Assembly (NCBI GenBank): GCA_012729755.1
Contig: JAAYCN010000036.1
Span: 1 to 57,270, forward strand
DNA length: 57,270 bases
Reading direction: 5' to 3'
Origin: Chloroflexota bacterium
GTDB lineage: Bacteria > Chloroflexota > Anaerolineae > Anaerolineales > Anaerolineaceae
The translations under genes and the position numbers were made by a program. A model generated the notes under the pieces. The model did no database searches, was not told the DNA's origin, and saw only the letters and a program-made list of their open reading frames with translations. This document shows, piece after piece, positions 1-57,270 of the stretch (position 1 is its first letter; each line of letters starts with the position of its first letter).

Positions 1-2
1 AT

Positions 3-1297
3 GTCGCCTCCCGCGTGGAGGCGTGGATTGAAACAGGAGTGAGCTTGTTATACCAGGCGTTATCATGTCGCCTCCCGCGTGGAGGCGTGGATTGAAACCA
101 GAAATCGCTTCACCGCCCGCTGGCTTGCCCCGAGTCGCCTCCCGCGTGGAGGCGTGGATTGAAACCAGAGTCTATTGTTGTTTATGGCACAGGGCAAAGT
201 CGCCTCCCGCGTGGAGGCGTGGATTGAAACCTTTTAATAAGTATTGTAATCTCAGTTGCCATTCGTCGCCTCCCGCGTGGAGGCGTGGATTGAAACCTGA
301 CTGTAAAAAACCGGTTGTTGAAAAAAGCCGTGTCGCCTCCCGCGTGGAGGCGTGGATTGAAACACTTTGCATCCAATGAGATTACAGAGGCAATTGTGTC
401 GCCTCCCGCGTGGAGGCGTGGATTGAAACTTACAAATTTGTGCAAGACTTGGTTGGTCTGGACGTCGCCTCCCGCGTGGAGGCGTGGATTGAAACCTGAA
501 AAGCAGCCTCGAACCATTCAGCAGGGCAACCGGTCGCCTCCCGCGTGGAGGCGTGGATTGAAACTGTTCCGGTAACAGTGTCATGGGAGGAATTAGGCGT
601 CGCCTCCCGCGTGGAGGCGTGGATTGAAACATGATCTCCCCCTCCTTCGCGGGCGTGGGCTGGTGTCGCCTCCCGCGTGGAGGCGTGGATTGAAACGCTC
701 GACCATATGTCCAGCATAAAACTTTCCCGCGTCGCCTCCCGCGTGGAGGCGTGGATTGAAACTTTTTGGAAGTATGCAGACTTGAAAGGCACTTCAAGTC
801 GCCTCCCGCGTGGAGGCGTGGATTGAAACTTTTTGGAAGTATGCAGACTTGAAAGGCACTTCAAGTCGCCTCCCGCGTGGAGGCGTGGATTGAAACTTCA
901 ATAAGGAGAAAAAAAATGGCTAAACTTTTTGAGTCGCCTCCCGCGTGGAGGCGTGGATTGAAACTCGTTCAGATTGACCGGAATTGTAGGGATATCGCGT
1001 CGCCTCCCGCGTGGAGGCGTGGATTGAAACGTCATGGTTCGTGGACACTAATTATCACGATTGGTCGCCTCCCGCGTGGAGGCGTGGATTGAAACAGCTG
1101 TAAGCAGCGGAATGGGAGCAAGGGACGCTGCGTCGCCTCCCGCGTGGAGGCGTGGATTGAAACTGCCTGACTAACGCCACTTGCCCGTCAAGGTCGCCAT
1201 GTCGCCTCCCGCGTGGAGGCGTGGATTGAAACATGACAGACACAGACACCAACAGCGGGGCGTGGGTCGCCTCCCGCGTGGAGGCGTGGATTGAAAC
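3..1297 (+). CRISPR. CRISPR array, 20 repeats, type I-C-like, left end cut by the window
   Basis: Twenty identical 32-bp repeats begin at 3, 67, 134, 199, 265, 332, 398, 464, 533, 599, 665, 731, 798, 865, 933, 999, 1064, 1132, 1201 and 1266. Each begins GTCGCCTCCCGCG and ends GGATTGAAAC, with inverted GCCTCC/GGAGGC arms. The nineteen complete spacers are 32 to 37 bp. Repeat length, stem and the GAAAC end resemble type I-C repeats, so transcription should run rightward with the leader to the left, outside the window. The last repeat at 1266-1297 is not degenerate. Spacers 763-797 and 830-864 are identical. No cas gene is present in the window. The type call is inference from repeat form only. 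Confidence 0.97.
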
Positions 1298-1417
1298 TCA
1301 AACTCAGCGTCCCCTCAACAAGATCGTCGGTTGTCTTGAATAATTAGAATATCTGTGCTATTATATGTCAATGCCCCTCCTCAATTCGTCTCCACCCACC
1401 CCCACGTACATAAATCA

Positions 1418-1665
1418 GGGTAAAACTGCGCTAACACCCTTTTTCCTCGTCCACAACCTCAAAAAGCCGGGTAAAACACCCCCCAACTCCAGGGTAAAAC
1501 AGGGTAAAACTAAACCTCATTCCGCCCTCCTTCATCAAATTCAGTGCAAATGCCGCAAATACCCATTTTCCCTCGTTGAAAACCGCCAAAACAGCCGCAA
1601 ATGCTCCCCCAAACCCACTGCAAATACCGCAAATACACCGGGTCTTTCACAAAAAACGCTATAAT
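1418..1665 (+). promoter_or_regulatory. Iterated short motifs and promoter region before the hydroxylase gene
   Basis: The 415-bp gap between the CRISPR array and the hydroxylase gene has no convincing gene. It holds four copies of GGGTAAAAC (1418, 1469, 1492, 1502) and five of GCAAAT (1546, 1555, 1597, 1620, 1629). Two pairs of GCAAAT form a near-identical 18-bp unit, TGCAAATRCCGCAAATAC, at 1545 and 1619. A TATAAT hexamer lies at 1660-1665, about 48 bp before the start codon; I see no good -35. The motif arrays may bind regulators of the hydroxylase, which is inference. Confidence 0.45.
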
Positions 1666-1712
1666 AATCTCACCCTATCTTTTATTTTTCCCGCGCTGAT
1701 GAGGCTCCAGGT

Positions 1713-4559
1713 ATGACCCAAGACAAGCAAACCACCCAAGGCAACCCACCCCACACCCCGCCCCAAAAGATGCTCAATCTCACCGTCAACGGAAAAAAGT
1801 ATTCCCTGCCCGAGATCCCGGACGAGAAGCTCTCAGACCTGCTGCGCCTGCGCCTCAGGCTGACCGGCACGAAAATCGGTTGTGGTGAAGGACGGTGCGG
1901 CATCTGCACCGTCATCGTGGATGGCAAACCAACGCGCTCCTGCCTGACACGCGCGGCCAAAGTCGCCGGCAGCAGCATCCTGACCATCGAAGGCATCCGC
2001 GCGCTCAGACCAGCGGACCTGCCCTCCCCCGCCATCGCCGGCATCGAAGAAATGCGCATGCTGCACCCCCTGCAGCAGGCGTTCATCACCCATGGCGCGG
2101 TACAGTGCGGCTTCTGTACCCCCGGGCAGATCATGCGCGCTTACGCGCTGCTGCGGGAGAACCCCGACCCCACGTTTGACGAACTGCGCGAGGCGCTCGA
2201 CGACGTGGTCTGCCGCTGCGGCAGCTACAACTCGATTCTCAAAGCGGTGAAGTCCGCGGCAGAGGCGATGAGGGAGCGTAAAGCGGTGCCCGACGCCGAA
2301 ATCAAGACAATTGCTTCTGACTATGCGCATATTGGCAAAGTCGCCGCGCGCCCGGACGCAGTAGCGAAGGTGAATGGGACGGCGAAATTCACTGATGACC
2401 TGAGCTTCGATGGCATGCTGTTCGCGCGGGTGGTGAGGGCGCGGGTGCCCTCAGCGATTTTGACCGCCATCGATACCTCACAGGCGGAAGCGCTCGCGGG
2501 CGTTGTCGCGGTGATGACCGCCAAAGACCTGCCCGCCGCGCGCAACCATGGGCTTTACGTGCACGACTGGCCGATCCTGGTGGGCGTTGGCGAGCGTGTG
2601 CGGTATATGGGCGACGCGATCGCGATCATCGCCGCTGAGTCGCAAACCCTCGCCGACCAGGCGGCAGAGTTGGTAAAGGCGGAATTTGAACCGCGGCCAG
2701 TGGTGAGCGATCCCCGACAGGGGCTCGAACCTGGCGCGGAGCTGGTTCATCAGAACGGCAACCTGCTCAAACACATCAAAGTGCGCCGCGGTGACCCCGA
2801 AAAAGGCTTCGCCGAGAGCGATGAGACGGTCGAATACACCTTCCACACCCCCGCCAGCGACCATTTTTTTATGGAGCCGGAGTGTTCGATCTGCGTGCCG
2901 CGAGAAGGCGGCTTTGATCTTTATGTCGGGTCTCAAATCCCCTACTCCGACCGCCAGCAGGTAGCGGCGGCGCTCGGCGTGCTGGAAGAGCATGTGAGAG
3001 TGCGCGGCCAGCGCGCGGGCGGCAGCTTCGGCGGCAAGGAGGATATCGCCGGGCAGATTCACGCCGCGCTCCTCGCCCAAAAGACCGGCCGGCCGGTCAA
3101 GTTGCTGTTCACCCGTCGCGAGAGCTTGCTGGTGCATCCCAAGCGGCACGCCACCCAGATCCGCGTGAAGCTGGGAGCGATGAAAGACGGCACGCTGATC
3201 GCGGCTGAGACAGAACTGTATGGTGACACCGGCGCTTACGCCTCGTTGGGCGATAAGGTAATGACCCGCGCGGCCACTCACTCGACTGGGCCTTATGTGA
3301 TCCCCAATGTCAAAGTGGACTGTTTCGCGGTGTATACCAACAACCCGCCGGCGGGGGCGTTCAGGGGTTTTGGCGTGATGCAGTCGGCTTTTATCATGGA
3401 GTCAGCGCTGGACATGCTGGCGAATAAACTCGGCATTGATCCGCTGGAGATCAGGCTGAAGAATGCCCTCAAAACAGGTGATACAACCAATACCGGCCAG
3501 CTGTTGGATTCGAGCGTGGGACTGACCGACTGCCTGAAAGGCATTGCCGCGCGCTGGAAGGAACTGGGGGTGACCAAACCTTTCGTCCCACAAGAAGAGA
3601 TGGTTAACGGCAAGCTGATGAAAACCTGCTGGGGGCTGGCGGCAAGTTTTAAAAACACCGGGTTGGGCGGCGGGGCAGACGACGCCAGCGGCGCTGAGGT
3701 GAGCCTGTTGAACACCAACCGCTTACAGATCAAGACCGCGGCCAGCGAAGTTGGCCAGGGCATGGCGGCCACGCTGGCGATCATCGCCGCCGAAGTGCTT
3801 AAGCTGCCGCTGACCCAGATTAACGTCTTTTTGATGGATACCGACCTGACCCCGGACGGCGGGCCGACGACAGCCAGCCGGCAAACTTTCGTCAGCGGCA
3901 ACGCGGTCAGGCTGGCCAGTGAACAGCTCAAAGCAAACATCCTCAAAGCGGGCACGCGAGCGTTCGGAGTGAGCGAGAATGACCTGACGCTGGACGAACA
4001 GGGCCTCACGGATGGCGAACACATGCTGAACTGGCATCAGATCTGGGAATTATTGGACGATGCAAACCGCTCTGCGCTGGTCTATTATCACGCGCCGGCG
4101 ACCAGGTCGATCGAAGAAGGCGGCAAGATCCATGTGACCTACGGCTTCGCGGCGCAGGCGGTCAAAATCGCCATTGACGAGTCGGAAGGCAAAATCAAAG
4201 TATTGAAGGTGTTGACCGCCAACGACGCCGGCAAGGTGATCAACCCGCTGGGCTTCCAGGGACAGGTGGAAGGCGGTGTGGTGATGGGCGTGGGACAAGC
4301 CTTGTTTGAGGAGTTCCAGACAGTCGAGGGAATTATCAAATCAGACCGGGCGGCGAGATACCCCATCCCACGCATGCACGACTCGCCCGAGATCGAGTCG
4401 ATCATTGTTGAAGCGATAATGCAGGATGGCCCCTTTGGCGCTAAAGGCGTAGGCGAAATCACCTCAATCCCCACCCCGCCGGCGATTGCCAACGCGGTGT
4501 TCAATACCACCGGTGAACGGTTTTACAGCCTGCCGATCAGATTGCGGCCTAAAAATTGA
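1713..4559 (+). CDS. Fused [2Fe-2S]/molybdopterin hydroxylase, xanthine dehydrogenase type
   Basis: A 948-residue enzyme joining two parts that are often separate subunits. Residues about 20-175 carry the two [2Fe-2S] domains: Cys57, 62, 65 and 77 (plant-ferredoxin type), then Cys132, 135, 167 and 169 (CGFC and CRC motifs). Residues about 210-948 are the molybdenum-binding part, with GGSFGGKE near 436, AFRGFG near 549 and GVGE near 912, where the Glu is the expected catalytic base. Family knowledge: such fusions oxidise purines or other N-heterocycles with water as the oxygen source. No FAD domain is fused or adjacent. The architecture matches selenium-dependent xanthine dehydrogenases, and YqeB and YqeC at 43-44.6 kb support that. 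The exact substrate is not shown by sequence. The gene stands alone on its strand. Confidence 0.85.
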   Translation: MTQDKQTTQGNPPHTPPQKMLNLTVNGKKYSLPEIPDEKLSDLLRLRLRLTGTKIGCGEGRCGICTVIVDGKPTRSCLTRAAKVAGSSILTIEGIRALRPADLPSPAIAGIEEMRMLHPLQQAFITHGAVQCGFCTPGQIMRAYALLRENPDPTFDELREALDDVVCRCGSYNSILKAVKSAAEAMRERKAVPDAEIKTIASDYAHIGKVAARPDAVAKVNGTAKFTDDLSFDGMLFARVVRARVPSAILTAIDTSQAEALAGVVAVMTAKDLPAARNHGLYVHDWPILVGVGERVRYMGDAIAIIAAESQTLADQAAELVKAEFEPRPVVSDPRQGLEPGAELVHQNGNLLKHIKVRRGDPEKGFAESDETVEYTFHTPASDHFFMEPECSICVPREGGFDLYVGSQIPYSDRQQVAAALGVLEEHVRVRGQRAGGSFGGKEDIAGQIHAALLAQKTGRPVKLLFTRRESLLVHPKRHATQIRVKLGAMKDGTLIAAETELYGDTGAYASLGDKVMTRAATHSTGPYVIPNVKVDCFAVYTNNPPAGAFRGFGVMQSAFIMESALDMLANKLGIDPLEIRLKNALKTGDTTNTGQLLDSSVGLTDCLKGIAARWKELGVTKPFVPQEEMVNGKLMKTCWGLAASFKNTGLGGGADDASGAEVSLLNTNRLQIKTAASEVGQGMAATLAIIAAEVLKLPLTQINVFLMDTDLTPDGGPTTASRQTFVSGNAVRLASEQLKANILKAGTRAFGVSENDLTLDEQGLTDGEHMLNWHQIWELLDDANRSALVYYHAPATRSIEEGGKIHVTYGFAAQAVKIAIDESEGKIKVLKVLTANDAGKVINPLGFQGQVEGGVVMGVGQALFEEFQTVEGIIKSDRAARYPIPRMHDSPEIESIIVEAIMQDGPFGAKGVGEITSIPTPPAIANAVFNTTGERFYSLPIRLRPKN

Positions 4560-4571
4560 TGGCTGTCCGTC

Positions 4572-5468
4572 TCAGGTGTTTATCCTCGGCAGGTTTTCGG
4601 CGTCCAGAAGGTTCTGAATGGCGTCACTGATCCGCGTGGCTGTTTCGACGTTGTTCATCGTGTAGAGGTGAATGCCCTGCACGTCGTGATCAATCAGGTC
4701 AACAATCTGTTCAATGGCATAATGGATCCCAGCGTCAAACAGCGCTTTAGGGCTATCGCTGTAGCGGCTGAACATCCGCGCCATTTTGTGGGGAACGCTG
4801 GCGCCGCTGAGCGCGACCGTGCGTTCAATCTGGTTGAGGCTGGTAATAGGCATGATGCCGGCGGATATCGGAATAGTGATATTGGCCCGGGCAATTTTGT
4901 CAAGAAAAGCATAAAACTTTTCATTGTCAAAGAAGAGCTGGGTAGCCAGCTGGGTCACCCCGGCGTCAATCTTGTATTTGAGGTTGGCGATGTCTTCATC
5001 CATGGTCGCGGCCTGATAATGAATCTCCGGGTAGCAGGCGCCGAGCAGGTTGAAACCGGGGTCCGCTTTTTTAATATAAGCGGCCAGATCGCTGGCGTAA
5101 CGAAAATCGTCGCTCAGTTCAGCGGTCGGCGTGATGTCGCCGCGCAGCACCATGATGTTTTGGATGTGATTGGCTCTGAGCTGTTCAAGGAGGTGATCGA
5201 TCTGGTCGCGGTTGTTGTTGACACAGGTCAGGTGAGCGACCGGCTCGACGTGATAAGTTGTGCGGATGAGTGAGGCGATCTCAACTGTCTTGTCACGTTG
5301 AGCGGCGCTTCCGCCCGCGCCGTAGGTGACGCTGATAAAGTCAGCCGGAATGCCGCGCATCTTGAGCAGCGAATTGTAAATGACGTTGTAAGGCGAGTCT
5401 TTTTTGGGAGGAAAGATCTCGAGTGAAAAGAGCACTTTTTTGTATTTGAAGAGGTCTGAGATGTTCAT
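4572..5468 (-). CDS. metF: Methylenetetrahydrofolate reductase, MetF type
   Basis: A 298-residue flavoprotein of the MetF family, the usual length. It converts 5,10-methylene-THF to 5-methyl-THF for methionine synthesis or one-carbon metabolism. Family motifs are in order: SLEIFPPK near the N-terminus, FISVTYGAGG, HLTCVNNNRDQI, VLRGD and TQLFFD. I chose the Met at 5468 because the sequence before it runs through a terminator hairpin and makes no sense for the family. No strong Shine-Dalgarno is visible. The gene converges on the hydroxylase gene with a 12-bp gap. It has no methionine-pathway neighbours here, so its role (methionine or a Wood-Ljungdahl-type pathway) cannot be told from context. 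Confidence 0.93.
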   Translation of the reverse strand: MNISDLFKYKKVLFSLEIFPPKKDSPYNVIYNSLLKMRGIPADFISVTYGAGGSAAQRDKTVEIASLIRTTYHVEPVAHLTCVNNNRDQIDHLLEQLRANHIQNIMVLRGDITPTAELSDDFRYASDLAAYIKKADPGFNLLGACYPEIHYQAATMDEDIANLKYKIDAGVTQLATQLFFDNEKFYAFLDKIARANITIPISAGIMPITSLNQIERTVALSGASVPHKMARMFSRYSDSPKALFDAGIHYAIEQIVDLIDHDVQGIHLYTMNNVETATRISDAIQNLLDAENLPRINT

Positions 5469-5498
5469 ACTGACTATTCTATACGAAAAGTTTAAACT

Positions 5499-5525
5499 AA
5501 AAAAGCCTGGCTGCGAAACCAGGCT
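5499..5525 (-). terminator. Rho-independent terminator between bacterioferritin remnant and metF
   Basis: AGCCTGG (5504-5510) pairs with CCAGGCT (5519-5525) around an 8-nt loop. On the minus strand the stem is followed by six T. It lies after the bacterioferritin remnant and 31 bp before the metF start, so it may have ended the old bacterioferritin transcript, or act as an attenuator for metF. Confidence 0.75.
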
Positions 5526-5541
5526 CGGAGTTGGACAAGAT

Positions 5542-5724
5542 TTACCTCTTGGCAATAAGGAAGAGAACACGGTCAATATGCCGCTCACCATGCTTTATTC
5601 CTTCGATAGCGCGCTTTTCAGTGATGTCATGAAGCGCGTCATAGCCCCAGTCGGCAAACATTTCGGAATGAACCATGTGCTGATTAATAGCAGCGAGTTC
5701 ATCCACAAGCAAAAAATTGAGGAA
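5542..5724 (-). pseudogene. Bacterioferritin N-terminal remnant
   Basis: A 60-residue open stretch on the minus strand reads as the first helices of bacterioferritin: LLVDELAAINQHMVHSEM, then WGY, then a stretch ending RHIDRVLFL. It keeps the ferroxidase-type Glu of DEL and the HSEM segment. A stop at 5725-5727 precedes it, with no start codon before the conserved part; a KG dipeptide typical of the family start lies in another frame just upstream. The frame ends at 5542 after LIAKR, about 100 residues short of the family length of about 155. It is therefore truncated at the C-terminus and probably frameshifted near the N-terminus. The iron-storage function is lost. I recognised it by eye; a protein search would settle it. 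Confidence 0.7.
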
Positions 5725-5792
5725 TTAAGTAACCCTTCAATAGCGAATGAAATATTGAGGGTGAAATATTGAAGGTTGATTACAATTAACAA

Positions 5793-6143
5793 ATGCGATT
5801 TGACTCACTTACACAGTTTCTTGGACGACGATTTAACATTGTGATTGACCGGCCAATAGGGTCGAGGCACCCAGATTTTGACCTGGTATATGAATTAAAC
5901 TACGGCTATGTGGAAGGGATGGTTGCCGCAGACGGGGAGGAGCAGGATGTGTATGTAATAGGGGTAACCGAACCAATCGAACGTTTTGAAGGGCGATGCA
6001 TCGCGGTAATCATTCGAGAGGATGACGTAGAAAGCAAGTTGGTTTTAGCTCCGGATGGGACAACTTTTAGCGCAGAGGAGATAGTCAAATCAGTACGATT
6101 CCAAGAGAGATTTTTTGACTCACATATAGTTATGGCGACCTAA
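5793..6143 (+). CDS. Short family I inorganic pyrophosphatase-like protein
   Basis: A 116-residue protein with the core of family I inorganic pyrophosphatases: IDRPIGSRHPDFD, then LNYGYVEG, then the acidic DGEEQDVYVIG segment that supplies metal ligands in the family, then CIAVIIREDD. Classical bacterial enzymes are about 165-180 residues, so this belongs with the short variants seen in Firmicutes and related groups, whose hydrolysis of pyrophosphate is assumed more than shown. No strong Shine-Dalgarno precedes the ATG. It stands alone between the bacterioferritin remnant and the carrier gene. Confidence 0.75.
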   Translation: MRFDSLTQFLGRRFNIVIDRPIGSRHPDFDLVYELNYGYVEGMVAADGEEQDVYVIGVTEPIERFEGRCIAVIIREDDVESKLVLAPDGTTFSAEEIVKSVRFQERFFDSHIVMAT

Positions 6144-6200
6144 TCTGGCATAATAAGGCAGCTTGTGGCATGCTTGAGGCACTTATTGATTGGCAGCCAA

Positions 6201-6209
6201 TGATATAAT
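6201..6209 (+). promoter_or_regulatory. Candidate extended -10 promoter of the carrier gene
   Basis: TGATATAAT forms an extended -10 (TGn plus TATAAT) 55 bp before the carrier start codon. No good -35 is present at normal distance, as is allowed for extended -10 promoters. Confidence 0.35.
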
Positions 6210-6263
6210 CCTTATCAGTTTCAACCCATTCCCTAACAACAATAATAAGTTTGTGAGGCCACT

Positions 6264-7718
6264 ATGAACGAAAAAGACACCGGACTGCAGATTAGCCGAA
6301 AGTCATTTATTTCATCAGTAGTGATTTTGTTTACCCTCATGCTGGCAGCGGGAATACTCACCCGAGCGATTCCCGCAGGTGAGTTTGAACGAGTGACAAA
6401 AGCTGGGCGTGAAGTGCTCGTTCCGGAATCATATCAGTTGATCGGCAAAGTCAATTATCCGATCTGGCGCTGGCTAACCGCTCCGATTGAAGTTTTATGG
6501 GGTCCAGACGCTGCAACAGTAATTGTCATTATTGTTTTTATCTTATTAATTGGCGGAAGCGTCGCGGTCTTGGATAAAAGTGGGATCCTGCGCTATAGCA
6601 TGCAGAGATTGGTAAACCGTTTTGGTCAACGAAAGTACGTGCTGATTGGAGTCTTAGTGTTCTTCTTCATGGCGCTTGGAGCTTTGATCGGGACCTTTGA
6701 AGAAATTGTTGTACTGGTGCCGCTGACAATTGGCCTGGCGATATCGCTAGGTTGGGATTCGCTGACTGGACTCGGCATGAGCCTGCTGGCGGCCGGTTTC
6801 GGCTTCGCCGCGGCCATCTCAAATCCGTTTACAGTGGGCGTAGCCCAAAGGTTGGCCGGTCTACCTGCTTTTTCGGGAGTCGCTTACCGAGTTTTAATTT
6901 TCCTGATCGTCTATGTCTTATTGTTGTGGTTTTTAGTCAGCTATGCAAAAAAGGTGGAGAAAAGCCCTGAAGACTCCTTAGTTTATAAAGAAGATCAAAC
7001 TTTGCGAGTGAAATACGCAACCGAACAAGTGGTCAGCGATAAAGATGAACCTCATTTAAGGTCAGCTATCCGGATATTTAGCCTGTTTTTGCTGCTCATT
7101 CTGGCGGTGATCGTAGCCGGTTTTTTCGTAGAAGCCATTTCAGCGATTAGCCTACCGTTAGTAGCAATAGTTTTTACAGTCGGGGCAATTTGCTCAGGGG
7201 TGTTAAGCAAATATGCGTCAGCGAAAGGAGTAGTGCTTGATCTATTAAAGGGGATGACGGGCATCCTGCCAGCGATCTTGCTCATTCTAATGGCGATGAG
7301 CGTCAAGCATATTATGGTAGCCGGCAAAACGATGGACACCGTACTGCAATGGGCAGCTGACCGCGTAGGCGGGATGAGCCCATATATGGCTGGGTTATCC
7401 ATCTACATCCTGATTTTGTTTCTGGAATTGTTTATCAGTTCGGGCTCAGCAAAGGCGTTTTTGGTCATCCCAATTGTCGCGCCACTGGTAGATATCATCG
7501 GGCTGACCAGGCAGTCTGCTGTGCTGGCTTTTACCTTCGGAGATGGCTTTTCGAATGTATTTTTTCCAACCAACGCGGTATTAATGATCGCGCTTGGGCT
7601 GACCACGGTCAGTTTTGTGAAATGGTTAAAGTGGACAGTCAAAATACAATTGACAATATTTGTAATCACCATCTTAATGCTTTTTGGCGCAATCGCGTTT
7701 GGCTATGGGCCTTATTAA
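6264..7718 (+). CDS. YfcC-family carrier (DcuC/ArcD-like)
   Basis: A 484-residue membrane protein with about 12 hydrophobic helices and a short cytosolic N-terminus. AIPAGEFER after the first helix, GTFEE, the ISNPFTVGVAQ segment near 185 and the SGSAKA and FTFGDGFSN segments in the second half are typical of the YfcC family. Members are linked to amino acid or short-chain acid exchange (arginine/ornithine, C4-dicarboxylates), but substrates are mostly unknown and none can be assigned here. There are no partner enzymes next to it. A hairpin that favours the opposite strand lies just after the stop codon. Confidence 0.85.
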   Translation: MNEKDTGLQISRKSFISSVVILFTLMLAAGILTRAIPAGEFERVTKAGREVLVPESYQLIGKVNYPIWRWLTAPIEVLWGPDAATVIVIIVFILLIGGSVAVLDKSGILRYSMQRLVNRFGQRKYVLIGVLVFFFMALGALIGTFEEIVVLVPLTIGLAISLGWDSLTGLGMSLLAAGFGFAAAISNPFTVGVAQRLAGLPAFSGVAYRVLIFLIVYVLLLWFLVSYAKKVEKSPEDSLVYKEDQTLRVKYATEQVVSDKDEPHLRSAIRIFSLFLLLILAVIVAGFFVEAISAISLPLVAIVFTVGAICSGVLSKYASAKGVVLDLLKGMTGILPAILLILMAMSVKHIMVAGKTMDTVLQWAADRVGGMSPYMAGLSIYILILFLELFISSGSAKAFLVIPIVAPLVDIIGLTRQSAVLAFTFGDGFSNVFFPTNAVLMIALGLTTVSFVKWLKWTVKIQLTIFVITILMLFGAIAFGYGPY

Positions 7719-7722
7719 TGAC

Positions 7723-7745
7723 AAAAGCCCCAGCGTTTCGGGGCT
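7723..7745 (-). terminator. Terminator between convergent genes
   Basis: AGCCCC (7726-7731) pairs with GGGGCT (7740-7745). On the minus strand the stem is followed by TTTT, so it best serves the guanylyltransferase-like gene, and may stop both directions. Confidence 0.6.
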
Positions 7746-7770
7746 CTGGCTCTGTTGTTGCTGAGAGAAA

Positions 7771-8865
7771 TTAAACCAGATCGGTGCGACCTGATTCTTT
7801 GAGTTGGGCGACAACGCGACGCACATCCCCCACACGGTCTTTGGGGCAAATCAACAGGGCATCATCGGTATCGACCACAGCAAGATCTTCGAGACCAACA
7901 ATGGCAATCAGGCGTTTGCCGCCAACGACCATCAGATTACGCGAATCAAGCAGCAGGGCATCACCCTTAACAGCATTGCCAGATTCATCCTGGCTAAAGA
8001 GCACTTTCATGCTCGACCAGTTGCCGATATCCAACCAGGCCATATCAACTGGAATGACAGCAACTTTGCGAGCCATCTCCATAACGCCATAGTCAATAGA
8101 CTGACGCGGAATGGATGGCCAAACCTCAGCCAGGACGCGGTTATATTCTTCGTTTTCCCGACTTGGCGATTTGGAAGATTGAAGCGTGACCTGAAGCTGT
8201 TGCAGAGCGCGATGGAGCACCGGCATCTGATGTTGGAATTCGAGCATGATGGCGGAAACTTTCCACATAAACATTCCGCTGTTCCAGGAATAATTGCCCT
8301 GCTCAAGCATATCTTCGGCGCGTTCCTGTTGGGGTTTCTCTACAAAGCGCTCGGTGCGAAAAACCTTGAAACCATCGATTTCGCAGATTTGGGGACCCTG
8401 TTCGATATAGCCATACTGGGTGGAGGGCTCCGTCGGGGCGATACCTAATGTAACCAGGTAGTCATTTAGGGATACTTCAAGTGCAGCAGCGACGGCACGG
8501 CGAAATGTCTCGGTGTCACCGATGTGATGATCAGCGGTGAGCACTGCCATACGCGCCTCAGGGTCACGCGCAGCCAGATGAATAGCGGCCAGCCCAATCG
8601 CCGGGGCAGTGTTGCGCCCTTCGGGTTCGATGATAAAGTTTTCGAGCGGGATCTCAGGCACCTGCTCTGACAGCACAGCAGCATGACCTCGACCAGCCAC
8701 AACGATAATCTGTTCAGGGGTAAAAAGCGGCGCGAGTCGGGACACTGCGATTTGGAACATTGACTGATCACTATAAAAGCGCAAGGCGGTTTTAGGAAGA
8801 CGCTCACGGGAGAGCGGCCAAAGTCTGGTGCCGGCTCCGCCAGCCAAGATTACAGCATAGTTCAT
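7771..8865 (-). CDS. Mannose-1-phosphate guanylyltransferase-like nucleotidyltransferase
   Basis: A 364-residue enzyme with the nucleotidyltransferase signature LAGGAGTRLWPLSR at the N-terminus, the ENFIIEPEGRNTAPAIGLA segment, LTADH near 105, VEKP near 180 and DIGNW near 280. These match single-domain mannose-1-phosphate guanylyltransferases, which make GDP-mannose from mannose-1-phosphate and GTP. The C-terminal phosphomannose-isomerase domain of two-domain ManC proteins is absent. I chose the ATG at 8865 because GGAGG lies 6 bp before it; the Met four codons upstream is itself part of that site. It is alone here, so the final product (glycan, mannosylglycerate or other) is open. Confidence 0.85.
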   Translation of the reverse strand: MNYAVILAGGAGTRLWPLSRERLPKTALRFYSDQSMFQIAVSRLAPLFTPEQIIVVAGRGHAAVLSEQVPEIPLENFIIEPEGRNTAPAIGLAAIHLAARDPEARMAVLTADHHIGDTETFRRAVAAALEVSLNDYLVTLGIAPTEPSTQYGYIEQGPQICEIDGFKVFRTERFVEKPQQERAEDMLEQGNYSWNSGMFMWKVSAIMLEFQHQMPVLHRALQQLQVTLQSSKSPSRENEEYNRVLAEVWPSIPRQSIDYGVMEMARKVAVIPVDMAWLDIGNWSSMKVLFSQDESGNAVKGDALLLDSRNLMVVGGKRLIAIVGLEDLAVVDTDDALLICPKDRVGDVRRVVAQLKESGRTDLV

Positions 8866-9276
8866 CGGTTCCTCCATTTAAATGAGTGAGTTGATTATAC
8901 ACGCGTGAAGCAATGGCGAGAAGAAGTTGAATGAGGCGCTTCTTTCCTAACATTGTAGAAATGGATGCTCCCCGCAGCAAGCTGTGGTGAGATGCTCTCT
9001 TTTGATTATATAGCTATGCGCATGTTAATTACTTTTGTATTTGAGGAATTGAAAATACTATGTCGGTCAGAAAGCGGTAAGTACCAGCGACTTTGGTAAG
9101 GAGCTCAGTAATTGGTGCCTAAGTGGAGGACAACCAAAGAAATCCGTATAATGAAGTGATCGACAGGCAAACAGTGAACGAATTGAGTTAATTAATTCTG
9201 GAGACAAGCAAAGCGACAGGAATTTAGAGGAAAAAGCCCGCCCATGAGATGAAAAGCGAAAGAGATTTGGTTACAC
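8866..9276. other. 411-bp intergenic stretch, left edge of replicon-like module
   Basis: No gene is supported. The notable feature is a pair of overlapping palindromes, ATAGCTAT (9010-9017) and ATGCGCAT (9016-9023). The same two palindromes recur at 14690-14711 on the far side of the module. No tRNA or long direct repeat that would mark an integration site was found. Confidence 0.5.
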
Positions 9277-11388
9277 TCACAGGCCAAGCGCAGAGGTAAG
9301 ACGAGTCAGAAGATGCCGCAAAGCCTGCTGGGAGCAGTCAGGGGGAAGCATATTTCTAAGATCGTCAGCACCTGCGCCGTTCCACATACTGCTGCCCAGA
9401 TAACCCTGTTCAAGACGAGCCAACACAGAGATGAGCGTCTCAGTTAGCTGATCAGCAGGCAACCGGGCAAGACGCAAAGCTGGACCACCCGCATCAACTC
9501 CAGCCTCAAGTGTTCGTTTGACCGCCAAACTAACCGGGGTTTGAATAGTTGGAGTAAGAGAAGCGTAAATTAGCCAAGATAGATAAGCTGGCTCAAGCTT
9601 GCGGGTAATGATCTGTTCTTTGAGCAAGGGATTAATGTTTGACAGTAAGTGGTTGAAATCCCAAGCTTCAACTTTAGAATGGTCCCCCACCATTTGTTCT
9701 TTTACAGTCGTATTTAAAGCTGGTGGAATATTTTTGTTGAAGAATGAGGGTATTTTTAGTCTGTTAAGTATATTTAGAATCGTATCAAATTGACAAATAC
9801 CCGCTTCGATGAGAGTCTCAAAATAATAATTAAATCCATCAACAAAAGTCTCAAAATGACTAATTTCCTGGCTGGTTAAAGTCTCAATTTGACAAATACC
9901 CTCCCGGATGAGTATCTCAAAATGACATAATCTGGCGGGATCACGCTGTGCGGCTGCCATGAGTATGTCCTGGAGAGGTTGACTCTCGAAGTAGAGAAGC
10001 AAAGTGGCTTGAGAAAGCGGCTCGGGCGGGGCAAAAAGAAAGGCATAGATGGCTTGTTTAAGCGCTTCATCTCGAGCAGTGAGGGTGATTTCGCTGACGC
10101 GCAGCTGCCAATCAGCAGCGCTGGGAACACTCTCGGAGGGGCGTGTCTGTACGCGGGTCAGGCAGGCGCTGGCCAATTCGCGCTGGTTCTCACGCCAGGC
10201 TCGGGTATAAGCGCTTTGCTGCTTGACCTGATTAGAGCGTGGCCGGCCACGCTTGCTGGCGACCTCGATTGGGATGCGGCGGGGCAGGGTTTCGGAGCGG
10301 ATCCAGCCTTGCAAGGTTGACAACCCACCGGTTACCCAAAAGGTGTTGCGGTCTTTGCCGCGCGCCCAATCGATAAAGCAACAGTTCTTGCTCATCAGAT
10401 AGAGCATACCGAGATCATCGCCCAGCTCAGGTAAGACATTTTGGAACCAATAGTGGGGTATGGCAAGGAAAGATTCGGGGCGAATAAGATGCGCAGATAA
10501 ATTGTCGCAAAGCGACGCCAGCGTAGGATTGAGATTGAGACCGGTTTGTTGTAAGGCTGCCTGGACAACTTGAACGACAGAAACCGCTTCATTGAAGTAG
10601 TCTGAATCCAAAGGAACCCGAAACGGAAAGCTTAGTATCTGGTCACGCGAGGTCTGACAGACCTGACTGAGCACCTGAATTGGGTCACGACTAAGTTGAT
10701 TGTCGAGCAGCCAGGTGTAGAGGTCAGAAGCGTCCCCGGGGGTAAGCAGAAGCCCGCGATAATGATAGCGAGTTGGCAGGCGCTGAACCTGGCCATTCTT
10801 GACTCGGTGGCTGGCTTCGCCGCGGGTGACGAACCAATCCATGCTGCCATCCTTGAAGATGCGGAAGAATTTGGCACGGCTTATGGTGTTTCCTAATATT
10901 GAAAGCAATGCTTCAACCTGAATGGAGACAGTGTCGCCTGATCGTGGATAAAGCTGGTCGGCGCCATGATCACGTGAGGCGCGATAGAAAGCCTGGCGCA
11001 GGGCAGTCGCGATCAGCACCGGTGAAGAGCCGACATAGGGTACAAAGCGCAACAGATAAGAAGGGATGGCAATAATTGATTCGGGAACGAGGATAGCATC
11101 GCTGATATTGGAAGCACCTAGGCTCATCTTAAGGTTGGACGAAACTGTGCCCATGGGCACAGTTTCGTTGAGAGAGAGGCGAAGGTGTTTGCCTGTATGG
11201 TCCTGCACGATGGTCTCGAGCCAGGGATAAACCTGGCAAAGCGCGGTGTAAGTGGTCAGATCTGCGCTGAGGGTATAAGCGCCGTTGTAACTCAGCTGGG
11301 CTGAATCAATCAATGCCTCGAGCGCCGGATCTTGTGTGGCGATGAGACTTTGACGAATTTCTGCCCAGGCATTGTTTTCGGTATTCAT
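9277..11388 (-). CDS. Unknown 703-residue protein with internal 11-residue repeats, initiator candidate
   Basis: I do not recognise a family. It has no signal peptide and no membrane helix. Visible parts: a basic AT-hook-like SKRGRPRS near residue 380, and five tandem 11-residue repeats at about 488-536 with the pattern C-H/Q-F-E-T (CHFEI, CQIET, SHFET, YYFET, CQFDT). In DNA the repeats have an exact 33-bp period and border a stretch of about 27% GC at 9721-9780. A 30-bp perfect palindrome lies in the gene near residue 75. The gene follows the AAA+ ATPase gene by 52 bp on the same strand, with ParA and ParB genes divergent. A DNA-binding or replication-initiator role is inference from this layout, echoing phage lambda O, whose iterons lie in its own gene. 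Confidence 0.8.
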   Translation of the reverse strand: MNTENNAWAEIRQSLIATQDPALEALIDSAQLSYNGAYTLSADLTTYTALCQVYPWLETIVQDHTGKHLRLSLNETVPMGTVSSNLKMSLGASNISDAILVPESIIAIPSYLLRFVPYVGSSPVLIATALRQAFYRASRDHGADQLYPRSGDTVSIQVEALLSILGNTISRAKFFRIFKDGSMDWFVTRGEASHRVKNGQVQRLPTRYHYRGLLLTPGDASDLYTWLLDNQLSRDPIQVLSQVCQTSRDQILSFPFRVPLDSDYFNEAVSVVQVVQAALQQTGLNLNPTLASLCDNLSAHLIRPESFLAIPHYWFQNVLPELGDDLGMLYLMSKNCCFIDWARGKDRNTFWVTGGLSTLQGWIRSETLPRRIPIEVASKRGRPRSNQVKQQSAYTRAWRENQRELASACLTRVQTRPSESVPSAADWQLRVSEITLTARDEALKQAIYAFLFAPPEPLSQATLLLYFESQPLQDILMAAAQRDPARLCHFEILIREGICQIETLTSQEISHFETFVDGFNYYFETLIEAGICQFDTILNILNRLKIPSFFNKNIPPALNTTVKEQMVGDHSKVEAWDFNHLLSNINPLLKEQIITRKLEPAYLSWLIYASLTPTIQTPVSLAVKRTLEAGVDAGGPALRLARLPADQLTETLISVLARLEQGYLGSSMWNGAGADDLRNMLPPDCSQQALRHLLTRLTSALGL
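9783..9927. repeat. Five iteron-like repeats, exact 33-bp period, inside a coding region
   Basis: Units begin at 9783, 9816, 9849, 9882 and 9915. The best conserved core on the plus strand is GTCTCAWWWTGAC (fully at 9848-9860 and 9881-9893; the others differ by one to a few bases). Two more cores lie elsewhere in the module, at 11448-11460 and 14656-14668. The 33-bp period is about three helical turns, so sites face the same side of DNA. An AT-rich stretch lies directly to the left. Confidence 0.8.
11139..11168. promoter_or_regulatory. 30-bp perfect palindrome, candidate partition or control site
   Basis: Fifteen-base arms meet at CCATGG with no mismatch; the central 16 bp are TGTGCCCATGGGCACA. 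The same 16 bp, in a shared 19-bp context, lie between parA and parB at 13282-13297. It falls within codons of the 703-residue protein (reading NETVPMGTVSS). A 16-bp palindrome is the size of chromosomal parS sites, but the sequence differs from the usual parS consensus. Confidence 0.6.
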
Positions 11389-11440
11389 GACTTTAGGCTA
11401 AACAACTCCATAAACGTCTGCGAATAGCACTTCAACGAAA

Positions 11441-12256
11441 TCATTTGGTCTCATTTTGACGAAAAAGAAAATTTGATAATAAAGGAGTGGTGTTCTTCTG
11501 CGCTAAATGGGATTCAAGCGCATCGTTTGCCAGTCTTATGGCTTCTGTGAGAGAACCGCGAGAGGCTTCGGCGATCTCAATCAGGCCTGATTCGGGAATC
11601 AGACGGAAGGGTTCAGGCTGACCGGCCATCAGGCACCGCCAGTAGAGCAGCGCGGCGATTTCGGTCACTGAGGGAGAACGGAAGGGCACATATAGGCCAA
11701 GGAACTGGTTGAGCGAGCCGATATTAGCGGTGGTGTTGTTGATATCTTGCAGGAAAACCAGGGTTTTGATTTTTTTATTATGCTCAACTGACCAGTCGGA
11801 GAGCTGAGTGAGATAATCCTGATCAACAGGCGGGCCATCCAAAACAAGGAGGAGCTGATCATTACTTTCCTCGAGTCGGTTAAAAATTGACTCAATACGG
11901 TCTGTGTTGGAGCGGCTGGAAGGCAAACCAAGCGTTTCGATGACAGCCATCAAAAAATGGCGGGGTTCAGTGATAGTGTTGGTGTTAAGATAGAGGCTAT
12001 GCGTCTGACCACCTTCTGCAGGACTGAAAGCGATTTGGGAGAGCTTGTAGGCCAGCATGGATTTGCCACTGCCGGCGGAACCCGCTATCACACCCAAGTT
12101 CTTACTGGGATCTTTTTGATCATTGATAAAACCGAATGCCACCTCAAGAACCTTACGCTGTTCCCCTAAATTTGGGTAGAAAAAGCGCGTGTCGGCATAT
12201 CGCTGAAAAGGATTCTCGAGCAATTGATGGTCAAGCAGTTCTTTGGTCGTGATCAT
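11441..12256 (-). CDS. AAA+ ATPase, ExeA/TniB-like
   Basis: A 271-residue ATPase with Walker A GSAGSGKS near residue 60 and a Walker B-like LLLVLDGPP near 135. The NPFQRY start, the LNTNTITEPRHFLMAVIETLG segment and the helical end (SGLIEIAEASRGSLTEAIRLAN) match the ExeA/GspA-TniB group of AAA+ proteins, which act as DNA-bound target or loader ATPases in transposition and secretion. I chose the Met at 12256; another Met 14 codons upstream (12298) is possible, and neither has a clear Shine-Dalgarno. The last codons contain one iteron-like core at 11448-11460. It is probably cotranscribed with the 703-residue gene and is divergent from parA. A loader role for the neighbouring putative initiator is inference. 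Confidence 0.75.
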   Translation of the reverse strand: MITTKELLDHQLLENPFQRYADTRFFYPNLGEQRKVLEVAFGFINDQKDPSKNLGVIAGSAGSGKSMLAYKLSQIAFSPAEGGQTHSLYLNTNTITEPRHFLMAVIETLGLPSSRSNTDRIESIFNRLEESNDQLLLVLDGPPVDQDYLTQLSDWSVEHNKKIKTLVFLQDINNTTANIGSLNQFLGLYVPFRSPSVTEIAALLYWRCLMAGQPEPFRLIPESGLIEIAEASRGSLTEAIRLANDALESHLAQKNTTPLLSNFLFRQNETK

Positions 12257-12315
12257 GGCGCACCATCTTTCATGTTGTTGATGCTTATAAGTTAGCATGC
12301 GGCGTGAGTTAAGTC

Positions 12316-12336
12316 AAGTGATTAATAGTATCACTT
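12316..12336. promoter_or_regulatory. Inverted repeat in the divergent promoter region
   Basis: AAGTGAT (12316-12322) and ATCACTT (12330-12336) are perfect inverted arms around a 7-bp spacer, lying between the divergent AAA+ and parA genes. It could be an operator for autoregulation by a module protein. Confidence 0.5.
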
Positions 12337-12384
12337 TAGTTCGGGAAAGTGGGAAATAAAAATGATTCTAATTTCGCGTCTAAC

Positions 12385-12412
12385 TTGAAAAACAGACAAT
12401 TTCAGGTAAAAT
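12385..12412 (+). promoter_or_regulatory. Candidate parA promoter
   Basis: TTGAAA (12385-12390) and TAAAAT (12407-12412) are spaced by 16 bp, 37 bp before the parA start. They fit a sigma-70-type promoter. Confidence 0.5.
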
Positions 12413-12449
12413 CATTACAGAATAAAGCGACTGAATCACTGAGGTGCGC

Positions 12450-13280
12450 ATGGCAATTATATCCTTGATTAATCGAAAAGGCGGGGTGGGCAAATCTACG
12501 ATCAGTGTCAACCTAGCAGCAGGGTTGGCTATACATTTATCGCGTAAGCCCGGCAGTAAATCTGTTTTGCTGATCGATATGGACGATCAGCTCTCGGCGA
12601 CGATCACAGCAATGGGGGGCGGGTTTGATGATAAGTTCCAGCCTGTGATCACCGCTGAGAAGGATTACGCTTCCGCGTTGGGTCAAGGTTATGGCGCCAG
12701 CGATTCTCTGATTGTTGATTCATTAATACCGCGCGACCGGCAGGAAAAGGTCAAACTGTTCCGTACTAACAAGGCTCGCATGGAAGCGCTCGAGGCGACA
12801 TTGAAACAGCGTGAAGATGCTCCATTTCAGTTGACTTATTTTCTTGAGCCTATCAAGCATGAATACTCATACATCATCATCGACAATCCCCCATCAGCAG
12901 GCATGCTGCCGATGAACTCGCTGGTGGCAAGCACGCATGTGTTGATACCGATTGAACCGGATGGGCTGAGTCTGATCGGCTTAGCAGATATTCTTCGCAT
13001 GATTGAAAACGTGAAACGCACGACTAATCCGGATCTGAATGTGTTGGGTATCATCCCTTCACGCTTCCGCATGATGCGGCGTCAGGCCCGTGATGTCATC
13101 GGCGATATGGAGCGCATGTATGGGCATTTGTTGCTGCCATATATCAAGGACCTGGCGGAGATTTCGGCCGCGACTACTGCTGGATATGATGTTTTCTCGT
13201 ACTGTTCTGAGAAATCCCAAGCCTACCGCTGTCTTTCCAATTTGGTAGATGCGGTGTTGGGCAAGCTCGGACAGGCATAA
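12450..13280 (+). CDS. parA: ParA-type partition ATPase
   Basis: A 276-residue deviant-Walker ATPase: NRKGGVGKST at residues 8-17, the LLIDMDDQ segment, and IIIDNPPS in the middle. These motifs define ParA/Soj/Rep proteins that segregate plasmids and chromosomes by moving ParB-bound DNA over the nucleoid. The D-x-D-x-Q form (IDMDDQ) fits ParA better than MinD. I prefer the ATG at 12450, since GAGG lies 5 bp before it; a GTG two codons upstream overlaps that site. parB follows after 31 bp, and the palindrome TGTGCCCATGGGCACA fills that gap. It is divergent from the AAA+ gene, so this ParA belongs to the module; it lies beside no dnaA or gid gene. Confidence 0.88.
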   Translation: MAIISLINRKGGVGKSTISVNLAAGLAIHLSRKPGSKSVLLIDMDDQLSATITAMGGGFDDKFQPVITAEKDYASALGQGYGASDSLIVDSLIPRDRQEKVKLFRTNKARMEALEATLKQREDAPFQLTYFLEPIKHEYSYIIIDNPPSAGMLPMNSLVASTHVLIPIEPDGLSLIGLADILRMIENVKRTTNPDLNVLGIIPSRFRMMRRQARDVIGDMERMYGHLLLPYIKDLAEISAATTAGYDVFSYCSEKSQAYRCLSNLVDAVLGKLGQA

Positions 13281-13281
13281 C

Positions 13282-13297
13282 TGTGCCCATGGGCACA
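13282..13297. promoter_or_regulatory. 16-bp palindrome between parA and parB, parS candidate
   Basis: TGTGCCCATGGGCACA is a perfect palindrome two bases after the parA stop codon. It repeats the centre of the 30-bp palindrome at 11139-11168. A location between parA and parB is common for parS or autoregulatory sites. Binding by the ParB here is inference. Confidence 0.6.
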
Positions 13298-13311
13298 CAT
13301 AAGGAGCCAAC

Positions 13312-14457
13312 ATGGCAAACTCTGAACCTAACCGATTTGAGAACCTTTTGAAGGCGACCTCTGCCGCGTTTAATCAGTCCGGACAGGCGGAGCAGCCAGA
13401 TATTGACGCGGATAATCAACCCAAAATGGTCAACAACCGGCAAAGTGTTTACAAGGTGCCGCTGATGATGGTCAGGCCAGACCGCTTCCAGGCGCGTTTC
13501 ATGCTGCCTCACGCCCTGCGAGAGCCGTTTTTCAGGGGTGAGAACGATTGGCGAAAAACTGTCGCTTTGTGGCTGGCGATGGCTGAAAATGATCGCCTGG
13601 TGAAGCGTGAGCTGGATGAGCTGATCGCGCTGGGAGACTCGCTGGCTGACCTGGGACAAATCAAACCAATTACCGGTCAGGTGGTGACGCTGAATGGGCG
13701 CGACACCTTTTTGTTGCTGACGGGTGAACGTCGCTTTTGGGCGACCGCGCTGAAAGCTTACCGCGAAAATCGCCAGGACGAGCCAATGGTGCTGGCGTTA
13801 TTGGACAGCGCTCCGAGCCTTGAAAAGCAGATCGCGGAGAATATGGCATATAAAGAGCTGACCCCGGTCGGCAAGGCACGCGCGGCGGCACGTCTGGTTC
13901 TGGAAGCTAATAAACTCACCCCCAACCTCGAAGCGGATGAGCTTGATTATTTCAGACAAGTCAGCGAGCTGAGGCTCTCGGATGAGACCCGCGCCCTGCT
14001 TGAAAAGAATCTTAAGATGGAACGTACCTATTTCGGCAGACTGATGCGCTTTTTTGAGTTGCCCGGAGAGTTGCTTGAGGTGTGTGATCGGTCGGAGATG
14101 CCTGAGCGGGTGCTGCGTGAGATGATGGCTTTTGACCGCAAGTATTGGCCGCAGGCGGTGCGCTATTACGCTGAGCATGAAGGACGCACCTATCTGGACA
14201 TGCACGCTTACTTGGAGCGCTTGCAGGGGACCGCACAGGAACGTAAACCGCGCATTCCGGCTGACCCGGCAACCAAAAGCGCACGGACTTTACGGCGAGT
14301 GTTGCTGGGGGTGGATGACCTGCCCCAGGAGGATAAACTGGGTTCATTGGCAGACGCAGTGGTCGGCGACGCGGATAAGGACGAAGCGCGTAAAGTCTTG
14401 GCGCGGCTTGAGGGGTTGACTGCCGCGGTCAGACAGCGGGTTGAAGGAATGAAGTAA
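13312..14457 (+). CDS. parB: ParB-type partition protein
   Basis: A 381-residue protein with the ParB/RepB/Spo0J fold. An extended N-terminus of about 80 residues precedes LADLGQIKPITGQVV, the TGERRFWA box near residue 138 (part of the CTP-binding site in this family) and IAENMAYKELTPVGKA near 176. A helix-turn-helix-like segment around LKMERTYFGRLMRF follows. The central insert (residues about 60-105) is longer than in chromosomal ParB. AAGGAG lies 8 bp before the ATG. It is cotranscribed with parA. The likely target site is the nearby palindrome. Its divergence from canonical ParB suggests a plasmid-like or integrated-element system rather than the chromosomal one. Confidence 0.85.
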   Translation: MANSEPNRFENLLKATSAAFNQSGQAEQPDIDADNQPKMVNNRQSVYKVPLMMVRPDRFQARFMLPHALREPFFRGENDWRKTVALWLAMAENDRLVKRELDELIALGDSLADLGQIKPITGQVVTLNGRDTFLLLTGERRFWATALKAYRENRQDEPMVLALLDSAPSLEKQIAENMAYKELTPVGKARAAARLVLEANKLTPNLEADELDYFRQVSELRLSDETRALLEKNLKMERTYFGRLMRFFELPGELLEVCDRSEMPERVLREMMAFDRKYWPQAVRYYAEHEGRTYLDMHAYLERLQGTAQERKPRIPADPATKSARTLRRVLLGVDDLPQEDKLGSLADAVVGDADKDEARKVLARLEGLTAAVRQRVEGMK

Positions 14458-14476
14458 TTCGACAATTTGATGTTAA

Positions 14477-14494
14477 GTGGGTATGGCGACCCAC
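14477..14494 (+). terminator. Hairpin after parB, weak terminator
   Basis: GTGGGT (14477-14482) pairs with ACCCAC (14489-14494), followed by CCGCTTTTGGGTTT. The T-run is interrupted, so termination is plausible but not strong. Confidence 0.4.
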
Positions 14495-14655
14495 CCGCTT
14501 TTGGGTTTAATAGAGATCTCGCGGCAAAGAAAAGGGGGACTGTTAAGGGAAGGCTGTCGATTAGAAATCGAAATAATTGCGGGTGCGCAAGGATTCCCTC
14601 GTTTGTTTCGCAGGAATGAACACAACTAAAAACTTGGTTTAAGGACAATTAGTGG

Positions 14656-14711
14656 GTCTCAAAATGACAAATTTAGGTTTTGCGGATGAATAGCTATCGT
14701 ATATGCGCATA
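14656..14711. repeat. Intergenic iteron core and paired palindromes, right edge of the module
   Basis: GTCTCAAAATGAC (14656-14668) is a perfect copy of the iteron core found in the 703-residue gene. Here it is not coding, which argues for a DNA-level role. It is followed by ATAGCTAT (14690-14697) and TATGCGCATA (14702-14711), matching the palindrome pair at 9010-9023 across the module. The rest of 14458-14830 shows no gene. Confidence 0.55.
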
Positions 14712-14829
14712 GGCATTAAATTGGAATGTGGTATTTAGCGAAAGCTTGTGATTAAGTGAAACGAGCGGTTAAGACTTAAAGGACAAGACACTTGCATGCG
14801 AGCATCATCAAGACGGAGGAAATAATGAT

Positions 14830-15238
14830 CTTCCGTGTGGCCCGGCGTGGGTAGTCCTTGGATTAGAGGGACAAAGGGATACGCTTGCAGAAAACGCCCA
14901 ATTGAGGGTCGTATCCCCTCCACTGCGTTGCGGGGACCTTCGGCCAACGGGCATTATAGAAGTAGATGTCGCCTTCTTTCATCTGCCCGGTATAAGCGTA
15001 GTCGGTGGTCTGATCCCCCCAGATATATCGGCTAGTTCCCCAGGGGTGATAGAGAGTTTTACTTATCTGGCTTCCATTCGCGTCTGCAACCGCGCTGACG
15101 CTCCCCAATTGATCGCCATAAAGATAATAGACCACCCCATCATCTTTCATCGCGATCCGCGGACCCTTGCGCATAATTGGCAGGTAGACACAATATGCGC
15201 CTGTGCACCCGCCGCCAGAAGCTTGACCAGGGAGCCTC
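14830..15238 (-). pseudogene. RHS-repeat core remnant 1
   Basis: Minus-strand frames read an RHS/YD-repeat core: YYLYGDQLGSVSAVADANG, then YHPWG, then TGQMKEGDIYFYNARW. At this point an insertion of about 10 codons precedes YDPQLG, and the downstream RHS motif (IGRFLQAYPFVPLIQGLPTP) is in another frame. The gene has neither a start nor the long N-terminal repeat region of intact RHS proteins (usually over 1000 residues). It is a broken C-terminal fragment of a secreted polymorphic toxin carrier. It is similar to remnant 2, including the insertion, so one probably copied from the other. Confidence 0.75.
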
Positions 15239-15317
15239 CCTTCCGAAACCGCCTCATATTAATTCCCGATATAAACCGTCATTTTCGGATTATCCGCCAA
15301 ATATCCTTCGCCCACGC

Positions 15318-15431
15318 TCATCTTCCATCACAAGCATTAATACTCTCCTTATTGACATAACTGCTCAGGCGGTTCTTGGTAAGAGTAAAGTTGTTGCGAA
15401 ACACGTCATGGGATACTTCTTTAAAAATCAT
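15318..15431 (-). CDS. Possible 37-residue ORF overlapping the lipoprotein stop
   Basis: An ATG overlaps the lipoprotein stop codon (CCATGA arrangement) and opens 37 codons beginning MIFKEVSHDVFRNN. Such an overlap often marks translational coupling. The peptide is basic and polar, has no membrane helix, and I do not recognise it. It may be the start of a gene cut by the rearrangements around it. Evidence beyond position is absent. Confidence 0.3.
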   Translation of the reverse strand: MIFKEVSHDVFRNNFTLTKNRLSSYVNKESINACDGR

Positions 15432-15949
15432 GGTTCAATTATCACATCCATAAATACGGCAACGGGTTCTGCATTGTTCCCATCGTCATCAAGAAAATAT
15501 CCTTTTACCAGGACCCTTACTTTTGTAGGCTCTGTTATGGCCGTAGGATCTATAAACATATTGCTTCCGAACCAAAGGATTTCAAATCCGGGCTCTGGCT
15601 CAACAATTGCATCATCCCCAAAATGGGTTATGTCATTTTTTACGGAGTTCCATTGGCAAGCTCCCTCATCGAACACATAGAAAAAATCAGTCTCCCCAAC
15701 AATAAACCTTATAGGTCGTTTCAGATCATAAATCGGTGTGTCAAATTGCTGGTACTCCCCCTTTCGCAGAACCACTTTTTGACCATTAAGATAGTCGATT
15801 TTCATTGTCTGGTTGATATCGTCATCCTTCTTCAAACCCACGGTCTGTAAAAACAATACTTCCGAATTACATTTGACATTGCATCCTTCAAGGCTGAAGC
15901 ATAAGAAGATACCTATCACCAACGTCATAATTTTTCGTAAATAATTCAT
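15428..15949 (-). CDS. Unknown lipoprotein, immunity-protein candidate
   Basis: A 173-residue protein with a classical lipoprotein signal: basic start, a hydrophobic stretch, and a lipobox LEGC with Cys23. The mature part is acidic and beta-rich and matches no family I know. The ATG lies 9 bp after the end of the shifted RHS C-terminal tip, with GAGG 13 bp upstream, so the two genes would form an operon. A small gene directly after an RHS toxin tip is usually its immunity protein, and lipid-anchored immunity proteins exist. That assignment is inference. The region is AT-richer than the flanking sugar and partition genes, as is usual for polymorphic-toxin tips. Confidence 0.65.
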   Translation of the reverse strand: MNYLRKIMTLVIGIFLCFSLEGCNVKCNSEVLFLQTVGLKKDDDINQTMKIDYLNGQKVVLRKGEYQQFDTPIYDLKRPIRFIVGETDFFYVFDEGACQWNSVKNDITHFGDDAIVEPEPGFEILWFGSNMFIDPTAITEPTKVRVLVKGYFLDDDGNNAEPVAVFMDVIIEP

Positions 15950-15958
15950 TTTTTATAC

Positions 15959-16735
15959 TTACCTCGGCATTTGTCCAATATAAAACTTAGGGGCATGATC
16001 TAGCGATGGTGTAAAACTGTCTTGATAATTCGAGCCAATCATACACCCGTAACATGTAACAGTAAGCGATACTAACGTCAATGGTTCAATTGTTCTATAA
16101 TGCATGTCAATGGAAAAACTCTTAGGACAAGAACTTCATTAATCCAAAATCATAACTTCCGCTAATAGTATACTGGGGAAGCCCCGTTGTTTTTGTATAC
16201 ATTTGACCGAATTCCATAGTCTCAGAAATATTTTCAGCACAAGCCGGATCATATTGATCTCTACACATCCATATTCCAGTTGGGTTTGTACCATTGACGG
16301 GATTATTATTGACATAAGCGAATCGATCAAGACCTTGTATCCCTTGCGTAGGAGGGACGAAGGTGTCAACCTGCATGAACCTGCCTGACCGCGGGTCGAA
16401 AATCCCACTCGCTGCGCTTCGAGGACCTGTGGCCACCTCGCGTTGTAGAAATAGATGTCGCCTTCTTGCATCTGCCCGGTAAAGCCATAGTCGGTAGGAC
16501 TTGTCTCTTGTGAATAGCAAGTTGTGCCCCATAGATGGTACCAGGTCTTACTCAGCAGACCCTCATCTGCCCTGGCAGTAGCGCTGACACTCCTCAATTG
16601 ATCACATACATTTAGCTCACCACACCATCATCCACTCACCATCGTCATAATATTAGGGTAGGATATCCTATCGCTCTTGCCATTCAAATTGCCGGTAGCT
16701 GGAGCGCAGGTGTAGCTCTGGGTGTATTGCCCATA
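15959..16735 (-). pseudogene. RHS-repeat core and C-terminal tip, remnant 2, several frameshifts
   Basis: Minus-strand pieces in order: a mutated YD repeat (TQSYTCAPATGNLN) near 16735, then YHLWG and TGQMQEGDIYFYNARW in one frame (about 16600-16430). After an insertion like that in remnant 1, the frame changes to FDPRSGRFMQVDTFVPPTQG, LDRFAYVNNNPVNGTNPTG (the usual end of the conserved core), and a variable tip to 16122. A further shift continues the tip as FSIDMHYRTIEPLTLVSLTV and on to a stop at 15959, next to the lipoprotein gene. At least two frameshifts make it non-functional as read, unless they are sequencing errors. The tip does not resemble a toxin I know. Confidence 0.75.
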
Positions 16736-16827
16736 ACCAGGAGCATGTGACAAATGTGAAAAAATGCAGATTCAGGTGAGATATCGGCGGGTTATGTTTA
16801 TAATTTAGAAATTATCAGGAGGCAGAA

Positions 16828-18300
16828 ATGACCGAAATTGAAAAAGACCCCAGTAATCAAAAAGACAACCAACAGGCGGCGCTAATCCCTCAGGATAATG
16901 TCGTAAAAACCCGCCATACGCTGAAATTAGGCGAAAAAACGCTGGATTATACAGTTACTACAGGGACACTTATTCTAAAGGAAGAAGATGAAAAATTAGG
17001 CGAAAAGCCAAAAGCATCTATCTTTTACGTGGCTTATCAGCTGCAAACGGATACGCCAAAGGCAGAGAGGCCGGTGACTTTTTCGTTTAATGGCGGGCCA
17101 GGGTCGGCTTCGGTATGGATGCACCTGGGGATGTTGGGTCCAAAACGGGTGTTGATGGACGAAGAAGGCATGCCATTACCGCCGCCATACCGCCTGGTTG
17201 ACAACGAATATACACTGCTCGAGGAAAGCGACCTGGTCTTTATCGACCCGGTGTCAACAGGTTTCTCGCGGGCGGTCCCTGGAGAGAAGGCGGACGAATT
17301 CCATGGGGTCAAAAAGGACATTGAATCGGTTGGTGATTTCATTTATCGCTGGACAACACGTAATCATCGCTGGAGCAGTCCGAAGTATCTGATTGGTGAA
17401 TCTTACGGCACGACACGCGCGTCTGGTTTGTCGCTTTACCTGCAGCAGCGACATGGCATGTATTTGAACGGCATCATGTTGATTTCGGTGGTGCTGAATT
17501 TCATCACACTGTGTTTTGACAGTGGCAATGATTTGCCCTTCCCCCTGATTCTGCCTTCTTATACCGCTTCCGCATGGTATCACAAGGCGCTTGCCGAAGA
17601 CCTGCAGGCCGATTTGGCGGGCGCTTTGCGCGAAGCGGAGCAGTTTGCTGCTGGCGAGTATACGCTGGCGCTGCTCAAGGGGTCTGCCATCCCAAAGGCT
17701 GAAAAAGACTTGGTTACCCGCAAGCTTTCACGCCTGACCGGCTTATCCCAGCGCTATCTCGAGGATCATAATTTACGCGTAGCCACGCATCAGTTCTGTA
17801 AAGAACTGCGCCGCAAGGAAGGCATTGTGGTAGGGCGGCTTGACAGCCGTTACATCGGCCAGGAGCAGGACAACGCTTCTGATGAGTATCAACGCGACCC
17901 ATGCTATTCAGCGATTTTGGGCCCATATGCCGCGGCGTTAAACGGCTATGTCAGGGAAGAGTTGGAGTTTGAGTCTGATATTCCCTATGAGATGATCAAA
18001 GGGCTTGAAAAATGGGAAGCGGATCAATCCCGATATATCAATGTGGCTGACGATTTAAGGGACGCGTTTTTCATTAATCCGGCCCTGCGGGTGTTTATCG
18101 CCAATGGTTTTTATGATTTGGCGACGCCCTATTTCGCTACCGAGTATACGATCAGCCATCTCGGCCTGCCCGCGAATCTCGCTGAGCGCATCCATATGAG
18201 CTATTTTGAATCGGGGCACATGATGTACCTGCATCTGCCATCGCTGGCGAGGATCAGCGGTGAACTGAAGAAGTTTGTGACGAACGCTGAACTGTCATGA
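16828..18300 (+). CDS. Serine carboxypeptidase-like peptidase, family S10
   Basis: A 490-residue enzyme of the S10 alpha/beta-hydrolase fold. FNGGPGSASVWMHLGMLGP near residue 90 is the oxyanion and substrate-carboxylate region. The catalytic triad is visible as GESYG (Ser near 192), ANGFYDLATPYF (Asp near 430) and ESGHMMY (His near 464). No signal peptide is seen, so it likely acts in the cytosol, as many bacterial S10 members seem to. The family removes C-terminal residues from peptides. AGGAGG lies just before the ATG. It is monocistronic, after the RHS remnants, and unrelated to them. Confidence 0.9.
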   Translation: MTEIEKDPSNQKDNQQAALIPQDNVVKTRHTLKLGEKTLDYTVTTGTLILKEEDEKLGEKPKASIFYVAYQLQTDTPKAERPVTFSFNGGPGSASVWMHLGMLGPKRVLMDEEGMPLPPPYRLVDNEYTLLEESDLVFIDPVSTGFSRAVPGEKADEFHGVKKDIESVGDFIYRWTTRNHRWSSPKYLIGESYGTTRASGLSLYLQQRHGMYLNGIMLISVVLNFITLCFDSGNDLPFPLILPSYTASAWYHKALAEDLQADLAGALREAEQFAAGEYTLALLKGSAIPKAEKDLVTRKLSRLTGLSQRYLEDHNLRVATHQFCKELRRKEGIVVGRLDSRYIGQEQDNASDEYQRDPCYSAILGPYAAALNGYVREELEFESDIPYEMIKGLEKWEADQSRYINVADDLRDAFFINPALRVFIANGFYDLATPYFATEYTISHLGLPANLAERIHMSYFESGHMMYLHLPSLARISGELKKFVTNAELS

Positions 18301-18348
18301 AATAGATAGACCGAAATTTAACTTTTGATTTTATTGAGAACAGAGAAA

Positions 18349-18735
18349 GTGCTTCTATTAGGTGTAAGAGAAGAAAATAGTTGGCTGTTATCAACATTTA
18401 ATCTGGCATATGCAGTCGGATGGGATAATATCTGTAAAGCTGTAAATACGGCTTATGATTATTATGATGATACAGAAATTCTAGTTGATGGCAAAAAAAT
18501 AGATATTTCTTTTAAAGATAATGTTTTGAAACTTACGGAAGCTGGAAATATGACAATTCGCGGAATGTCGAAAATAATTAAAGTTCCACTTATGATAACG
18601 TTTTATGATCAGCTTAAGACCGTAAATGTAGCGGTGGCACGCACAACAGAAGAATTTAAGGAAGCAAATTATCAGAAATTCAACACGTCGCTTGAAGAAT
18701 ACATGGATAGCTTAGAGTTAGCAATGTATCGTTAA
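18349..18735 (+). CDS. Hypothetical protein, 128 residues
   Basis: An AT-rich frame whose peptide I do not recognise. It begins VLLLGVREENSWLLSTFNLAY from a GTG preceded by GAGAA; a TTG start eight codons upstream is possible. The sequence shows a mixed alpha/beta pattern with GMSKIIKVPLM in the middle and an acidic helical end (SLEEYMDSLELAMYR). There is no signal peptide or membrane helix. Base composition is clearly lower in GC than the peptidase before it, which hints at a separate origin. It starts 48 bp after the peptidase stop and may be cotranscribed. Confidence 0.5.
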   Translation: MLLLGVREENSWLLSTFNLAYAVGWDNICKAVNTAYDYYDDTEILVDGKKIDISFKDNVLKLTEAGNMTIRGMSKIIKVPLMITFYDQLKTVNVAVARTTEEFKEANYQKFNTSLEEYMDSLELAMYR

Positions 18736-18848
18736 TTCGGAATTTAATTGGACTGAAAATCGTATTATTAAGCTTCCTCCAACATACGGATCCCAATAGT
18801 TTTATAAAGCAATGGATGGGGTTTCAGAATCTCCACAAAGTGTGAAAT

Positions 18849-20626
18849 TCAAAAATTGGCTTTGAAAATAAGGCAAGCGTGTGATTCAAGCGTTATTTCG
18901 GCTTTACCGGTGTCAGATCCTGGGTGTGTGATGGTCTGTGTCACATCGCTGAGATTGACAGCCAGATGGAGAACTGGTTGACCGCCAACCAAAATTTGCC
19001 AGAGGGCAAGTTGTTTTTGGTCATCGACAAGGAGGCATTGCCAACGCGCGCCGGTAAAGCTATGATAGCGATCGCGAAGTTGACTCAATTCTTGGAACAA
19101 TTTCCGATGCTTTCGCAGTCTGTTTTGATCGCTCCAAACCATTGGTACGCGTGATTCATCGAAACCAATAGCTCCGTCCTGATAGATTGAGCGGGGTTGA
19201 TTAAGGGCGATTTCCGTGCCGGCATAGACAATAACAGGCTGCGGGAGCAGGTAGAGAAGCGTGATGGCTACCTCCAACAGGCGCTCATCCCCGCCAGCAG
19301 TGAACAGGAAACGGTTCATGTCGTGGTTGTCGATAAAAACTGGCCGGCTGAAGTCAGGTGGAAAGGCTTGAGAGCTAACCTCAAGATAAGCGGCAAGTTT
19401 TGAGAGCGGCGAAGCGCGGCGGGCGATGCTCTCGCGAAAAGCCTGACAGGTTAAAAAGTCGAGTGTACCGTGCATGCCGCCAGCGAAAGAGGCCTGCACT
19501 TCGGCCGTTGAAATGATCTCGCCGAAAGTCCAGCAATCCGGGTTTGTTTCCGCGCAGGTCCTTCGGAAGTCGACCCAGAAATCAGGCTCAGGGCCATGCG
19601 CATAGTCAAGACGGTAGCCATCCACACCAAATTCGAGCCATTGTCTGGCGACCTGCAATAGGTAAGTGCGGGCAGGTGAGCCATAGGAAAGATTAAGCTG
19701 AGGCATGTTGCGCACATTAAAAAAAGTGCGGTAATGAGGCCAGCGCGACCAGTTGTACCATTCCCGATAGGGGTTATCGCGGTCAGACAGGGCAGCGCGC
19801 AGGCTTTGATGCTGTGAAGAAGTGTGGTTGGCGACAAAATCGAGGATAACTCTCATCCTGCGGGCGTGCGCCTGATCAATCAGTTCTCTTAGGTCGGCTT
19901 CATTTCCCAGGCGGGGCTCTATCCTGGTGTAGTCGGAGGTGTCATAACCGTGATGGCTGGGGCTTTTAAAGATTGGGGAGAGCCAGATGGCGTTGAAGTC
20001 AAAACTCGCGATGTGATCGAGCCGTTCGATCACGCCGCGCAGCGTGCCGCCCATTGGCTGTTTCAAACTGGCGGTCTGCGACCAGGGTTGATTACCACCG
20101 GGGTCAAATCTATCCAGGAAGATCTGGTAAACACGCGCGTCTTTTGACCAATCAGGCAGCTGATCTGTGCCGTACCAAATGGCAAATTGGCGGCTTGACG
20201 GGGTCGGGCAGCCTGGTTATCCGCGTAAATCCTGTCTGGTTTGGCTTTTTGCGCGCCACTGGTCAGTTCAGCCCAAACCTGATAGCGCAGCATGATGTTT
20301 TCAGGCTGGGGCGGCAGCGTCACCTGCCAGGTTCTGATCCAACCCCACAATAACGTCGACCAGTCTTGTGAGGTTTCGACACATTCGAGCGTCTGTGTGG
20401 TTTGCCACTCGTTGGTGGTGAAAGCAACTCTGACAGCCTGAACTGGCAAATCACTGCTGATGGTGATGGTTAACGTGACCGAATCATCTGGGCGGGGAAT
20501 GGCAGGTGATTTGGCGGACCAATGGTGCACGCCTCTGAGACGTTTGATGGCGAAAGCAGCGCCTTTTTTAGGAAAGTCTATATCCCCAAAGATATGGTCA
20601 ACAGTCAAATCGTTCGGTCTATTCAT
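18849..20626 (-). pseudogene. GH13 alpha-amylase family enzyme, one frameshift
   Basis: Two frames make one GH13 enzyme. The first runs from ATG 20626 (GAGG upstream) and encodes an N-terminal beta-sandwich domain ending at QAARPRQ. From about 20195 the reading continues in another frame: SSRQFAIWYGTDQLPDWSK, VYQIFLDRFDPGG, and then the (beta/alpha)8 core. The core keeps the GH13 regions DFVANH, GYRLDYAH (nucleophile Asp), FGEI (acid Glu) and FIDNHD. The shift falls in a C-rich run near 20199-20207, so it may be a slip in the organism or a sequencing error. Without a signal peptide the enzyme would act inside the cell on imported dextrins, in keeping with the maltodextrin ABC genes at 30.5-35.3 kb. 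Total length would be about 590 residues, like neopullulanase-type enzymes. Confidence 0.85.
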
Positions 20627-20785
20627 TTGTGCCCTCAATAAAGTCAGTGTCTAATCCTTATATTTCAGTTTGTGATTGGTCTGACAGGTTAGTGTTGCCA
20701 GATGGACAATATAACCAGTTCAAATCCCAATGATAACGATATAACCAAAAATAGCATAGGCGGGTGTATTGGGATAGTGGCCATC

Positions 20786-20968
20786 TTACCCCTCCTTTTT
20801 GTTCTGTGAGGTTTCTTTGAGAATTTCCTGTCTGAGCATGAGATCGGCGCGGCAGATCAGCGGGTAGAAAAAGCGGGCTCCTTCCCTTATCAACATGCGA
20901 TATGCCAGTTTTTGGGTGGAGAACGTCTGTGGGTTGCTGTTCGGAAACAATCGTTTCGCTCTACTCAT
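20786..20968 (-). CDS. Small basic protein, 60 residues, coupled to peptidase gene
   Basis: The ATG overlaps the last codons of the C39-like peptidase gene by 8 bp, suggesting translational coupling. The peptide (starting MSRAKRLFPNSNPQTF, ending ETSQNKKEG) is basic with one amphipathic helix and no membrane segment. I recognise no family. It could be a real small gene or a chance frame. Confidence 0.35.
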   Translation of the reverse strand: MSRAKRLFPNSNPQTFSTQKLAYRMLIREGARFFYPLICRADLMLRQEILKETSQNKKEG

Positions 20969-21752
20969 GCACGATGCCCATATTGTTTAAGACCCCCCAG
21001 GAAGTCAAAAAAACTTCCGCCGGCACGTCGTAGAAGCGGCCATTGTTCATATATCTGACCGTTGTTTCATCATATCCGGTGAGAATGACCGCGTGCTCGA
21101 AAGGCGCGACCAACACCTCGCGGCCTTCCTTATCAACATAGATTACCGGCTCGCTGTATTCCATGTTGCCGATTACCCAGATCAGAATCGGCTTGTTCTC
21201 GGCGATCTTTTGTTTGACCTGTTCAAGCGTCCATCCGTCGATTACGCGAGCAGGCAAGCCATACTTAACCAGCAGGTCTGCCACCGGTTTGGCGTGCACG
21301 CCGTAGGCGTAGGGCGGAATTTGCCCCCAGCGATCGGTGAGCACCTGCCCGCAGAAGCCAATATCCGGGTTATCTGAGAGGGGCAGTGCGAATTGAAAAT
21401 CGGATTCGTAAATGTTCACGCCGAAATAGGCTGCCCAATCCACCGCTGCGCTTGCCTCGCAGCTCAACGCATAGCTCTGCTTATGCCCGCTGATTGACAG
21501 GTAATGGGAGGAAGGATAACCTGGCGTTGGAGTCTGGCTTGGTTCCGGGGTGAGGGTGGAGCTGGGTGTTGGTGAGGCGGTGGAAACGTGCGTTGGAGAG
21601 GGAATAACAGCGGGTACTACCGCTTCAGTTCGAATTAGTTCTCCAGTTCTCACTATGGGTTTAACAGACTCTTTACTTGTCGCGGTCGTACACGCAGCAA
21701 AGAACAAAAATAACCATACCACATAAATGGGATAAGACGTTACCCGAGACAT
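20961..21752 (-). CDS. C39-like cysteine peptidase lipoprotein
   Basis: A 263-residue lipoprotein: hydrophobic start with lipobox FAAC (Cys21), then a Pro/Ser/Thr-rich linker to about residue 80, then a papain-like domain of the Peptidase_C39_2 type. The likely catalytic Cys98 sits in SYALSCEASAAVDWAAYFG, and the His in FEHAVILTGYD near 228. The domain resembles the C39 fold used by bacteriocin-processing peptidases, but without an ABC transporter, so its substrate is unknown. It would act at the outer face of the membrane or in the wall. It stands between the amylase and the kinase operon and shares a strand with both, but gaps suggest its own promoter. Confidence 0.8.
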   Translation of the reverse strand: MSRVTSYPIYVVWLFLFFAACTTATSKESVKPIVRTGELIRTEAVVPAVIPSPTHVSTASPTPSSTLTPEPSQTPTPGYPSSHYLSISGHKQSYALSCEASAAVDWAAYFGVNIYESDFQFALPLSDNPDIGFCGQVLTDRWGQIPPYAYGVHAKPVADLLVKYGLPARVIDGWTLEQVKQKIAENKPILIWVIGNMEYSEPVIYVDKEGREVLVAPFEHAVILTGYDETTVRYMNNGRFYDVPAEVFLTSWGVLNNMGIVHE

Positions 21753-21789
21753 CTTGCCTCAAGTTTACTTTAATCCTTAATTCTGGTGA

Positions 21790-22725
21790 TTAATAGCATT
21801 CTGTTGCTTTTAGAACTTCCTGATAACGCCTTGTCCGCTCAGAAATTATGTCTGAAGAAAAATGATGAACTCCGAAACCATCCATTTCAAATCCTGCACT
21901 TACAGCAGCCATGGCAAGGCTAGATTCAACCGATTGGGTTCCATAGGTAGAACCGACCAAGAGACCACCAACATAAGCATTTCCGGCTCCTGTTTGATCA
22001 ATCAACGAGCTGTCACTTGGTGGGCAATACCAGATGTGTTTAGTATCCGAGAAGAAAGAACCTTTTTCCCCTGCTCGGATGCTGATGTTTTTGCAGCCCC
22101 AAATATGGAATCGATTAATGATCTCCTTTAGATCTACCCGGTTGACTATTTTAATAGCTTCATCTAAATTTGGCGAATAGATATCAATTAATGAAAATAG
22201 TGCTTTGAAGTAATCCTGATCATTCTCTACTTCACGAGGTGAAGGTTCCTGAATGATACAAGCTTCCGGATTGGACCTTCGTAATGCGGTCAGAAAAGCA
22301 ATGATTTCTTTTGGAAAACCACTCCAGATAATATGATATCCGTCAGCTGATAAAAATTCATTGGGCAATCTGTCTTCCGCGAGCGCGGGTGGGTCGACAT
22401 GATTTGCAGGATCTTTGAAGATCTGGATGCGATGTCCTTCCGGTTGGAAGAGTTGCCAGGCTACGGTCGTTTTCGGTTTAGTTTCCTGAATGCCGCTTAA
22501 ATTAACCTGCAGTAGGTTTAAACGCGAGCGGTATTCGGAAAAATCATGTCCTACTGTTGCCACCAGACCAATTTCGTCTTCATACCAGACCCGCATGCCT
22601 GCGATAGCATGCGGTCCAGCTCCGCCTATTTCGTTAAAGCGAACGTCTCCATTATACGTTAGGATATCTTCAACGAAGATATTGGAAATACTAATGAGCA
22701 GATGCTTAAAGTGCTTCAATTTCAT
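21790..22725 (-). CDS. PfkB-family sugar kinase-like protein with Asn at the catalytic-base position
   Basis: A 311-residue ribokinase-fold protein. It has the N-terminal sheet ending GGAGPHAIAGMRVWYED and the C-terminal PfkB signature. That signature reads DQTGAGNAYVGG where the family normally has GAGD, so the catalytic base Asp is replaced by Asn (codon AAT). A GGN form occurs in some PfkB subfamilies (for example yeast Mak32-like proteins), so activity cannot be excluded. I chose the Met at 22725, which overlaps the SIS gene end by 20 bp. It is the last gene of the YjbQ-SIS-PfkB operon. In the known fructoselysine pathway an SIS deglycase (FrlB) and a PfkB kinase (FrlD) act in turn, which offers a model for this pair. 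Confidence 0.8.
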   Translation of the reverse strand: MKLKHFKHLLISISNIFVEDILTYNGDVRFNEIGGAGPHAIAGMRVWYEDEIGLVATVGHDFSEYRSRLNLLQVNLSGIQETKPKTTVAWQLFQPEGHRIQIFKDPANHVDPPALAEDRLPNEFLSADGYHIIWSGFPKEIIAFLTALRRSNPEACIIQEPSPREVENDQDYFKALFSLIDIYSPNLDEAIKIVNRVDLKEIINRFHIWGCKNISIRAGEKGSFFSDTKHIWYCPPSDSSLIDQTGAGNAYVGGLLVGSTYGTQSVESSLAMAAVSAGFEMDGFGVHHFSSDIISERTRRYQEVLKATECY

Positions 22726-23842
22726 CTTTGGAGAGCAATTGATTGTCGCGGATGGTGTTTGCATAGCGAGGATAGCCTTCGATATTTTCGCGATAGTAGC
22801 TGGCTCTTTTCATGTCCGATAAGTGTGTCGTAAAAAGTTCGATACCTACGGGATTTACGATGGGAGCAAAAAAGGGATTAACACCCTCACTTACCCTCAG
22901 ATGGTAGTCACTCTGCAAAACGAGTTCTTCACAGGAATTTTCACATACTGTAATGATCTTCCGCCCGATACGTTTCATTGGCACGAGCAATTCAAGCATA
23001 CGGGTATATCCACGACCTTTCGAAGTAATTAGGAAAGTGGGGATTTCAGAAAAGGCGTTTTCAAAATACTGGAGGTGGGCCCATTCCTCAGTTTCTTGTG
23101 GAATGGCGATATAACCTACTCCCTCGGTAATTTTCGCTGCAGCGAAGTGAGCACTGGCTAAATGAGGACCATCACCGAGGAAGGTGTAATACTTAGTATT
23201 CACCATCTGAGTTGCAAGTTCCTGAGCAATATCGGCATTCGCTTTAATTCCCCAAGCGACTTGGTCAGCGCAGGACTTTAATTGGTCCCTCAGCCGGTTT
23301 CCTTCCGTGGCACTAATCCGGCGTCGAACTTCTGCGATGTGGGTGCCGAAAAGGTAGAGAGCGAGCTGTGAGACCCGATATGAAGCAACACCCGGACTGC
23401 GAGGTAAAGCTTTTAGCTTGCAGGGAATGATCCGATCTGCACTTTTGGCAAGCGGACTCTCCAGATCTCCAACAAGGGCGATCGTCAAAAAATCGTTAGC
23501 TTGAGCCACTTTTAACGCCTCCACAGTTCTAATCACGCGGCCTGATACAGAGATCGCTAACACTAAAGGATTTCGTGGAAAGGCGCTCTGGTAATCAACT
23601 AGATCATATCGAGAAGCTTCCATGGCTCTTACAGCTCTGGTTTGAATGTTGCAAACTTTCCGGAAGAAACGTTCTGCGCCTAAACCGGCAAACCAGGAAT
23701 CACCGCATCCGGTAAACACGATCTCTTTGATCGAAGTAATCTCACGGAAGCTAAGTACTTCTCTGACAACTTTATCAAGCGTGACAACCTGTTCCCCAAT
23801 TAATTCGGGCAAGTATAGAATTTCGTTCAGCATATTTGACAT
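22706..23842 (-). CDS. SIS-domain sugar-phosphate isomerase or deglycase
   Basis: A 378-residue protein with two SIS domains in the AgaS/FrlB/GlmS-isomerase arrangement. The first has FTGCGDSWFAGLGAERF near residue 45 and LAISVSGRVIRTVEA near 95. The second has TFLGDGPHLASAHFAA near 215 and the PQETEEWAHLQYF segment, the place of the catalytic Glu and His of such enzymes. I chose the Met at 23842, since the frame upstream is the antisense-like tail over YjbQ; AAGGGTG precedes it. It starts 4 bp after the yjbQ stop. The likely substrate is a phosphorylated amino sugar or Amadori compound, but this is inference from family and partners. Confidence 0.82.
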   Translation of the reverse strand: MSNMLNEILYLPELIGEQVVTLDKVVREVLSFREITSIKEIVFTGCGDSWFAGLGAERFFRKVCNIQTRAVRAMEASRYDLVDYQSAFPRNPLVLAISVSGRVIRTVEALKVAQANDFLTIALVGDLESPLAKSADRIIPCKLKALPRSPGVASYRVSQLALYLFGTHIAEVRRRISATEGNRLRDQLKSCADQVAWGIKANADIAQELATQMVNTKYYTFLGDGPHLASAHFAAAKITEGVGYIAIPQETEEWAHLQYFENAFSEIPTFLITSKGRGYTRMLELLVPMKRIGRKIITVCENSCEELVLQSDYHLRVSEGVNPFFAPIVNPVGIELFTTHLSDMKRASYYRENIEGYPRYANTIRDNQLLSKDEIEAL

Positions 23843-23846
23843 GGGT

Positions 23847-24257
23847 TCACCCTTTGATGAATTTAACTTGAATAGTGCGTGTTCTGGGTCCGTCAAACTC
23901 CCAGAATAAAATGGCTTGCGATCTTCCAAAGGTGAAGTCACCATTGCTGACAATTAAAGCAAGGTCAGTACCAATTAAACTGGTTTTAATGTGGCCAGCC
24001 GCATCAGTTGGAGTATCTCGGATATGACTAAAATCGATTCGAGTAGGCACCAGACGGTTGATTTCGGAATTCAAATCTTTTGCGGTATCAGGATCCAAAT
24101 AAGAATTGATAGTCAGCCCAGCTGTTGAATGAGGGACAAAAATAAAACACATTCCATCCTCGAGGTTAGTTTCTTTAATTAAGGCACGTACTTGTGGAGT
24201 AATATCAATTAAATCGTGCCAATCGCTTGTCTGAATTTGTATTGTATGCAAAGTCAT
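23847..24257 (-). CDS. yjbQ: YjbQ/UPF0047 family protein
   Basis: A 136-residue protein of the YjbQ (UPF0047) family, of the expected length. Conserved parts include GMCFIFVPHSTAGLTINSY, with the conserved His and Thr, IDFSHIRDTPTDAAGHIKTSLIG and the GRSQAILFWEFDGPRTR end. Some members can replace thiamine-phosphate synthase weakly, but the true role is unknown. AGGAG is visible before the ATG. It heads a tight operon with the SIS and PfkB genes and follows the last ABC permease gene by 21 bp, so it likely belongs to one transcript with the transporter. Its place in a sugar-use operon argues against thiamine synthesis here. Confidence 0.88.
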   Translation of the reverse strand: MTLHTIQIQTSDWHDLIDITPQVRALIKETNLEDGMCFIFVPHSTAGLTINSYLDPDTAKDLNSEINRLVPTRIDFSHIRDTPTDAAGHIKTSLIGTDLALIVSNGDFTFGRSQAILFWEFDGPRTRTIQVKFIKG

Positions 24258-24278
24258 ATGAATAGAACTCCTTTTGAA

Positions 24279-25553
24279 TTATTTTGACTCAGTTTCATAG
24301 GGCTGCCCCCCTGCAGCTGGTCCGATATTTCTCCCCACAACCCCGCCCAAAACAATAATTGTGATGACATAAGGTAGCATGGCAAGGATTTTGGAAGGAA
24401 TTGCCACATCAAAGATCGCTAACTTGAGTGAGATTGACTCGGCAAACCCAAACAACAGACCTCCGCCGGCGGCGTTAATAGGATTCCATTTTCCGAAAAT
24501 CATGGCTGCTAAAGCTATGAAGCCTCGTCCGGCCGTCATTTGTTCATTAAATGACCCAATAGATCCAATGCTGAAGAAAGAACCACCGAGTCCAGCGATC
24601 AGACCACTTAAAATAACAGCCCGGGTCCGTGTCCGATTAACTTTTATACCAAGCGTATCAGCAGCTTTGGGGTGTTCACCTACAGATCGAAGGCGAAGGC
24701 CCCACTTAGTCTGGAAAATCGCGAAGTTAAGCACGATGACCAGAATATACATAAGGTAGGCAAAGATATTTTGGTTAAAGAAAACTGGGCCGATCACTGG
24801 GATCTTTGAGAATAGCGGAATTTCGAATGGAAAGAAAAACCCCGGATTATTCAGATAAGCGTAATCAAGCGATTGGATATATTTTTCTGAAAAATAGGAA
24901 GTGATGCCAATCGCAAAAAGATTAATGATTGTGCCAGAAATTACATTATTGGCCTTGTATTTGACACACATCGTGGCGTGAATCCAAGCGATTAAACCGC
25001 CGGTAAGAATGCCCACCAATAAACCGACCCACAGATTAGTAAGACTCGCGACGACGCTGGCAGTAAAAGCAGCCGAAAGCATCATACCTTCAATGGCGAT
25101 ATTGACGACTCCAGACCTCTCAGATAGTATTCCAGCCATAGCGCCAATGATTAGAGGAATGCTACGGACGACCATTACGCTCAATAGGCCTGTAATGTTA
25201 ATGGAGCTTCCACTGACACTCCAAACGATGAAACCGAAAGTGAAGAGAAGAAAAACGATCCCTAACACCAATGTAAACTTACTTCTAAAACCAATAATTA
25301 GTTGATATATTCCTGCCAGACCAATGATAACTGCGATAACAATAATTGTCTGCCTTGAGTTTAGCACTAGGTCATTTGTCATAATGGAAGAGCTAGCATG
25401 AGTGAGGTTTAAAGTGGTTTGCGTGATCGCGTCCAAATTTTGGGTGAAGAGAACAACCATCACCAGAGCAAGAATGATAAATAGAGCACCGAGCCGCTTG
25501 TTTTTAAGAAAAATGATCGATTGGATGTTGTTCGAGTTTGTTTCTTTTTCCAT
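24279..25553 (-). CDS. BMP/nucleoside-type ABC permease, second subunit
   Basis: A 424-residue membrane protein of the BPD_transp_2 family (RbsC/NupQ type). The first helix and a loop come before the core with MAGILSERSGVVNIAIEGMML near residue 140 and LRSVGEHPKAADTLGIKV near 290, the EAA-like loop that contacts the ATPase. It is longer at the N-terminus than NupQ (about 320) by roughly 110 residues holding two extra helices. It pairs with the permease at 25554-26792, whose stop codon directly precedes its ATG. Related systems import nucleosides, but the catabolic genes downstream suggest another substrate. Confidence 0.88.
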   Translation of the reverse strand: MEKETNSNNIQSIIFLKNKRLGALFIILALVMVVLFTQNLDAITQTTLNLTHASSSIMTNDLVLNSRQTIIVIAVIIGLAGIYQLIIGFRSKFTLVLGIVFLLFTFGFIVWSVSGSSINITGLLSVMVVRSIPLIIGAMAGILSERSGVVNIAIEGMMLSAAFTASVVASLTNLWVGLLVGILTGGLIAWIHATMCVKYKANNVISGTIINLFAIGITSYFSEKYIQSLDYAYLNNPGFFFPFEIPLFSKIPVIGPVFFNQNIFAYLMYILVIVLNFAIFQTKWGLRLRSVGEHPKAADTLGIKVNRTRTRAVILSGLIAGLGGSFFSIGSIGSFNEQMTAGRGFIALAAMIFGKWNPINAAGGGLLFGFAESISLKLAIFDVAIPSKILAMLPYVITIIVLGGVVGRNIGPAAGGQPYETESK

Positions 25554-26792
25554 CTAGATACTCACTTTAGTGATTAATGTTTCTTCGGAGCTTGCTTTTT
25601 TGACACGGAATATTGTGCGGATTAAGGCAGGAGTGGCGATGAAAAACATAATGGTAGCTTGCATGACTGGGATAATATGATGTGGAACACCTGCGCGGAG
25701 GCTCATGAATTTTGAAGCACTGGTAAAGAAACCAAAGAATAGCGCCGCTATCATTGCCCCAACAGGCTGAAGTCCTCCGATAAGGGCAAGCGAAATCGCG
25801 TTGCGTCCATAACCTGATGTGAAATTGAGTGAGTTCATAAAATAGCTGATGCCTTGAATCTCATTTGCCCCAGCTAAGCCTGCCAATGCACCTGATAATG
25901 CTAAGGACATGATTGTGAGTTTAGTTGTATTCATTCCTGCATTTTTCGCACCTTGTGGATTTAGGCCGGCTTGGCGAAGTTCAAACCCCCAGATTGTCTT
26001 AAATAGAAAGAAATTAACAATCGGGACCATGGCGATAGCGATAAAGAATCCAATATGGAAGCGGATAGGTGGCTCAAAGAAGCGGAAGAACTGGGCATGC
26101 TCCGAGATAGGAGGGGTTTGAGGCGTAAAAACCGCAGGATCGCGCAATGGTCCTGAAGCCATATAATCGACGAACAATACGGCGATGTAGTTCATCATGA
26201 TACCTGTGATGACTTCATGAGCGCCCGTTTTTGCTTTGAGCCAACCCGGAAAAGCTCCCCACAAAGCGCCGGCTAACATTCCTGAGAACGTAGTGAGAGG
26301 GACATGAATGATAGAGGGGAGGCTGTGGGTCGAGAAACCGACCCAAACTGCTGCAATTCCTCCCATGAAGACCTGGCCCTCAGCGCCGATGTTCAAGAAG
26401 CCTGACCGAAAGGCTAGGGTTAGCGCCAGCGCTGTAATGATATATGGAGTGGATACGGTAAGACTTTCGAAGAACGGGTTAATCGCAATCCTTATTGTCT
26501 GAGGATCTCCATTTTGAAAAGCGCTGATAATTCGCTTAGGTTCTCCGAACGCGCCAACAAAGATGGATTCGAGCGTTTTCCCCATGGTTCGAAAACTGAC
26601 TTGGATGCCCTCCCAAAAGGAGTTCCTAAATCCAGCATATACTGCGTCAGTTGTAAGAATGATTAATACAGCGCCAAATAGAAAGCCGAGCACAATCGCA
26701 GCTAAAATGTAGAAAGAAGATGTCTTCGAGTATTCCTCGAAAAAAATCTTGATCGCGTTGTTCGCAGACTTCATCGAAAAATTCTTTTTCAT
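25554..26792 (-). CDS. BMP/nucleoside-type ABC permease, first subunit
   Basis: A 412-residue permease of the NupP type, the partner of the previous gene. Core motifs are ALTLAFRSGFLNIGAEGQVFMGG near residue 130, GAHEVITGIMMNYIA near 195 and LRQAGLNPQGAKNAGMNT near 275. A large periplasmic segment lies between the first and second helices. Its start codon overlaps the ATPase stop by 4 bp (ATGA), showing tight coupling within the operon. Substrate cannot be read from the sequence. Confidence 0.88.
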   Translation of the reverse strand: MKKNFSMKSANNAIKIFFEEYSKTSSFYILAAIVLGFLFGAVLIILTTDAVYAGFRNSFWEGIQVSFRTMGKTLESIFVGAFGEPKRIISAFQNGDPQTIRIAINPFFESLTVSTPYIITALALTLAFRSGFLNIGAEGQVFMGGIAAVWVGFSTHSLPSIIHVPLTTFSGMLAGALWGAFPGWLKAKTGAHEVITGIMMNYIAVLFVDYMASGPLRDPAVFTPQTPPISEHAQFFRFFEPPIRFHIGFFIAIAMVPIVNFFLFKTIWGFELRQAGLNPQGAKNAGMNTTKLTIMSLALSGALAGLAGANEIQGISYFMNSLNFTSGYGRNAISLALIGGLQPVGAMIAALFFGFFTSASKFMSLRAGVPHHIIPVMQATIMFFIATPALIRTIFRVKKASSEETLITKVSI

Positions 26793-28354
26793 ACTGATTT
26801 ATCCACAAGTTGTTGTGAGGTTAATACTTTTTGAGGGTTTGTCAGGTCGACTCCGGCCATTAATAAGCCAACGTCTTCTTTGACAATCTCAGATGTGTTG
26901 TGAATTGCAATCACACTACCACGATACATTACTCCAACACGATCCGAAAGCTGCATAATTTCATCTAACTCTGTTGAGACCAGCAAAACAGCACAGCCTT
27001 CATCGCGCAATTGCAATAGTCGTTTTTGGGTGTACTCAATAGACCCCACGTCAAGGCCTCGGGTAGGTTGAGCTGCTATCACCAGCTTGATTGGCCTCGA
27101 CAGTTCTCTGGCAATGATTACTTTTTGCTGATTTCCGCCGGATAGTTTTGCTACTGGTACATGGGGGTTGCGTGGACGGATGTCATAAGATTCTACCAGC
27201 TTCGCTGCGTTCTGATTAATCGCATTCGTTTGGATCAGATGCTTTTTCGCGAAAGGCGGCAAGTAATAGCGGTTCAGAATCAAGTTATCTGAAACCTCGC
27301 TCTGCAACACTAATCCATCAGCTTGTCGGTCTTCCGGGATGTGTGCTGTTCCCAGCTCAGTAATCCTTCGAGGACTTGCCTTGGTAATGTCCTCACCAAG
27401 TAACTTAATTCTTCCCTCAATGGGGTGAATCAAGCCTACCAAAGCCCTCACCAGTTCAGTTTGGCCATTTCCCTGAACGCCCGCAATCCCAAAAATCTCG
27501 CCCTCACGTACGTCAAAAGAAACCCGATTAACCTCAGCTTTCTGTTGTCTACCAAGGATGCTAACATTTTCAACCTCGAGGACTTTCTTGCCCGCTCTCA
27601 ATGGACTTTTGGTGAGATTCATATCCACCGGACGCCCAACCATTAAGGCTGCAAGCCGATTGACATCGGCATCTTTGGTCAAAGCTTCACCTACGACTTT
27701 CCCTGCTCGTATGACACAGATCCGGTTTGAAATCTCCATAACCTCTCGTAATTTGTGGGTAATGAAGATGATAGATTTTCCCTCTTCGACTAATGATCTA
27801 ACTGTCAGGAATAATTCACCTACCTCTTTTGGGGTGAGGACAGCTGAGGGTTCGTCCATAATGAGTATGTCTGCATCTCGATAAAGTAATTTTATAATTT
27901 CAATTCTTTGTTGCAGACCAACCGAAAGGTCTCCGACTAGCGCATCTGGATTAATCTGCAGCTTGTAGGCGTCAGATAGTTTTCTGATTCGGGTAGCGGT
28001 ATCAGCACGATCCAGCACGTCCAGATATTTAACTTGCTCGTTTCCTAACATGACGTTCTCAGTAACTGTAAATACTGGTATCAACATAAAATGTTGATGT
28101 ACCATCCCAATGCCAGCATTGATGGCGTCCAAAGGACTCTGGATGTTAACCTTTTGCCCATTAATATAAATTTCGCCCTGGTCAGGTTTATAAAGCCCAT
28201 AAAGAACGTTCATTAAGGTTGTCTTGCCGGCACCGTTCTCACCAAGAAGGGCTAAAATCTCACCTTTATGAAGAGTGATGTTAATATTGTCATTGGCTTT
28301 GAAATTGCCAAAACTTTTGGTAATTCCTCTTAATTCAAGAACAATTTCGCTCAT
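26789..28354 (-). CDS. BMP/nucleoside-type ABC ATPase, two cassettes
   Basis: A 521-residue double-cassette ATPase like RbsA/NupO. The first cassette has Walker A GENGAGKTT near residue 40, LSVGLQQR and LIMDEPSA; the second has the degenerate GVQGNGQTE, LSGGNQQK and the AAQPTRGLD segment typical of the second half. Signature GMVHQHFMLIP is present. I chose the ATG at 28354 with GAAGGCGAG upstream rather than the GTG five codons earlier. It energises the two permeases and is fed by the lipoprotein at 28423-29493. The second transporter at 48.5-53.7 kb has the same layout, a paralogous system. Confidence 0.9.
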   Translation of the reverse strand: MSEIVLELRGITKSFGNFKANDNINITLHKGEILALLGENGAGKTTLMNVLYGLYKPDQGEIYINGQKVNIQSPLDAINAGIGMVHQHFMLIPVFTVTENVMLGNEQVKYLDVLDRADTATRIRKLSDAYKLQINPDALVGDLSVGLQQRIEIIKLLYRDADILIMDEPSAVLTPKEVGELFLTVRSLVEEGKSIIFITHKLREVMEISNRICVIRAGKVVGEALTKDADVNRLAALMVGRPVDMNLTKSPLRAGKKVLEVENVSILGRQQKAEVNRVSFDVREGEIFGIAGVQGNGQTELVRALVGLIHPIEGRIKLLGEDITKASPRRITELGTAHIPEDRQADGLVLQSEVSDNLILNRYYLPPFAKKHLIQTNAINQNAAKLVESYDIRPRNPHVPVAKLSGGNQQKVIIARELSRPIKLVIAAQPTRGLDVGSIEYTQKRLLQLRDEGCAVLLVSTELDEIMQLSDRVGVMYRGSVIAIHNTSEIVKEDVGLLMAGVDLTNPQKVLTSQQLVDKSV

Positions 28355-28381
28355 CAGTCTCGCCTTCACAATAAACTAAGG

Positions 28382-28409
28382 ACAGGAAGGGGTTTCTTCC
28401 CCTCCCTGT
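28382..28409 (-). other. Hairpin after the binding-protein gene
   Basis: ACAGGAAGGGG (28382-28392) pairs with CCCCTCCCTGT (28399-28409), one mismatch, 6-nt loop, between the lipoprotein stop and the ATPase start. No T-run follows on the minus strand, so it may protect the upstream message from decay rather than terminate it. Confidence 0.55.
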
Positions 28410-28422
28410 TATTTCAATCGCA

Positions 28423-29493
28423 TTAAGGAATAGTTTTGAGTTCACCAGAAATTACTTTCTTAGCGAGTTCATCAATCTCGGCTTTCAATTCAGGAGTTAC
28501 ATCAACTGCACATTTTGCGCCGCCATATGCGAGATTGGTACCGCCGTTCTCTAGCGTGCCGACATAATCGCCACCTTTGAAGGTGCCATCCAGAACCTGT
28601 TTGATAGCCTCATATGAGAATACATCCACACGCTTGACGACACTGGCAAGAATGTGATCGGCATACTCTGGATTGGATACGAACCAGTCGCGGTCAACAC
28701 CGATCATGCATCCCTCTCCTCGTTCAACTAAGGCTGAGGCAGTTCCGATGCTAACTGACCCTGCAACAGGCAGGATGATATCAACACCTTCGTCCATGAA
28801 ACTTAGAGTCAGATTCTTGCCCGCATCCTGATCCTGGAAGTTTCCAATTTGCGCCGTTTCTTCTTTCTTTTCAGGATCATACCCAATCAACTGCACATTG
28901 GCACCCTTGCTCTCGTTGTAATACTTGATTCCCATGTAGAAACCATCAACAAAAGCCTGAGTTGCTGGCGCAAGTTGACCTACGAAGGTGCCGACCTTGC
29001 CGGTTTTGCTCATCGCAGCTGACAAGTAGCCAGCCAAGAAGCAGGTCTGGTCCATGCGGGTAGTATTACCTAAGACATTAGGTTTACCCTCACCGGTGTT
29101 ATCGATGATAGCATATTTTTGTTGGGGATTACCATCCGCAGAGGCTAAAGCCGCTGGTGCAGAGCGAAAACCTGTGGTAATTACCAGATCAGCCCCTTCA
29201 GCAATACAAGCGGCAGTGTTAGCTTCATAATCAGAGTTCTGCTTTGTCACAAGGTAGGAAGCTTCGATGCCAAAATCCTTGGCAGCTTTCTGAGTGCCTT
29301 CCCATCCCATCTGATTAAACGATTTGTCACTTACACCGCCTTCGGCAACAACCTGACAAACTTTGAACGGTTTTGTTGGTGCTTCAGTTGCGTTATTGAT
29401 GTTAGTTTCTTTAGCGGGTTGGGCGCTTGAAGTACATGCTGAGATCAACAGCCCAATTATCAAAATAATTAACAATATTTGACGGTTTTTCAT
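28423..29493 (-). CDS. BMP-family substrate-binding lipoprotein
   Basis: A 356-residue binding protein of the BMP (basic membrane protein, Med/PnrA) family. The signal ends in lipobox ISAC (Cys20). Family motifs: VVAEGGVSDKSFNQMGWEG, EGADLVITTGFR and KTGKVGTFVGQL. Family members bind purine nucleosides, though others bind unrelated ligands. It is the first gene of the transporter set after the GntR gene, 111 bp apart, with AGGAGA before the ATG. A hairpin follows the stop codon. With the YjbQ-SIS-PfkB genes at the end of the operon, the ligand could be a glycated or amino-sugar compound, which is inference. Confidence 0.9.
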   Translation of the reverse strand: MKNRQILLIILIIGLLISACTSSAQPAKETNINNATEAPTKPFKVCQVVAEGGVSDKSFNQMGWEGTQKAAKDFGIEASYLVTKQNSDYEANTAACIAEGADLVITTGFRSAPAALASADGNPQQKYAIIDNTGEGKPNVLGNTTRMDQTCFLAGYLSAAMSKTGKVGTFVGQLAPATQAFVDGFYMGIKYYNESKGANVQLIGYDPEKKEETAQIGNFQDQDAGKNLTLSFMDEGVDIILPVAGSVSIGTASALVERGEGCMIGVDRDWFVSNPEYADHILASVVKRVDVFSYEAIKQVLDGTFKGGDYVGTLENGGTNLAYGGAKCAVDVTPELKAEIDELAKKVISGELKTIP

Positions 29494-29604
29494 TTACTTC
29501 TCCTTAGATTTAAACTTGTGTTGAGAATAAGCTGACATAATTATGATCCTATGTTGCTTGGCCTCCTTTCAAATCTGTTAACCGCATCCCCATAATGGTT
29601 TGGT

Positions 29605-30318
29605 TCAGGCATATAACCTGATTTTGTATGCGAAAGTCTCAGCAATATAGATAATCCGAACGACCTCAATACTTTTCCATTCTTCTGAATAAGTGGTTCT
29701 CCAGATCTCGATTAGTGGATCGTTCACCTTCACATTCAAGATCTCTGCAATTTCTGCATTGGCGCTTAGCGCAGTGATGGTTTCATCGGCATATTTCGGC
29801 ATGAGCTTAAACTTTTGCGCAATCAGCCCATAATATGACTTCATATCCCACAATTCATTTGGCGAGAAATCAAAATGCGGAGGTAGATAAAGCTGGTGTA
29901 GGGCATATGTTTTTTTGTCACCAAGGCATAATCTCTGAACGTACCATAAGTGTTGTACGTCATCTGCTCCCATCAATTTGCGTACAATTGCTGGGGGTTC
30001 CACAATCTGCACATTCAAGGTTTTATAGGTTGGCTTGATTCCTCTGGCTCGCATCAATTCAGAGAAACTAGTCAGTTTCATTAGATCAGGTTCTATTTTT
30101 TTTTGCAGGATAACTGAACCTACACCCGGTTTTCTCAAAATTAATTCATCATTCTCAAGCTCATTTAATGCGTTGCGAATTGTGGCGCGGCTGACTGAGT
30201 ATATATTTTGTAGTTCAAACTCAGGAGGAAGTAACTCGCCAGGCTCTGAATCTTTGATGGTCTGGAGTAGTTTCTCTTTAATTTGCTTGTATAGGGGAAG
30301 ATTGGATTTTATTTCCAT
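29605..30318 (-). CDS. GntR-family regulator with UTRA domain
   Basis: A 237-residue regulator of the HutC subgroup. Residues about 8-70 form the winged helix (PLYKQIKEKLLQTI, then SVSRATIRNALNELENDELI). Residues about 85-235 form the UTRA ligand-binding domain, which in this subgroup senses small molecules such as sugar phosphates or histidine products. It is encoded just before the transporter genes on the same strand. Two TATGTACGTA sites lie directly before it, downstream of a good promoter, so it likely represses itself and perhaps the operon. FrlR, the regulator of fructoselysine genes, has the same fold, in keeping with the SIS and PfkB genes downstream. Confidence 0.9.
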   Translation of the reverse strand: MEIKSNLPLYKQIKEKLLQTIKDSEPGELLPPEFELQNIYSVSRATIRNALNELENDELILRKPGVGSVILQKKIEPDLMKLTSFSELMRARGIKPTYKTLNVQIVEPPAIVRKLMGADDVQHLWYVQRLCLGDKKTYALHQLYLPPHFDFSPNELWDMKSYYGLIAQKFKLMPKYADETITALSANAEIAEILNVKVNDPLIEIWRTTYSEEWKSIEVVRIIYIAETFAYKIRLYA

Positions 30319-30328
30319 ATGATTCCTA

Positions 30329-30361
30329 TATGTACGTATAAATGTAATGTGTATGTACGTA
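30329..30361 (-). promoter_or_regulatory. Two direct TATGTACGTA operators before the GntR gene
   Basis: Perfect copies of TATGTACGTA lie at 30329-30338 and 30352-30361, 23 bp apart (about two helical turns), between the promoter and the start codon. Short GT/AC-rich sites fit GntR-HutC operators. They are likely bound by the regulator encoded next to them. Confidence 0.65.
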
Positions 30362-30365
30362 CTAA

Positions 30366-30394
30366 ATATTAATCAGATCTTAATGATTTGTCAA
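30366..30394 (-). promoter_or_regulatory. Promoter of the GntR gene
   Basis: On the minus strand TTGACA (30389-30394) and TAATAT (30366-30371) are 17 bp apart, a near-consensus sigma-70-type promoter. Transcription would begin about at 30359, within the second operator copy. Confidence 0.7.
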
Positions 30395-30451
30395 GAGATG
30401 GCGCGAAATTTAATAATTGAATGTTGGTAATGAAGAGACTTATCGAGAATA

Positions 30452-30490
30452 CAAAAAACGACCTGTGTACTAAACTCAACGCAGGTCGTT
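30452..30490 (-). terminator. Terminator of the maltodextrin operon
   Basis: AACGACCTG (30457-30465) pairs with CAGGTCGTT (30482-30490); on the minus strand a run of T follows. It lies 23 bp past the last permease gene stop and ends that operon. Confidence 0.8.
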
Positions 30491-30513
30491 TAAAATCAGA
30501 TGACTCTAAGACT

Positions 30514-31425
30514 CTACCCCTTGACCGAACCGGCGGTGAGGCCGCCAACGATCTGGTCCTGAAGGAAAAAGTAGATCAGCATGATCGGCACGGCGCCAAT
30601 CAACGCGCCGGCAGCAAAGACGCCCCACTTCTTGTCGAACTGGCCAGCGGTGAAGATCTGCAACCCAACCATCAGGGTATACTTGGATGAGTCGTTCAGC
30701 AGCACGCGGGCGAGCAGAAAGTCGCCATAGGTGCCGATAAAAGATAAGATACTGACCACAAATAAAATTGGCCTCAGCAACGGCAGCAACAGATGCCAGA
30801 AGATCTCAAATGGTGAAGCGCCATCCAGCATGCCCGACTCATCAATGGCGCGTGGAATGGTGTCGAGGTAACCTTTCATCAGCCAGATGTTCATGCCCAT
30901 TGAGCCGCCCATATAGACCATAATCAATCCGGCATGGGTGTTAAGCCCGATGGCGGAAACAATATTGCCAAAGTTCGATACCAGCGCAAAGGTGGCTACC
31001 AGCGACAGCAGATTGGGGAAAGCCTGAATGAGCAAAATGCTCTTAAGTATTGAAACACGGCCCTTGAAGCGCAGCCTCGAAAATGCGAAGGCAGCCATGG
31101 TGGTGATCGACAAGCTCAGAATGGTTGAGATGCCTGAGACTTTGATTGAGTTTAACAGCCACTGCCAATATTTGATCTCGCCAAAGCTGAAATTCGGGTC
31201 TTTATTAAACAAACGCTTATAGTTGGCGATACCGGCGTTGGCTGGAATGAGGCTTTGGGTGGCCAGCGAATTCGAGTTGTCGAACGAGGCTGAGATCATC
31301 CACAAAACCGGGAAGATAGCAAAAGCGATCAGCAGCAGGGCGACTATCAGGCGAATTGCCACGCTCCAGCGGCGTGATTTTTTTATCGAACTCTTTTTAA
31401 TAACTGTGTTATCAGGCATTTTCAC
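30514..31425 (-). CDS. malG: Maltodextrin-type ABC permease, MalG-like
   Basis: A 303-residue membrane protein of the BPD_transp_1 family with six helices. The EAA loop reads DESGMLDGASPFEIFWHLLLPLLRP near residue 215, where the ATPase docks. It matches the MalG subfamily (about 280-300 residues), including the end with GGLTAGSVKG. It overlaps the malF-like gene by 14 bp. No ATPase gene lies in the operon; such sugar systems often share a single MsmX/MalK-type ATPase encoded elsewhere. Confidence 0.9.
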   Translation of the reverse strand: MKMPDNTVIKKSSIKKSRRWSVAIRLIVALLLIAFAIFPVLWMISASFDNSNSLATQSLIPANAGIANYKRLFNKDPNFSFGEIKYWQWLLNSIKVSGISTILSLSITTMAAFAFSRLRFKGRVSILKSILLIQAFPNLLSLVATFALVSNFGNIVSAIGLNTHAGLIMVYMGGSMGMNIWLMKGYLDTIPRAIDESGMLDGASPFEIFWHLLLPLLRPILFVVSILSFIGTYGDFLLARVLLNDSSKYTLMVGLQIFTAGQFDKKWGVFAAGALIGAVPIMLIYFFLQDQIVGGLTAGSVKG

Positions 31426-33016
31426 TAACCTCCTCCCACATATTGGTGAAGCGGTATTGGAAGAGCGTCATAGCACCTACCAAAATGAAAAGCACCACCG
31501 AAATGGCGGAAGCCAGACCATATTGCACGCCCCGGCCGCCGCTTTCGAATGCCAGCTTGTAAATATAACTGATCAGGATGTCGGTATGGCCGGCTTGGGT
31601 GGAAGCGCCCACGATCGCGGGGCCACCGCCGATGAAGAGGTAAATCAGGCCGAAGTTATTGAAGTTAAAGACGTAAGAAGCGATCAGCAATGGCCCAACC
31701 GCCACCAGCAGCAATGGCAGGGTGATGCTGCGGAATTTCTGCCATGAGTTGGCGCCGTCGATGGTTGCCGCTTCGTACATGTCCGTGGGGATCGACTGCA
31801 GCGCGCCGCTGGTGATGAGCATCATGTACGGGAAGCCCAGCCAGAGGTTGACGATCAGTACGGCGATCTGAGCCCAGATCGGTTCAGTCGTCCACCGCGG
31901 AGCGGTGCCGATCACCGCGTTCAAAATACGGTTGATTACGCCAAACTCAGAGTTAAGCATACCGCGCCAGATCAGGATCGTAATGACCGATGGGATCGTA
32001 TAGGGGATCAGGAGCAGAGTGCGGATAAGCTTTTTGAGCGGGAAGTCTTTTTCGTTATACATGATAGCGATCGAGACGCCCAGCGCGAAAGTTGAAACGA
32101 CGCTGATCAATGGAAAGATAAAGTTCCAGATCAGAATGCGCACGATTGGTCCGCGTAACGCGGGGCTGGTAAAGAAATTGATGAAATTTTTCCAGCCGAT
32201 ATTGGCTCTGAAGCCTGGTTGGACGGTGCGACCGTCTGTGCTGGTAAAAATGCCTTCCTTATCGTAATAAACCCGGCCTGTTTCCTGATCTGTCAGTGTA
32301 TCAGCTTCTTTGTCGTAGAGGTACCTGATCTGCAATTCAGCTGCCTCATTGGGCGAACGCACTTGTACGGTGCTCAATCCCTCTTCACCTGCTAGGCCAA
32401 ATTTGATATTAGGCAGCTGCTTATCCGCCGCGGCAAGCAGGGTGTTGAGGCGCGTGTAGCCTTCAATAGACTGTGGGACGCCTTTGGCGTCTGCCTCGCC
32501 CACGCCAGGGTCCCCAGGTTTAGTGGCTTGGATCTCTTCATCTGGTTTGGCGAGAAAAGTTTCACCGGTCGAACGATCGGTTAGCCAAAGCGCGTATTCA
32601 CCGTTATCAGATTTGAACGCCGTCCAATCATATGACTTGCCGGTGGCAGGCAGATAGGTGGCATTCTCGATCTGCACTAAGGCTTGTTCCTTGGTCAGCA
32701 GATGCCCATCACCATAGTTGGTGAAATCAATATAGAGGGTAAAGAAAATCGGATAAATAACAAATACCAGCATGAATGCCAGACCAAAAGCCATCCAGCG
32801 GAAGGGATAACCTTTCTTAAGCGAAAAGATAACATCGAAAAAGACAACAATGATCCCTAAAAGGATCGCGATTTGGTAGAAACCTTTTGAATAAGCCTGA
32901 TAAATGAACCAGAGCGCCCCGGCATTAAACGCGATCATAAACACAACACGAATGATCTTGGATAATTGGGACTCTGCAATCGAATGAGCGTCTTTTGGTT
33001 TGTCCGCTAACGCCAT
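31412..33016 (-). CDS. malF: Maltodextrin-type ABC permease, MalF-like with large P2 loop
   Basis: A 534-residue permease. Three N-terminal helices come before an extracellular domain of about 180 residues (from YGDGHLLTKEQALVQIENA to FRANIGWKNFINFF), matching the P2 loop of enterobacterial MalF, which touches the binding protein. The C-terminal half has the helices and EAA loop (YEAATIDGANSWQKFRSITLPLL). Most Gram-positive MalF proteins lack this loop, so its presence is notable. AAGGAGG precedes the ATG. The gene follows malE after a 98-bp gap that holds a strong hairpin. Confidence 0.9.
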   Translation of the reverse strand: MALADKPKDAHSIAESQLSKIIRVVFMIAFNAGALWFIYQAYSKGFYQIAILLGIIVVFFDVIFSLKKGYPFRWMAFGLAFMLVFVIYPIFFTLYIDFTNYGDGHLLTKEQALVQIENATYLPATGKSYDWTAFKSDNGEYALWLTDRSTGETFLAKPDEEIQATKPGDPGVGEADAKGVPQSIEGYTRLNTLLAAADKQLPNIKFGLAGEEGLSTVQVRSPNEAAELQIRYLYDKEADTLTDQETGRVYYDKEGIFTSTDGRTVQPGFRANIGWKNFINFFTSPALRGPIVRILIWNFIFPLISVVSTFALGVSIAIMYNEKDFPLKKLIRTLLLIPYTIPSVITILIWRGMLNSEFGVINRILNAVIGTAPRWTTEPIWAQIAVLIVNLWLGFPYMMLITSGALQSIPTDMYEAATIDGANSWQKFRSITLPLLLVAVGPLLIASYVFNFNNFGLIYLFIGGGPAIVGASTQAGHTDILISYIYKLAFESGGRGVQYGLASAISVVLFILVGAMTLFQYRFTNMWEEVSENA

Positions 33017-33067
33017 ACAGACCTCCTTCCCCTCATAAGAGTTGATTGGTAACTAAAATTATAACTG

Positions 33068-33095
33068 AAGGTCGAGGCAAAATCGCCTCGACCTT
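33068..33095 (-). other. Perfect hairpin between malE- and malF-like genes
   Basis: AAGGTCGAGGC (33068-33078) pairs with GCCTCGACCTT (33085-33095) around a 6-nt loop. No T-run follows. In E. coli an inverted repeat at the same malE-malF position stabilises malE message; the same role here is inference. Confidence 0.7.
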
Positions 33096-33114
33096 CCTAA
33101 GACTTGAAACTAAA

Positions 33115-34698
33115 TTACTTGACGTTGATGGTCAGCAGGTGGGTGGCTTCGTCGTAGACAAAGTCGACTTCGCCGTCAGCGTCCAGAGTGAACTTGTAGT
33201 TGTCGCCATTAGCTTCGCCGTCAACACCGTAATTGGTGGTCCAGTTGCCGTCCAGGGCGACTTTAACTTCATATTCGCCAGCCTTCAGAGCGAAGGGGCC
33301 GGAAACCCATAAACCCTCGTCGTTCTTGGACATCTGGGTGGCGGCGCATTCAGGCGCCCAGGCGGCTTCACAGCCAGCCTGATCCTGATAGGAGCCGGGC
33401 ACGTTCACCATGCCGTAGGCAGGGTTGGCGATGAGGGCGCGGATCTTCTCGGCGCCTTCCTTGAGGGCGGTTTTAGCGTCTTGTTTGCCATCGCGCACGA
33501 GGAGGATCGAGGTGTCCCAGTTGCCCCAGACGGAGCCCATGGCGGGGATGGCGGGCATAGCGGTGGCGTTGATACCAGCTTTGCCGAAGGCGATCAGATC
33601 AGCGTCATCCAGTTTTTCGAGTACGGAGATGAAAGCTGAGGGGCGCTGGCCGACGTTATAAAGTTCGGTCATGGTGTCCTCGGTGGCAACAAACTCGGTC
33701 AGGAAAGCTTGGGCCAACAGCTTGTTTTCACTCTGTTCGTTGATCAGAACAGTCTGAACACCAGAGAAGGGGTAACCTTCGCCAGCGGGGCCGGCGGGGA
33801 AGTTAGTAATAGCATAGGGAATGCCAGACTGGCGGATGCGATCGAGCGCCCATGGGCCAGCCATAATGAAGGGGGCGGCGCCGGTTTCGAAGAGGGCGTG
33901 GTTATTAGCCCAATCCCAGTCCGCGGGGATATTGCCCTTGTCGAGCTGATCCTTGAGCCACTGCGCGGCGGCGATCATGCCTTCGCTGTCAACGCCAAGA
34001 TCCTGGTCGTTCCAGTTGCCGTTGGCATCTTTACCGAAGATGTAGCCGCCGAAGGCGGTGTACAACGGGTAAAGGTCATAGGTGGTACCGGTTACAGCCA
34101 TGATGTAATCGACTTTATCTTCCGCTTTCAGGGCTTCGCCCATCTCGACAACCTCATCCCATGTGGTGGGAGCAGTTTCGACGAGATCGGTGTTGTAGAA
34201 GAAAGCGAGGTTCTCGGTCGCGTAGGGCATGCAGTAAAGCTTGCCATCGTACTTGCAGGCATCCAGAGTGGAGGGCACGAACTGAGCAGCTTTTTCGCCG
34301 AGGTCGAGTTCAGCGGCGAGGCCGTTGGCGACAATGCTGGCAACCTGGTCGTGAGGAATACCGAAGAGGATATCGGGGCCTTCGCCGAGTGGGGCGGCAA
34401 GCTGGAAGTCATCGCGGAGCGATGATTTGAGCTCGATGTTCAGAGCCACATTGTATTCAGCGAGGAACGCGGGGGCTAATTTTTCGAGCGCGGGGGCGCG
34501 GGTGTCATCTGCCCAGATGCGCAGGGTAGCGGCAGGGGCAGCTTCGGTCGGAGCCTCAGTGGCGGCTTCGGTTGGCTTTGGTGCCTCGGTTGGAGCTTCG
34601 GTCGGGGCAGCGGTGGGGGCTGGCGCGGGCTGAGAACAGGCGCCGAGCACGAGAGTCGCAATCAAAAAGATCGCTGTGAACAATACACTTTTCTTCAT
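33115..34698 (-). CDS. malE: Maltodextrin-binding lipoprotein with C-terminal X25-like domain
   Basis: A 527-residue solute-binding lipoprotein. The lipobox is LGAC (Cys21), followed by an Ala/Pro/Thr/Glu-rich linker to about residue 60. Residues about 60-430 are a MalE-type fold (DILFGIPHDQVASIVANGLAAEL, KLYCMPYATENLAFFYN, ALFETGAAPFIMAGPWA). The last 85 residues (GLWVSGPFALKAGEYEVKVAL, NYGVDGEANGDNYKF) look like an X25/pullulanase-type starch-associated domain, unusual on a binding protein. I chose the ATG at 34698, with AGGAGA upstream, over a Met 21 codons earlier. It is followed by malF and malG and preceded by a MarR gene. Confidence 0.9.
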   Translation of the reverse strand: MKKSVLFTAIFLIATLVLGACSQPAPAPTAAPTEAPTEAPKPTEAATEAPTEAAPAATLRIWADDTRAPALEKLAPAFLAEYNVALNIELKSSLRDDFQLAAPLGEGPDILFGIPHDQVASIVANGLAAELDLGEKAAQFVPSTLDACKYDGKLYCMPYATENLAFFYNTDLVETAPTTWDEVVEMGEALKAEDKVDYIMAVTGTTYDLYPLYTAFGGYIFGKDANGNWNDQDLGVDSEGMIAAAQWLKDQLDKGNIPADWDWANNHALFETGAAPFIMAGPWALDRIRQSGIPYAITNFPAGPAGEGYPFSGVQTVLINEQSENKLLAQAFLTEFVATEDTMTELYNVGQRPSAFISVLEKLDDADLIAFGKAGINATAMPAIPAMGSVWGNWDTSILLVRDGKQDAKTALKEGAEKIRALIANPAYGMVNVPGSYQDQAGCEAAWAPECAATQMSKNDEGLWVSGPFALKAGEYEVKVALDGNWTTNYGVDGEANGDNYKFTLDADGEVDFVYDEATHLLTINVK

Positions 34699-34757
34699 TG
34701 ATTTCTCCTTTTGTGTGTGTTTGAAGTTTGCGGCGATAATGCCGTGCTTATTAAAGA

Positions 34758-35273
34758 TCATCTCATCCTCCCATAGCGATTGGCAGCGTTCAAAGGTGCT
34801 CCGGTTCTTGAGCTGCCGTTCTTGGGGGCTAAGGTGCTTTCAATGTGTTTGCTGACCTCGGTATAGTAGCTGATTTTATCGTCGTCAAATTGCGACATCA
34901 GCGAGTCAACGAGGTGGTTATATTGGGGCAGGACGCGTTCAAGCGTGGCTCTGCCTTTGACAGTGAGAAAAAGTTGATAGCTGCGGCCGTCCGCAGGGTG
35001 ATTCACGCGCTGGACAAGGCCGTCTTTTTGCATGGATTGTACAATGCGGGTAGTGTTGCCCTTGGTGCAGAGCATCAAGTCAGAAAGCTCGATATAGTTA
35101 ATGCCGGGATGATTGCTGAGGTGCAGGAGGATGTAGAAACGGGGCAAGGTTAGATCAAACTCACTAAATAGGGCCTTCTCATGGTTGTCAATATGCAAGA
35201 AAATTGCCTTGAGTGAGTTGTATAAAACTATTTCCTTGTTCTCAATCATCGTTGTCACAGCTTTTTCCGCCAT
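34758..35273 (-). CDS. MarR-family regulator
   Basis: A 171-residue winged-helix protein. TLPRFYILLHLSNHPGINYIELSDLM, then TKGNTTRIVQSMQKDGLVQRVNHPADGRSYQLFLTVKGRA, is the MarR DNA-binding core with the DGR wing. The C-terminus has an extra basic tail. It is the first gene of the maltodextrin operon, 59 bp before malE, and overlaps no other gene. The promoter before it holds an inverted repeat over the -10, which points to autorepression and control of the whole operon. Its effector is unknown; MarR control of a maltose operon is not the common design (LacI types are). Confidence 0.88.
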   Translation of the reverse strand: MAEKAVTTMIENKEIVLYNSLKAIFLHIDNHEKALFSEFDLTLPRFYILLHLSNHPGINYIELSDLMLCTKGNTTRIVQSMQKDGLVQRVNHPADGRSYQLFLTVKGRATLERVLPQYNHLVDSLMSQFDDDKISYYTEVSKHIESTLAPKNGSSRTGAPLNAANRYGRMR

Positions 35274-35283
35274 TTAGTTTACC

Positions 35284-35321
35284 ACTCAACTATTTTATGC
35301 TGAGTCAAGGGTTTTTGTCAA
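35284..35321 (-). promoter_or_regulatory. Promoter and inverted-repeat operator of the marR-mal operon
   Basis: On the minus strand TTGACA (35316-35321) and TAAAAT (35292-35297) are spaced 18 bp. ACTCA (35284-35288) and TGAGT (35301-35305) form inverted arms that straddle the -10. This fits repression by the MarR protein encoded directly downstream. Confidence 0.65.
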
Positions 35322-35585
35322 GAGGAGATTACGGTTTTATTACAGCAGTATTAACCGTTAATAAAAGTAAATTTGGTCTTTCTCTTTTATTTTTCCTTTT
35401 ACAGCCCTTGAGCAAGCTCAATTGCTCTTGAATGGGGTATACAATTGGTTGGATGAGAGTGGGTTGAACTTGCATTCAACATTTGGCCATGTACATTTCC
35501 GTACCAATTTTTCAAGATAGTGATAGTATTAAAGCGAGGGACTTCCTCACCCATTTATTAACACTATTTATTTAAGGAGACACTC

Positions 35586-35756
35586 ATGAAATTAAATGCA
35601 CCTAAGACTATCACCTTTATCGTCGCCGTTGTTCTCTTTGTCCTGGGAATTGTTGGCGCCCTTGCCAAAGTAGCCTTCCTGGCCCCCTTCGGCGTCTGGT
35701 TGCTTGTCGCCGCGTTCGTTGTGCTTGCTTTGGGCAACCTGCTCAGCGGCTTATAA
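35586..35756 (+). CDS. Small membrane protein, 56 residues
   Basis: A short gene with strong expression signals: AAGGAG seven bases before the ATG and a strong terminator 20 bp after the stop. The peptide (MKLNAPKTITFIVAVVLFVL, then GIVGALAK, then a second stretch with VWLLVAAFVVLALGNLLSG) has two hydrophobic helices and little else. I recognise no named family, though similar two-helix proteins are common in Anaerolineae (recollection, not checked). It stands alone between divergent and convergent units. Its GC and codon use match its neighbours. Confidence 0.8.
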   Translation: MKLNAPKTITFIVAVVLFVLGIVGALAKVAFLAPFGVWLLVAAFVVLALGNLLSGL

Positions 35757-35771
35757 GTCTCAGTTCGCAGT

Positions 35772-35806
35772 AAAAAAATCCCGACCTGCAAGGGTCGGGA
35801 TTTTTT
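35772..35806 (+). terminator. Strong bidirectional terminator
   Basis: ATCCCGACC (35778-35786) pairs with GGTCGGGAT (35793-35801), flanked by seven A and six T, so it serves both the small membrane protein gene and the convergent lysozyme gene. Confidence 0.92.
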
Positions 35807-35825
35807 GTTGTGCAGGTATGAATGT

Positions 35826-36956
35826 TTACAGCCGTCGCATGTATTGCCTGCCGCCGTGGCACCAAACCTGAGCGGTAGGGGAGATGCGGAACCATCCGTT
35901 AGCTTCCTGGTAGACGTTGACGACTTCGTTAATGATCAAATTGCCGATAATTTTGCCCGCCTTGGAGGGCGCTTCGCGCTTGTAGAGCGCCTTTACCACA
36001 CAGCGCGCTCTGAAGAGCACAGCGTTTAGGGTGGATGTATCCTCGAGCTTCTGCAGAAACTGTGGTGAGCCGTTGCACCAAATTTGTGCGTTGGGGTCAA
36101 TGCGGAACCAGCCGTTCTCGACCTCATACACACTGATCACGTCTCCCATGGAGAGAGAGCCGAGCACACTGCCGGTTTTTGAAGGCTTGGACCGTTTATA
36201 AAGCGCGGAGACAATGCACTTAGCCTTAAACAGCGCCTGATTAGCCGGCGGGGGAACAGGCAGGGCGACCCCTCGCGGGTTGCCGAAGTAGCGCCAGACA
36301 TCATTGACATCCCCGTTCCAGCGGTTGTAATCCATGGAAGTGCTCACTGAGCCGATTCCGGCGCACTTGTCGCCTGTCTGATGGATCAACCATGTTGTGG
36401 CGCCTTTGGGCAATGTGGGTGGGCCAGGGTGTTCATCGGTAAAAAGCGGCCAGGGGAGCGGTTTTTTATATTGTGCCAGCCAAAAGTCCAATTGCGGCAG
36501 CGCGTCCAGACTGATATAAGTATCCAGCCAGTTGGCGCGGGAGTAAATCACAGGGTAGCGGCCGGTGCGGGCTTTGACGATATCCAGGCATTTCAGTGTC
36601 GTGGCGGTGATGCGCTGGCGCGGATTGATGCCTGCCACTTCCAAATCAAGGCACAGACGGTCATATTTCCAGTCAGTTTTGCCGTCCAGGCATCTAAAAA
36701 GCGCGTCCATCTGCGCTGTAGCGCTTTCGCCGAAGTGAGGCACAAAGTAGGCCATGCGGCACACTTTAATCCGCGCCATCTCGGCCCAGTAATAATCAAA
36801 CATCGGATCCTGATACGACCATGAAACGCCAGCGCGCGCGACAATAAAGGTGACCGGCGTCTTGTGAGCGGCAACCTTATCGAAGTTCATTTTCTTTTTG
36901 CCATCGGCAGAGCTCTGATAGCGGCTGATGTCGATGCCAAACGCGCGTGAGTCCAT
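35826..36956 (-). CDS. GH25 lysozyme-like protein with two SH3-type domains
   Basis: A 376-residue protein. Residues 5-225 form a GH25 muramidase domain: FGIDISRYQ at the start, VARAGVSWSY, the catalytic DLE in LCLDLEVAGI near 100, and MDYNRWNGD near 214. Two SH3-like repeats follow at about 240-305 and 315-376 (KCIVSALYKRSKPSKTGSVLG and CVVKALYKREAPSKAGKIIG), which likely bind cell wall. There is no signal peptide, as in many phage endolysins, so export would need another route. No phage genes are nearby. The family cleaves the beta-1,4 bond of MurNAc-GlcNAc in peptidoglycan. A terminator is shared with the small membrane protein gene. Confidence 0.88.
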   Translation of the reverse strand: MDSRAFGIDISRYQSSADGKKKMNFDKVAAHKTPVTFIVARAGVSWSYQDPMFDYYWAEMARIKVCRMAYFVPHFGESATAQMDALFRCLDGKTDWKYDRLCLDLEVAGINPRQRITATTLKCLDIVKARTGRYPVIYSRANWLDTYISLDALPQLDFWLAQYKKPLPWPLFTDEHPGPPTLPKGATTWLIHQTGDKCAGIGSVSTSMDYNRWNGDVNDVWRYFGNPRGVALPVPPPANQALFKAKCIVSALYKRSKPSKTGSVLGSLSMGDVISVYEVENGWFRIDPNAQIWCNGSPQFLQKLEDTSTLNAVLFRARCVVKALYKREAPSKAGKIIGNLIINEVVNVYQEANGWFRISPTAQVWCHGGRQYMRRL

Positions 36957-37051
36957 TTGCCTCCATGTGCTTGCGGCACGGTAATATCATCAAAAAAGTT
37001 GCAAGAGCGATGCCAGGCTAAAACAGTTGCTGAAATGGATTTTAAGTTATT

Positions 37052-37945
37052 TCAGGTGTCTCGGTTTTTTTTGCTTGGCAGCTGTGAAAGGGTCACCGCG
37101 GCTAACATCAGCGCGCAGCCGAGCAATTCGCGCGGTGACAGTCTTTCGTGAAGAAAGACCGCCCCGGATAACACCGCGAAGACCGATTCAAGACTCAGCG
37201 TCAAAGCCGCCACAGAAGGGTTAACCCCTTTTTGTCCCAGGACTTGCAGGGTGAACGCGCCGGCAACCACAATTAATCCGGAATAGAGGATATTTCCGCT
37301 TGCGCCCTGAACCGCCTGGGGTGTCACCGTCTCAAACAAAAGCGTAGCGATCAGTCCAATGAAGCCGGCGACCAGAAATTGCCCACTGGCAATAAAAACT
37401 CCCGGCACGCTCTTTGAAAAGTGTTCAACCAATAGAATGTGGATCGCCCATACGAACGCGCCGCCCAACATGATCAGGTCGCCTTTCTGTATTCTCAAGC
37501 CGTCTTTGATAGTCAGCAGGTAAAGGCCGAGGATGGCGAGAACAACCGCCAGCCAGACCAGCGGGCGAACTTTCTTGCGCAGGAAAAGGCCCAGGAATGG
37601 CACGATTACCACATAGAGTGCGGTGATGAAGCCGCCTTTTCCAGCGGTGGTAGTGAGAAGGCCGTGTTGTTGCAGGCTCGTAGCCAGAAAGAGTGCCGCG
37701 CCGCAGGTCAACACAGCTGCCTGCCATGGGAGTTTCTGCCCGTCTTTGACAGGCTTCAGCGGTACTGTTTTGGTAATGAAAAGCACCGGCACCAGCGCCA
37801 GCCCGCCCAACAGGAAGCGCGCCGCGATGAAAGTGAAAGGGCCGACATGTGTCATCCCCTGGCGTTGGGCGACGAAACCCGTGCCCCAGATCAAAGCGGT
37901 CAACAGCAGCAACCATACATTATGAGGGCGCTTTGTTTTTGACAT
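37052..37945 (-). CDS. DMT-superfamily (EamA) transporter
   Basis: A 297-residue membrane protein with ten predicted helices and two EamA halves. ALIWGTGFVAQRQGMTHVGPFTF lies in the first helix pair and SLESVFAVLSGAVFLHERLSPRELLGCALMLAAV in the last, both typical of the family. Members export amino acids or metabolites; no substrate can be assigned. I chose the Met at 37945 because the upstream 30 codons are polar and out of pattern. It stands alone, transcribed toward the lysozyme gene with a 95-bp gap. Confidence 0.85.
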   Translation of the reverse strand: MSKTKRPHNVWLLLLTALIWGTGFVAQRQGMTHVGPFTFIAARFLLGGLALVPVLFITKTVPLKPVKDGQKLPWQAAVLTCGAALFLATSLQQHGLLTTTAGKGGFITALYVVIVPFLGLFLRKKVRPLVWLAVVLAILGLYLLTIKDGLRIQKGDLIMLGGAFVWAIHILLVEHFSKSVPGVFIASGQFLVAGFIGLIATLLFETVTPQAVQGASGNILYSGLIVVAGAFTLQVLGQKGVNPSVAALTLSLESVFAVLSGAVFLHERLSPRELLGCALMLAAVTLSQLPSKKNRDT

Positions 37946-38340
37946 GGCACAAATATACTCTAATCTTGTTGGTGAAACACCCCTAACACGCATAAAGACA
38001 CTGTTCGACATGCGCTTTAGCTGTTTCGTAGGCACGCCTCGCCTTTTAACGAGAGAATCTCAGCGCGCGCAAATCACTTTGGATCAAGTGATTAAATTTC
38101 ATTTACAATCCGCGTGAAAAGCCTAGAGTGGTCGCATCTTATTTTCATTAAGACCTGCAAAAAGGTGTGCTTCGAAAGCTTTTTGGTTTGGATTTTCCGC
38201 ACTTTTCGAAAATAAGCATTGCGTCCGAATGGGAAAAGATAGTTTGGGCGGAGGGTATTTTGTTGTCGTAAATTGACTGCCAATGTCTCCTTAAGCCCTA
38301 CCCATGCCTGTTCTGTCGGGTTTACATCCGCTTTGCCTCA

Positions 38341-38406
38341 TGTAGGTTGGGTGGAGTGACTATATGCCTAACCCATTCGTCGATTGTCCGGAGCGCAACC
38401 CAGCAT
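38341..38406 (+). repeat. Dispersed repeat family A, copy 1
   Basis: Begins TGTAGGTTGGGTG and ends GGAGCGCAACCCAGCAT. Related copies are at 39464-39530 and 53918-53982. The ends are inverted (GTTGGGT against ACCCAAC), so it can fold, as REP or MITE-like elements do. Confidence 0.75.
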
Positions 38407-38416
38407 CTCATAGAAA

Positions 38417-38490
38417 ATGCGAGGTTCAGCAAACACATCAAACCACCCTCTTCAGTCTCGCTGCGCTCGCCTCCGGATGAGAGGAGAATA
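38417..38490 (+). repeat. Dispersed repeat family B, copy 1
   Basis: Its first 46 bases (38417-38462) are identical to 39608-39653. The unit runs from ATGCGAGGTTCAGCAAAC to a CGCTGCGCTCGCC segment. An inverted relative lies at 56955-57027. Confidence 0.8.
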
Positions 38491-38585
38491 TCCAAACACA
38501 TCCGTACATCTCTGGAATAACGAATAAAACGCGCTCAAATCAAACCTGTTCCACAAAGGAATAACTTAATAACGCTACAAACATA

Positions 38586-38615
38586 TTGACTTATGATACT
38601 ATATACAGTATCATA
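38586..38615 (+). promoter_or_regulatory. Promoter and palindromic operator of the toxin-antitoxin operon
   Basis: TTGACT (38586-38591) and TATCAT (38609-38614) have 17-bp spacing. TATGATACT (38592-38600) and AGTATCATA (38607-38615) are perfect inverted arms filling the spacer and the -10. This is the usual site for autorepression by a ribbon-helix-helix antitoxin or its complex. Confidence 0.75.
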
Positions 38616-38637
38616 TTATCTGTGAAACGGAAAAACG

Positions 38638-38898
38638 ATGAAAACAATCTGGATGAAGAAAGCGCAAAAGTATCTCGATAGGTCCCCAAAAAGTTTGCAG
38701 AAGAAGGTCGAAGCTGCGCTTTCCGAAATCGAGAAGGTTTTTCCTAATGTTTTGGCTTGTCAAAATGTTGAGAAACTTCAAGGCGAGCCAAATTCGTTTC
38801 GTTGCCGTGTGGGCGCTTATCGCATCGTTTTTATGATTGATGGTGAAATTCTCTACATCGCCCTTATCGGCCCGCGCGGCGATGTTTATAAAAGTTGA
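38638..38898 (+). CDS. RelE/ParE-superfamily toxin
   Basis: An 86-residue basic protein of the RelE fold: SPKSLQKKVEAALSEIEKVFP, then VEKLQGEPNSFRCRVGAYRIVFMIDGEILYIALIGPRGDVYK. The RCRVGAYRIVF segment and the GPRGDVYK end are hallmarks. RelE-type toxins cut mRNA in the ribosome, while ParE types act on gyrase; the pattern leans to RelE. The antitoxin gene follows after 9 bp, so the toxin comes first, an order less common than antitoxin-first but known (HigBA-like). The pair lies between two repeats of the same families. Confidence 0.85.
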   Translation: MKTIWMKKAQKYLDRSPKSLQKKVEAALSEIEKVFPNVLACQNVEKLQGEPNSFRCRVGAYRIVFMIDGEILYIALIGPRGDVYKS

Positions 38899-38907
38899 GG
38901 AGCTAAA

Positions 38908-39144
38908 ATGAAAGAATTCATTCCTGATGAAATTGAGAAAAGAGCGCTTGCCGAGCTTCGTGCAGCTATTGCTTCCAACGATACTGAGCAACTTGCTACC
39001 CTCGAGGAACACCGTGCGCGTGAGGCCAGCGGCCGCCTGGTGTTGCGCATGCCAAAAGTCCTGCATGAACGACTGCAAAAAGAGGCTAAGCATGAAGGTG
39101 TCAGCCTTAATCAGTACATCGTTTACAAACTTGCCAGCAAATAA
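38908..39144 (+). CDS. Ribbon-helix-helix antitoxin, HicB/Arc-like
   Basis: A 78-residue protein. Residues 1-40 form an acidic helix-rich part, likely the toxin-binding region, and residues 42-78 (SGRLVLRMPKVLHERLQKEA, then HEGVSLNQYIVYKLAS) form an Arc/HicB-type ribbon-helix-helix that binds DNA. AGGAG lies before the ATG. Pairing a HicB-type DNA-binding end with a RelE-type toxin is a seen mosaic. It should bind the palindrome at 38592-38615. A strong terminator follows at 39179-39207. Confidence 0.83.
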   Translation: MKEFIPDEIEKRALAELRAAIASNDTEQLATLEEHRAREASGRLVLRMPKVLHERLQKEAKHEGVSLNQYIVYKLASK

Positions 39145-39178
39145 GATCATTCTTGCTCCTCTTTTGAACGCGACCTTG

Positions 39179-39207
39179 AACGATTGGCCGACCAGTCGTT
39201 TTTTTTT
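39179..39207 (+). terminator. Terminator of the toxin-antitoxin operon
   Basis: AACGATTGG (39179-39187) pairs with CCAGTCGTT (39192-39200) with one T-G wobble and a 4-nt loop, followed directly by seven or more T. Confidence 0.88.
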
Positions 39208-39463
39208 AGCCGGGTCATTGAAATCTCAGTCATCAGCTTCCATGTGGGTAGTCTTAGAAGCCAAAGGATTTTGTCGGATTACACCCAACCTGCTTGATAC
39301 ACCTCCCGTAGGGTTGGACAACTACACCAACCTTCCGGAACAGCCCAACATCTATTCTTAAGTCCTCCCCCGGGGAAGGGTCGGAGCCCGAAGGGCGCAA
39401 CGGGGAGGGGGTCAATATAACAAGCTGAGGTTTTGTGGCTGGCGTCATAGGCTTTCAGCCTAA

Positions 39464-39530
39464 TGTAGGTTGGGTGCAGCGACCACATCCTTTCGCCAAC
39501 CTCTACCTTTCGGAGCGTAATCCAACACAT
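39464..39530 (+). repeat. Dispersed repeat family A, copy 2
   Basis: Begins TGTAGGTTGGGTGCAGCGAC and ends GAGCGTAATCCAACACAT. The rest of the gap 39208-39897 shows only this, family B copy 2, and GC-rich fragments (CCCCCGGGGAAGGG) without a gene. Confidence 0.75.
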
Positions 39531-39607
39531 CCGATTCACCCTGTGTCTTTTTGATTCATAGCGTAATTCAGGCGAACATGGAAGTTTGCCTCTACAGAAA
39601 AGAAGCG

Positions 39608-39685
39608 ATGCGAGGTTCAGCAAACACATCAAACCACCCTCTTCAGTCTCGCTTTGCTCGCCGGCTTCTCCCAAAGAGAAGCTTA
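39608..39685 (+). repeat. Dispersed repeat family B, copy 2
   Basis: Same first 46 bases as copy 1, same orientation, so that composite A-B repeats bracket the toxin-antitoxin operon. Ends with a hairpin-forming GCTTCTCCC/GAGAAGC segment. Confidence 0.8.
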
Positions 39686-39897
39686 AGTTTTACCTTTGCC
39701 TTCGAGAAAGTCGAAGTTACAATGGGGTTCAACGCGTTACTAAAATTGCCTTCCGAAATATGTTGCTCTATCTAAAACTCTGATTAGAAGGGATCTTTTT
39801 TGGATAAAACGAAAATAGATGTGATTGTGTGGCGAAAATACTCTCAAAATTGAGAAAATGTGCCATCCACCCTTATAATTATTGACTGGGACTCATC

Positions 39898-41262
39898 ATG
39901 TTTAATCGATTACGTATGTTTGCCGGAAATGCGCTGCGCATCCGGCCTCAGGATCGTGTGCCTCAAGAAGTCGCACGCAATTTTCAACACAACGTGCTTT
40001 TTAACACGCTCGACCTGATGGCGTTCTTTTTTGCTGATTCCTTTGTTTCGATCAACACCATCATGCCTGTTTTTGCGGCTACGCTGACTGATAACCCAAT
40101 CATTATCGGCTTGATGCCAGCGATTGCCAACGCGGGTTGGTTCTTGCCTCAGCTTTTCCTGGCCGGGTACGTCAGCCGGCAGAAGCGGGTGCTGCCGCTG
40201 GCCTTGCGCTTGAGCGTTTTAGAGCGTCTGCCCTACCTGGCGCTGATGATTTTCGCGTTGATGGTGTCGCGTATGTCAAAAAGCTCAGCTGTGACCTTAT
40301 TGCTTGCCATCATGATTTTCAGGGGTTTGGGCAGCGGGCTGGTCGCCCTGCCCTGGCAGGAATTAATGGCTAAGGTCATTCCCATCACGCACCGCTCACG
40401 ATTTTTCGGGTTTTCGCGGGTGCTTGGTCAGACCATGGGCATCATCGGCTCAGCCATCGCCGTGATGGTGCTTTCGCGCCTCGCTTATCCCTACAATTAT
40501 GCGGTTGGTTTTTCGATTGCGGTTGTTGCCCAGTGGATCTCATTTTGGTTCTTTTCTCGGAATCGCGAATCTGTCAAAGAAGATCCCCCAACCGCCATCA
40601 CCTCTGAAATGGGTGCCGCTGAGCTTCCACGTGTTAAAGCTAAGATGATCGACTTTGAACTCTTTGGTCAGATTCTTCGCACAGATAAAAACCTACAGCG
40701 CTACCTGATTGCGCGATCTTTGATATTTGTTGGCGGAATGGGCTCAGCTTTTCTGGCGGTATATGGGTTGAAACGTTTCTCATTGGATGACGGCTCGGCG
40801 GCGATTTTTACTGGTCTGATTTATGGTTCCGGCATTATCGGCAACGCCCTGTTTGGCGCGATTGGCGACCGCATTGGACCGAAGAAACTGGTGATGATCG
40901 CGCAGCTCATCTGGATCGCGGCGATGCTGATCGTGCTCTTCGCGCCGGTCGCAGGTTTGTATTACCTGGTTTTTATTCTTTTCGGGCTCAATACCGCTGC
41001 CATGGTGATGGGTGATTCGATCCTCGTGATGGAGCTTGGTGAAGAGAAATACCGCACGACCTATTTGGGATTAACTCGCTCATTGACCGGTGCTTTTCTG
41101 CTGCTGGCGCCTTTCTTCGCCGGTTGGCTGGTGGAAGGCTTCGGCTACCCGGTGATGTTTGGGGTGTCGATGGCGTTGACCACACTGGCGATCTTGCTGT
41201 TTGCCAGAGTCAAAGACCGACCTCGTCATCGCGAGGTGGTGGAAGAAGCGCTGGTTGAATAA
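39898..41262 (+). CDS. MFS transporter
   Basis: A 454-residue carrier with 12 predicted helices. After a 50-residue cytosolic start, the first helix region NTLDLMAFFFADSFVSINTIMPVFAATLTDNPIIIGL is followed by the GYVSRQKRVLPLALRLS loop, an MFS motif-A equivalent, and IGDRIGPKKLVMIAQLIW in the second half. The group is of the unassigned MFS_1 kind; the substrate is unknown. It stands alone, 67 bp before mntP. Confidence 0.85.
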   Translation: MFNRLRMFAGNALRIRPQDRVPQEVARNFQHNVLFNTLDLMAFFFADSFVSINTIMPVFAATLTDNPIIIGLMPAIANAGWFLPQLFLAGYVSRQKRVLPLALRLSVLERLPYLALMIFALMVSRMSKSSAVTLLLAIMIFRGLGSGLVALPWQELMAKVIPITHRSRFFGFSRVLGQTMGIIGSAIAVMVLSRLAYPYNYAVGFSIAVVAQWISFWFFSRNRESVKEDPPTAITSEMGAAELPRVKAKMIDFELFGQILRTDKNLQRYLIARSLIFVGGMGSAFLAVYGLKRFSLDDGSAAIFTGLIYGSGIIGNALFGAIGDRIGPKKLVMIAQLIWIAAMLIVLFAPVAGLYYLVFILFGLNTAAMVMGDSILVMELGEEKYRTTYLGLTRSLTGAFLLLAPFFAGWLVEGFGYPVMFGVSMALTTLAILLFARVKDRPRHREVVEEALVE

Positions 41263-41329
41263 TATGATCTTACCTCGCTCCGCGCAATTCATCGCCGTGC
41301 CTTCCAACTCAAGGTAAAATAAAGCCTCA

Positions 41330-41896
41330 ATGCAACTAATCACCATGCTTGTGATCGCTATTGGTCTGGCCATGGACTGCTTCGCGGTTTCGTTGGCTAT
41401 TGGTACCAGCGGCCAGATTCCCGACCGGCGCGGAAAGATCCGTCTGGCTGCTCATTTGGGCATTTTTCAGGCGGGCATGACCGCTCTTGGCTGGATTATT
41501 GGCGGCAGCATCATTCGCTATGTCGCCCAATTTGATCACTGGGTTGCTTTCTTCCTGTTGGCTTACGTGGCTTATCGCCTGATCAGGTCGGGGTTTGATC
41601 CGACCTGTGAAGCTTTTGACGAGAACCCTTCCAAAGGCAAAACCCTTGTGTTGCTCTCGGTCGCCACCAGCATCGATGCCTTCGCGGTGGGGCTGTCGAT
41701 TGCCTTTATGGGTATTCCGATTATCCTCTCGGTTGTTTTAATCGGCTTCGTTTCCGCCCTGCTGGGCATCACAGGGCTATTTGCGGGGCATCGTCTGAGC
41801 TGCCAGTTTGGCAAGCGTATGGAGATCGTGGGAGGGTTGGTGTTGTTGATTATCGCTGTCCGGGTGATCGTTACTCACTTGGGATGGGTCGCCTAG
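41330..41896 (+). CDS. mntP: Manganese efflux pump, MntP family
   Basis: A 188-residue membrane protein with six helices in two repeats. Conserved acidic residues are in AMDCFAVSLAIG near residue 15 and in ATSIDAFAVGLSIAF near 110, matching MntP (about 188 residues in E. coli). The family exports Mn2+. No yybP-ykoY-type manganese riboswitch could be recognised in the 67-bp gap upstream. The inositol-phosphate synthase gene follows after 12 bp and is probably cotranscribed, although the functional link is not known. Confidence 0.9.
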   Translation: MQLITMLVIAIGLAMDCFAVSLAIGTSGQIPDRRGKIRLAAHLGIFQAGMTALGWIIGGSIIRYVAQFDHWVAFFLLAYVAYRLIRSGFDPTCEAFDENPSKGKTLVLLSVATSIDAFAVGLSIAFMGIPIILSVVLIGFVSALLGITGLFAGHRLSCQFGKRMEIVGGLVLLIIAVRVIVTHLGWVA

Positions 41897-41908
41897 AAAA
41901 GGAGAAAA

Positions 41909-42991
41909 ATGACAAAAGATAAAAAGGTACGTGTGGCAATTGTCGGGGTCGGAAACTGTGCCTCCTCATTTGTGCAGGGTTTGCACTATTACAAGGACGC
42001 CAAAGATAACGACCGCATTCCTGGTCTCATGCACGTCAATCTGGGCGGTTATCACATCAGCAATGTCGAGGTGGTGGCGGCGTTTGATGTGGTCGATACC
42101 AAGGTTGGTTTAGACCTGTCAGAAGCTATCTTTGCCTTTCCCAATAACACTTATAAGTTTTGCGATGTGCCTCACCTGGGGGTTAAAGTGCAGCGCGGCA
42201 TGACCCATGATGGTCTGGGTCAATACCTGTCGCAGATTGTCAGGAAAGCCCCTGGCCCTACTGACGACATCGTCGGTATTCTCAAAGCTACCAAAGCGGA
42301 TGTAATGATCAATTATCTGCCGGTGGGGTCTGAGATGGCCACCAAGTGGTACATGGAACAAGCCCTAAAAGCCGGGGTGGGGGTGGTCAACTGCATTCCG
42401 GTCTTCATTGCCAGCTCCGCCTATTGGGGGCCTCGCTTCAAAGAAGCCGGCCTGCCAATCATTGGCGATGACATCAAGAGCCAGGTTGGCGCGACTATTT
42501 CCCACCGCGTTTTGACCAGTCTCTTTGTCGATCGTGGGGTTAAGCTCGATCATACCTATCAGCTTAATTTTGGCGGCAACACTGACTTTCTGAATATGCT
42601 CGAGCGTGAACGGCTGGAATCAAAAAAGATTAGCAAGACTGGCGCGGTGACGAGCATGCTGCCTTATCAATTGGACGAAGATGATATTCATGTCGGGCCG
42701 AGCGATTACGTGCCGTGGTTAAAAGACCGCAAGTTCTGCTATATTAAGATGGAAGGGACTACCTTCGGAAATGTGCCGCTTAACCTCGAGCTGAAACTGG
42801 AGGTCTGGGACTCGCCCAATTCGGCTGGCGTGGTGATTGACGCGGTGCGCTGTGTGAAGTTGGCGCTCGATCGCGGGTCGGCTGGGCCGATCCTTGAGCC
42901 TTCCTCCTATTTCATGAAGACTCCGCCGGTGCAGTATAAAGACGACCTCTGTCACGAAAAAACAGAAGCTTTCATTCGCGGAGAGCAGTAA
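41909..42991 (+). CDS. ino1: myo-Inositol-1-phosphate synthase
   Basis: A 360-residue enzyme of the bacterial/archaeal type: [20 protein letters not shown] at the start (NAD-binding), [30 protein letters not shown], and [17 protein letters not shown] near residue 190. It converts glucose-6-phosphate to 1L-myo-inositol-1-phosphate with internal NAD cycling. AGGAG precedes the ATG. The product may feed inositol lipids or compatible solutes. It follows mntP by 12 bp and precedes yqeB by 22 bp on the same strand. Confidence 0.95.
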
Positions 42992-43013
42992 ACAGGTTTA
43001 ATTAAGGCAGATC

Positions 43014-43829
43014 ATGACTGGCGATCAATTGATGAAATCGGAAAAACCGCTCTGTGCTATAAAAGGGGCGGGAGATTTGGCGACAGGGGTAGGTATTTGT
43101 CTGTTTGAGGCTGACTATCCGCTCATCATGACTGAGATTTCTCAACCGCTCGTCGTGCGTCGCGCGGTCAGTTTCGCTGAGGCGGTCTTTCAGGGTGAAC
43201 ATACCGTCTGCGGAATTCGCTCCATATTATGTTCTGATCTTGAACAGGCCAGGGATGTATTACGAAACGGGGACATTCCGGTTTTGGTTGATCCGGGTTT
43301 CAGCGTCACATCTCAGTTTTCCCCAAAAATTGTCATCGATGCGCGCATGATGAAACGTTTTGAACCTTGCCCATTGGATGACCAGACGATGCGTGTTGGA
43401 TTGGGGCCTGGCTTCTCCGCCGGTCAAAACTGTCATGCGGTGATTGAAACCAACCGGGGACCAGCTCTCGGGTCTATCATCTGGCAGGGTGAAGCGGAAA
43501 AAGATACCGGAATCCCTGGTGAAGTCCTCGGAAAAACCAGCGAGCGTGTGTACTTCGCCGAAAATGAAGGGGTGTTTACTGCCTTAGCTGAGATTGGAGA
43601 CATTCTCGAGCCAGGGCAGCCCATTGGCAGCGTAGGCCAGAAGATGATTTTGAACCGCTTCAAAGGGATCTTGCGGGGGTGCCTCCATTCAGGCCTGGCC
43701 GTTGTCAGGGGCGAAAAATTGGCGGATGTTGACCCAAGACTGGACCGCCAGCTTGCTTTTATGCCCTCCGATAAGGCCATTTGTATCGGTGATGCGGTCG
43801 TGAAGGCAGTCAGCTGTTGGTTAAGTTAG
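43014..43829 (+). CDS. yqeB: Selenium-dependent molybdenum hydroxylase maturation protein, YqeB family
   Basis: A 271-residue protein of the YqeB (EF2563) family. CAIKGAGDLATGVGICLFEADYP near residue 15 is the typical NAD-fold-like start, and LGPGFSAGQNCHAVIETNRGP near 125 and GKTSERVYFAENEGVFTALAEIGD near 170 follow the family pattern. It occurs only in genomes with selenium-using molybdenum hydroxylases and is thought to help insert the labile selenium of the cofactor. AAGG lies 8 bp before the ATG. yqeC starts one base after its stop. The hydroxylase at 1.7-4.6 kb is the obvious client in this window. Confidence 0.88.
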   Translation: MTGDQLMKSEKPLCAIKGAGDLATGVGICLFEADYPLIMTEISQPLVVRRAVSFAEAVFQGEHTVCGIRSILCSDLEQARDVLRNGDIPVLVDPGFSVTSQFSPKIVIDARMMKRFEPCPLDDQTMRVGLGPGFSAGQNCHAVIETNRGPALGSIIWQGEAEKDTGIPGEVLGKTSERVYFAENEGVFTALAEIGDILEPGQPIGSVGQKMILNRFKGILRGCLHSGLAVVRGEKLADVDPRLDRQLAFMPSDKAICIGDAVVKAVSCWLS

Positions 43830-43830
43830 C

Positions 43831-44571
43831 ATGAATAAAGCCGATCTTCTGCGCGCCTTATTGTCGTTGAAGCCCACGGCGATTAGCGTCTCTGGCGCTG
43901 GCGGAAAGAGCAGTTTTTTGAAATTCCTCGCCGACAATCTCGTCGCCAAGGTAGTGTTAACGACCACCACCCACCTGGGGTTTGAACAAAGCAATTTGGC
44001 TCGAGATCACGTCATTCTCGAACCTCACGAGAGAATTGATGACAATATGCTGGCCGGAAACACCGCGCTTCTGATAACTGCCAACCATGACCAGGCCGGC
44101 AAGTGGCAATCTCTTCGTGAACCCCAGCTCTTTGAGCTGTCCGAGCGATGTCGAAACGCTGGGAAGCTGTTGGTGATTGAATCGGACGGTTCGCGCGGCA
44201 AACCGATCAAAGCGCCAGCAGGACATGAGCCGGTTATCCCGCCTTTTGTCGATTTATGCGTCTATATCTTGGGGTTAAGCGCGGTTGGCACGCCCTTAGA
44301 CACGCTTCACGCGCATCGACCAGAGCTGGTCGCTGAGGTGACCCAAACTAATCTTGGGGATACGATTAGCCTGACGACTTTTATGGAATTGTTGATTTCT
44401 TCTCGTGCTGGGTTAAAAGAAGTGCCGTGGCTGGCGAAACGGGTAGCTATCCTTAATCAGCTGGATGTTTCCTCAGTCACTGAAGAGCGCGTTGCCGCGT
44501 TTACAAAAGCGCTCACCGATATCGGCTATCGCTATGTCTGGTTCGGAAGCTTGAAAGACCATTTTCACTGA
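43831..44571 (+). CDS. yqeC: Selenium cofactor biosynthesis protein, YqeC family
   Basis: A 246-residue P-loop-like protein: ISVSGAGGKSSFLKFLADNL near residue 18 is the nucleotide-binding loop, followed by VVLTTTTHLG, LLVIESDGSRGKPIKAPAGHEPVIP and the GTPLDTLHAHRPEL segment, all characteristic. Like YqeB it travels with selenium-dependent molybdenum hydroxylases. It lies one base after yqeB, so both are translated together. Molybdate transport genes start 118 bp downstream on the same strand, giving a cofactor supply cluster. Confidence 0.88.
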   Translation: MNKADLLRALLSLKPTAISVSGAGGKSSFLKFLADNLVAKVVLTTTTHLGFEQSNLARDHVILEPHERIDDNMLAGNTALLITANHDQAGKWQSLREPQLFELSERCRNAGKLLVIESDGSRGKPIKAPAGHEPVIPPFVDLCVYILGLSAVGTPLDTLHAHRPELVAEVTQTNLGDTISLTTFMELLISSRAGLKEVPWLAKRVAILNQLDVSSVTEERVAAFTKALTDIGYRYVWFGSLKDHFH

Positions 44572-44658
44572 TCGTCTAATTGCCCCTTTGCCCGGCAGAA
44601 ATTTTCTCACTTGACCCCCGAAAATTCTTATTTGGTGTAAAATGGTTGAACAATCGTA

Positions 44659-44675
44659 TACTCAATCATTGAGTA
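44659..44675 (+). promoter_or_regulatory. 17-bp palindrome before modA, candidate operator
   Basis: TACTCAAT and ATTGAGTA are perfect arms around one central base, 14 bp before the modA start. A TAAAAT hexamer at 44638-44643 could be the -10. The palindrome does not match the E. coli ModE box, so the regulator is unknown. Confidence 0.5.
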
Positions 44676-44689
44676 AATAAAGGAGAAAT

Positions 44690-45532
44690 ATGAAACTCAA
44701 GTATTTAGCGATATTATTGATTTGTTCCTTAATCACGGCTTGTTCCGCAAATGCAGTAAGCCCAACCGACACAGTTAAATCGGACAATTCGCCAGATAGC
44801 CAGGCAGTTGCCCCTGTCGAGTTGCATGTTTTTGCGGCTGCATCATTGACTGAAACCTTTGAAAAAATAAGCAAGGCGTTTGAAGCTGCTAATCCTGACA
44901 TCAAAGTAATCCTCACTTTTGACTCTTCTGGAACTCTTAAGACTCAAATCCAGCAAGGTGCGGATGCGGATCTCTTTGTTTCCGCAGCCCAAAAGCAAAT
45001 GAACCAACTCGAAGCTGGCAACGAGGCAAATACTGAGAATCTTGATTGTGTGTTGAAAGAAACTCGGGTGAACTTGCTCGAGAATCAGGTTACGCTGGTT
45101 GTGCCGACCAACAATCCTGCTGGTGTCTCATCCTTTGCTGATTTGGGAACTGATAAGGTCAACAAGATTGCCTTGGGCAATAAAGATGTTCCCGTTGGGC
45201 AGTATTCTGAAGAATTGCTGACCAATCTTGGCATTTGGGATGCTATCCAACCAAAAGTTACTTTTGGTTCTAATGTCAAGGAAGTTACAACCTGGGTTAA
45301 AGAAGGGGTTGCGGATTGTGGCATTGTTTACGCAACGGATGCCTTCTCAGCTGGTCTCGAGATCGTTGATCGCGCTGCCGGAGATCTTCTGAAGACCAAG
45401 GTTATTTATCCAGGTGCTGTATTGACGAACAGTAAGCATGTGGCAGAAGCCAAAGCATTCCTTGATTATCTGCAAACCCCTGAAGCGCAAGCGGTTTTTG
45501 AGGCTGTAGGGTTCGCAATCCCTGACAAATAA
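44690..45532 (+). CDS. modA: Molybdate-binding lipoprotein ModA
   Basis: A 280-residue binding protein with lipobox ITAC (Cys18). The mature part has LHVFAAASLTETFEKISKAFE near residue 48, LTFDSSGTLKTQIQQGADADLFVSA and GIVYATDAF near 220, all typical for molybdate and tungstate binding. AAGGAGA precedes the ATG. It is the first gene of a modABC set and is followed by a strong hairpin. Which oxyanion it prefers cannot be read from sequence. Confidence 0.93.
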   Translation: MKLKYLAILLICSLITACSANAVSPTDTVKSDNSPDSQAVAPVELHVFAAASLTETFEKISKAFEAANPDIKVILTFDSSGTLKTQIQQGADADLFVSAAQKQMNQLEAGNEANTENLDCVLKETRVNLLENQVTLVVPTNNPAGVSSFADLGTDKVNKIALGNKDVPVGQYSEELLTNLGIWDAIQPKVTFGSNVKEVTTWVKEGVADCGIVYATDAFSAGLEIVDRAAGDLLKTKVIYPGAVLTNSKHVAEAKAFLDYLQTPEAQAVFEAVGFAIPDK

Positions 45533-45550
45533 TACTTAATGAAGCAAAAG

Positions 45551-45583
45551 TTAACGAGGGAGGGTTCTCCTTTCCCTCGTTAA
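45551..45583 (+). other. Hairpin between modA and modB
   Basis: TTAACGAGGGA (45551-45561) and TCCCTCGTTAA (45573-45583) are perfect 11-bp arms around an 11-nt loop, followed by TTACTTCTTTT. It may partly terminate after modA or protect modA message, giving more binding protein than permease. Confidence 0.75.
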
Positions 45584-45606
45584 TTACTTCTTTTAGGTGA
45601 TACGAG

Positions 45607-46293
45607 ATGGATTGGTTTCCGCTTTGGAATTCACTTAGGATTGCCGCAATAAGTACCTTCGTTATCTTCTTTTTAGGCATTTATTTAGCCTGGTATATTG
45701 CGAAATTGCCGCCTTTTCTTAAAGGTCTTCTGGATGTTGTGCTTACTCTCCCGCTTGTGCTGCCTCCCACAGTAGTTGGTTTTTTCTTGTTAAAAACCTT
45801 AGGTCCTTATTCGGCTTTCGGATCTTTTATTTTACGCATGGCGGATGTTCGTTTAGTGATGGAGTGGTATTCGGCTATTTTCGCGTCAATTGTTGTGGCT
45901 TTTCCTTTAATGTACCGTACGGCCAGAGGGGCATTTGAAAGTTTCGATTCCGATTTGTGTTACGCTGGTCAAACGCTTGGCATGTCAAACGCACGAATTT
46001 TTTGGCAAGTGGTATTGCCTACCTGTCGCCAAGGTATTCTCGCTGGAACCGTGCTTTCCTTCGCACGTGCCTTAGGCGAATACGGTGCGACGAGCATGGT
46101 TTCAGGCTTTACGCCAGGTCAGACTGCCACTATTTCGACCACAGTTTATCAACTGTGGCGTACCGGTGATGATGCCAAGGCTTATTTGTGGGTGATGGTC
46201 AATATTACAATTAGCTTTATTGTCTTGCTCGCGATCAACTCTTTAGAAGCCCGTCAGAAAAAATCACAAATTTTGCAGTCGTCAGGGGTCTGA
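45607..46293 (+). CDS. modB: Molybdate ABC permease ModB
   Basis: A 228-residue permease with five helices: SLRIAAISTFVIFFLGIYLAWYI, LDVVLTLPLVLPPTVVGFFLL, and the EAA loop CYAGQTLGMSNARIFWQVVLP near residue 130. ARALGEYGATSMVSGFTPGQT near 160 is diagnostic for ModB. It ends 2 bp before modC, so the two are translated together. It forms the channel for molybdate delivered by ModA. Confidence 0.93.
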   Translation: MDWFPLWNSLRIAAISTFVIFFLGIYLAWYIAKLPPFLKGLLDVVLTLPLVLPPTVVGFFLLKTLGPYSAFGSFILRMADVRLVMEWYSAIFASIVVAFPLMYRTARGAFESFDSDLCYAGQTLGMSNARIFWQVVLPTCRQGILAGTVLSFARALGEYGATSMVSGFTPGQTATISTTVYQLWRTGDDAKAYLWVMVNITISFIVLLAINSLEARQKKSQILQSSGV

Positions 46294-46295
46294 TC

Positions 46296-47369
46296 ATGCT
46301 AAAAGTACACATCCGAAAACGTCTGCACACTTTCGATTTAGATATTAATTTTGAAGCTGGCAACGAAGTATTGGGAATTCTTGGCCCTTCGGGTAGTGGA
46401 AAAAGCATGACTTTAAAATGTATTGCTGGGATTGAGACACCTGATTGGGGACATATAGAGTTAGATGGGCGTACGCTTTTTGACTCTCGCGCTAAAATAA
46501 ATCTTCCTCCCCAACAGCGGAAGGTTGGTTACTTGTTTCAACAATACGCTCTCTTTCCTGCCATGACCGTTGAACAAAACCTCTTTGCCGGAATCCCTAA
46601 AGAAGAGAAGAAAAACAGTCAAAATATTATTGAAGATGCGATTGATCGCATGAACCTCAAAGGGGTTGAAAAGAAAAAGCCATATCAGCTTTCAGGCGGG
46701 CAAAAACAACGTGTAGCATTGGGTCGAATTCTTCTGAATCATCCCCAGATATTACTTTTGGATGAACCTCTCTCAGCGCTCGACCTTTTCTTAAAATGGC
46801 AAGTCGAGCTCGAACTAAAATCTCTGTTTGAATCATGGCCGGGTACTATTCTTCTGGTGACTCACAATCTCGGAGAGCTCTCCCATTTGTGCGACCAGGT
46901 CTCCGTTCTTCACGAAGGGGTGAACCAAACAAAACAAACGGTGAGAGAACTTTACTCTCATCCCGCAACTGTGGTGGCGGCAAAATTAGCGGGTTGTCGT
47001 AATTTCTCACGCATTAAACTTGTCGACTGGCAGCAAAAGCGCTTCAAAGCTCTGGATTGGGGTATCGAGCTGTTATCTTCTAATCTTCGGCCCAAGAGTC
47101 AATTTTGTGGAATTTTTAATCACGATATTATGCCTTTGCTGACCGATGCGCCCTCTGTTCCTGAAGATAAGATTGAAAACACCTTTGTTGTCAAAAAGCA
47201 GCACATTCTTTGGGCGGTCGCGGCCAACCAGGTGGTCTGTAAATCAAAAACACAGACAAACGACTCACCATTGTTCTTGGAATGTCCAACCGAATACAAT
47301 GAATTAAATTTGATGGATGAATTCCTAGTATGTTTGCCCTCAGAAAAGATCCTTTGTTTCGATTCATAA
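46296..47369 (+). CDS. modC: Molybdate ABC ATPase ModC
   Basis: A 357-residue ATPase: Walker A GPSGSGKS near residue 32, the VGYLFQQYALFP Q-loop, LSGGQKQRVALGR and LLLDEPLSALD. A C-terminal regulatory extension from about residue 230 is in the place of a molybdate-sensing TOBE/Mop domain, but only partly recognisable. It completes the ModABC importer. The MoeA-like gene follows after 10 bp, which ties transport to cofactor use. Confidence 0.92.
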   Translation: MLKVHIRKRLHTFDLDINFEAGNEVLGILGPSGSGKSMTLKCIAGIETPDWGHIELDGRTLFDSRAKINLPPQQRKVGYLFQQYALFPAMTVEQNLFAGIPKEEKKNSQNIIEDAIDRMNLKGVEKKKPYQLSGGQKQRVALGRILLNHPQILLLDEPLSALDLFLKWQVELELKSLFESWPGTILLVTHNLGELSHLCDQVSVLHEGVNQTKQTVRELYSHPATVVAAKLAGCRNFSRIKLVDWQQKRFKALDWGIELLSSNLRPKSQFCGIFNHDIMPLLTDAPSVPEDKIENTFVVKKQHILWAVAANQVVCKSKTQTNDSPLFLECPTEYNELNLMDEFLVCLPSEKILCFDS

Positions 47370-47379
47370 AGGAAATGAA

Positions 47380-48435
47380 ATGAAAAAGATTCTAATTGAA
47401 GATGCTATTGGTCAATGTTTATGCCATGATTTGACCGCTATCCTTGAGACGGGTTTCAAAGGTGTACGCTTTGTCAGAGGGCATAAAGTCCAAGCCGAAG
47501 ACTTACCGATATTGCGGAGTATGGGGAAAGATCATGTGTTTGTTTGGGAGCCTGAGGCAGATGAAATGCATGAGGATGAGTGTGCCATTGCTCTTGCGCA
47601 GGAGTTGTCAGGAGATTTGATTGAGCATAGCCAGCCGTCTGAAGGCAAAATTGCTCTAATAACGCGCGTTGATGGTATGCTGGAAATTAATAAATCAGCT
47701 CTTGTCAAACTTAATTTCGTTCCAGATTGGACGGTTACATCACTGCAAAATTTTCAGCCAATAACATCTGGGTCGGTCTTTGCCGCTTTTAGAATCGTGC
47801 CGCTTGTTACGAAAAAAGTCAATGTTGATCGCGCTGTTGAGATTGTCAGATCCGCGAAACAATCTGGCCGGCCAGTCTTTCGTGTTCACCCATTCAAGCC
47901 TTTAAAGGTGGGAATAATCATCACAGGAAACGAAATCTATGAAAAACGGATTCCGGACGCTTTTGAACCAATCTTACGCAAAAAGTTCTCACGCTTCCCG
48001 GCTGATATCAAAGCCATAAAATTCTGTCCCGATGACGAGGAGATAATTCTCGCCTCAATGTACGCTTTGATCGATCAGGAAATCCAACTCATTCTCATGA
48101 CAGGGGGAATGTCGGTCGATCCGGATGATGTTACCCCCTCAGCCATCAGGCGATCCGGGTCAAAAGTGTTGACGCAAGGTGTTCCTATGCAGCCTGGAAA
48201 CATGCTGACACTTGCCAGGCGGGGCGATGTCATCATCCTGGGCGTCCCCGGCGCATCCATGCACTTTCCGAGAACTAGTTTGGATGTTTTCTTGCCTCGA
48301 ATCTTCGCAGGATTGATTCCAGGCAAGAGTGAAATTGTTCGGCTGTGTGTTGGTGGCTTGATGGTTAAAGGATATCCGTTGCCCTGGCCGACCCTGCCGC
48401 TTACCGATGAAGAAAAATCAGGTTTTATAAAGTAA
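47380..48435 (+). CDS. MoeA-like molybdopterin-binding protein
   Basis: A 351-residue protein with the MoCF/MoeA-type molybdopterin-binding domain in its second half: VGIIITGNEIYEKRIPDAFEP near residue 185, LILMTGGMSVDPDDVTPSAIR near 245, and a GVPGASMHFPRTSLDVFLPRI segment near 290. The N-terminal half (MKKILIEDAIGQCLCHDLT) is shorter than that of true MoeA and lacks its full domain set, matching the short group found with selenium- or molybdenum-hydroxylase genes in anaerobes. It probably handles molybdate insertion into molybdopterin or cofactor delivery. It is the last gene of the mod operon; a long terminator hairpin overlaps its stop codon. Confidence 0.85.
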   Translation: MKKILIEDAIGQCLCHDLTAILETGFKGVRFVRGHKVQAEDLPILRSMGKDHVFVWEPEADEMHEDECAIALAQELSGDLIEHSQPSEGKIALITRVDGMLEINKSALVKLNFVPDWTVTSLQNFQPITSGSVFAAFRIVPLVTKKVNVDRAVEIVRSAKQSGRPVFRVHPFKPLKVGIIITGNEIYEKRIPDAFEPILRKKFSRFPADIKAIKFCPDDEEIILASMYALIDQEIQLILMTGGMSVDPDDVTPSAIRRSGSKVLTQGVPMQPGNMLTLARRGDVIILGVPGASMHFPRTSLDVFLPRIFAGLIPGKSEIVRLCVGGLMVKGYPLPWPTLPLTDEEKSGFIK

Positions 48436-48476
48436 ATACTTCCTGATATCCTCTTAAAAAGAGCTCAGGAAGTATT
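48435..48476. terminator. Long hairpin between convergent operons
   Basis: AATACTTCCTGA (48435-48446) pairs with TCAGGAAGTATT (48465-48476); an inner CTCTT/AAGAG stem extends it. It separates the mod operon from the convergent BMP transporter operon and may stop both. Confidence 0.75.
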
Positions 48477-48505
48477 GTAAATACGATCGCGCTTGAGAAA
48501 CGATT

Positions 48506-49471
48506 CTAAAGACCGCGCTCTCCCCTCACATAAGGTTCACCAAGCGCTGCTGGCGCGCCAAGGCGCTTGCGGCGTGCCCCGGACGAACCCCAAAGCAGAG
48601 CGAGAACAGTAAGCGCATAGGGCATCATCTGCAGGAAGAACACGAGGTTGTGGTTGTAAAAGAAGGGGTTTCGCCCCCCCAGCAGCATAGCTGGCCCTTG
48701 AAGGTCGAGCAGTAGACGACGCAGCATGCCAAACAGGTAACCGCCTAACGCGGCGCGAGTGGGGTTCCATTGCGCGAAGATCACCAGCGCGATTGCGATC
48801 CAGCCCTGACCGCTGGTGGTGAGGTGGCTGTACCATCCGGGCGAGATGGCGATGCTGATCGCGGCGCCAGCCAGCCCGGCGAAGCAGCCGCCGATGAATG
48901 TATAGAGATAGCGGATCCGGTAGACGCTGACCCCCAGGGTATCTGCTGCGGCCGGTTTTTCACCCACCGCGCGTATGTGCAGCCCTGGCTTGGTCTTGAA
49001 GATGAAGAACCAGCTGATTGGGATCAGCAAATAGCCAAAATAAGTCAGCAGGTTGTGGTTGGTGAAGAGCACCTCTCCCAGATAGGGGATTTGAGACAGA
49101 ATCGGCACGGTGTAGTTGGGGACGACCGGAGTAGTTAAACCGGTCAGTCCTTCGCCCATCACCAGCGCTAATCCCGTACCGAGAAAAGTCAGCGAAAGGC
49201 CGCTGACGGTTTGATCTGCCTGGAATGAAATCGTAACCAATCCATGGAGAAGACTCAAAATGCCGCCAGCAAAAATAGCGCCCAATAAGCCCAGCCAGAC
49301 ATTGCCCGTTTCGTGGGCGATCTTGAAACCAGCCATCGCGCCGAGCAGCATCATGCCTTCGACGCCGAGGTTTTTAATGCCGGCGCGTTCAGTCAGAATT
49401 TCACCAATCGCGGCGATGAGCAATATCGTACCGGTAGAGATACCCGCGTGGACAATCACATTAAGGTTCAT
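48506..49471 (-). CDS. BMP/nucleoside-type ABC permease, NupQ-like
   Basis: A 321-residue permease of the BPD_transp_2 family, with about ten helices. IGEILTERAGIKNLGVEGMML near residue 22 and HIRAVGEKPAAADTLGVSVYR near 165 are the typical segments. Length matches NupQ. It overlaps its partner gene by 4 bp (ATGA). It is the last gene of the second BMP-type operon and faces the mod operon. A nucleoside substrate is plausible, as the xanthine-dehydrogenase-type enzyme is in the same window. Confidence 0.88.
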   Translation of the reverse strand: MNLNVIVHAGISTGTILLIAAIGEILTERAGIKNLGVEGMMLLGAMAGFKIAHETGNVWLGLLGAIFAGGILSLLHGLVTISFQADQTVSGLSLTFLGTGLALVMGEGLTGLTTPVVPNYTVPILSQIPYLGEVLFTNHNLLTYFGYLLIPISWFFIFKTKPGLHIRAVGEKPAAADTLGVSVYRIRYLYTFIGGCFAGLAGAAISIAISPGWYSHLTTSGQGWIAIALVIFAQWNPTRAALGGYLFGMLRRLLLDLQGPAMLLGGRNPFFYNHNLVFFLQMMPYALTVLALLWGSSGARRKRLGAPAALGEPYVRGERGL

Positions 49472-50610
49472 TTCGCCTCCTCAGTCAGAGCTGCTTCAGG
49501 CTCAATGCTTTTGCTGTGCTTGCCTGTGCGCTCGATGCGCAGCGTGTATTTAAGCAGCACATCACTCGAGATCACCAGGAAGAGCGTAATACCCTGGATC
49601 AGGAATGAGACGCCGGAAGGTTGAATTTCGCGTCCGGCGACGATCAGCGCACCGAACAGGATGGAAACAATAATTACCGCGACAGGGTTAAGCTTGGCCA
49701 ACCAGGCGACAATCACCCCTGAGAAGCCATAGCTGGTCGAGATGCGTTCCTGCAGGCGGTGCACCACGCCGCTCACCTCGGCCATGCCGGCCAATCCGGC
49801 CAATGCCCCCGAGAACATGAACACCAGAATGATATTCTTGGTGATATCGAGGCCGGCGTAACGAGCGGCCTTGGGATTATCGCCGATCAGGGTGATTTTA
49901 TAACCCCAGCGGCTCTTATTGAGGATGATCCATACGATCACCGCGGCGATCAGGCCAAAAATGACCCCGGCATGCAGAGTAATGCCCGAGAAGAACTTGT
50001 ATTGCTTGGCGTAATCTGCCAGGCGGGGCAGCCAGGCGACTTTAGGGAACATTTTGGTCATCTGGAAGCCGGCGTCGCTGTACTTGCCGAAGATCCAGTA
50101 GTTGTTCCAATACACCGCGATGTAATTGAGCATCAAAGTGGTAATGACTTCGTTAATATTGTATTTGGCGCGCAAGACGCCCGGAATAAAACCAAACAAT
50201 GCGCCGCCGACCATGCCCATGACCATCATTAGCCCCAAAACCACAATCTTCGGGGTGGTCTGCAGGTTTACCATCGGCAGTAGCACGACCATGCTGGCGA
50301 AGAAAGCGCCCATATAAAATTGGCCCTCGCCGCCGATATTCCAAAGTCTCATTTTGAAGGACAGAGCTGAGCCCAGCCCAATCAGGAGCAGTGGTGTGGC
50401 TTTGACGACCACGTCTGAGATGGAGCCCCATGATCCGAAGCTGGCTGTCCAGAAATAGGAATAGATATAGAGCGGGTCAGCGCCGACGCTTTTTAGAATA
50501 AAGCCGCTGATCACAAACGCCAGCAGAACAGCGCCGATGCTGGTAGCGGCGGGCAGCCACTTGGGATGATCTTCAGTTCGTTTTTGGAATTCAAGACGGA
50601 GGCCCATCAT
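49468..50610 (-). CDS. BMP/nucleoside-type ABC permease, NupP-like
   Basis: A 380-residue permease, partner of the previous gene. Motifs include GLGSALSFKMRLWNIGGEGQF near residue 85, KYNINEVITTLMLNYIAVYWNNYW near 150 and KITLIGDNPKAARYAGLDIT near 230. A polar tail of about 25 residues ends the protein. It overlaps both the ATPase gene before it and the permease gene after it by 4 bp, so the genes are tightly coupled. Confidence 0.88.
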   Translation of the reverse strand: MMGLRLEFQKRTEDHPKWLPAATSIGAVLLAFVISGFILKSVGADPLYIYSYFWTASFGSWGSISDVVVKATPLLLIGLGSALSFKMRLWNIGGEGQFYMGAFFASMVVLLPMVNLQTTPKIVVLGLMMVMGMVGGALFGFIPGVLRAKYNINEVITTLMLNYIAVYWNNYWIFGKYSDAGFQMTKMFPKVAWLPRLADYAKQYKFFSGITLHAGVIFGLIAAVIVWIILNKSRWGYKITLIGDNPKAARYAGLDITKNIILVFMFSGALAGLAGMAEVSGVVHRLQERISTSYGFSGVIVAWLAKLNPVAVIIVSILFGALIVAGREIQPSGVSFLIQGITLFLVISSDVLLKYTLRIERTGKHSKSIEPEAALTEEAK

Positions 50611-52331
50611 TCACCTCCCTCATCATCAGTTTGTTTGTCTTCACGTTTGCTTTCCATGAAGGGACGGTGCATGGGAACGATCTTGCTGCGGTCAAATTGT
50701 CTGGGTTCAGTGAAAGTCGTCACAGCCTCCTGTTCAGATGTTGGTTCCTCAGCGCTTGCCTGCGCCGGCGTGGTTTGCTCCTCCGGCGAACAGGAGGAAT
50801 CTCCGCGCAAGGAGCCGGTCATCATTAAGCCGATGGTATTGATATCGGCGTCTTTCTGGTTCAGCGTGCCGACAATTTCGCCCTCATACATCACCGCGAT
50901 GCGGTCAGAAAGCGACAAAAGTTCATCAAGGTCTTCTGAGACCAGAAGAATAGCGCTGCCCTGAGTGCGTTCCTCCAGCAGCAGTTCCTGGACGCCTTCA
51001 ATGGCGCCAACGTCCAGCCCGCGGGTTGGCTGCATGGCAACGATCAGGCGCGGCTTTGAAGAGAGCTCTCGCGCCAAAATGAGTTTTTGCAGGTTGCCGC
51101 CGGAGAGTTTGCGCGCCTGTGTCTCGATGGTGGGCGCCTGGATCTTATACTGCTCTTTCAGCTCTTTGGCGCGTAAGTCGGCGGCTGTGTAATTAATTCG
51201 CCAGTCGCTGCTTATCGGTTCGTGATCATAGTTTTTCATGATCACATTCTTGGTCAGCGACAAATTGGGCGCAGAGCCGACGCCGATGCGATCTTCAGGG
51301 ATGTGCGCCAGGCCAGCCGCGATCGAAGCCTGCGGGCTTTTGTTGGCGATGTTTTTACCTTCGAGCAGGATGTGTCCTGTACACTCCCTAAGGCCGGTGA
51401 TCACTTCGACCAGCTCAGATTGCCCGTTGCCGGCCACACCGGCGATACCCAAAATCTCGCCTTCCCTCAGGCAGAGGTCCACGTCGCGCAGGGCGAGCAG
51501 GTTTTTGTTGTTGAGTGCTGAAACTTTATTCAGTTCCAGGACCACGTTGCCAGCGGCCTGCTCCTGCTTGTGCAGGTTGAAGATAATTTCGCGCCCAACC
51601 ATCAGCGAAGCCAGGGACTCGCGCGTAATGCCCCCAAGCGTGATGCCTTCGGCGGTTGTCTGGCCTTTGCGCAAAATAGTCAGGCGGTCCGCTACTGCGG
51701 TAACCTCATTAAGCTTGTGGCTGATGAAAATGATCGATTTGCCCTGCCTGGCCATGCCTTTTAGGGTATCGATGAGTTCATTGGCTTCCTGCGGCGCGAG
51801 CACCGCCGTGGGCTCGTCCATAATCAAAATCTGAGCGCCGCGATAGAGAATTTTTAGGATCTCGACACGCTGTTGTTCGCCCACGCTGAGCTGCCAGATC
51901 AGTGAGGTTGGGTCAATCTGGATTCCGAATTGGTTAGCCAGATCTTTGACTTTTTGGTCGTACTTCTTGAGGTTGAGTACAAATTTGGGCTCATCCAAAC
52001 CAATCAGGATGTTCTCAGTGACCGTTTGATTGGGCACAAGCATAAAATGTTGATGTACCATGCCGATGCCGGCGGCGATGGCATCTCTCGGCGAATTAAA
52101 ACTGACCCGTTTGCCATCGACAAAGATTGAGCCTGCATTGGGCTTATAAAGACCCATCAGCACGTTCATCAGGGTACTCTTGCCGGCTCCGTTTTCGCCA
52201 AGGAGCGCGTGAATCTCACCTTTTCGCAGGGTGAAATTAACCCGGTCATTGGCCAAAACGCCAGGGAAGCGCAGCGTGATGTCCTTCATTTCGACCGCGA
52301 AGGTCTCGGTTGTGGGTTCTATGGGATTCAT
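50607..52331 (-). CDS. BMP/nucleoside-type ABC ATPase, NupO-like
   Basis: A 574-residue double-cassette ATPase. The first half has GENGAGKST near residue 45, GMVHQHFMLVP, LSVGEQQR and LIMDEPTA; the second has GVAGNGQSE, LSGGNLQK and AMQPTRGLDVGAIE. It is about 60 residues longer than the family at the C-terminus, an acidic, Glu/Thr/Gln-rich tail (SCSPEEQTTPAQASAEEPTS) of unknown use. It follows the lipoprotein gene after 72 bp holding a perfect hairpin. It is paralogous to the ATPase at 26789-28354. Confidence 0.9.
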   Translation of the reverse strand: MNPIEPTTETFAVEMKDITLRFPGVLANDRVNFTLRKGEIHALLGENGAGKSTLMNVLMGLYKPNAGSIFVDGKRVSFNSPRDAIAAGIGMVHQHFMLVPNQTVTENILIGLDEPKFVLNLKKYDQKVKDLANQFGIQIDPTSLIWQLSVGEQQRVEILKILYRGAQILIMDEPTAVLAPQEANELIDTLKGMARQGKSIIFISHKLNEVTAVADRLTILRKGQTTAEGITLGGITRESLASLMVGREIIFNLHKQEQAAGNVVLELNKVSALNNKNLLALRDVDLCLREGEILGIAGVAGNGQSELVEVITGLRECTGHILLEGKNIANKSPQASIAAGLAHIPEDRIGVGSAPNLSLTKNVIMKNYDHEPISSDWRINYTAADLRAKELKEQYKIQAPTIETQARKLSGGNLQKLILARELSSKPRLIVAMQPTRGLDVGAIEGVQELLLEERTQGSAILLVSEDLDELLSLSDRIAVMYEGEIVGTLNQKDADINTIGLMMTGSLRGDSSCSPEEQTTPAQASAEEPTSEQEAVTTFTEPRQFDRSKIVPMHRPFMESKREDKQTDDEGGE

Positions 52332-52357
52332 GAAATTGGTTTTATCCTAAACTAACA

Positions 52358-52390
52358 GGGAAGGATGACTCAAGGAGAGCCATCCTTCCC
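52358..52390 (-). other. Perfect hairpin after the second BMP lipoprotein gene
   Basis: GGGAAGGATG (52358-52367) pairs with CATCCTTCCC (52381-52390); the loop can form a short CTC/GAG stem. No T-run follows, so mRNA protection or partial termination is likely. Confidence 0.7.
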
Positions 52391-52403
52391 ATATAAATCT
52401 AAA

Positions 52404-53708
52404 TTACTCAACCACAGGCAATTCAGCCACGATATTCTCGTTCCACCAGTACATGCAGGTGTTGCAGGCGCTGCCGAACTGTTTGAAACCATCCAGGTCG
52501 ATCTGTTCGAGGCTGACGCCGTCGGCCAGAACCTGATTGCCCTTGTTGTCAGTGATCGGGCCTTTGAAGACGTCGAAGCGGGTAAATTCACCAGCCAGCA
52601 TCTTGGCGATTAAGTCGCGCACGAGTTTCAGGTCTTCTTCGGGAAGATCTTTCAGACCAGGCATCAATTCTTCGCCTTCCATGAAGCCGAGCAGGCCGAG
52701 ACCGCCGGAATCGCCGTCAAAGTAATCCCAGGTGCCTTTCCAGGTGCCTTCGCGGGAGCCTTCCACGATGCGCTTGTAGATGGGGCCCCAGTTCCAGTAC
52801 ATCGAGGTCAAGCAGGTGGGAACGGTGCAGTTGCCGACATAGTCATAGGTGATGCCCCATTTGCCTTCCGGGGCGGCCAGGGCGGGGGCGGGGGTGTCGG
52901 CGCCGGTCATCACGACCTGAGCGCCGGCGTCGAAGAGGCTCTTCGCGCCATCCTGCTCAAGGATGGGGTCATGCCAGGTGTTGATGAAGCGCACGTCAAT
53001 GGTGCACTCTGGGCAGGTACGCTGTGCGCCGAGGGCGAAAGCGTTGCCAAGGCGGAGTTCTTCGGGGATGGGGAAGGTGGCCATATAACCCAGCTTGGGG
53101 TTGCCGTCCAGCTTGGCGCGCGAACCGGCCAAAATACCGGCCAGATACTTGATGTTTTCCATCGCGCCCATCAGATTGCCGAAGTTTTCTTCGTTACTCT
53201 TGTAGCCGGAAACGTGAATAAAATCGATGTCCGGGAATTCAGAGGCAACGATCTCGGTCGCGTCCATAAAACCGAAGGAGGTGGTGAAGACCACGTCAAA
53301 ACCCTTGCGGGCAAGTGAGCGGGTGACCTGTTCGGCGTCCACACCTTCAGCCACATTCTCGACATAAGCAGTATGGACATTTTCCATATTATCCTGCATC
53401 CAGATGCGGCCTACATCATGAGACTGTGACCAGCCTCCATCGTCGTGGGGGCCGACATAGACAAACGCCACATTGTAGCAGCCTTCGATCGGAGCGGGAA
53501 CCTGGTAGGTACCGACCGCTTCAGAGGCAGAAGTGGCCTTGCAGTCTACAGCTGGAGCTTCGGCTGGCGCCTCAGCGGGAGCCTCGGCCGGTGCGGCAGG
53601 TTCAGCGGGCGCTTCAGCAGGAGCAGGAGCGGGGGAGGGGGTCTGGCATGCGCCGAGGACCATGGACAAGACGAGCAGGATACTGAATAAGGTTACAATT
53701 TTTTTCAT
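52404..53708 (-). CDS. BMP-family substrate-binding lipoprotein, second copy
   Basis: A 434-residue lipoprotein with lipobox LGAC (Cys21) and a long Ala/Pro/Glu linker up to about residue 60. The mature BMP domain has FVYVGPHDDGGWSQSHDVGRIW, DVVFTTSFGFMDATEIV, HVSGYKSNEENFGNLMGAMENIKYLAGILAG and VMTGADTPAPALAA. It is longer than the copy at 28423-29493 and has several Cys not seen there, so the two are distant paralogues with probably different ligands. I chose the ATG at 53708, with AGGAGA upstream, over a Met 39 codons earlier. It is the first gene of the second operon. Confidence 0.9.
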   Translation of the reverse strand: MKKIVTLFSILLVLSMVLGACQTPSPAPAPAEAPAEPAAPAEAPAEAPAEAPAVDCKATSASEAVGTYQVPAPIEGCYNVAFVYVGPHDDGGWSQSHDVGRIWMQDNMENVHTAYVENVAEGVDAEQVTRSLARKGFDVVFTTSFGFMDATEIVASEFPDIDFIHVSGYKSNEENFGNLMGAMENIKYLAGILAGSRAKLDGNPKLGYMATFPIPEELRLGNAFALGAQRTCPECTIDVRFINTWHDPILEQDGAKSLFDAGAQVVMTGADTPAPALAAPEGKWGITYDYVGNCTVPTCLTSMYWNWGPIYKRIVEGSREGTWKGTWDYFDGDSGGLGLLGFMEGEELMPGLKDLPEEDLKLVRDLIAKMLAGEFTRFDVFKGPITDNKGNQVLADGVSLEQIDLDGFKQFGSACNTCMYWWNENIVAELPVVE

Positions 53709-53917
53709 CTTTTCTCCTATATTCTTTGGTTTATGATTTGCTGACAATAATAAGGATAGGACGGCGTTGGGTAATGCTTTCTCCTTTCTCCAATGGAGAC
53801 AGTATGATGCCTTAAATTGATACACCTAATTTTACTTCAATTAGCAAATATTAATGTTAAAGCTTTCAGATTTACGCCACTTTAATATCCTGCGCGTAGT
53901 CATAACAGAATGAGTGG

Positions 53918-53982
53918 TGTAGATTGGGTGAAGCGACCACATGCCTTTGCCAGTCTCCGCCTCCTGGAGCGCAACCCAACAT
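53918..53982 (+). repeat. Dispersed repeat family A, copy 3
   Basis: Begins TGTAGATTGGGTGAAGCGAC and ends TGGAGCGCAACCCAACAT, matching the copies at 38341 and 39464. No family B copy is next to it. The rest of 53709-54120 shows no gene. Confidence 0.75.
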
Positions 53983-54122
53983 AAGGAAAAAAGAGCTTGT
54001 CGGGTTTCGGTGGGAGGGTTGATGTGAGTTATTCCTCCACCCGGCCTGCATGATGAATGGATAAGAGGTGGGTTGTGTAATACCCAACACAAGAATAAAA
54101 ATTTCCAATACGCCATTAAATG

Positions 54123-54158
54123 AATCGGGCTCGCCACTCATCAGGTGGCAGCCCGATT
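54123..54158. terminator. Hairpin terminator after secreted-protein gene
   Basis: AATCGGGCT (54123-54131) pairs with AGCCCGATT (54150-54158), with an inner GCCAC/GTGGC stem. It lies 28 bp beyond the stop of the minus-strand gene at 54186. T-runs are short on both sides. Confidence 0.6.
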
Positions 54159-54185
54159 TTAAACAATTGAAACAGTCAGTCTGAC

Positions 54186-54995
54186 TTACTGGCCGCACTG
54201 TGTGGCGCCGTGATCGCCATCCCCATACAGGATGCTCGCGCCGAGCTTGGACTGGAACAGCTGCTGAACGTCGCCGATATTCAAACCGAAAGCCCTGTCC
54301 AACACGCTTAAACCATCCGAATAAATGACCAATTGGGGCAGTTTGGCGCCGTTGATGGTGGCATCCAGGGCGCCCTTATCCCAGCAGACAGCAGCGTTGC
54401 TGATCTTCCCCATTTCGAGAATCCGAATCACTTCGGGGGTGAGGCTTGTGCCGGTGTTGAAGCCTTCTACATTGACGATGCCTTCTTTTGTGATGTCAAC
54501 ATTGAACGCGGTTGCCAGATTGAGCAACAGGGGTTTGCTGATCTCAGGGCTCTTGCGCAGGGCAAATTCGATATTCGCTTTCGACAGCCAGTCTTCGGCG
54601 CGGGCCTGATCGATCAGTGGCATGCCGCTATAGGTATCCACCAGGGTATAAATCAGCGCGCGGGATTTCTGATTCCAGTTCAGGGTTGCCAGATTAGCCT
54701 GATCGACCGTTAAATCTATTTTTGCGCTGTCAACTTTCAGGTTGGCGCCTTGTAAGGCGCCGAGGAAATCCCAGATCTCATCCTGCAGGGCGGGCGCGCC
54801 AAATTGTTTGAGCTGTGCCTCGCTGAAACCGCCGATCGAATAGGTCTTGGCCTTGGGATCAAAGGTGATATCGACATAAATCTGGTTTGTCGAGCCCTCC
54901 TGCGCCGTAGCGGAAAGTGGTTTTTGGCTAAAGGTCACTCCCAGAACAATCAATAAAGCAAGTAAAAAAGCGAGGATTGGACGGTTATGTTTCAT
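54186..54995 (-). CDS. Secreted protein of unknown function
   Basis: A 269-residue protein with a signal peptide (MKHNRPILAFLLALLIVLGV to about residue 32, cleavage near ATAQ). The mature part contains mixed alpha/beta segments and two Cys (VCWDK and the last TQCGQ) that could bond. No known domain is recognised. The sequence ASILYGDGDHGATQC near the end is unusual. I chose the ATG at 54995 with AAGGAG upstream. It is followed 53 bp upstream on the strand by the gene at 55049-55477, also a membrane-linked unknown, and both have an STNQ segment after the hydrophobic start. Confidence 0.65.
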   Translation of the reverse strand: MKHNRPILAFLLALLIVLGVTFSQKPLSATAQEGSTNQIYVDITFDPKAKTYSIGGFSEAQLKQFGAPALQDEIWDFLGALQGANLKVDSAKIDLTVDQANLATLNWNQKSRALIYTLVDTYSGMPLIDQARAEDWLSKANIEFALRKSPEISKPLLLNLATAFNVDITKEGIVNVEGFNTGTSLTPEVIRILEMGKISNAAVCWDKGALDATINGAKLPQLVIYSDGLSVLDRAFGLNIGDVQQLFQSKLGASILYGDGDHGATQCGQ

Positions 54996-55048
54996 TATGT
55001 GCTCCTTCGACATGATGCTGAGTTGGTAAAACCTGCATAATAATTGCG

Positions 55049-55477
55049 TTAATTCGCGGAAACAATGACACTGAACTGAAAGCGGACGACATGATAAAGC
55101 GCCTCTACCAGAAACATGGGTACTTTGCGGGTAAAAGGCAGCGTGTTGGTGAGTTTGCCCAAACTGCTCTCAGGGTCAAGCGGAGGCATAAATGGGCTAA
55201 CCACATCGAGCGCGTTTTGCAAAGTGGTTGGGGTGTAACGGATGTTGGCCAATTCCTTGCCGTCGGCGGAGGCAACAATCCTTCCGCTTGTGACCAGGGT
55301 GAGCTTTACTTCGCCTGATTCAGTAGCTTTGACGATCGGGTAAAGCTGATTTGTAGAGTCAACTTGCATGTGATAGGCCGGGAGGGGGATGGCAGGTCTG
55401 CCTGAGAGGAGATATGCTCCATAGACGACAACCATAGCGCCAAGAGTGATGAAGACTATTTTCAACCAGGGTCGCAC
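55049..55477 (-). CDS. Membrane-anchored protein of unknown function, GTG start
   Basis: A 142-residue protein with one N-terminal helix (LKIVFITLGAMVVVYGAYLL) and an extracytoplasmic part starting RPAIPLPAYHMQVDSTNQLYP. I prefer the GTG at 55477: AAAGGAG lies about 9 bp before it, whereas the ATG ten codons upstream would put that site inside the gene. No family is recognised. It precedes the secreted-protein gene on the strand and is likely cotranscribed with it. Confidence 0.6.
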   Translation of the reverse strand: MRPWLKIVFITLGAMVVVYGAYLLSGRPAIPLPAYHMQVDSTNQLYPIVKATESGEVKLTLVTSGRIVASADGKELANIRYTPTTLQNALDVVSPFMPPLDPESSLGKLTNTLPFTRKVPMFLVEALYHVVRFQFSVIVSAN

Positions 55478-55601
55478 GGGGGAGTCACTCCTTTCGGGTT
55501 GGCACATTACTTGCCCTAATATAGCTGATAGGACCTAATTATACATTGAGTCGGCCATGTTTGGCTTGGCTTATAGTGAGTTAAACACGGATAAAGCGCA
55601 A

Positions 55602-55991
55602 TTACCCGTTTCTTTCGGGTTTATCTCTGCTGTTAAATAGAGTTTCAACTTCCCCGACGAGTTTGCCGATGACTGACTCGCGCGATTTCGGTGGCTGTGT
55701 CTTTACATCTTTGACAGTCTCGTCCACTTCGGCTTTCACAAGCTCAGCAGCCCGCTTTATTTTGTCTTCGGCCTGATCGAGAAAATCGCTGGTCTCCTGC
55801 TCACCCTTAGTTTTCCACCAGGAACTGACTTTTGCGGCGGCTGATTCAATGCCTTTTCTGATGTCATTAATGGCTTCTTCCAATTCGCTGCTGCTCATCT
55901 CAGCTGTGTGTTCTCCCGCGGGTGGTGGAGGTCCGTCTTGTTGGTATTCTTTGGGAACTTCTTTCCAGTCATTCCGCGAAGTGTCGCTCAT
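55602..55991 (-). CDS. Small acidic helical protein of unknown function
   Basis: A 129-residue soluble protein. After a Pro-rich start (QQDGPPPPAGEHTAEMSSS) it has long amphipathic helices (ELEEAINDIRKGIESAAAKVS, then FLDQAEDKIKRAAELVKAEVDETV), as in YtxH- or LEA-like stress proteins. The resemblance is only compositional. The ATG at 55991 lies 23 bp before the end of the ROK kinase gene, overlapping it, with AGAGAAGA upstream. It may be cotranscribed with the kinase. Confidence 0.55.
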   Translation of the reverse strand: MSDTSRNDWKEVPKEYQQDGPPPPAGEHTAEMSSSELEEAINDIRKGIESAAAKVSSWWKTKGEQETSDFLDQAEDKIKRAAELVKAEVDETVKDVKTQPPKSRESVIGKLVGEVETLFNSRDKPERNG

Positions 55992-56907
55992 TGTGTCTTC
56001 TCTGATTCTGTTTCGGGTTGAGTGAGAGAGCCAGCGCAAGCGCTCCTAACACGCCTGCTTTTCCTTCAAGAGGTGTGTGCACGACATAATCCTCAATCCG
56101 GTCTTCGATTGCGGGTAATTGGATGTAATTATTTAAGGAGCGTTTGAGGCGCTGATGGATCATCGGAAAGAGTTGAGTCTGTGACATCACACCTCCGCCC
56201 ATAATGACCCGTTCCGGAGTGAAGGTGCAAATAGTGTTGTGCAGCATGGCAGCGAGATAGTCCGCTTCAAGAGGCCAGGCAGGGTGGTCGGGCGGCAGGT
56301 TCTCAGCGCTGGTTTTCCAGCGTTTTTCAAGCGCCGGGCCGTTAGCCAGCCCTTCCAGGCAATCCCCATGAAAAGGACAGGAGCCCTCAAAGGGATCAAT
56401 AGCTCTGTCATGGGGTACGCGCATATGTCCCATCTCCGGTGTCAGTGCGCCGTGCACAAGCCGCCCGTCGAGAATAACTCCGGCGCCGATGCCCGTACCG
56501 ATTGTGTAATAAACAAAGTTTGCCAGTCCCTTGCCCGCGCCCCAGATCTGTTCAGCCAGCGCGGCGCCGTTGACATCACTGTCAAAAGCGATCGGCAGGC
56601 CGAGCCGTCGCCTGAAAAAAGCGACCACATCAGTGTGGGACCATCCAGGTTTTGGGGTGTTGAGAATGTGACCGTAGGTGGGTGAGTTGAGATTAGGGTC
56701 GACGGGTCCGAAGCTGGCGATGCCCAAGGCGCTCAGGGTGCCCAAATGAGCGTGACTCTCAAAGAATTCAGCGCAGGTGGAAAGCGTGGTTTGCGGGTTA
56801 GTCGTGTCGAAGTGTGACTCGGTCAATATCTGGCCGTTGGCCTCCATGATCGCGCAGACGAACTTTGTGCCTCCGCCCTCAATGCCTCCGTAGAGTTGAT
56901 CAGTCAT
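55969..56907 (-). CDS. ROK-family fructokinase
   Basis: A 312-residue kinase. GGIEGGGTKFVCAI at the start is the phosphate-1 motif, YTIGTGIGAGVILDG near residue 130 the central ROK signature, and EMGHMRV with CPFHGDCLEGLANGPA near 165-185 carries the His and Cys ligands of the structural zinc. VIMGGGVMSQ near 250 is the adenosine-binding part. The IEGGGTKF form is typical of the fructokinase (YdhR/ScrK) branch, which phosphorylates fructose at C6. AAAGGA precedes the ATG at 56907. No sucrose genes lie beside it, so the source of fructose is open. Confidence 0.9.
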   Translation of the reverse strand: MTDQLYGGIEGGGTKFVCAIMEANGQILTESHFDTTNPQTTLSTCAEFFESHAHLGTLSALGIASFGPVDPNLNSPTYGHILNTPKPGWSHTDVVAFFRRRLGLPIAFDSDVNGAALAEQIWGAGKGLANFVYYTIGTGIGAGVILDGRLVHGALTPEMGHMRVPHDRAIDPFEGSCPFHGDCLEGLANGPALEKRWKTSAENLPPDHPAWPLEADYLAAMLHNTICTFTPERVIMGGGVMSQTQLFPMIHQRLKRSLNNYIQLPAIEDRIEDYVVHTPLEGKAGVLGALALALSLNPKQNQRRHNERHFAE

Positions 56908-56954
56908 CGGTTTGTTCCTTTTCAGTCTAATCATACCATTTCGAGCGCTCCGCG

Positions 56955-57027
56955 AGGCTTCTCCATGGGGGAAGCTGGCGTGCGCAGTGAGACTGGAGAG
57001 GGTGGTTCGGTGTGTTTGCTGAACTCC
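56955..57027 (-). repeat. Dispersed repeat family B, copy 3, inverted
   Basis: Reverse complement of the core at 38417 and 39608: TTCAGCAAACACACCGAACC followed by ACCCTCTCCAGTCTC. The GCTTCCCCC/GGAGAAGC end can fold. The rest of 56935-57270 shows no gene. Confidence 0.75.
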
Positions 57028-57270
57028 ATATAACCTGTCGATATTAGAACCTCTTCCCGGCTATGCTGACTTTCCCCACTGGGGAGAGCCCACGAGGCCG
57101 TCTCAAATCAGTTGGACTCTCACAACTGACCCCCTCACACTCACACCATCAGCGATTCTCATTATGGCAAAATCAGGGCAAAAAAGTGCGGTAATGATAG
57201 ATGAAGCAAGGGCACATGTTTATTAATCCAAAGAGACGATCCAACTTTTCAACCCAAATTTCATCTCTGG

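Follow-up and report, generated by a model that had tools for sequence, protein, structure and literature searches.

In PfkB kinases the aspartate of the GAGD motif is, by textbook account, the catalytic residue, and proteins that lack it are usually regarded as dead. A gene in the DNA analyzed here (the window, meaning the whole stretch of 57,270 nucleotides) encodes a PfkB-family protein that has asparagine at this position. The question raised by this locus is whether the substitution marks a damaged or inactive kinase or a branch of the family in which asparagine belongs.

The window kinase and its active site

A reading of the sequence alone had placed a PfkB gene with GAGN, encoded with AAT, at this locus, and its motif, codon and coordinates are correct (Table 1). 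The kinase ORF, whose minus-strand translation contains SSLIDQTGAGNAYVGGLLVG, is uninterrupted. In its longest form it encodes 324 aa from a start at 22764 (21790-22764, minus strand). Residue numbers refer to this form; 13 is subtracted for the start at 22725. The ATG at 22725 agrees with the starts of several homologous ORFs (L055, L053, L052 and L039), just before the same N-terminal stretch. With this start, the kinase gene overlaps the upstream SIS gene, whose stop codon is at 22706-22708.

Table 1. Features of the kinase gene and its operon in the window
Feature	Coordinates	Strand	Evidence
Asn-type PfkB-family kinase (Glu173-Arg230-Asn262)	21790..22725	-	translation, Pfam, alignment, tree
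Asn262 codon AAT in GAGN, the catalytic-Asp position of PfkB kinases	21979..21981	-	translation, alignment
Arg230 codon CGA (IRAGEKG); Lys or Thr in Asp-type kinases	22075..22077	-	translation, alignment
Glu173 codon GAA (QEPSP); Asp, rarely Ser or Asn, in Asp-type kinases	22246..22248	-	translation, alignment
SIS-domain protein, similar to the isomerase half of GlmS; end overlaps kinase start	22706..23953	-	ORF and profile matches
YjbQ/UPF0047 family protein	23847..24257	-	profile matches
ABC permease, BPD_transp_2	24279..25553	-	Pfam
ABC permease, BPD_transp_2	25554..26792	-	Pfam
ABC transporter ATPase, two ABC stretches	26789..28369	-	Pfam
BMP/PnrA-like substrate-binding protein	28423..29493	-	Bmp, 166.5 bits
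GntR regulator with UTRA domain	29605..30318	-	profile match

Membership in the PfkB family is clear from the match to Pfam PfkB (PF00294), which at 68.9 bits is above the curated cut-off of 25.8. None of the named NCBIfam equivalogs (ribokinase, fructokinase, tagatose kinase and others) scores above its cut-off; the best is ribokinase, with 52.2 bits against 299.65. The protein contains the di-glycine hinge (G47, G48) and the anion hole (G259, A260, G261), both of which are kept across the branch described below, and an NxxE motif (N199-L-D-E202). The canonical catalytic aspartate (G-A/x-G-D) is absent, with Asn262 instead. The rest of the fold appears intact, judging by these motifs and by an AlphaFold model (pTM 0.83, mean pLDDT 77.4), for which the input was 19 sequences comprising the window protein and viral-contig relatives only, the relatives having no more than 13-18% identity.

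Two other residues, at positions 173 and 230, also depart from the usual PfkB pattern. In the model, residue 173 is just past strand 169-172 in a block with a pLDDT of 73, residue 230 closes strand 227-230, and residue 262 is at the start of helix 260-275. The strand/helix edge that holds these positions carries the active site in the PfkB/ribokinase fold, and the model thus places all three differing residues at the active-site edge. The nearest solved relative by both sequence and fold is 3kd6, a nucleoside kinase from Chlorobium tepidum (sequence match 4.6e-9; Foldseek TM 0.75 at 19% identity), which shares the GG hinge, NxxE and the GAG anion hole. Unlike the window kinase, 3kd6 has Asp at 173 and Lys at 230 in a profile alignment, and the catalytic Asp is replaced by Asn only in the window protein.

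In the window, the kinase gene and the genes of a BMP-type ABC transporter are in one operon. The SIS ORF overlaps the YjbQ ORF by 107 bases, and the coordinate of the true SIS start is therefore probably lower than that of the ORF. Sequence clustering put no further window ORF of the PfkB type with the kinase. Since the Asn-type gene is the only PfkB gene that this clustering found in the window, nothing nearby obviously supplies the kinase step.

A branch with asparagine and two companion residues

Alignment with close homologues had been proposed as a means of deciding between an altered enzyme and a branch that uses asparagine, and the homologues favor the branch. In a search of the window genome and 100 relatives, the 16 best-matching loci besides the window (25.6-35.9% identity) all carry Asn, two of them being additional copies inside the window's own genome. 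Asn and Asp are mixed among the matches below these. Together, the window and the neighborhoods of its relatives supplied 78 kinases, 37 with Asn and 41 with Asp. Both Asn codons are used among the 37 Asn-type genes (AAT in 26, AAC in 11).

Asn262 is linked to the residues at the other two positions. Within the 78 kinases, Glu173 and Arg230 are present in all 37 Asn proteins, and neither residue is present in any of the 41 Asp proteins. A pooled alignment of 150 kinases contains Glu173 together with Arg230 in 87, of which 86 have Asn262 and one has Asp262. The remaining 63 have Asp262 with either Lys230 (43) or Thr230 (20), and none has Glu173. When 114 kinases were split by residue 262, columns 173 and 230 were fixed in the Asn group (54/54) and those residues occurred in 0/60 of the Asp group; no other column behaves this way. 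Because residue 262 itself separates the Asn-type from the Asp-type group, this column test left freedom to vary at 173 and 230 alone. Two rows, the decayed L166 and the non-kinase L167, are excluded from the 114-kinase comparison, and the 150-row alignment and the tree derived from it also drop three Asp-type rows (Ser173, Thr230) and two short partial rows.

Rows fetched later agree with this pattern. All 13 Asn-type rows of the order set read E-R-N, and position 230 is Lys or Thr in its 18 Asp-type rows; the N-terminally truncated L166 has Ala-Arg-Gly at the three positions. Further rows comprise four Asn-type sequences, all E-R-N, and one D-K-D. The class and phylum set of 41 rows contains 31 E-R-N, one with the Glu a column earlier that joins the E-R-N rows upon realignment, one E-R-D (L187) and eight Asp-type, two of them partial.

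The constancy of the triad is not matched by general similarity. Identity within the Asn group of the 114-kinase set averages 35%, with a minimum of 15%, and NxxE is incomplete, with the E in 35/54, partly owing to alignment noise. The constancy of Asn262 (86/87) equals that of the hinge glycines. The presence of the same companions in all 86 Asn-type kinases, along with the use of both Asn codons, places the association beyond chance.

Trees built without the three trait columns are consistent with a single origin. In the 78-row tree, a single branch (99/91) separates the 37 Asn-type kinases from the others, requiring one change. A tree of 118 rows, obtained by thinning the 150 rows at 75% identity, requires two changes, interpreted as a single gain and a reversion within the resulting clade. 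The reversion is L187, from genome G898, which has Glu173 and Arg230 but Asp262 and is nested inside the Asn clade; it is a natural reversion to Asp. The triad arose once on the trees made and its rows are not independent events, so the linkage rests on upkeep of the three residues and not on repeated origin. The homologues, trees and triad together support the second of the two options left by the sequence-only reading: the window gene is a member of a conserved bacterial PfkB branch with Asn for the catalytic Asp and, on the available data, a single origin.

The window kinase is a divergent member of this branch, forming a long branch with private substitutions in the trees and the pooled alignment. 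It has Glu32 where 97.7% of the 87 kinases carry Asp, Val101 where the branch has mostly Arg (46/54) or His (7/54), and Val265 where 18/21 branch members have Cys.

Distribution and gene neighborhoods

Profile matches to the kinase were obtained in 33/147 genomes of the family at 1e-30, in 38/400 of the order at 1e-45, and in 29/298 of the class and 8/301 of the phylum at 1e-50; these samples overlap and the matches are not all Asn-type. The motif was read in the best candidates per genome only, among the matches listed. Seven of the eight matched phylum genomes were read, with the Asn type in G000 and G044 and the Asp type in five. Within the window's class, Asn-type motifs were seen in genomes assigned to 16 family codes. 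The Asn type looks rare in the phylum outside this class.

Plasmids carry both types. In a tblastn search of 72,556 plasmid records with five queries, motifs were read at three loci, L089 being Asn-type and L088 and L110 Asp-type. One plasmid, from Rhizobium leguminosarum, encodes an Asn-type kinase (E-R-N) with a SIS gene 3.2 kb off. No viral relative of the Asn type was confirmed among 26 pattern stretches, and PHROGs returned one weak match, of unknown function. Two other candidates were discarded. The sole locus from a contig scan of the genome (L036) reads, by its sequence, as a short-chain dehydrogenase. The sole match of the DNA pattern G[A/G]GN[A/S][Y/F]CGG in 400 phylum genomes (1/400; L167) is not a PfkB gene, and this pattern misses the window's own wording and so says little about frequency.

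Genes for a recurrent set of proteins surround the branch. Within 5 kb of the 37 Asn-type genes, SIS is found at 27, BtpA at 22, nucleoside hydrolase at 19 and YjbQ at 13, with several of the loci ending at contig ends. The corresponding counts for the 41 Asp-type genes are 29, 23, 25 and 17. The Asp-type genes have the same association because many come from the same clusters, and the neighborhood is therefore not specific to the Asn type. A special tie of the Asn type to nucleoside hydrolases was considered and dropped, given 19/37 against 25/41 for the Asp type. A BMP binding protein is encoded within 5 kb of 0/37 Asn-type genes (it is 5.7 kb off in the window) and 4/41 Asp-type genes, so the transporter is no general feature of the branch. 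The clusters of the relatives also contain Asp-type kinases, an amidohydrolase, a TrpF-like protein, adenosine deaminase and ribokinase, and one contains an ADP-ribosylglycohydrolase.

Operons like that of the window also exist with the usual residue. A plasmid of Mesorhizobium huakuii (CP006583.2) encodes a UTRA regulator, PfkB, SIS, BtpA and a BMP transporter, and its kinase reads GAGD. Genome G542 has an operon similar to the window's with a kinase that reads GCGD. The sequence-only reading had held that Asp in homologues from identical operons would make the Asn a lone mutation or error. Such operons do occur, but the kinases of both are placed by the tree among the Asp-type rows that adjoin the Asn clade, outside the clade itself. 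Operons of this kind thus occur with Asp-type kinases as well, and the Asn of the window is no lone mutation.

Several loci are notable for their gene content. Three loci of one genus (L150, L151 and L152) share a long conserved cluster with nucleoside hydrolases, two SIS genes, two Asn-type and several Asp-type kinases, YjbQ, adenosine deaminase and ribokinase, with an ADP-ribosylglycohydrolase in L150. Genome G929 has three Asn-type kinase genes in tandem (L176; G929:C222:4752-7614) and three further profile matches on other contigs, one with an internal stop. Some Asn-type kinase ORFs are unusually long: L041:7249-8922 (557 aa) encodes a kinase with a C-terminal methyltransferase-like domain, and L038:6482-7990 (502 aa) and L039:5527-7053 (508 aa) are grouped with it by their length. 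Separate methyltransferase genes also adjoin such Asn-type clusters.

What the Asn-type kinases may do

Three residues at the active-site edge differ together in this branch: Asn262 replaces the catalytic Asp, Glu173 replaces Asp, and Arg230 replaces Lys or Thr. That these residues have been kept, as have the GG and GAG motifs, suggests that the site is still used. On this evidence from sequence, we lean slightly toward the Asn type being an active, rewired phosphotransferase that acts on a riboside-like compound. Binding of a riboside-like substrate and of a Mg-phosphate donor would persist, and phosphate transfer most likely would as well. Glu173 may replace the lost base, or the substrate may offer a group that does not need to be deprotonated, and Arg230 may hold the donor phosphates. 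In the window, the substrate would be the compound imported by the BMP-type transporter, and the SIS-domain enzyme would serve as a later step in riboside salvage or breakdown.

A broader proposal, which we hold tentatively and at somewhat less than even chances, is that the branch comprises kinases that transfer phosphate without an Asp base, via the Glu-Arg-Asn site, on a riboside or ribose-phosphate that lacks an assigned pathway. The Asn-type kinase and the SIS enzyme would form that pathway, possibly with BtpA, YjbQ and the transporter in some operons. A pair of PfkB kinase and SIS enzyme is also known in FrlD and FrlB, a fructoselysine-type kinase and SIS deglycase. The window has a PfkB gene adjoining a SIS-domain gene and gives weak model matches to both, but these reach 29.6 bits of a required 247 and 18.6 of 430, far under the curated cut-offs.

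It is rather unlikely, but worth serious consideration, that the branch consists of conserved pseudo-kinases that bind a nucleoside or nucleotide without catalysis and serve as a sensor, a regulator or a partner of the adjoining Asp-type kinases or SIS enzyme. The same Asp to Asn change in E. coli Pfk-2 removed most activity and affected binding only mildly, according to the available text of PMC5405513. Sequence by itself therefore does not say that the Asn type is active, and a binding-only protein fits the Pfk-2 result equally well. Many clusters contain Asp-type PfkB genes beside the Asn type, and at least eight loci have two Asn-type copies in one cluster (L039, L041, L042, L043, L090, L150, L151 and L152); both observations speak for this reading. 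Conserved PfkB proteins without detected kinase activity are known in the plant fructokinase-like proteins FLN1 and FLN2, as described in the accessible portions of PMC5405513 and PMC3409070; these differ in being parts of the plastid RNA polymerase complex, and the likeness is one of description only. Loss of catalysis would be expected to permit drift at the active site, yet Asn262 is found in 86/87 with Glu173 and Arg230 in all 86, the GG and GAG motifs are kept, and one lineage has returned to Asp with Glu and Arg retained.

Use of the PfkB fold for another reaction or donor, such as transfer to a phosphate or carboxylate acceptor, which requires no base, or transfer from a non-ATP donor, seems improbable. 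The changes of Lys/Thr to Arg and of Asp to Glu that accompany loss of the base are in keeping with it, and a PPi-using PfkB relative, TM0415, likewise has arginines on the donor side of its site, as stated in the available text of PMC5931981. According to the same text, TM0415 keeps its catalytic Asp (D234), and its D139 surrounds metal waters with D173 and E176. This aspartate is 34 residues before NxxE, whereas residue 173 of the window kinase is 26 before, a difference that weighs against a like metal-side role for residue 173. TM0415 also has RXGRGD, the signature of PPi-dependent members of the ribokinase family (PMC5931981). This signature is absent from the window kinase, whose motif is DQTGAGN, and in each of the 54 Asn-type rows the residue separating the anion-hole glycines is Ala, Cys or Gly. 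A PPi-dependent kinase was accordingly rejected by signature.

A lone mutation, a sequencing error or a decaying gene in this assembly, which the long branch and private substitutions of the window copy and the truncated Ala-Arg-Gly relative L166 might suggest, is refuted by the homologues and is highly improbable, as Asn and both companions are found in relatives from dozens of other genomes, the frame is uninterrupted and both Asn codons are used.

The open-access literature, searched by titles and the starts of abstracts, contained no description of an Asn-type bacterial PfkB among the matches listed, which does not prove absence. Fungal MAK32-type proteins have a GxGN-like motif and a similar N-terminal GGG stretch, and serve as a lead only. 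A branch in which Asn is tied to two other site differences makes the rule of the catalytic Asp testable, and L187, a natural E-R-D member, is a ready-made control. The branch also marks the SIS, BtpA, YjbQ and nucleoside hydrolase gene set as a probable riboside pathway.

Other genes in the window merit mention. A plus-strand gene at 16828-18300 encodes a homologue of serine carboxypeptidase (Peptidase_S10), a family better known from eukaryotes. On the minus strand, an alpha-amylase ORF and an adjoining upstream ORF (18849-20066 and 20063-20638) have 4 bases in common, read in different frames, and the start codon is TTG; the pair is possibly two coupled genes or one frameshifted gene. A minus-strand gene at 33115-34761 encodes a solute-binding protein with a C-terminal pullulanase-type X25 domain and adjoins a gene for a MalF-like permease.
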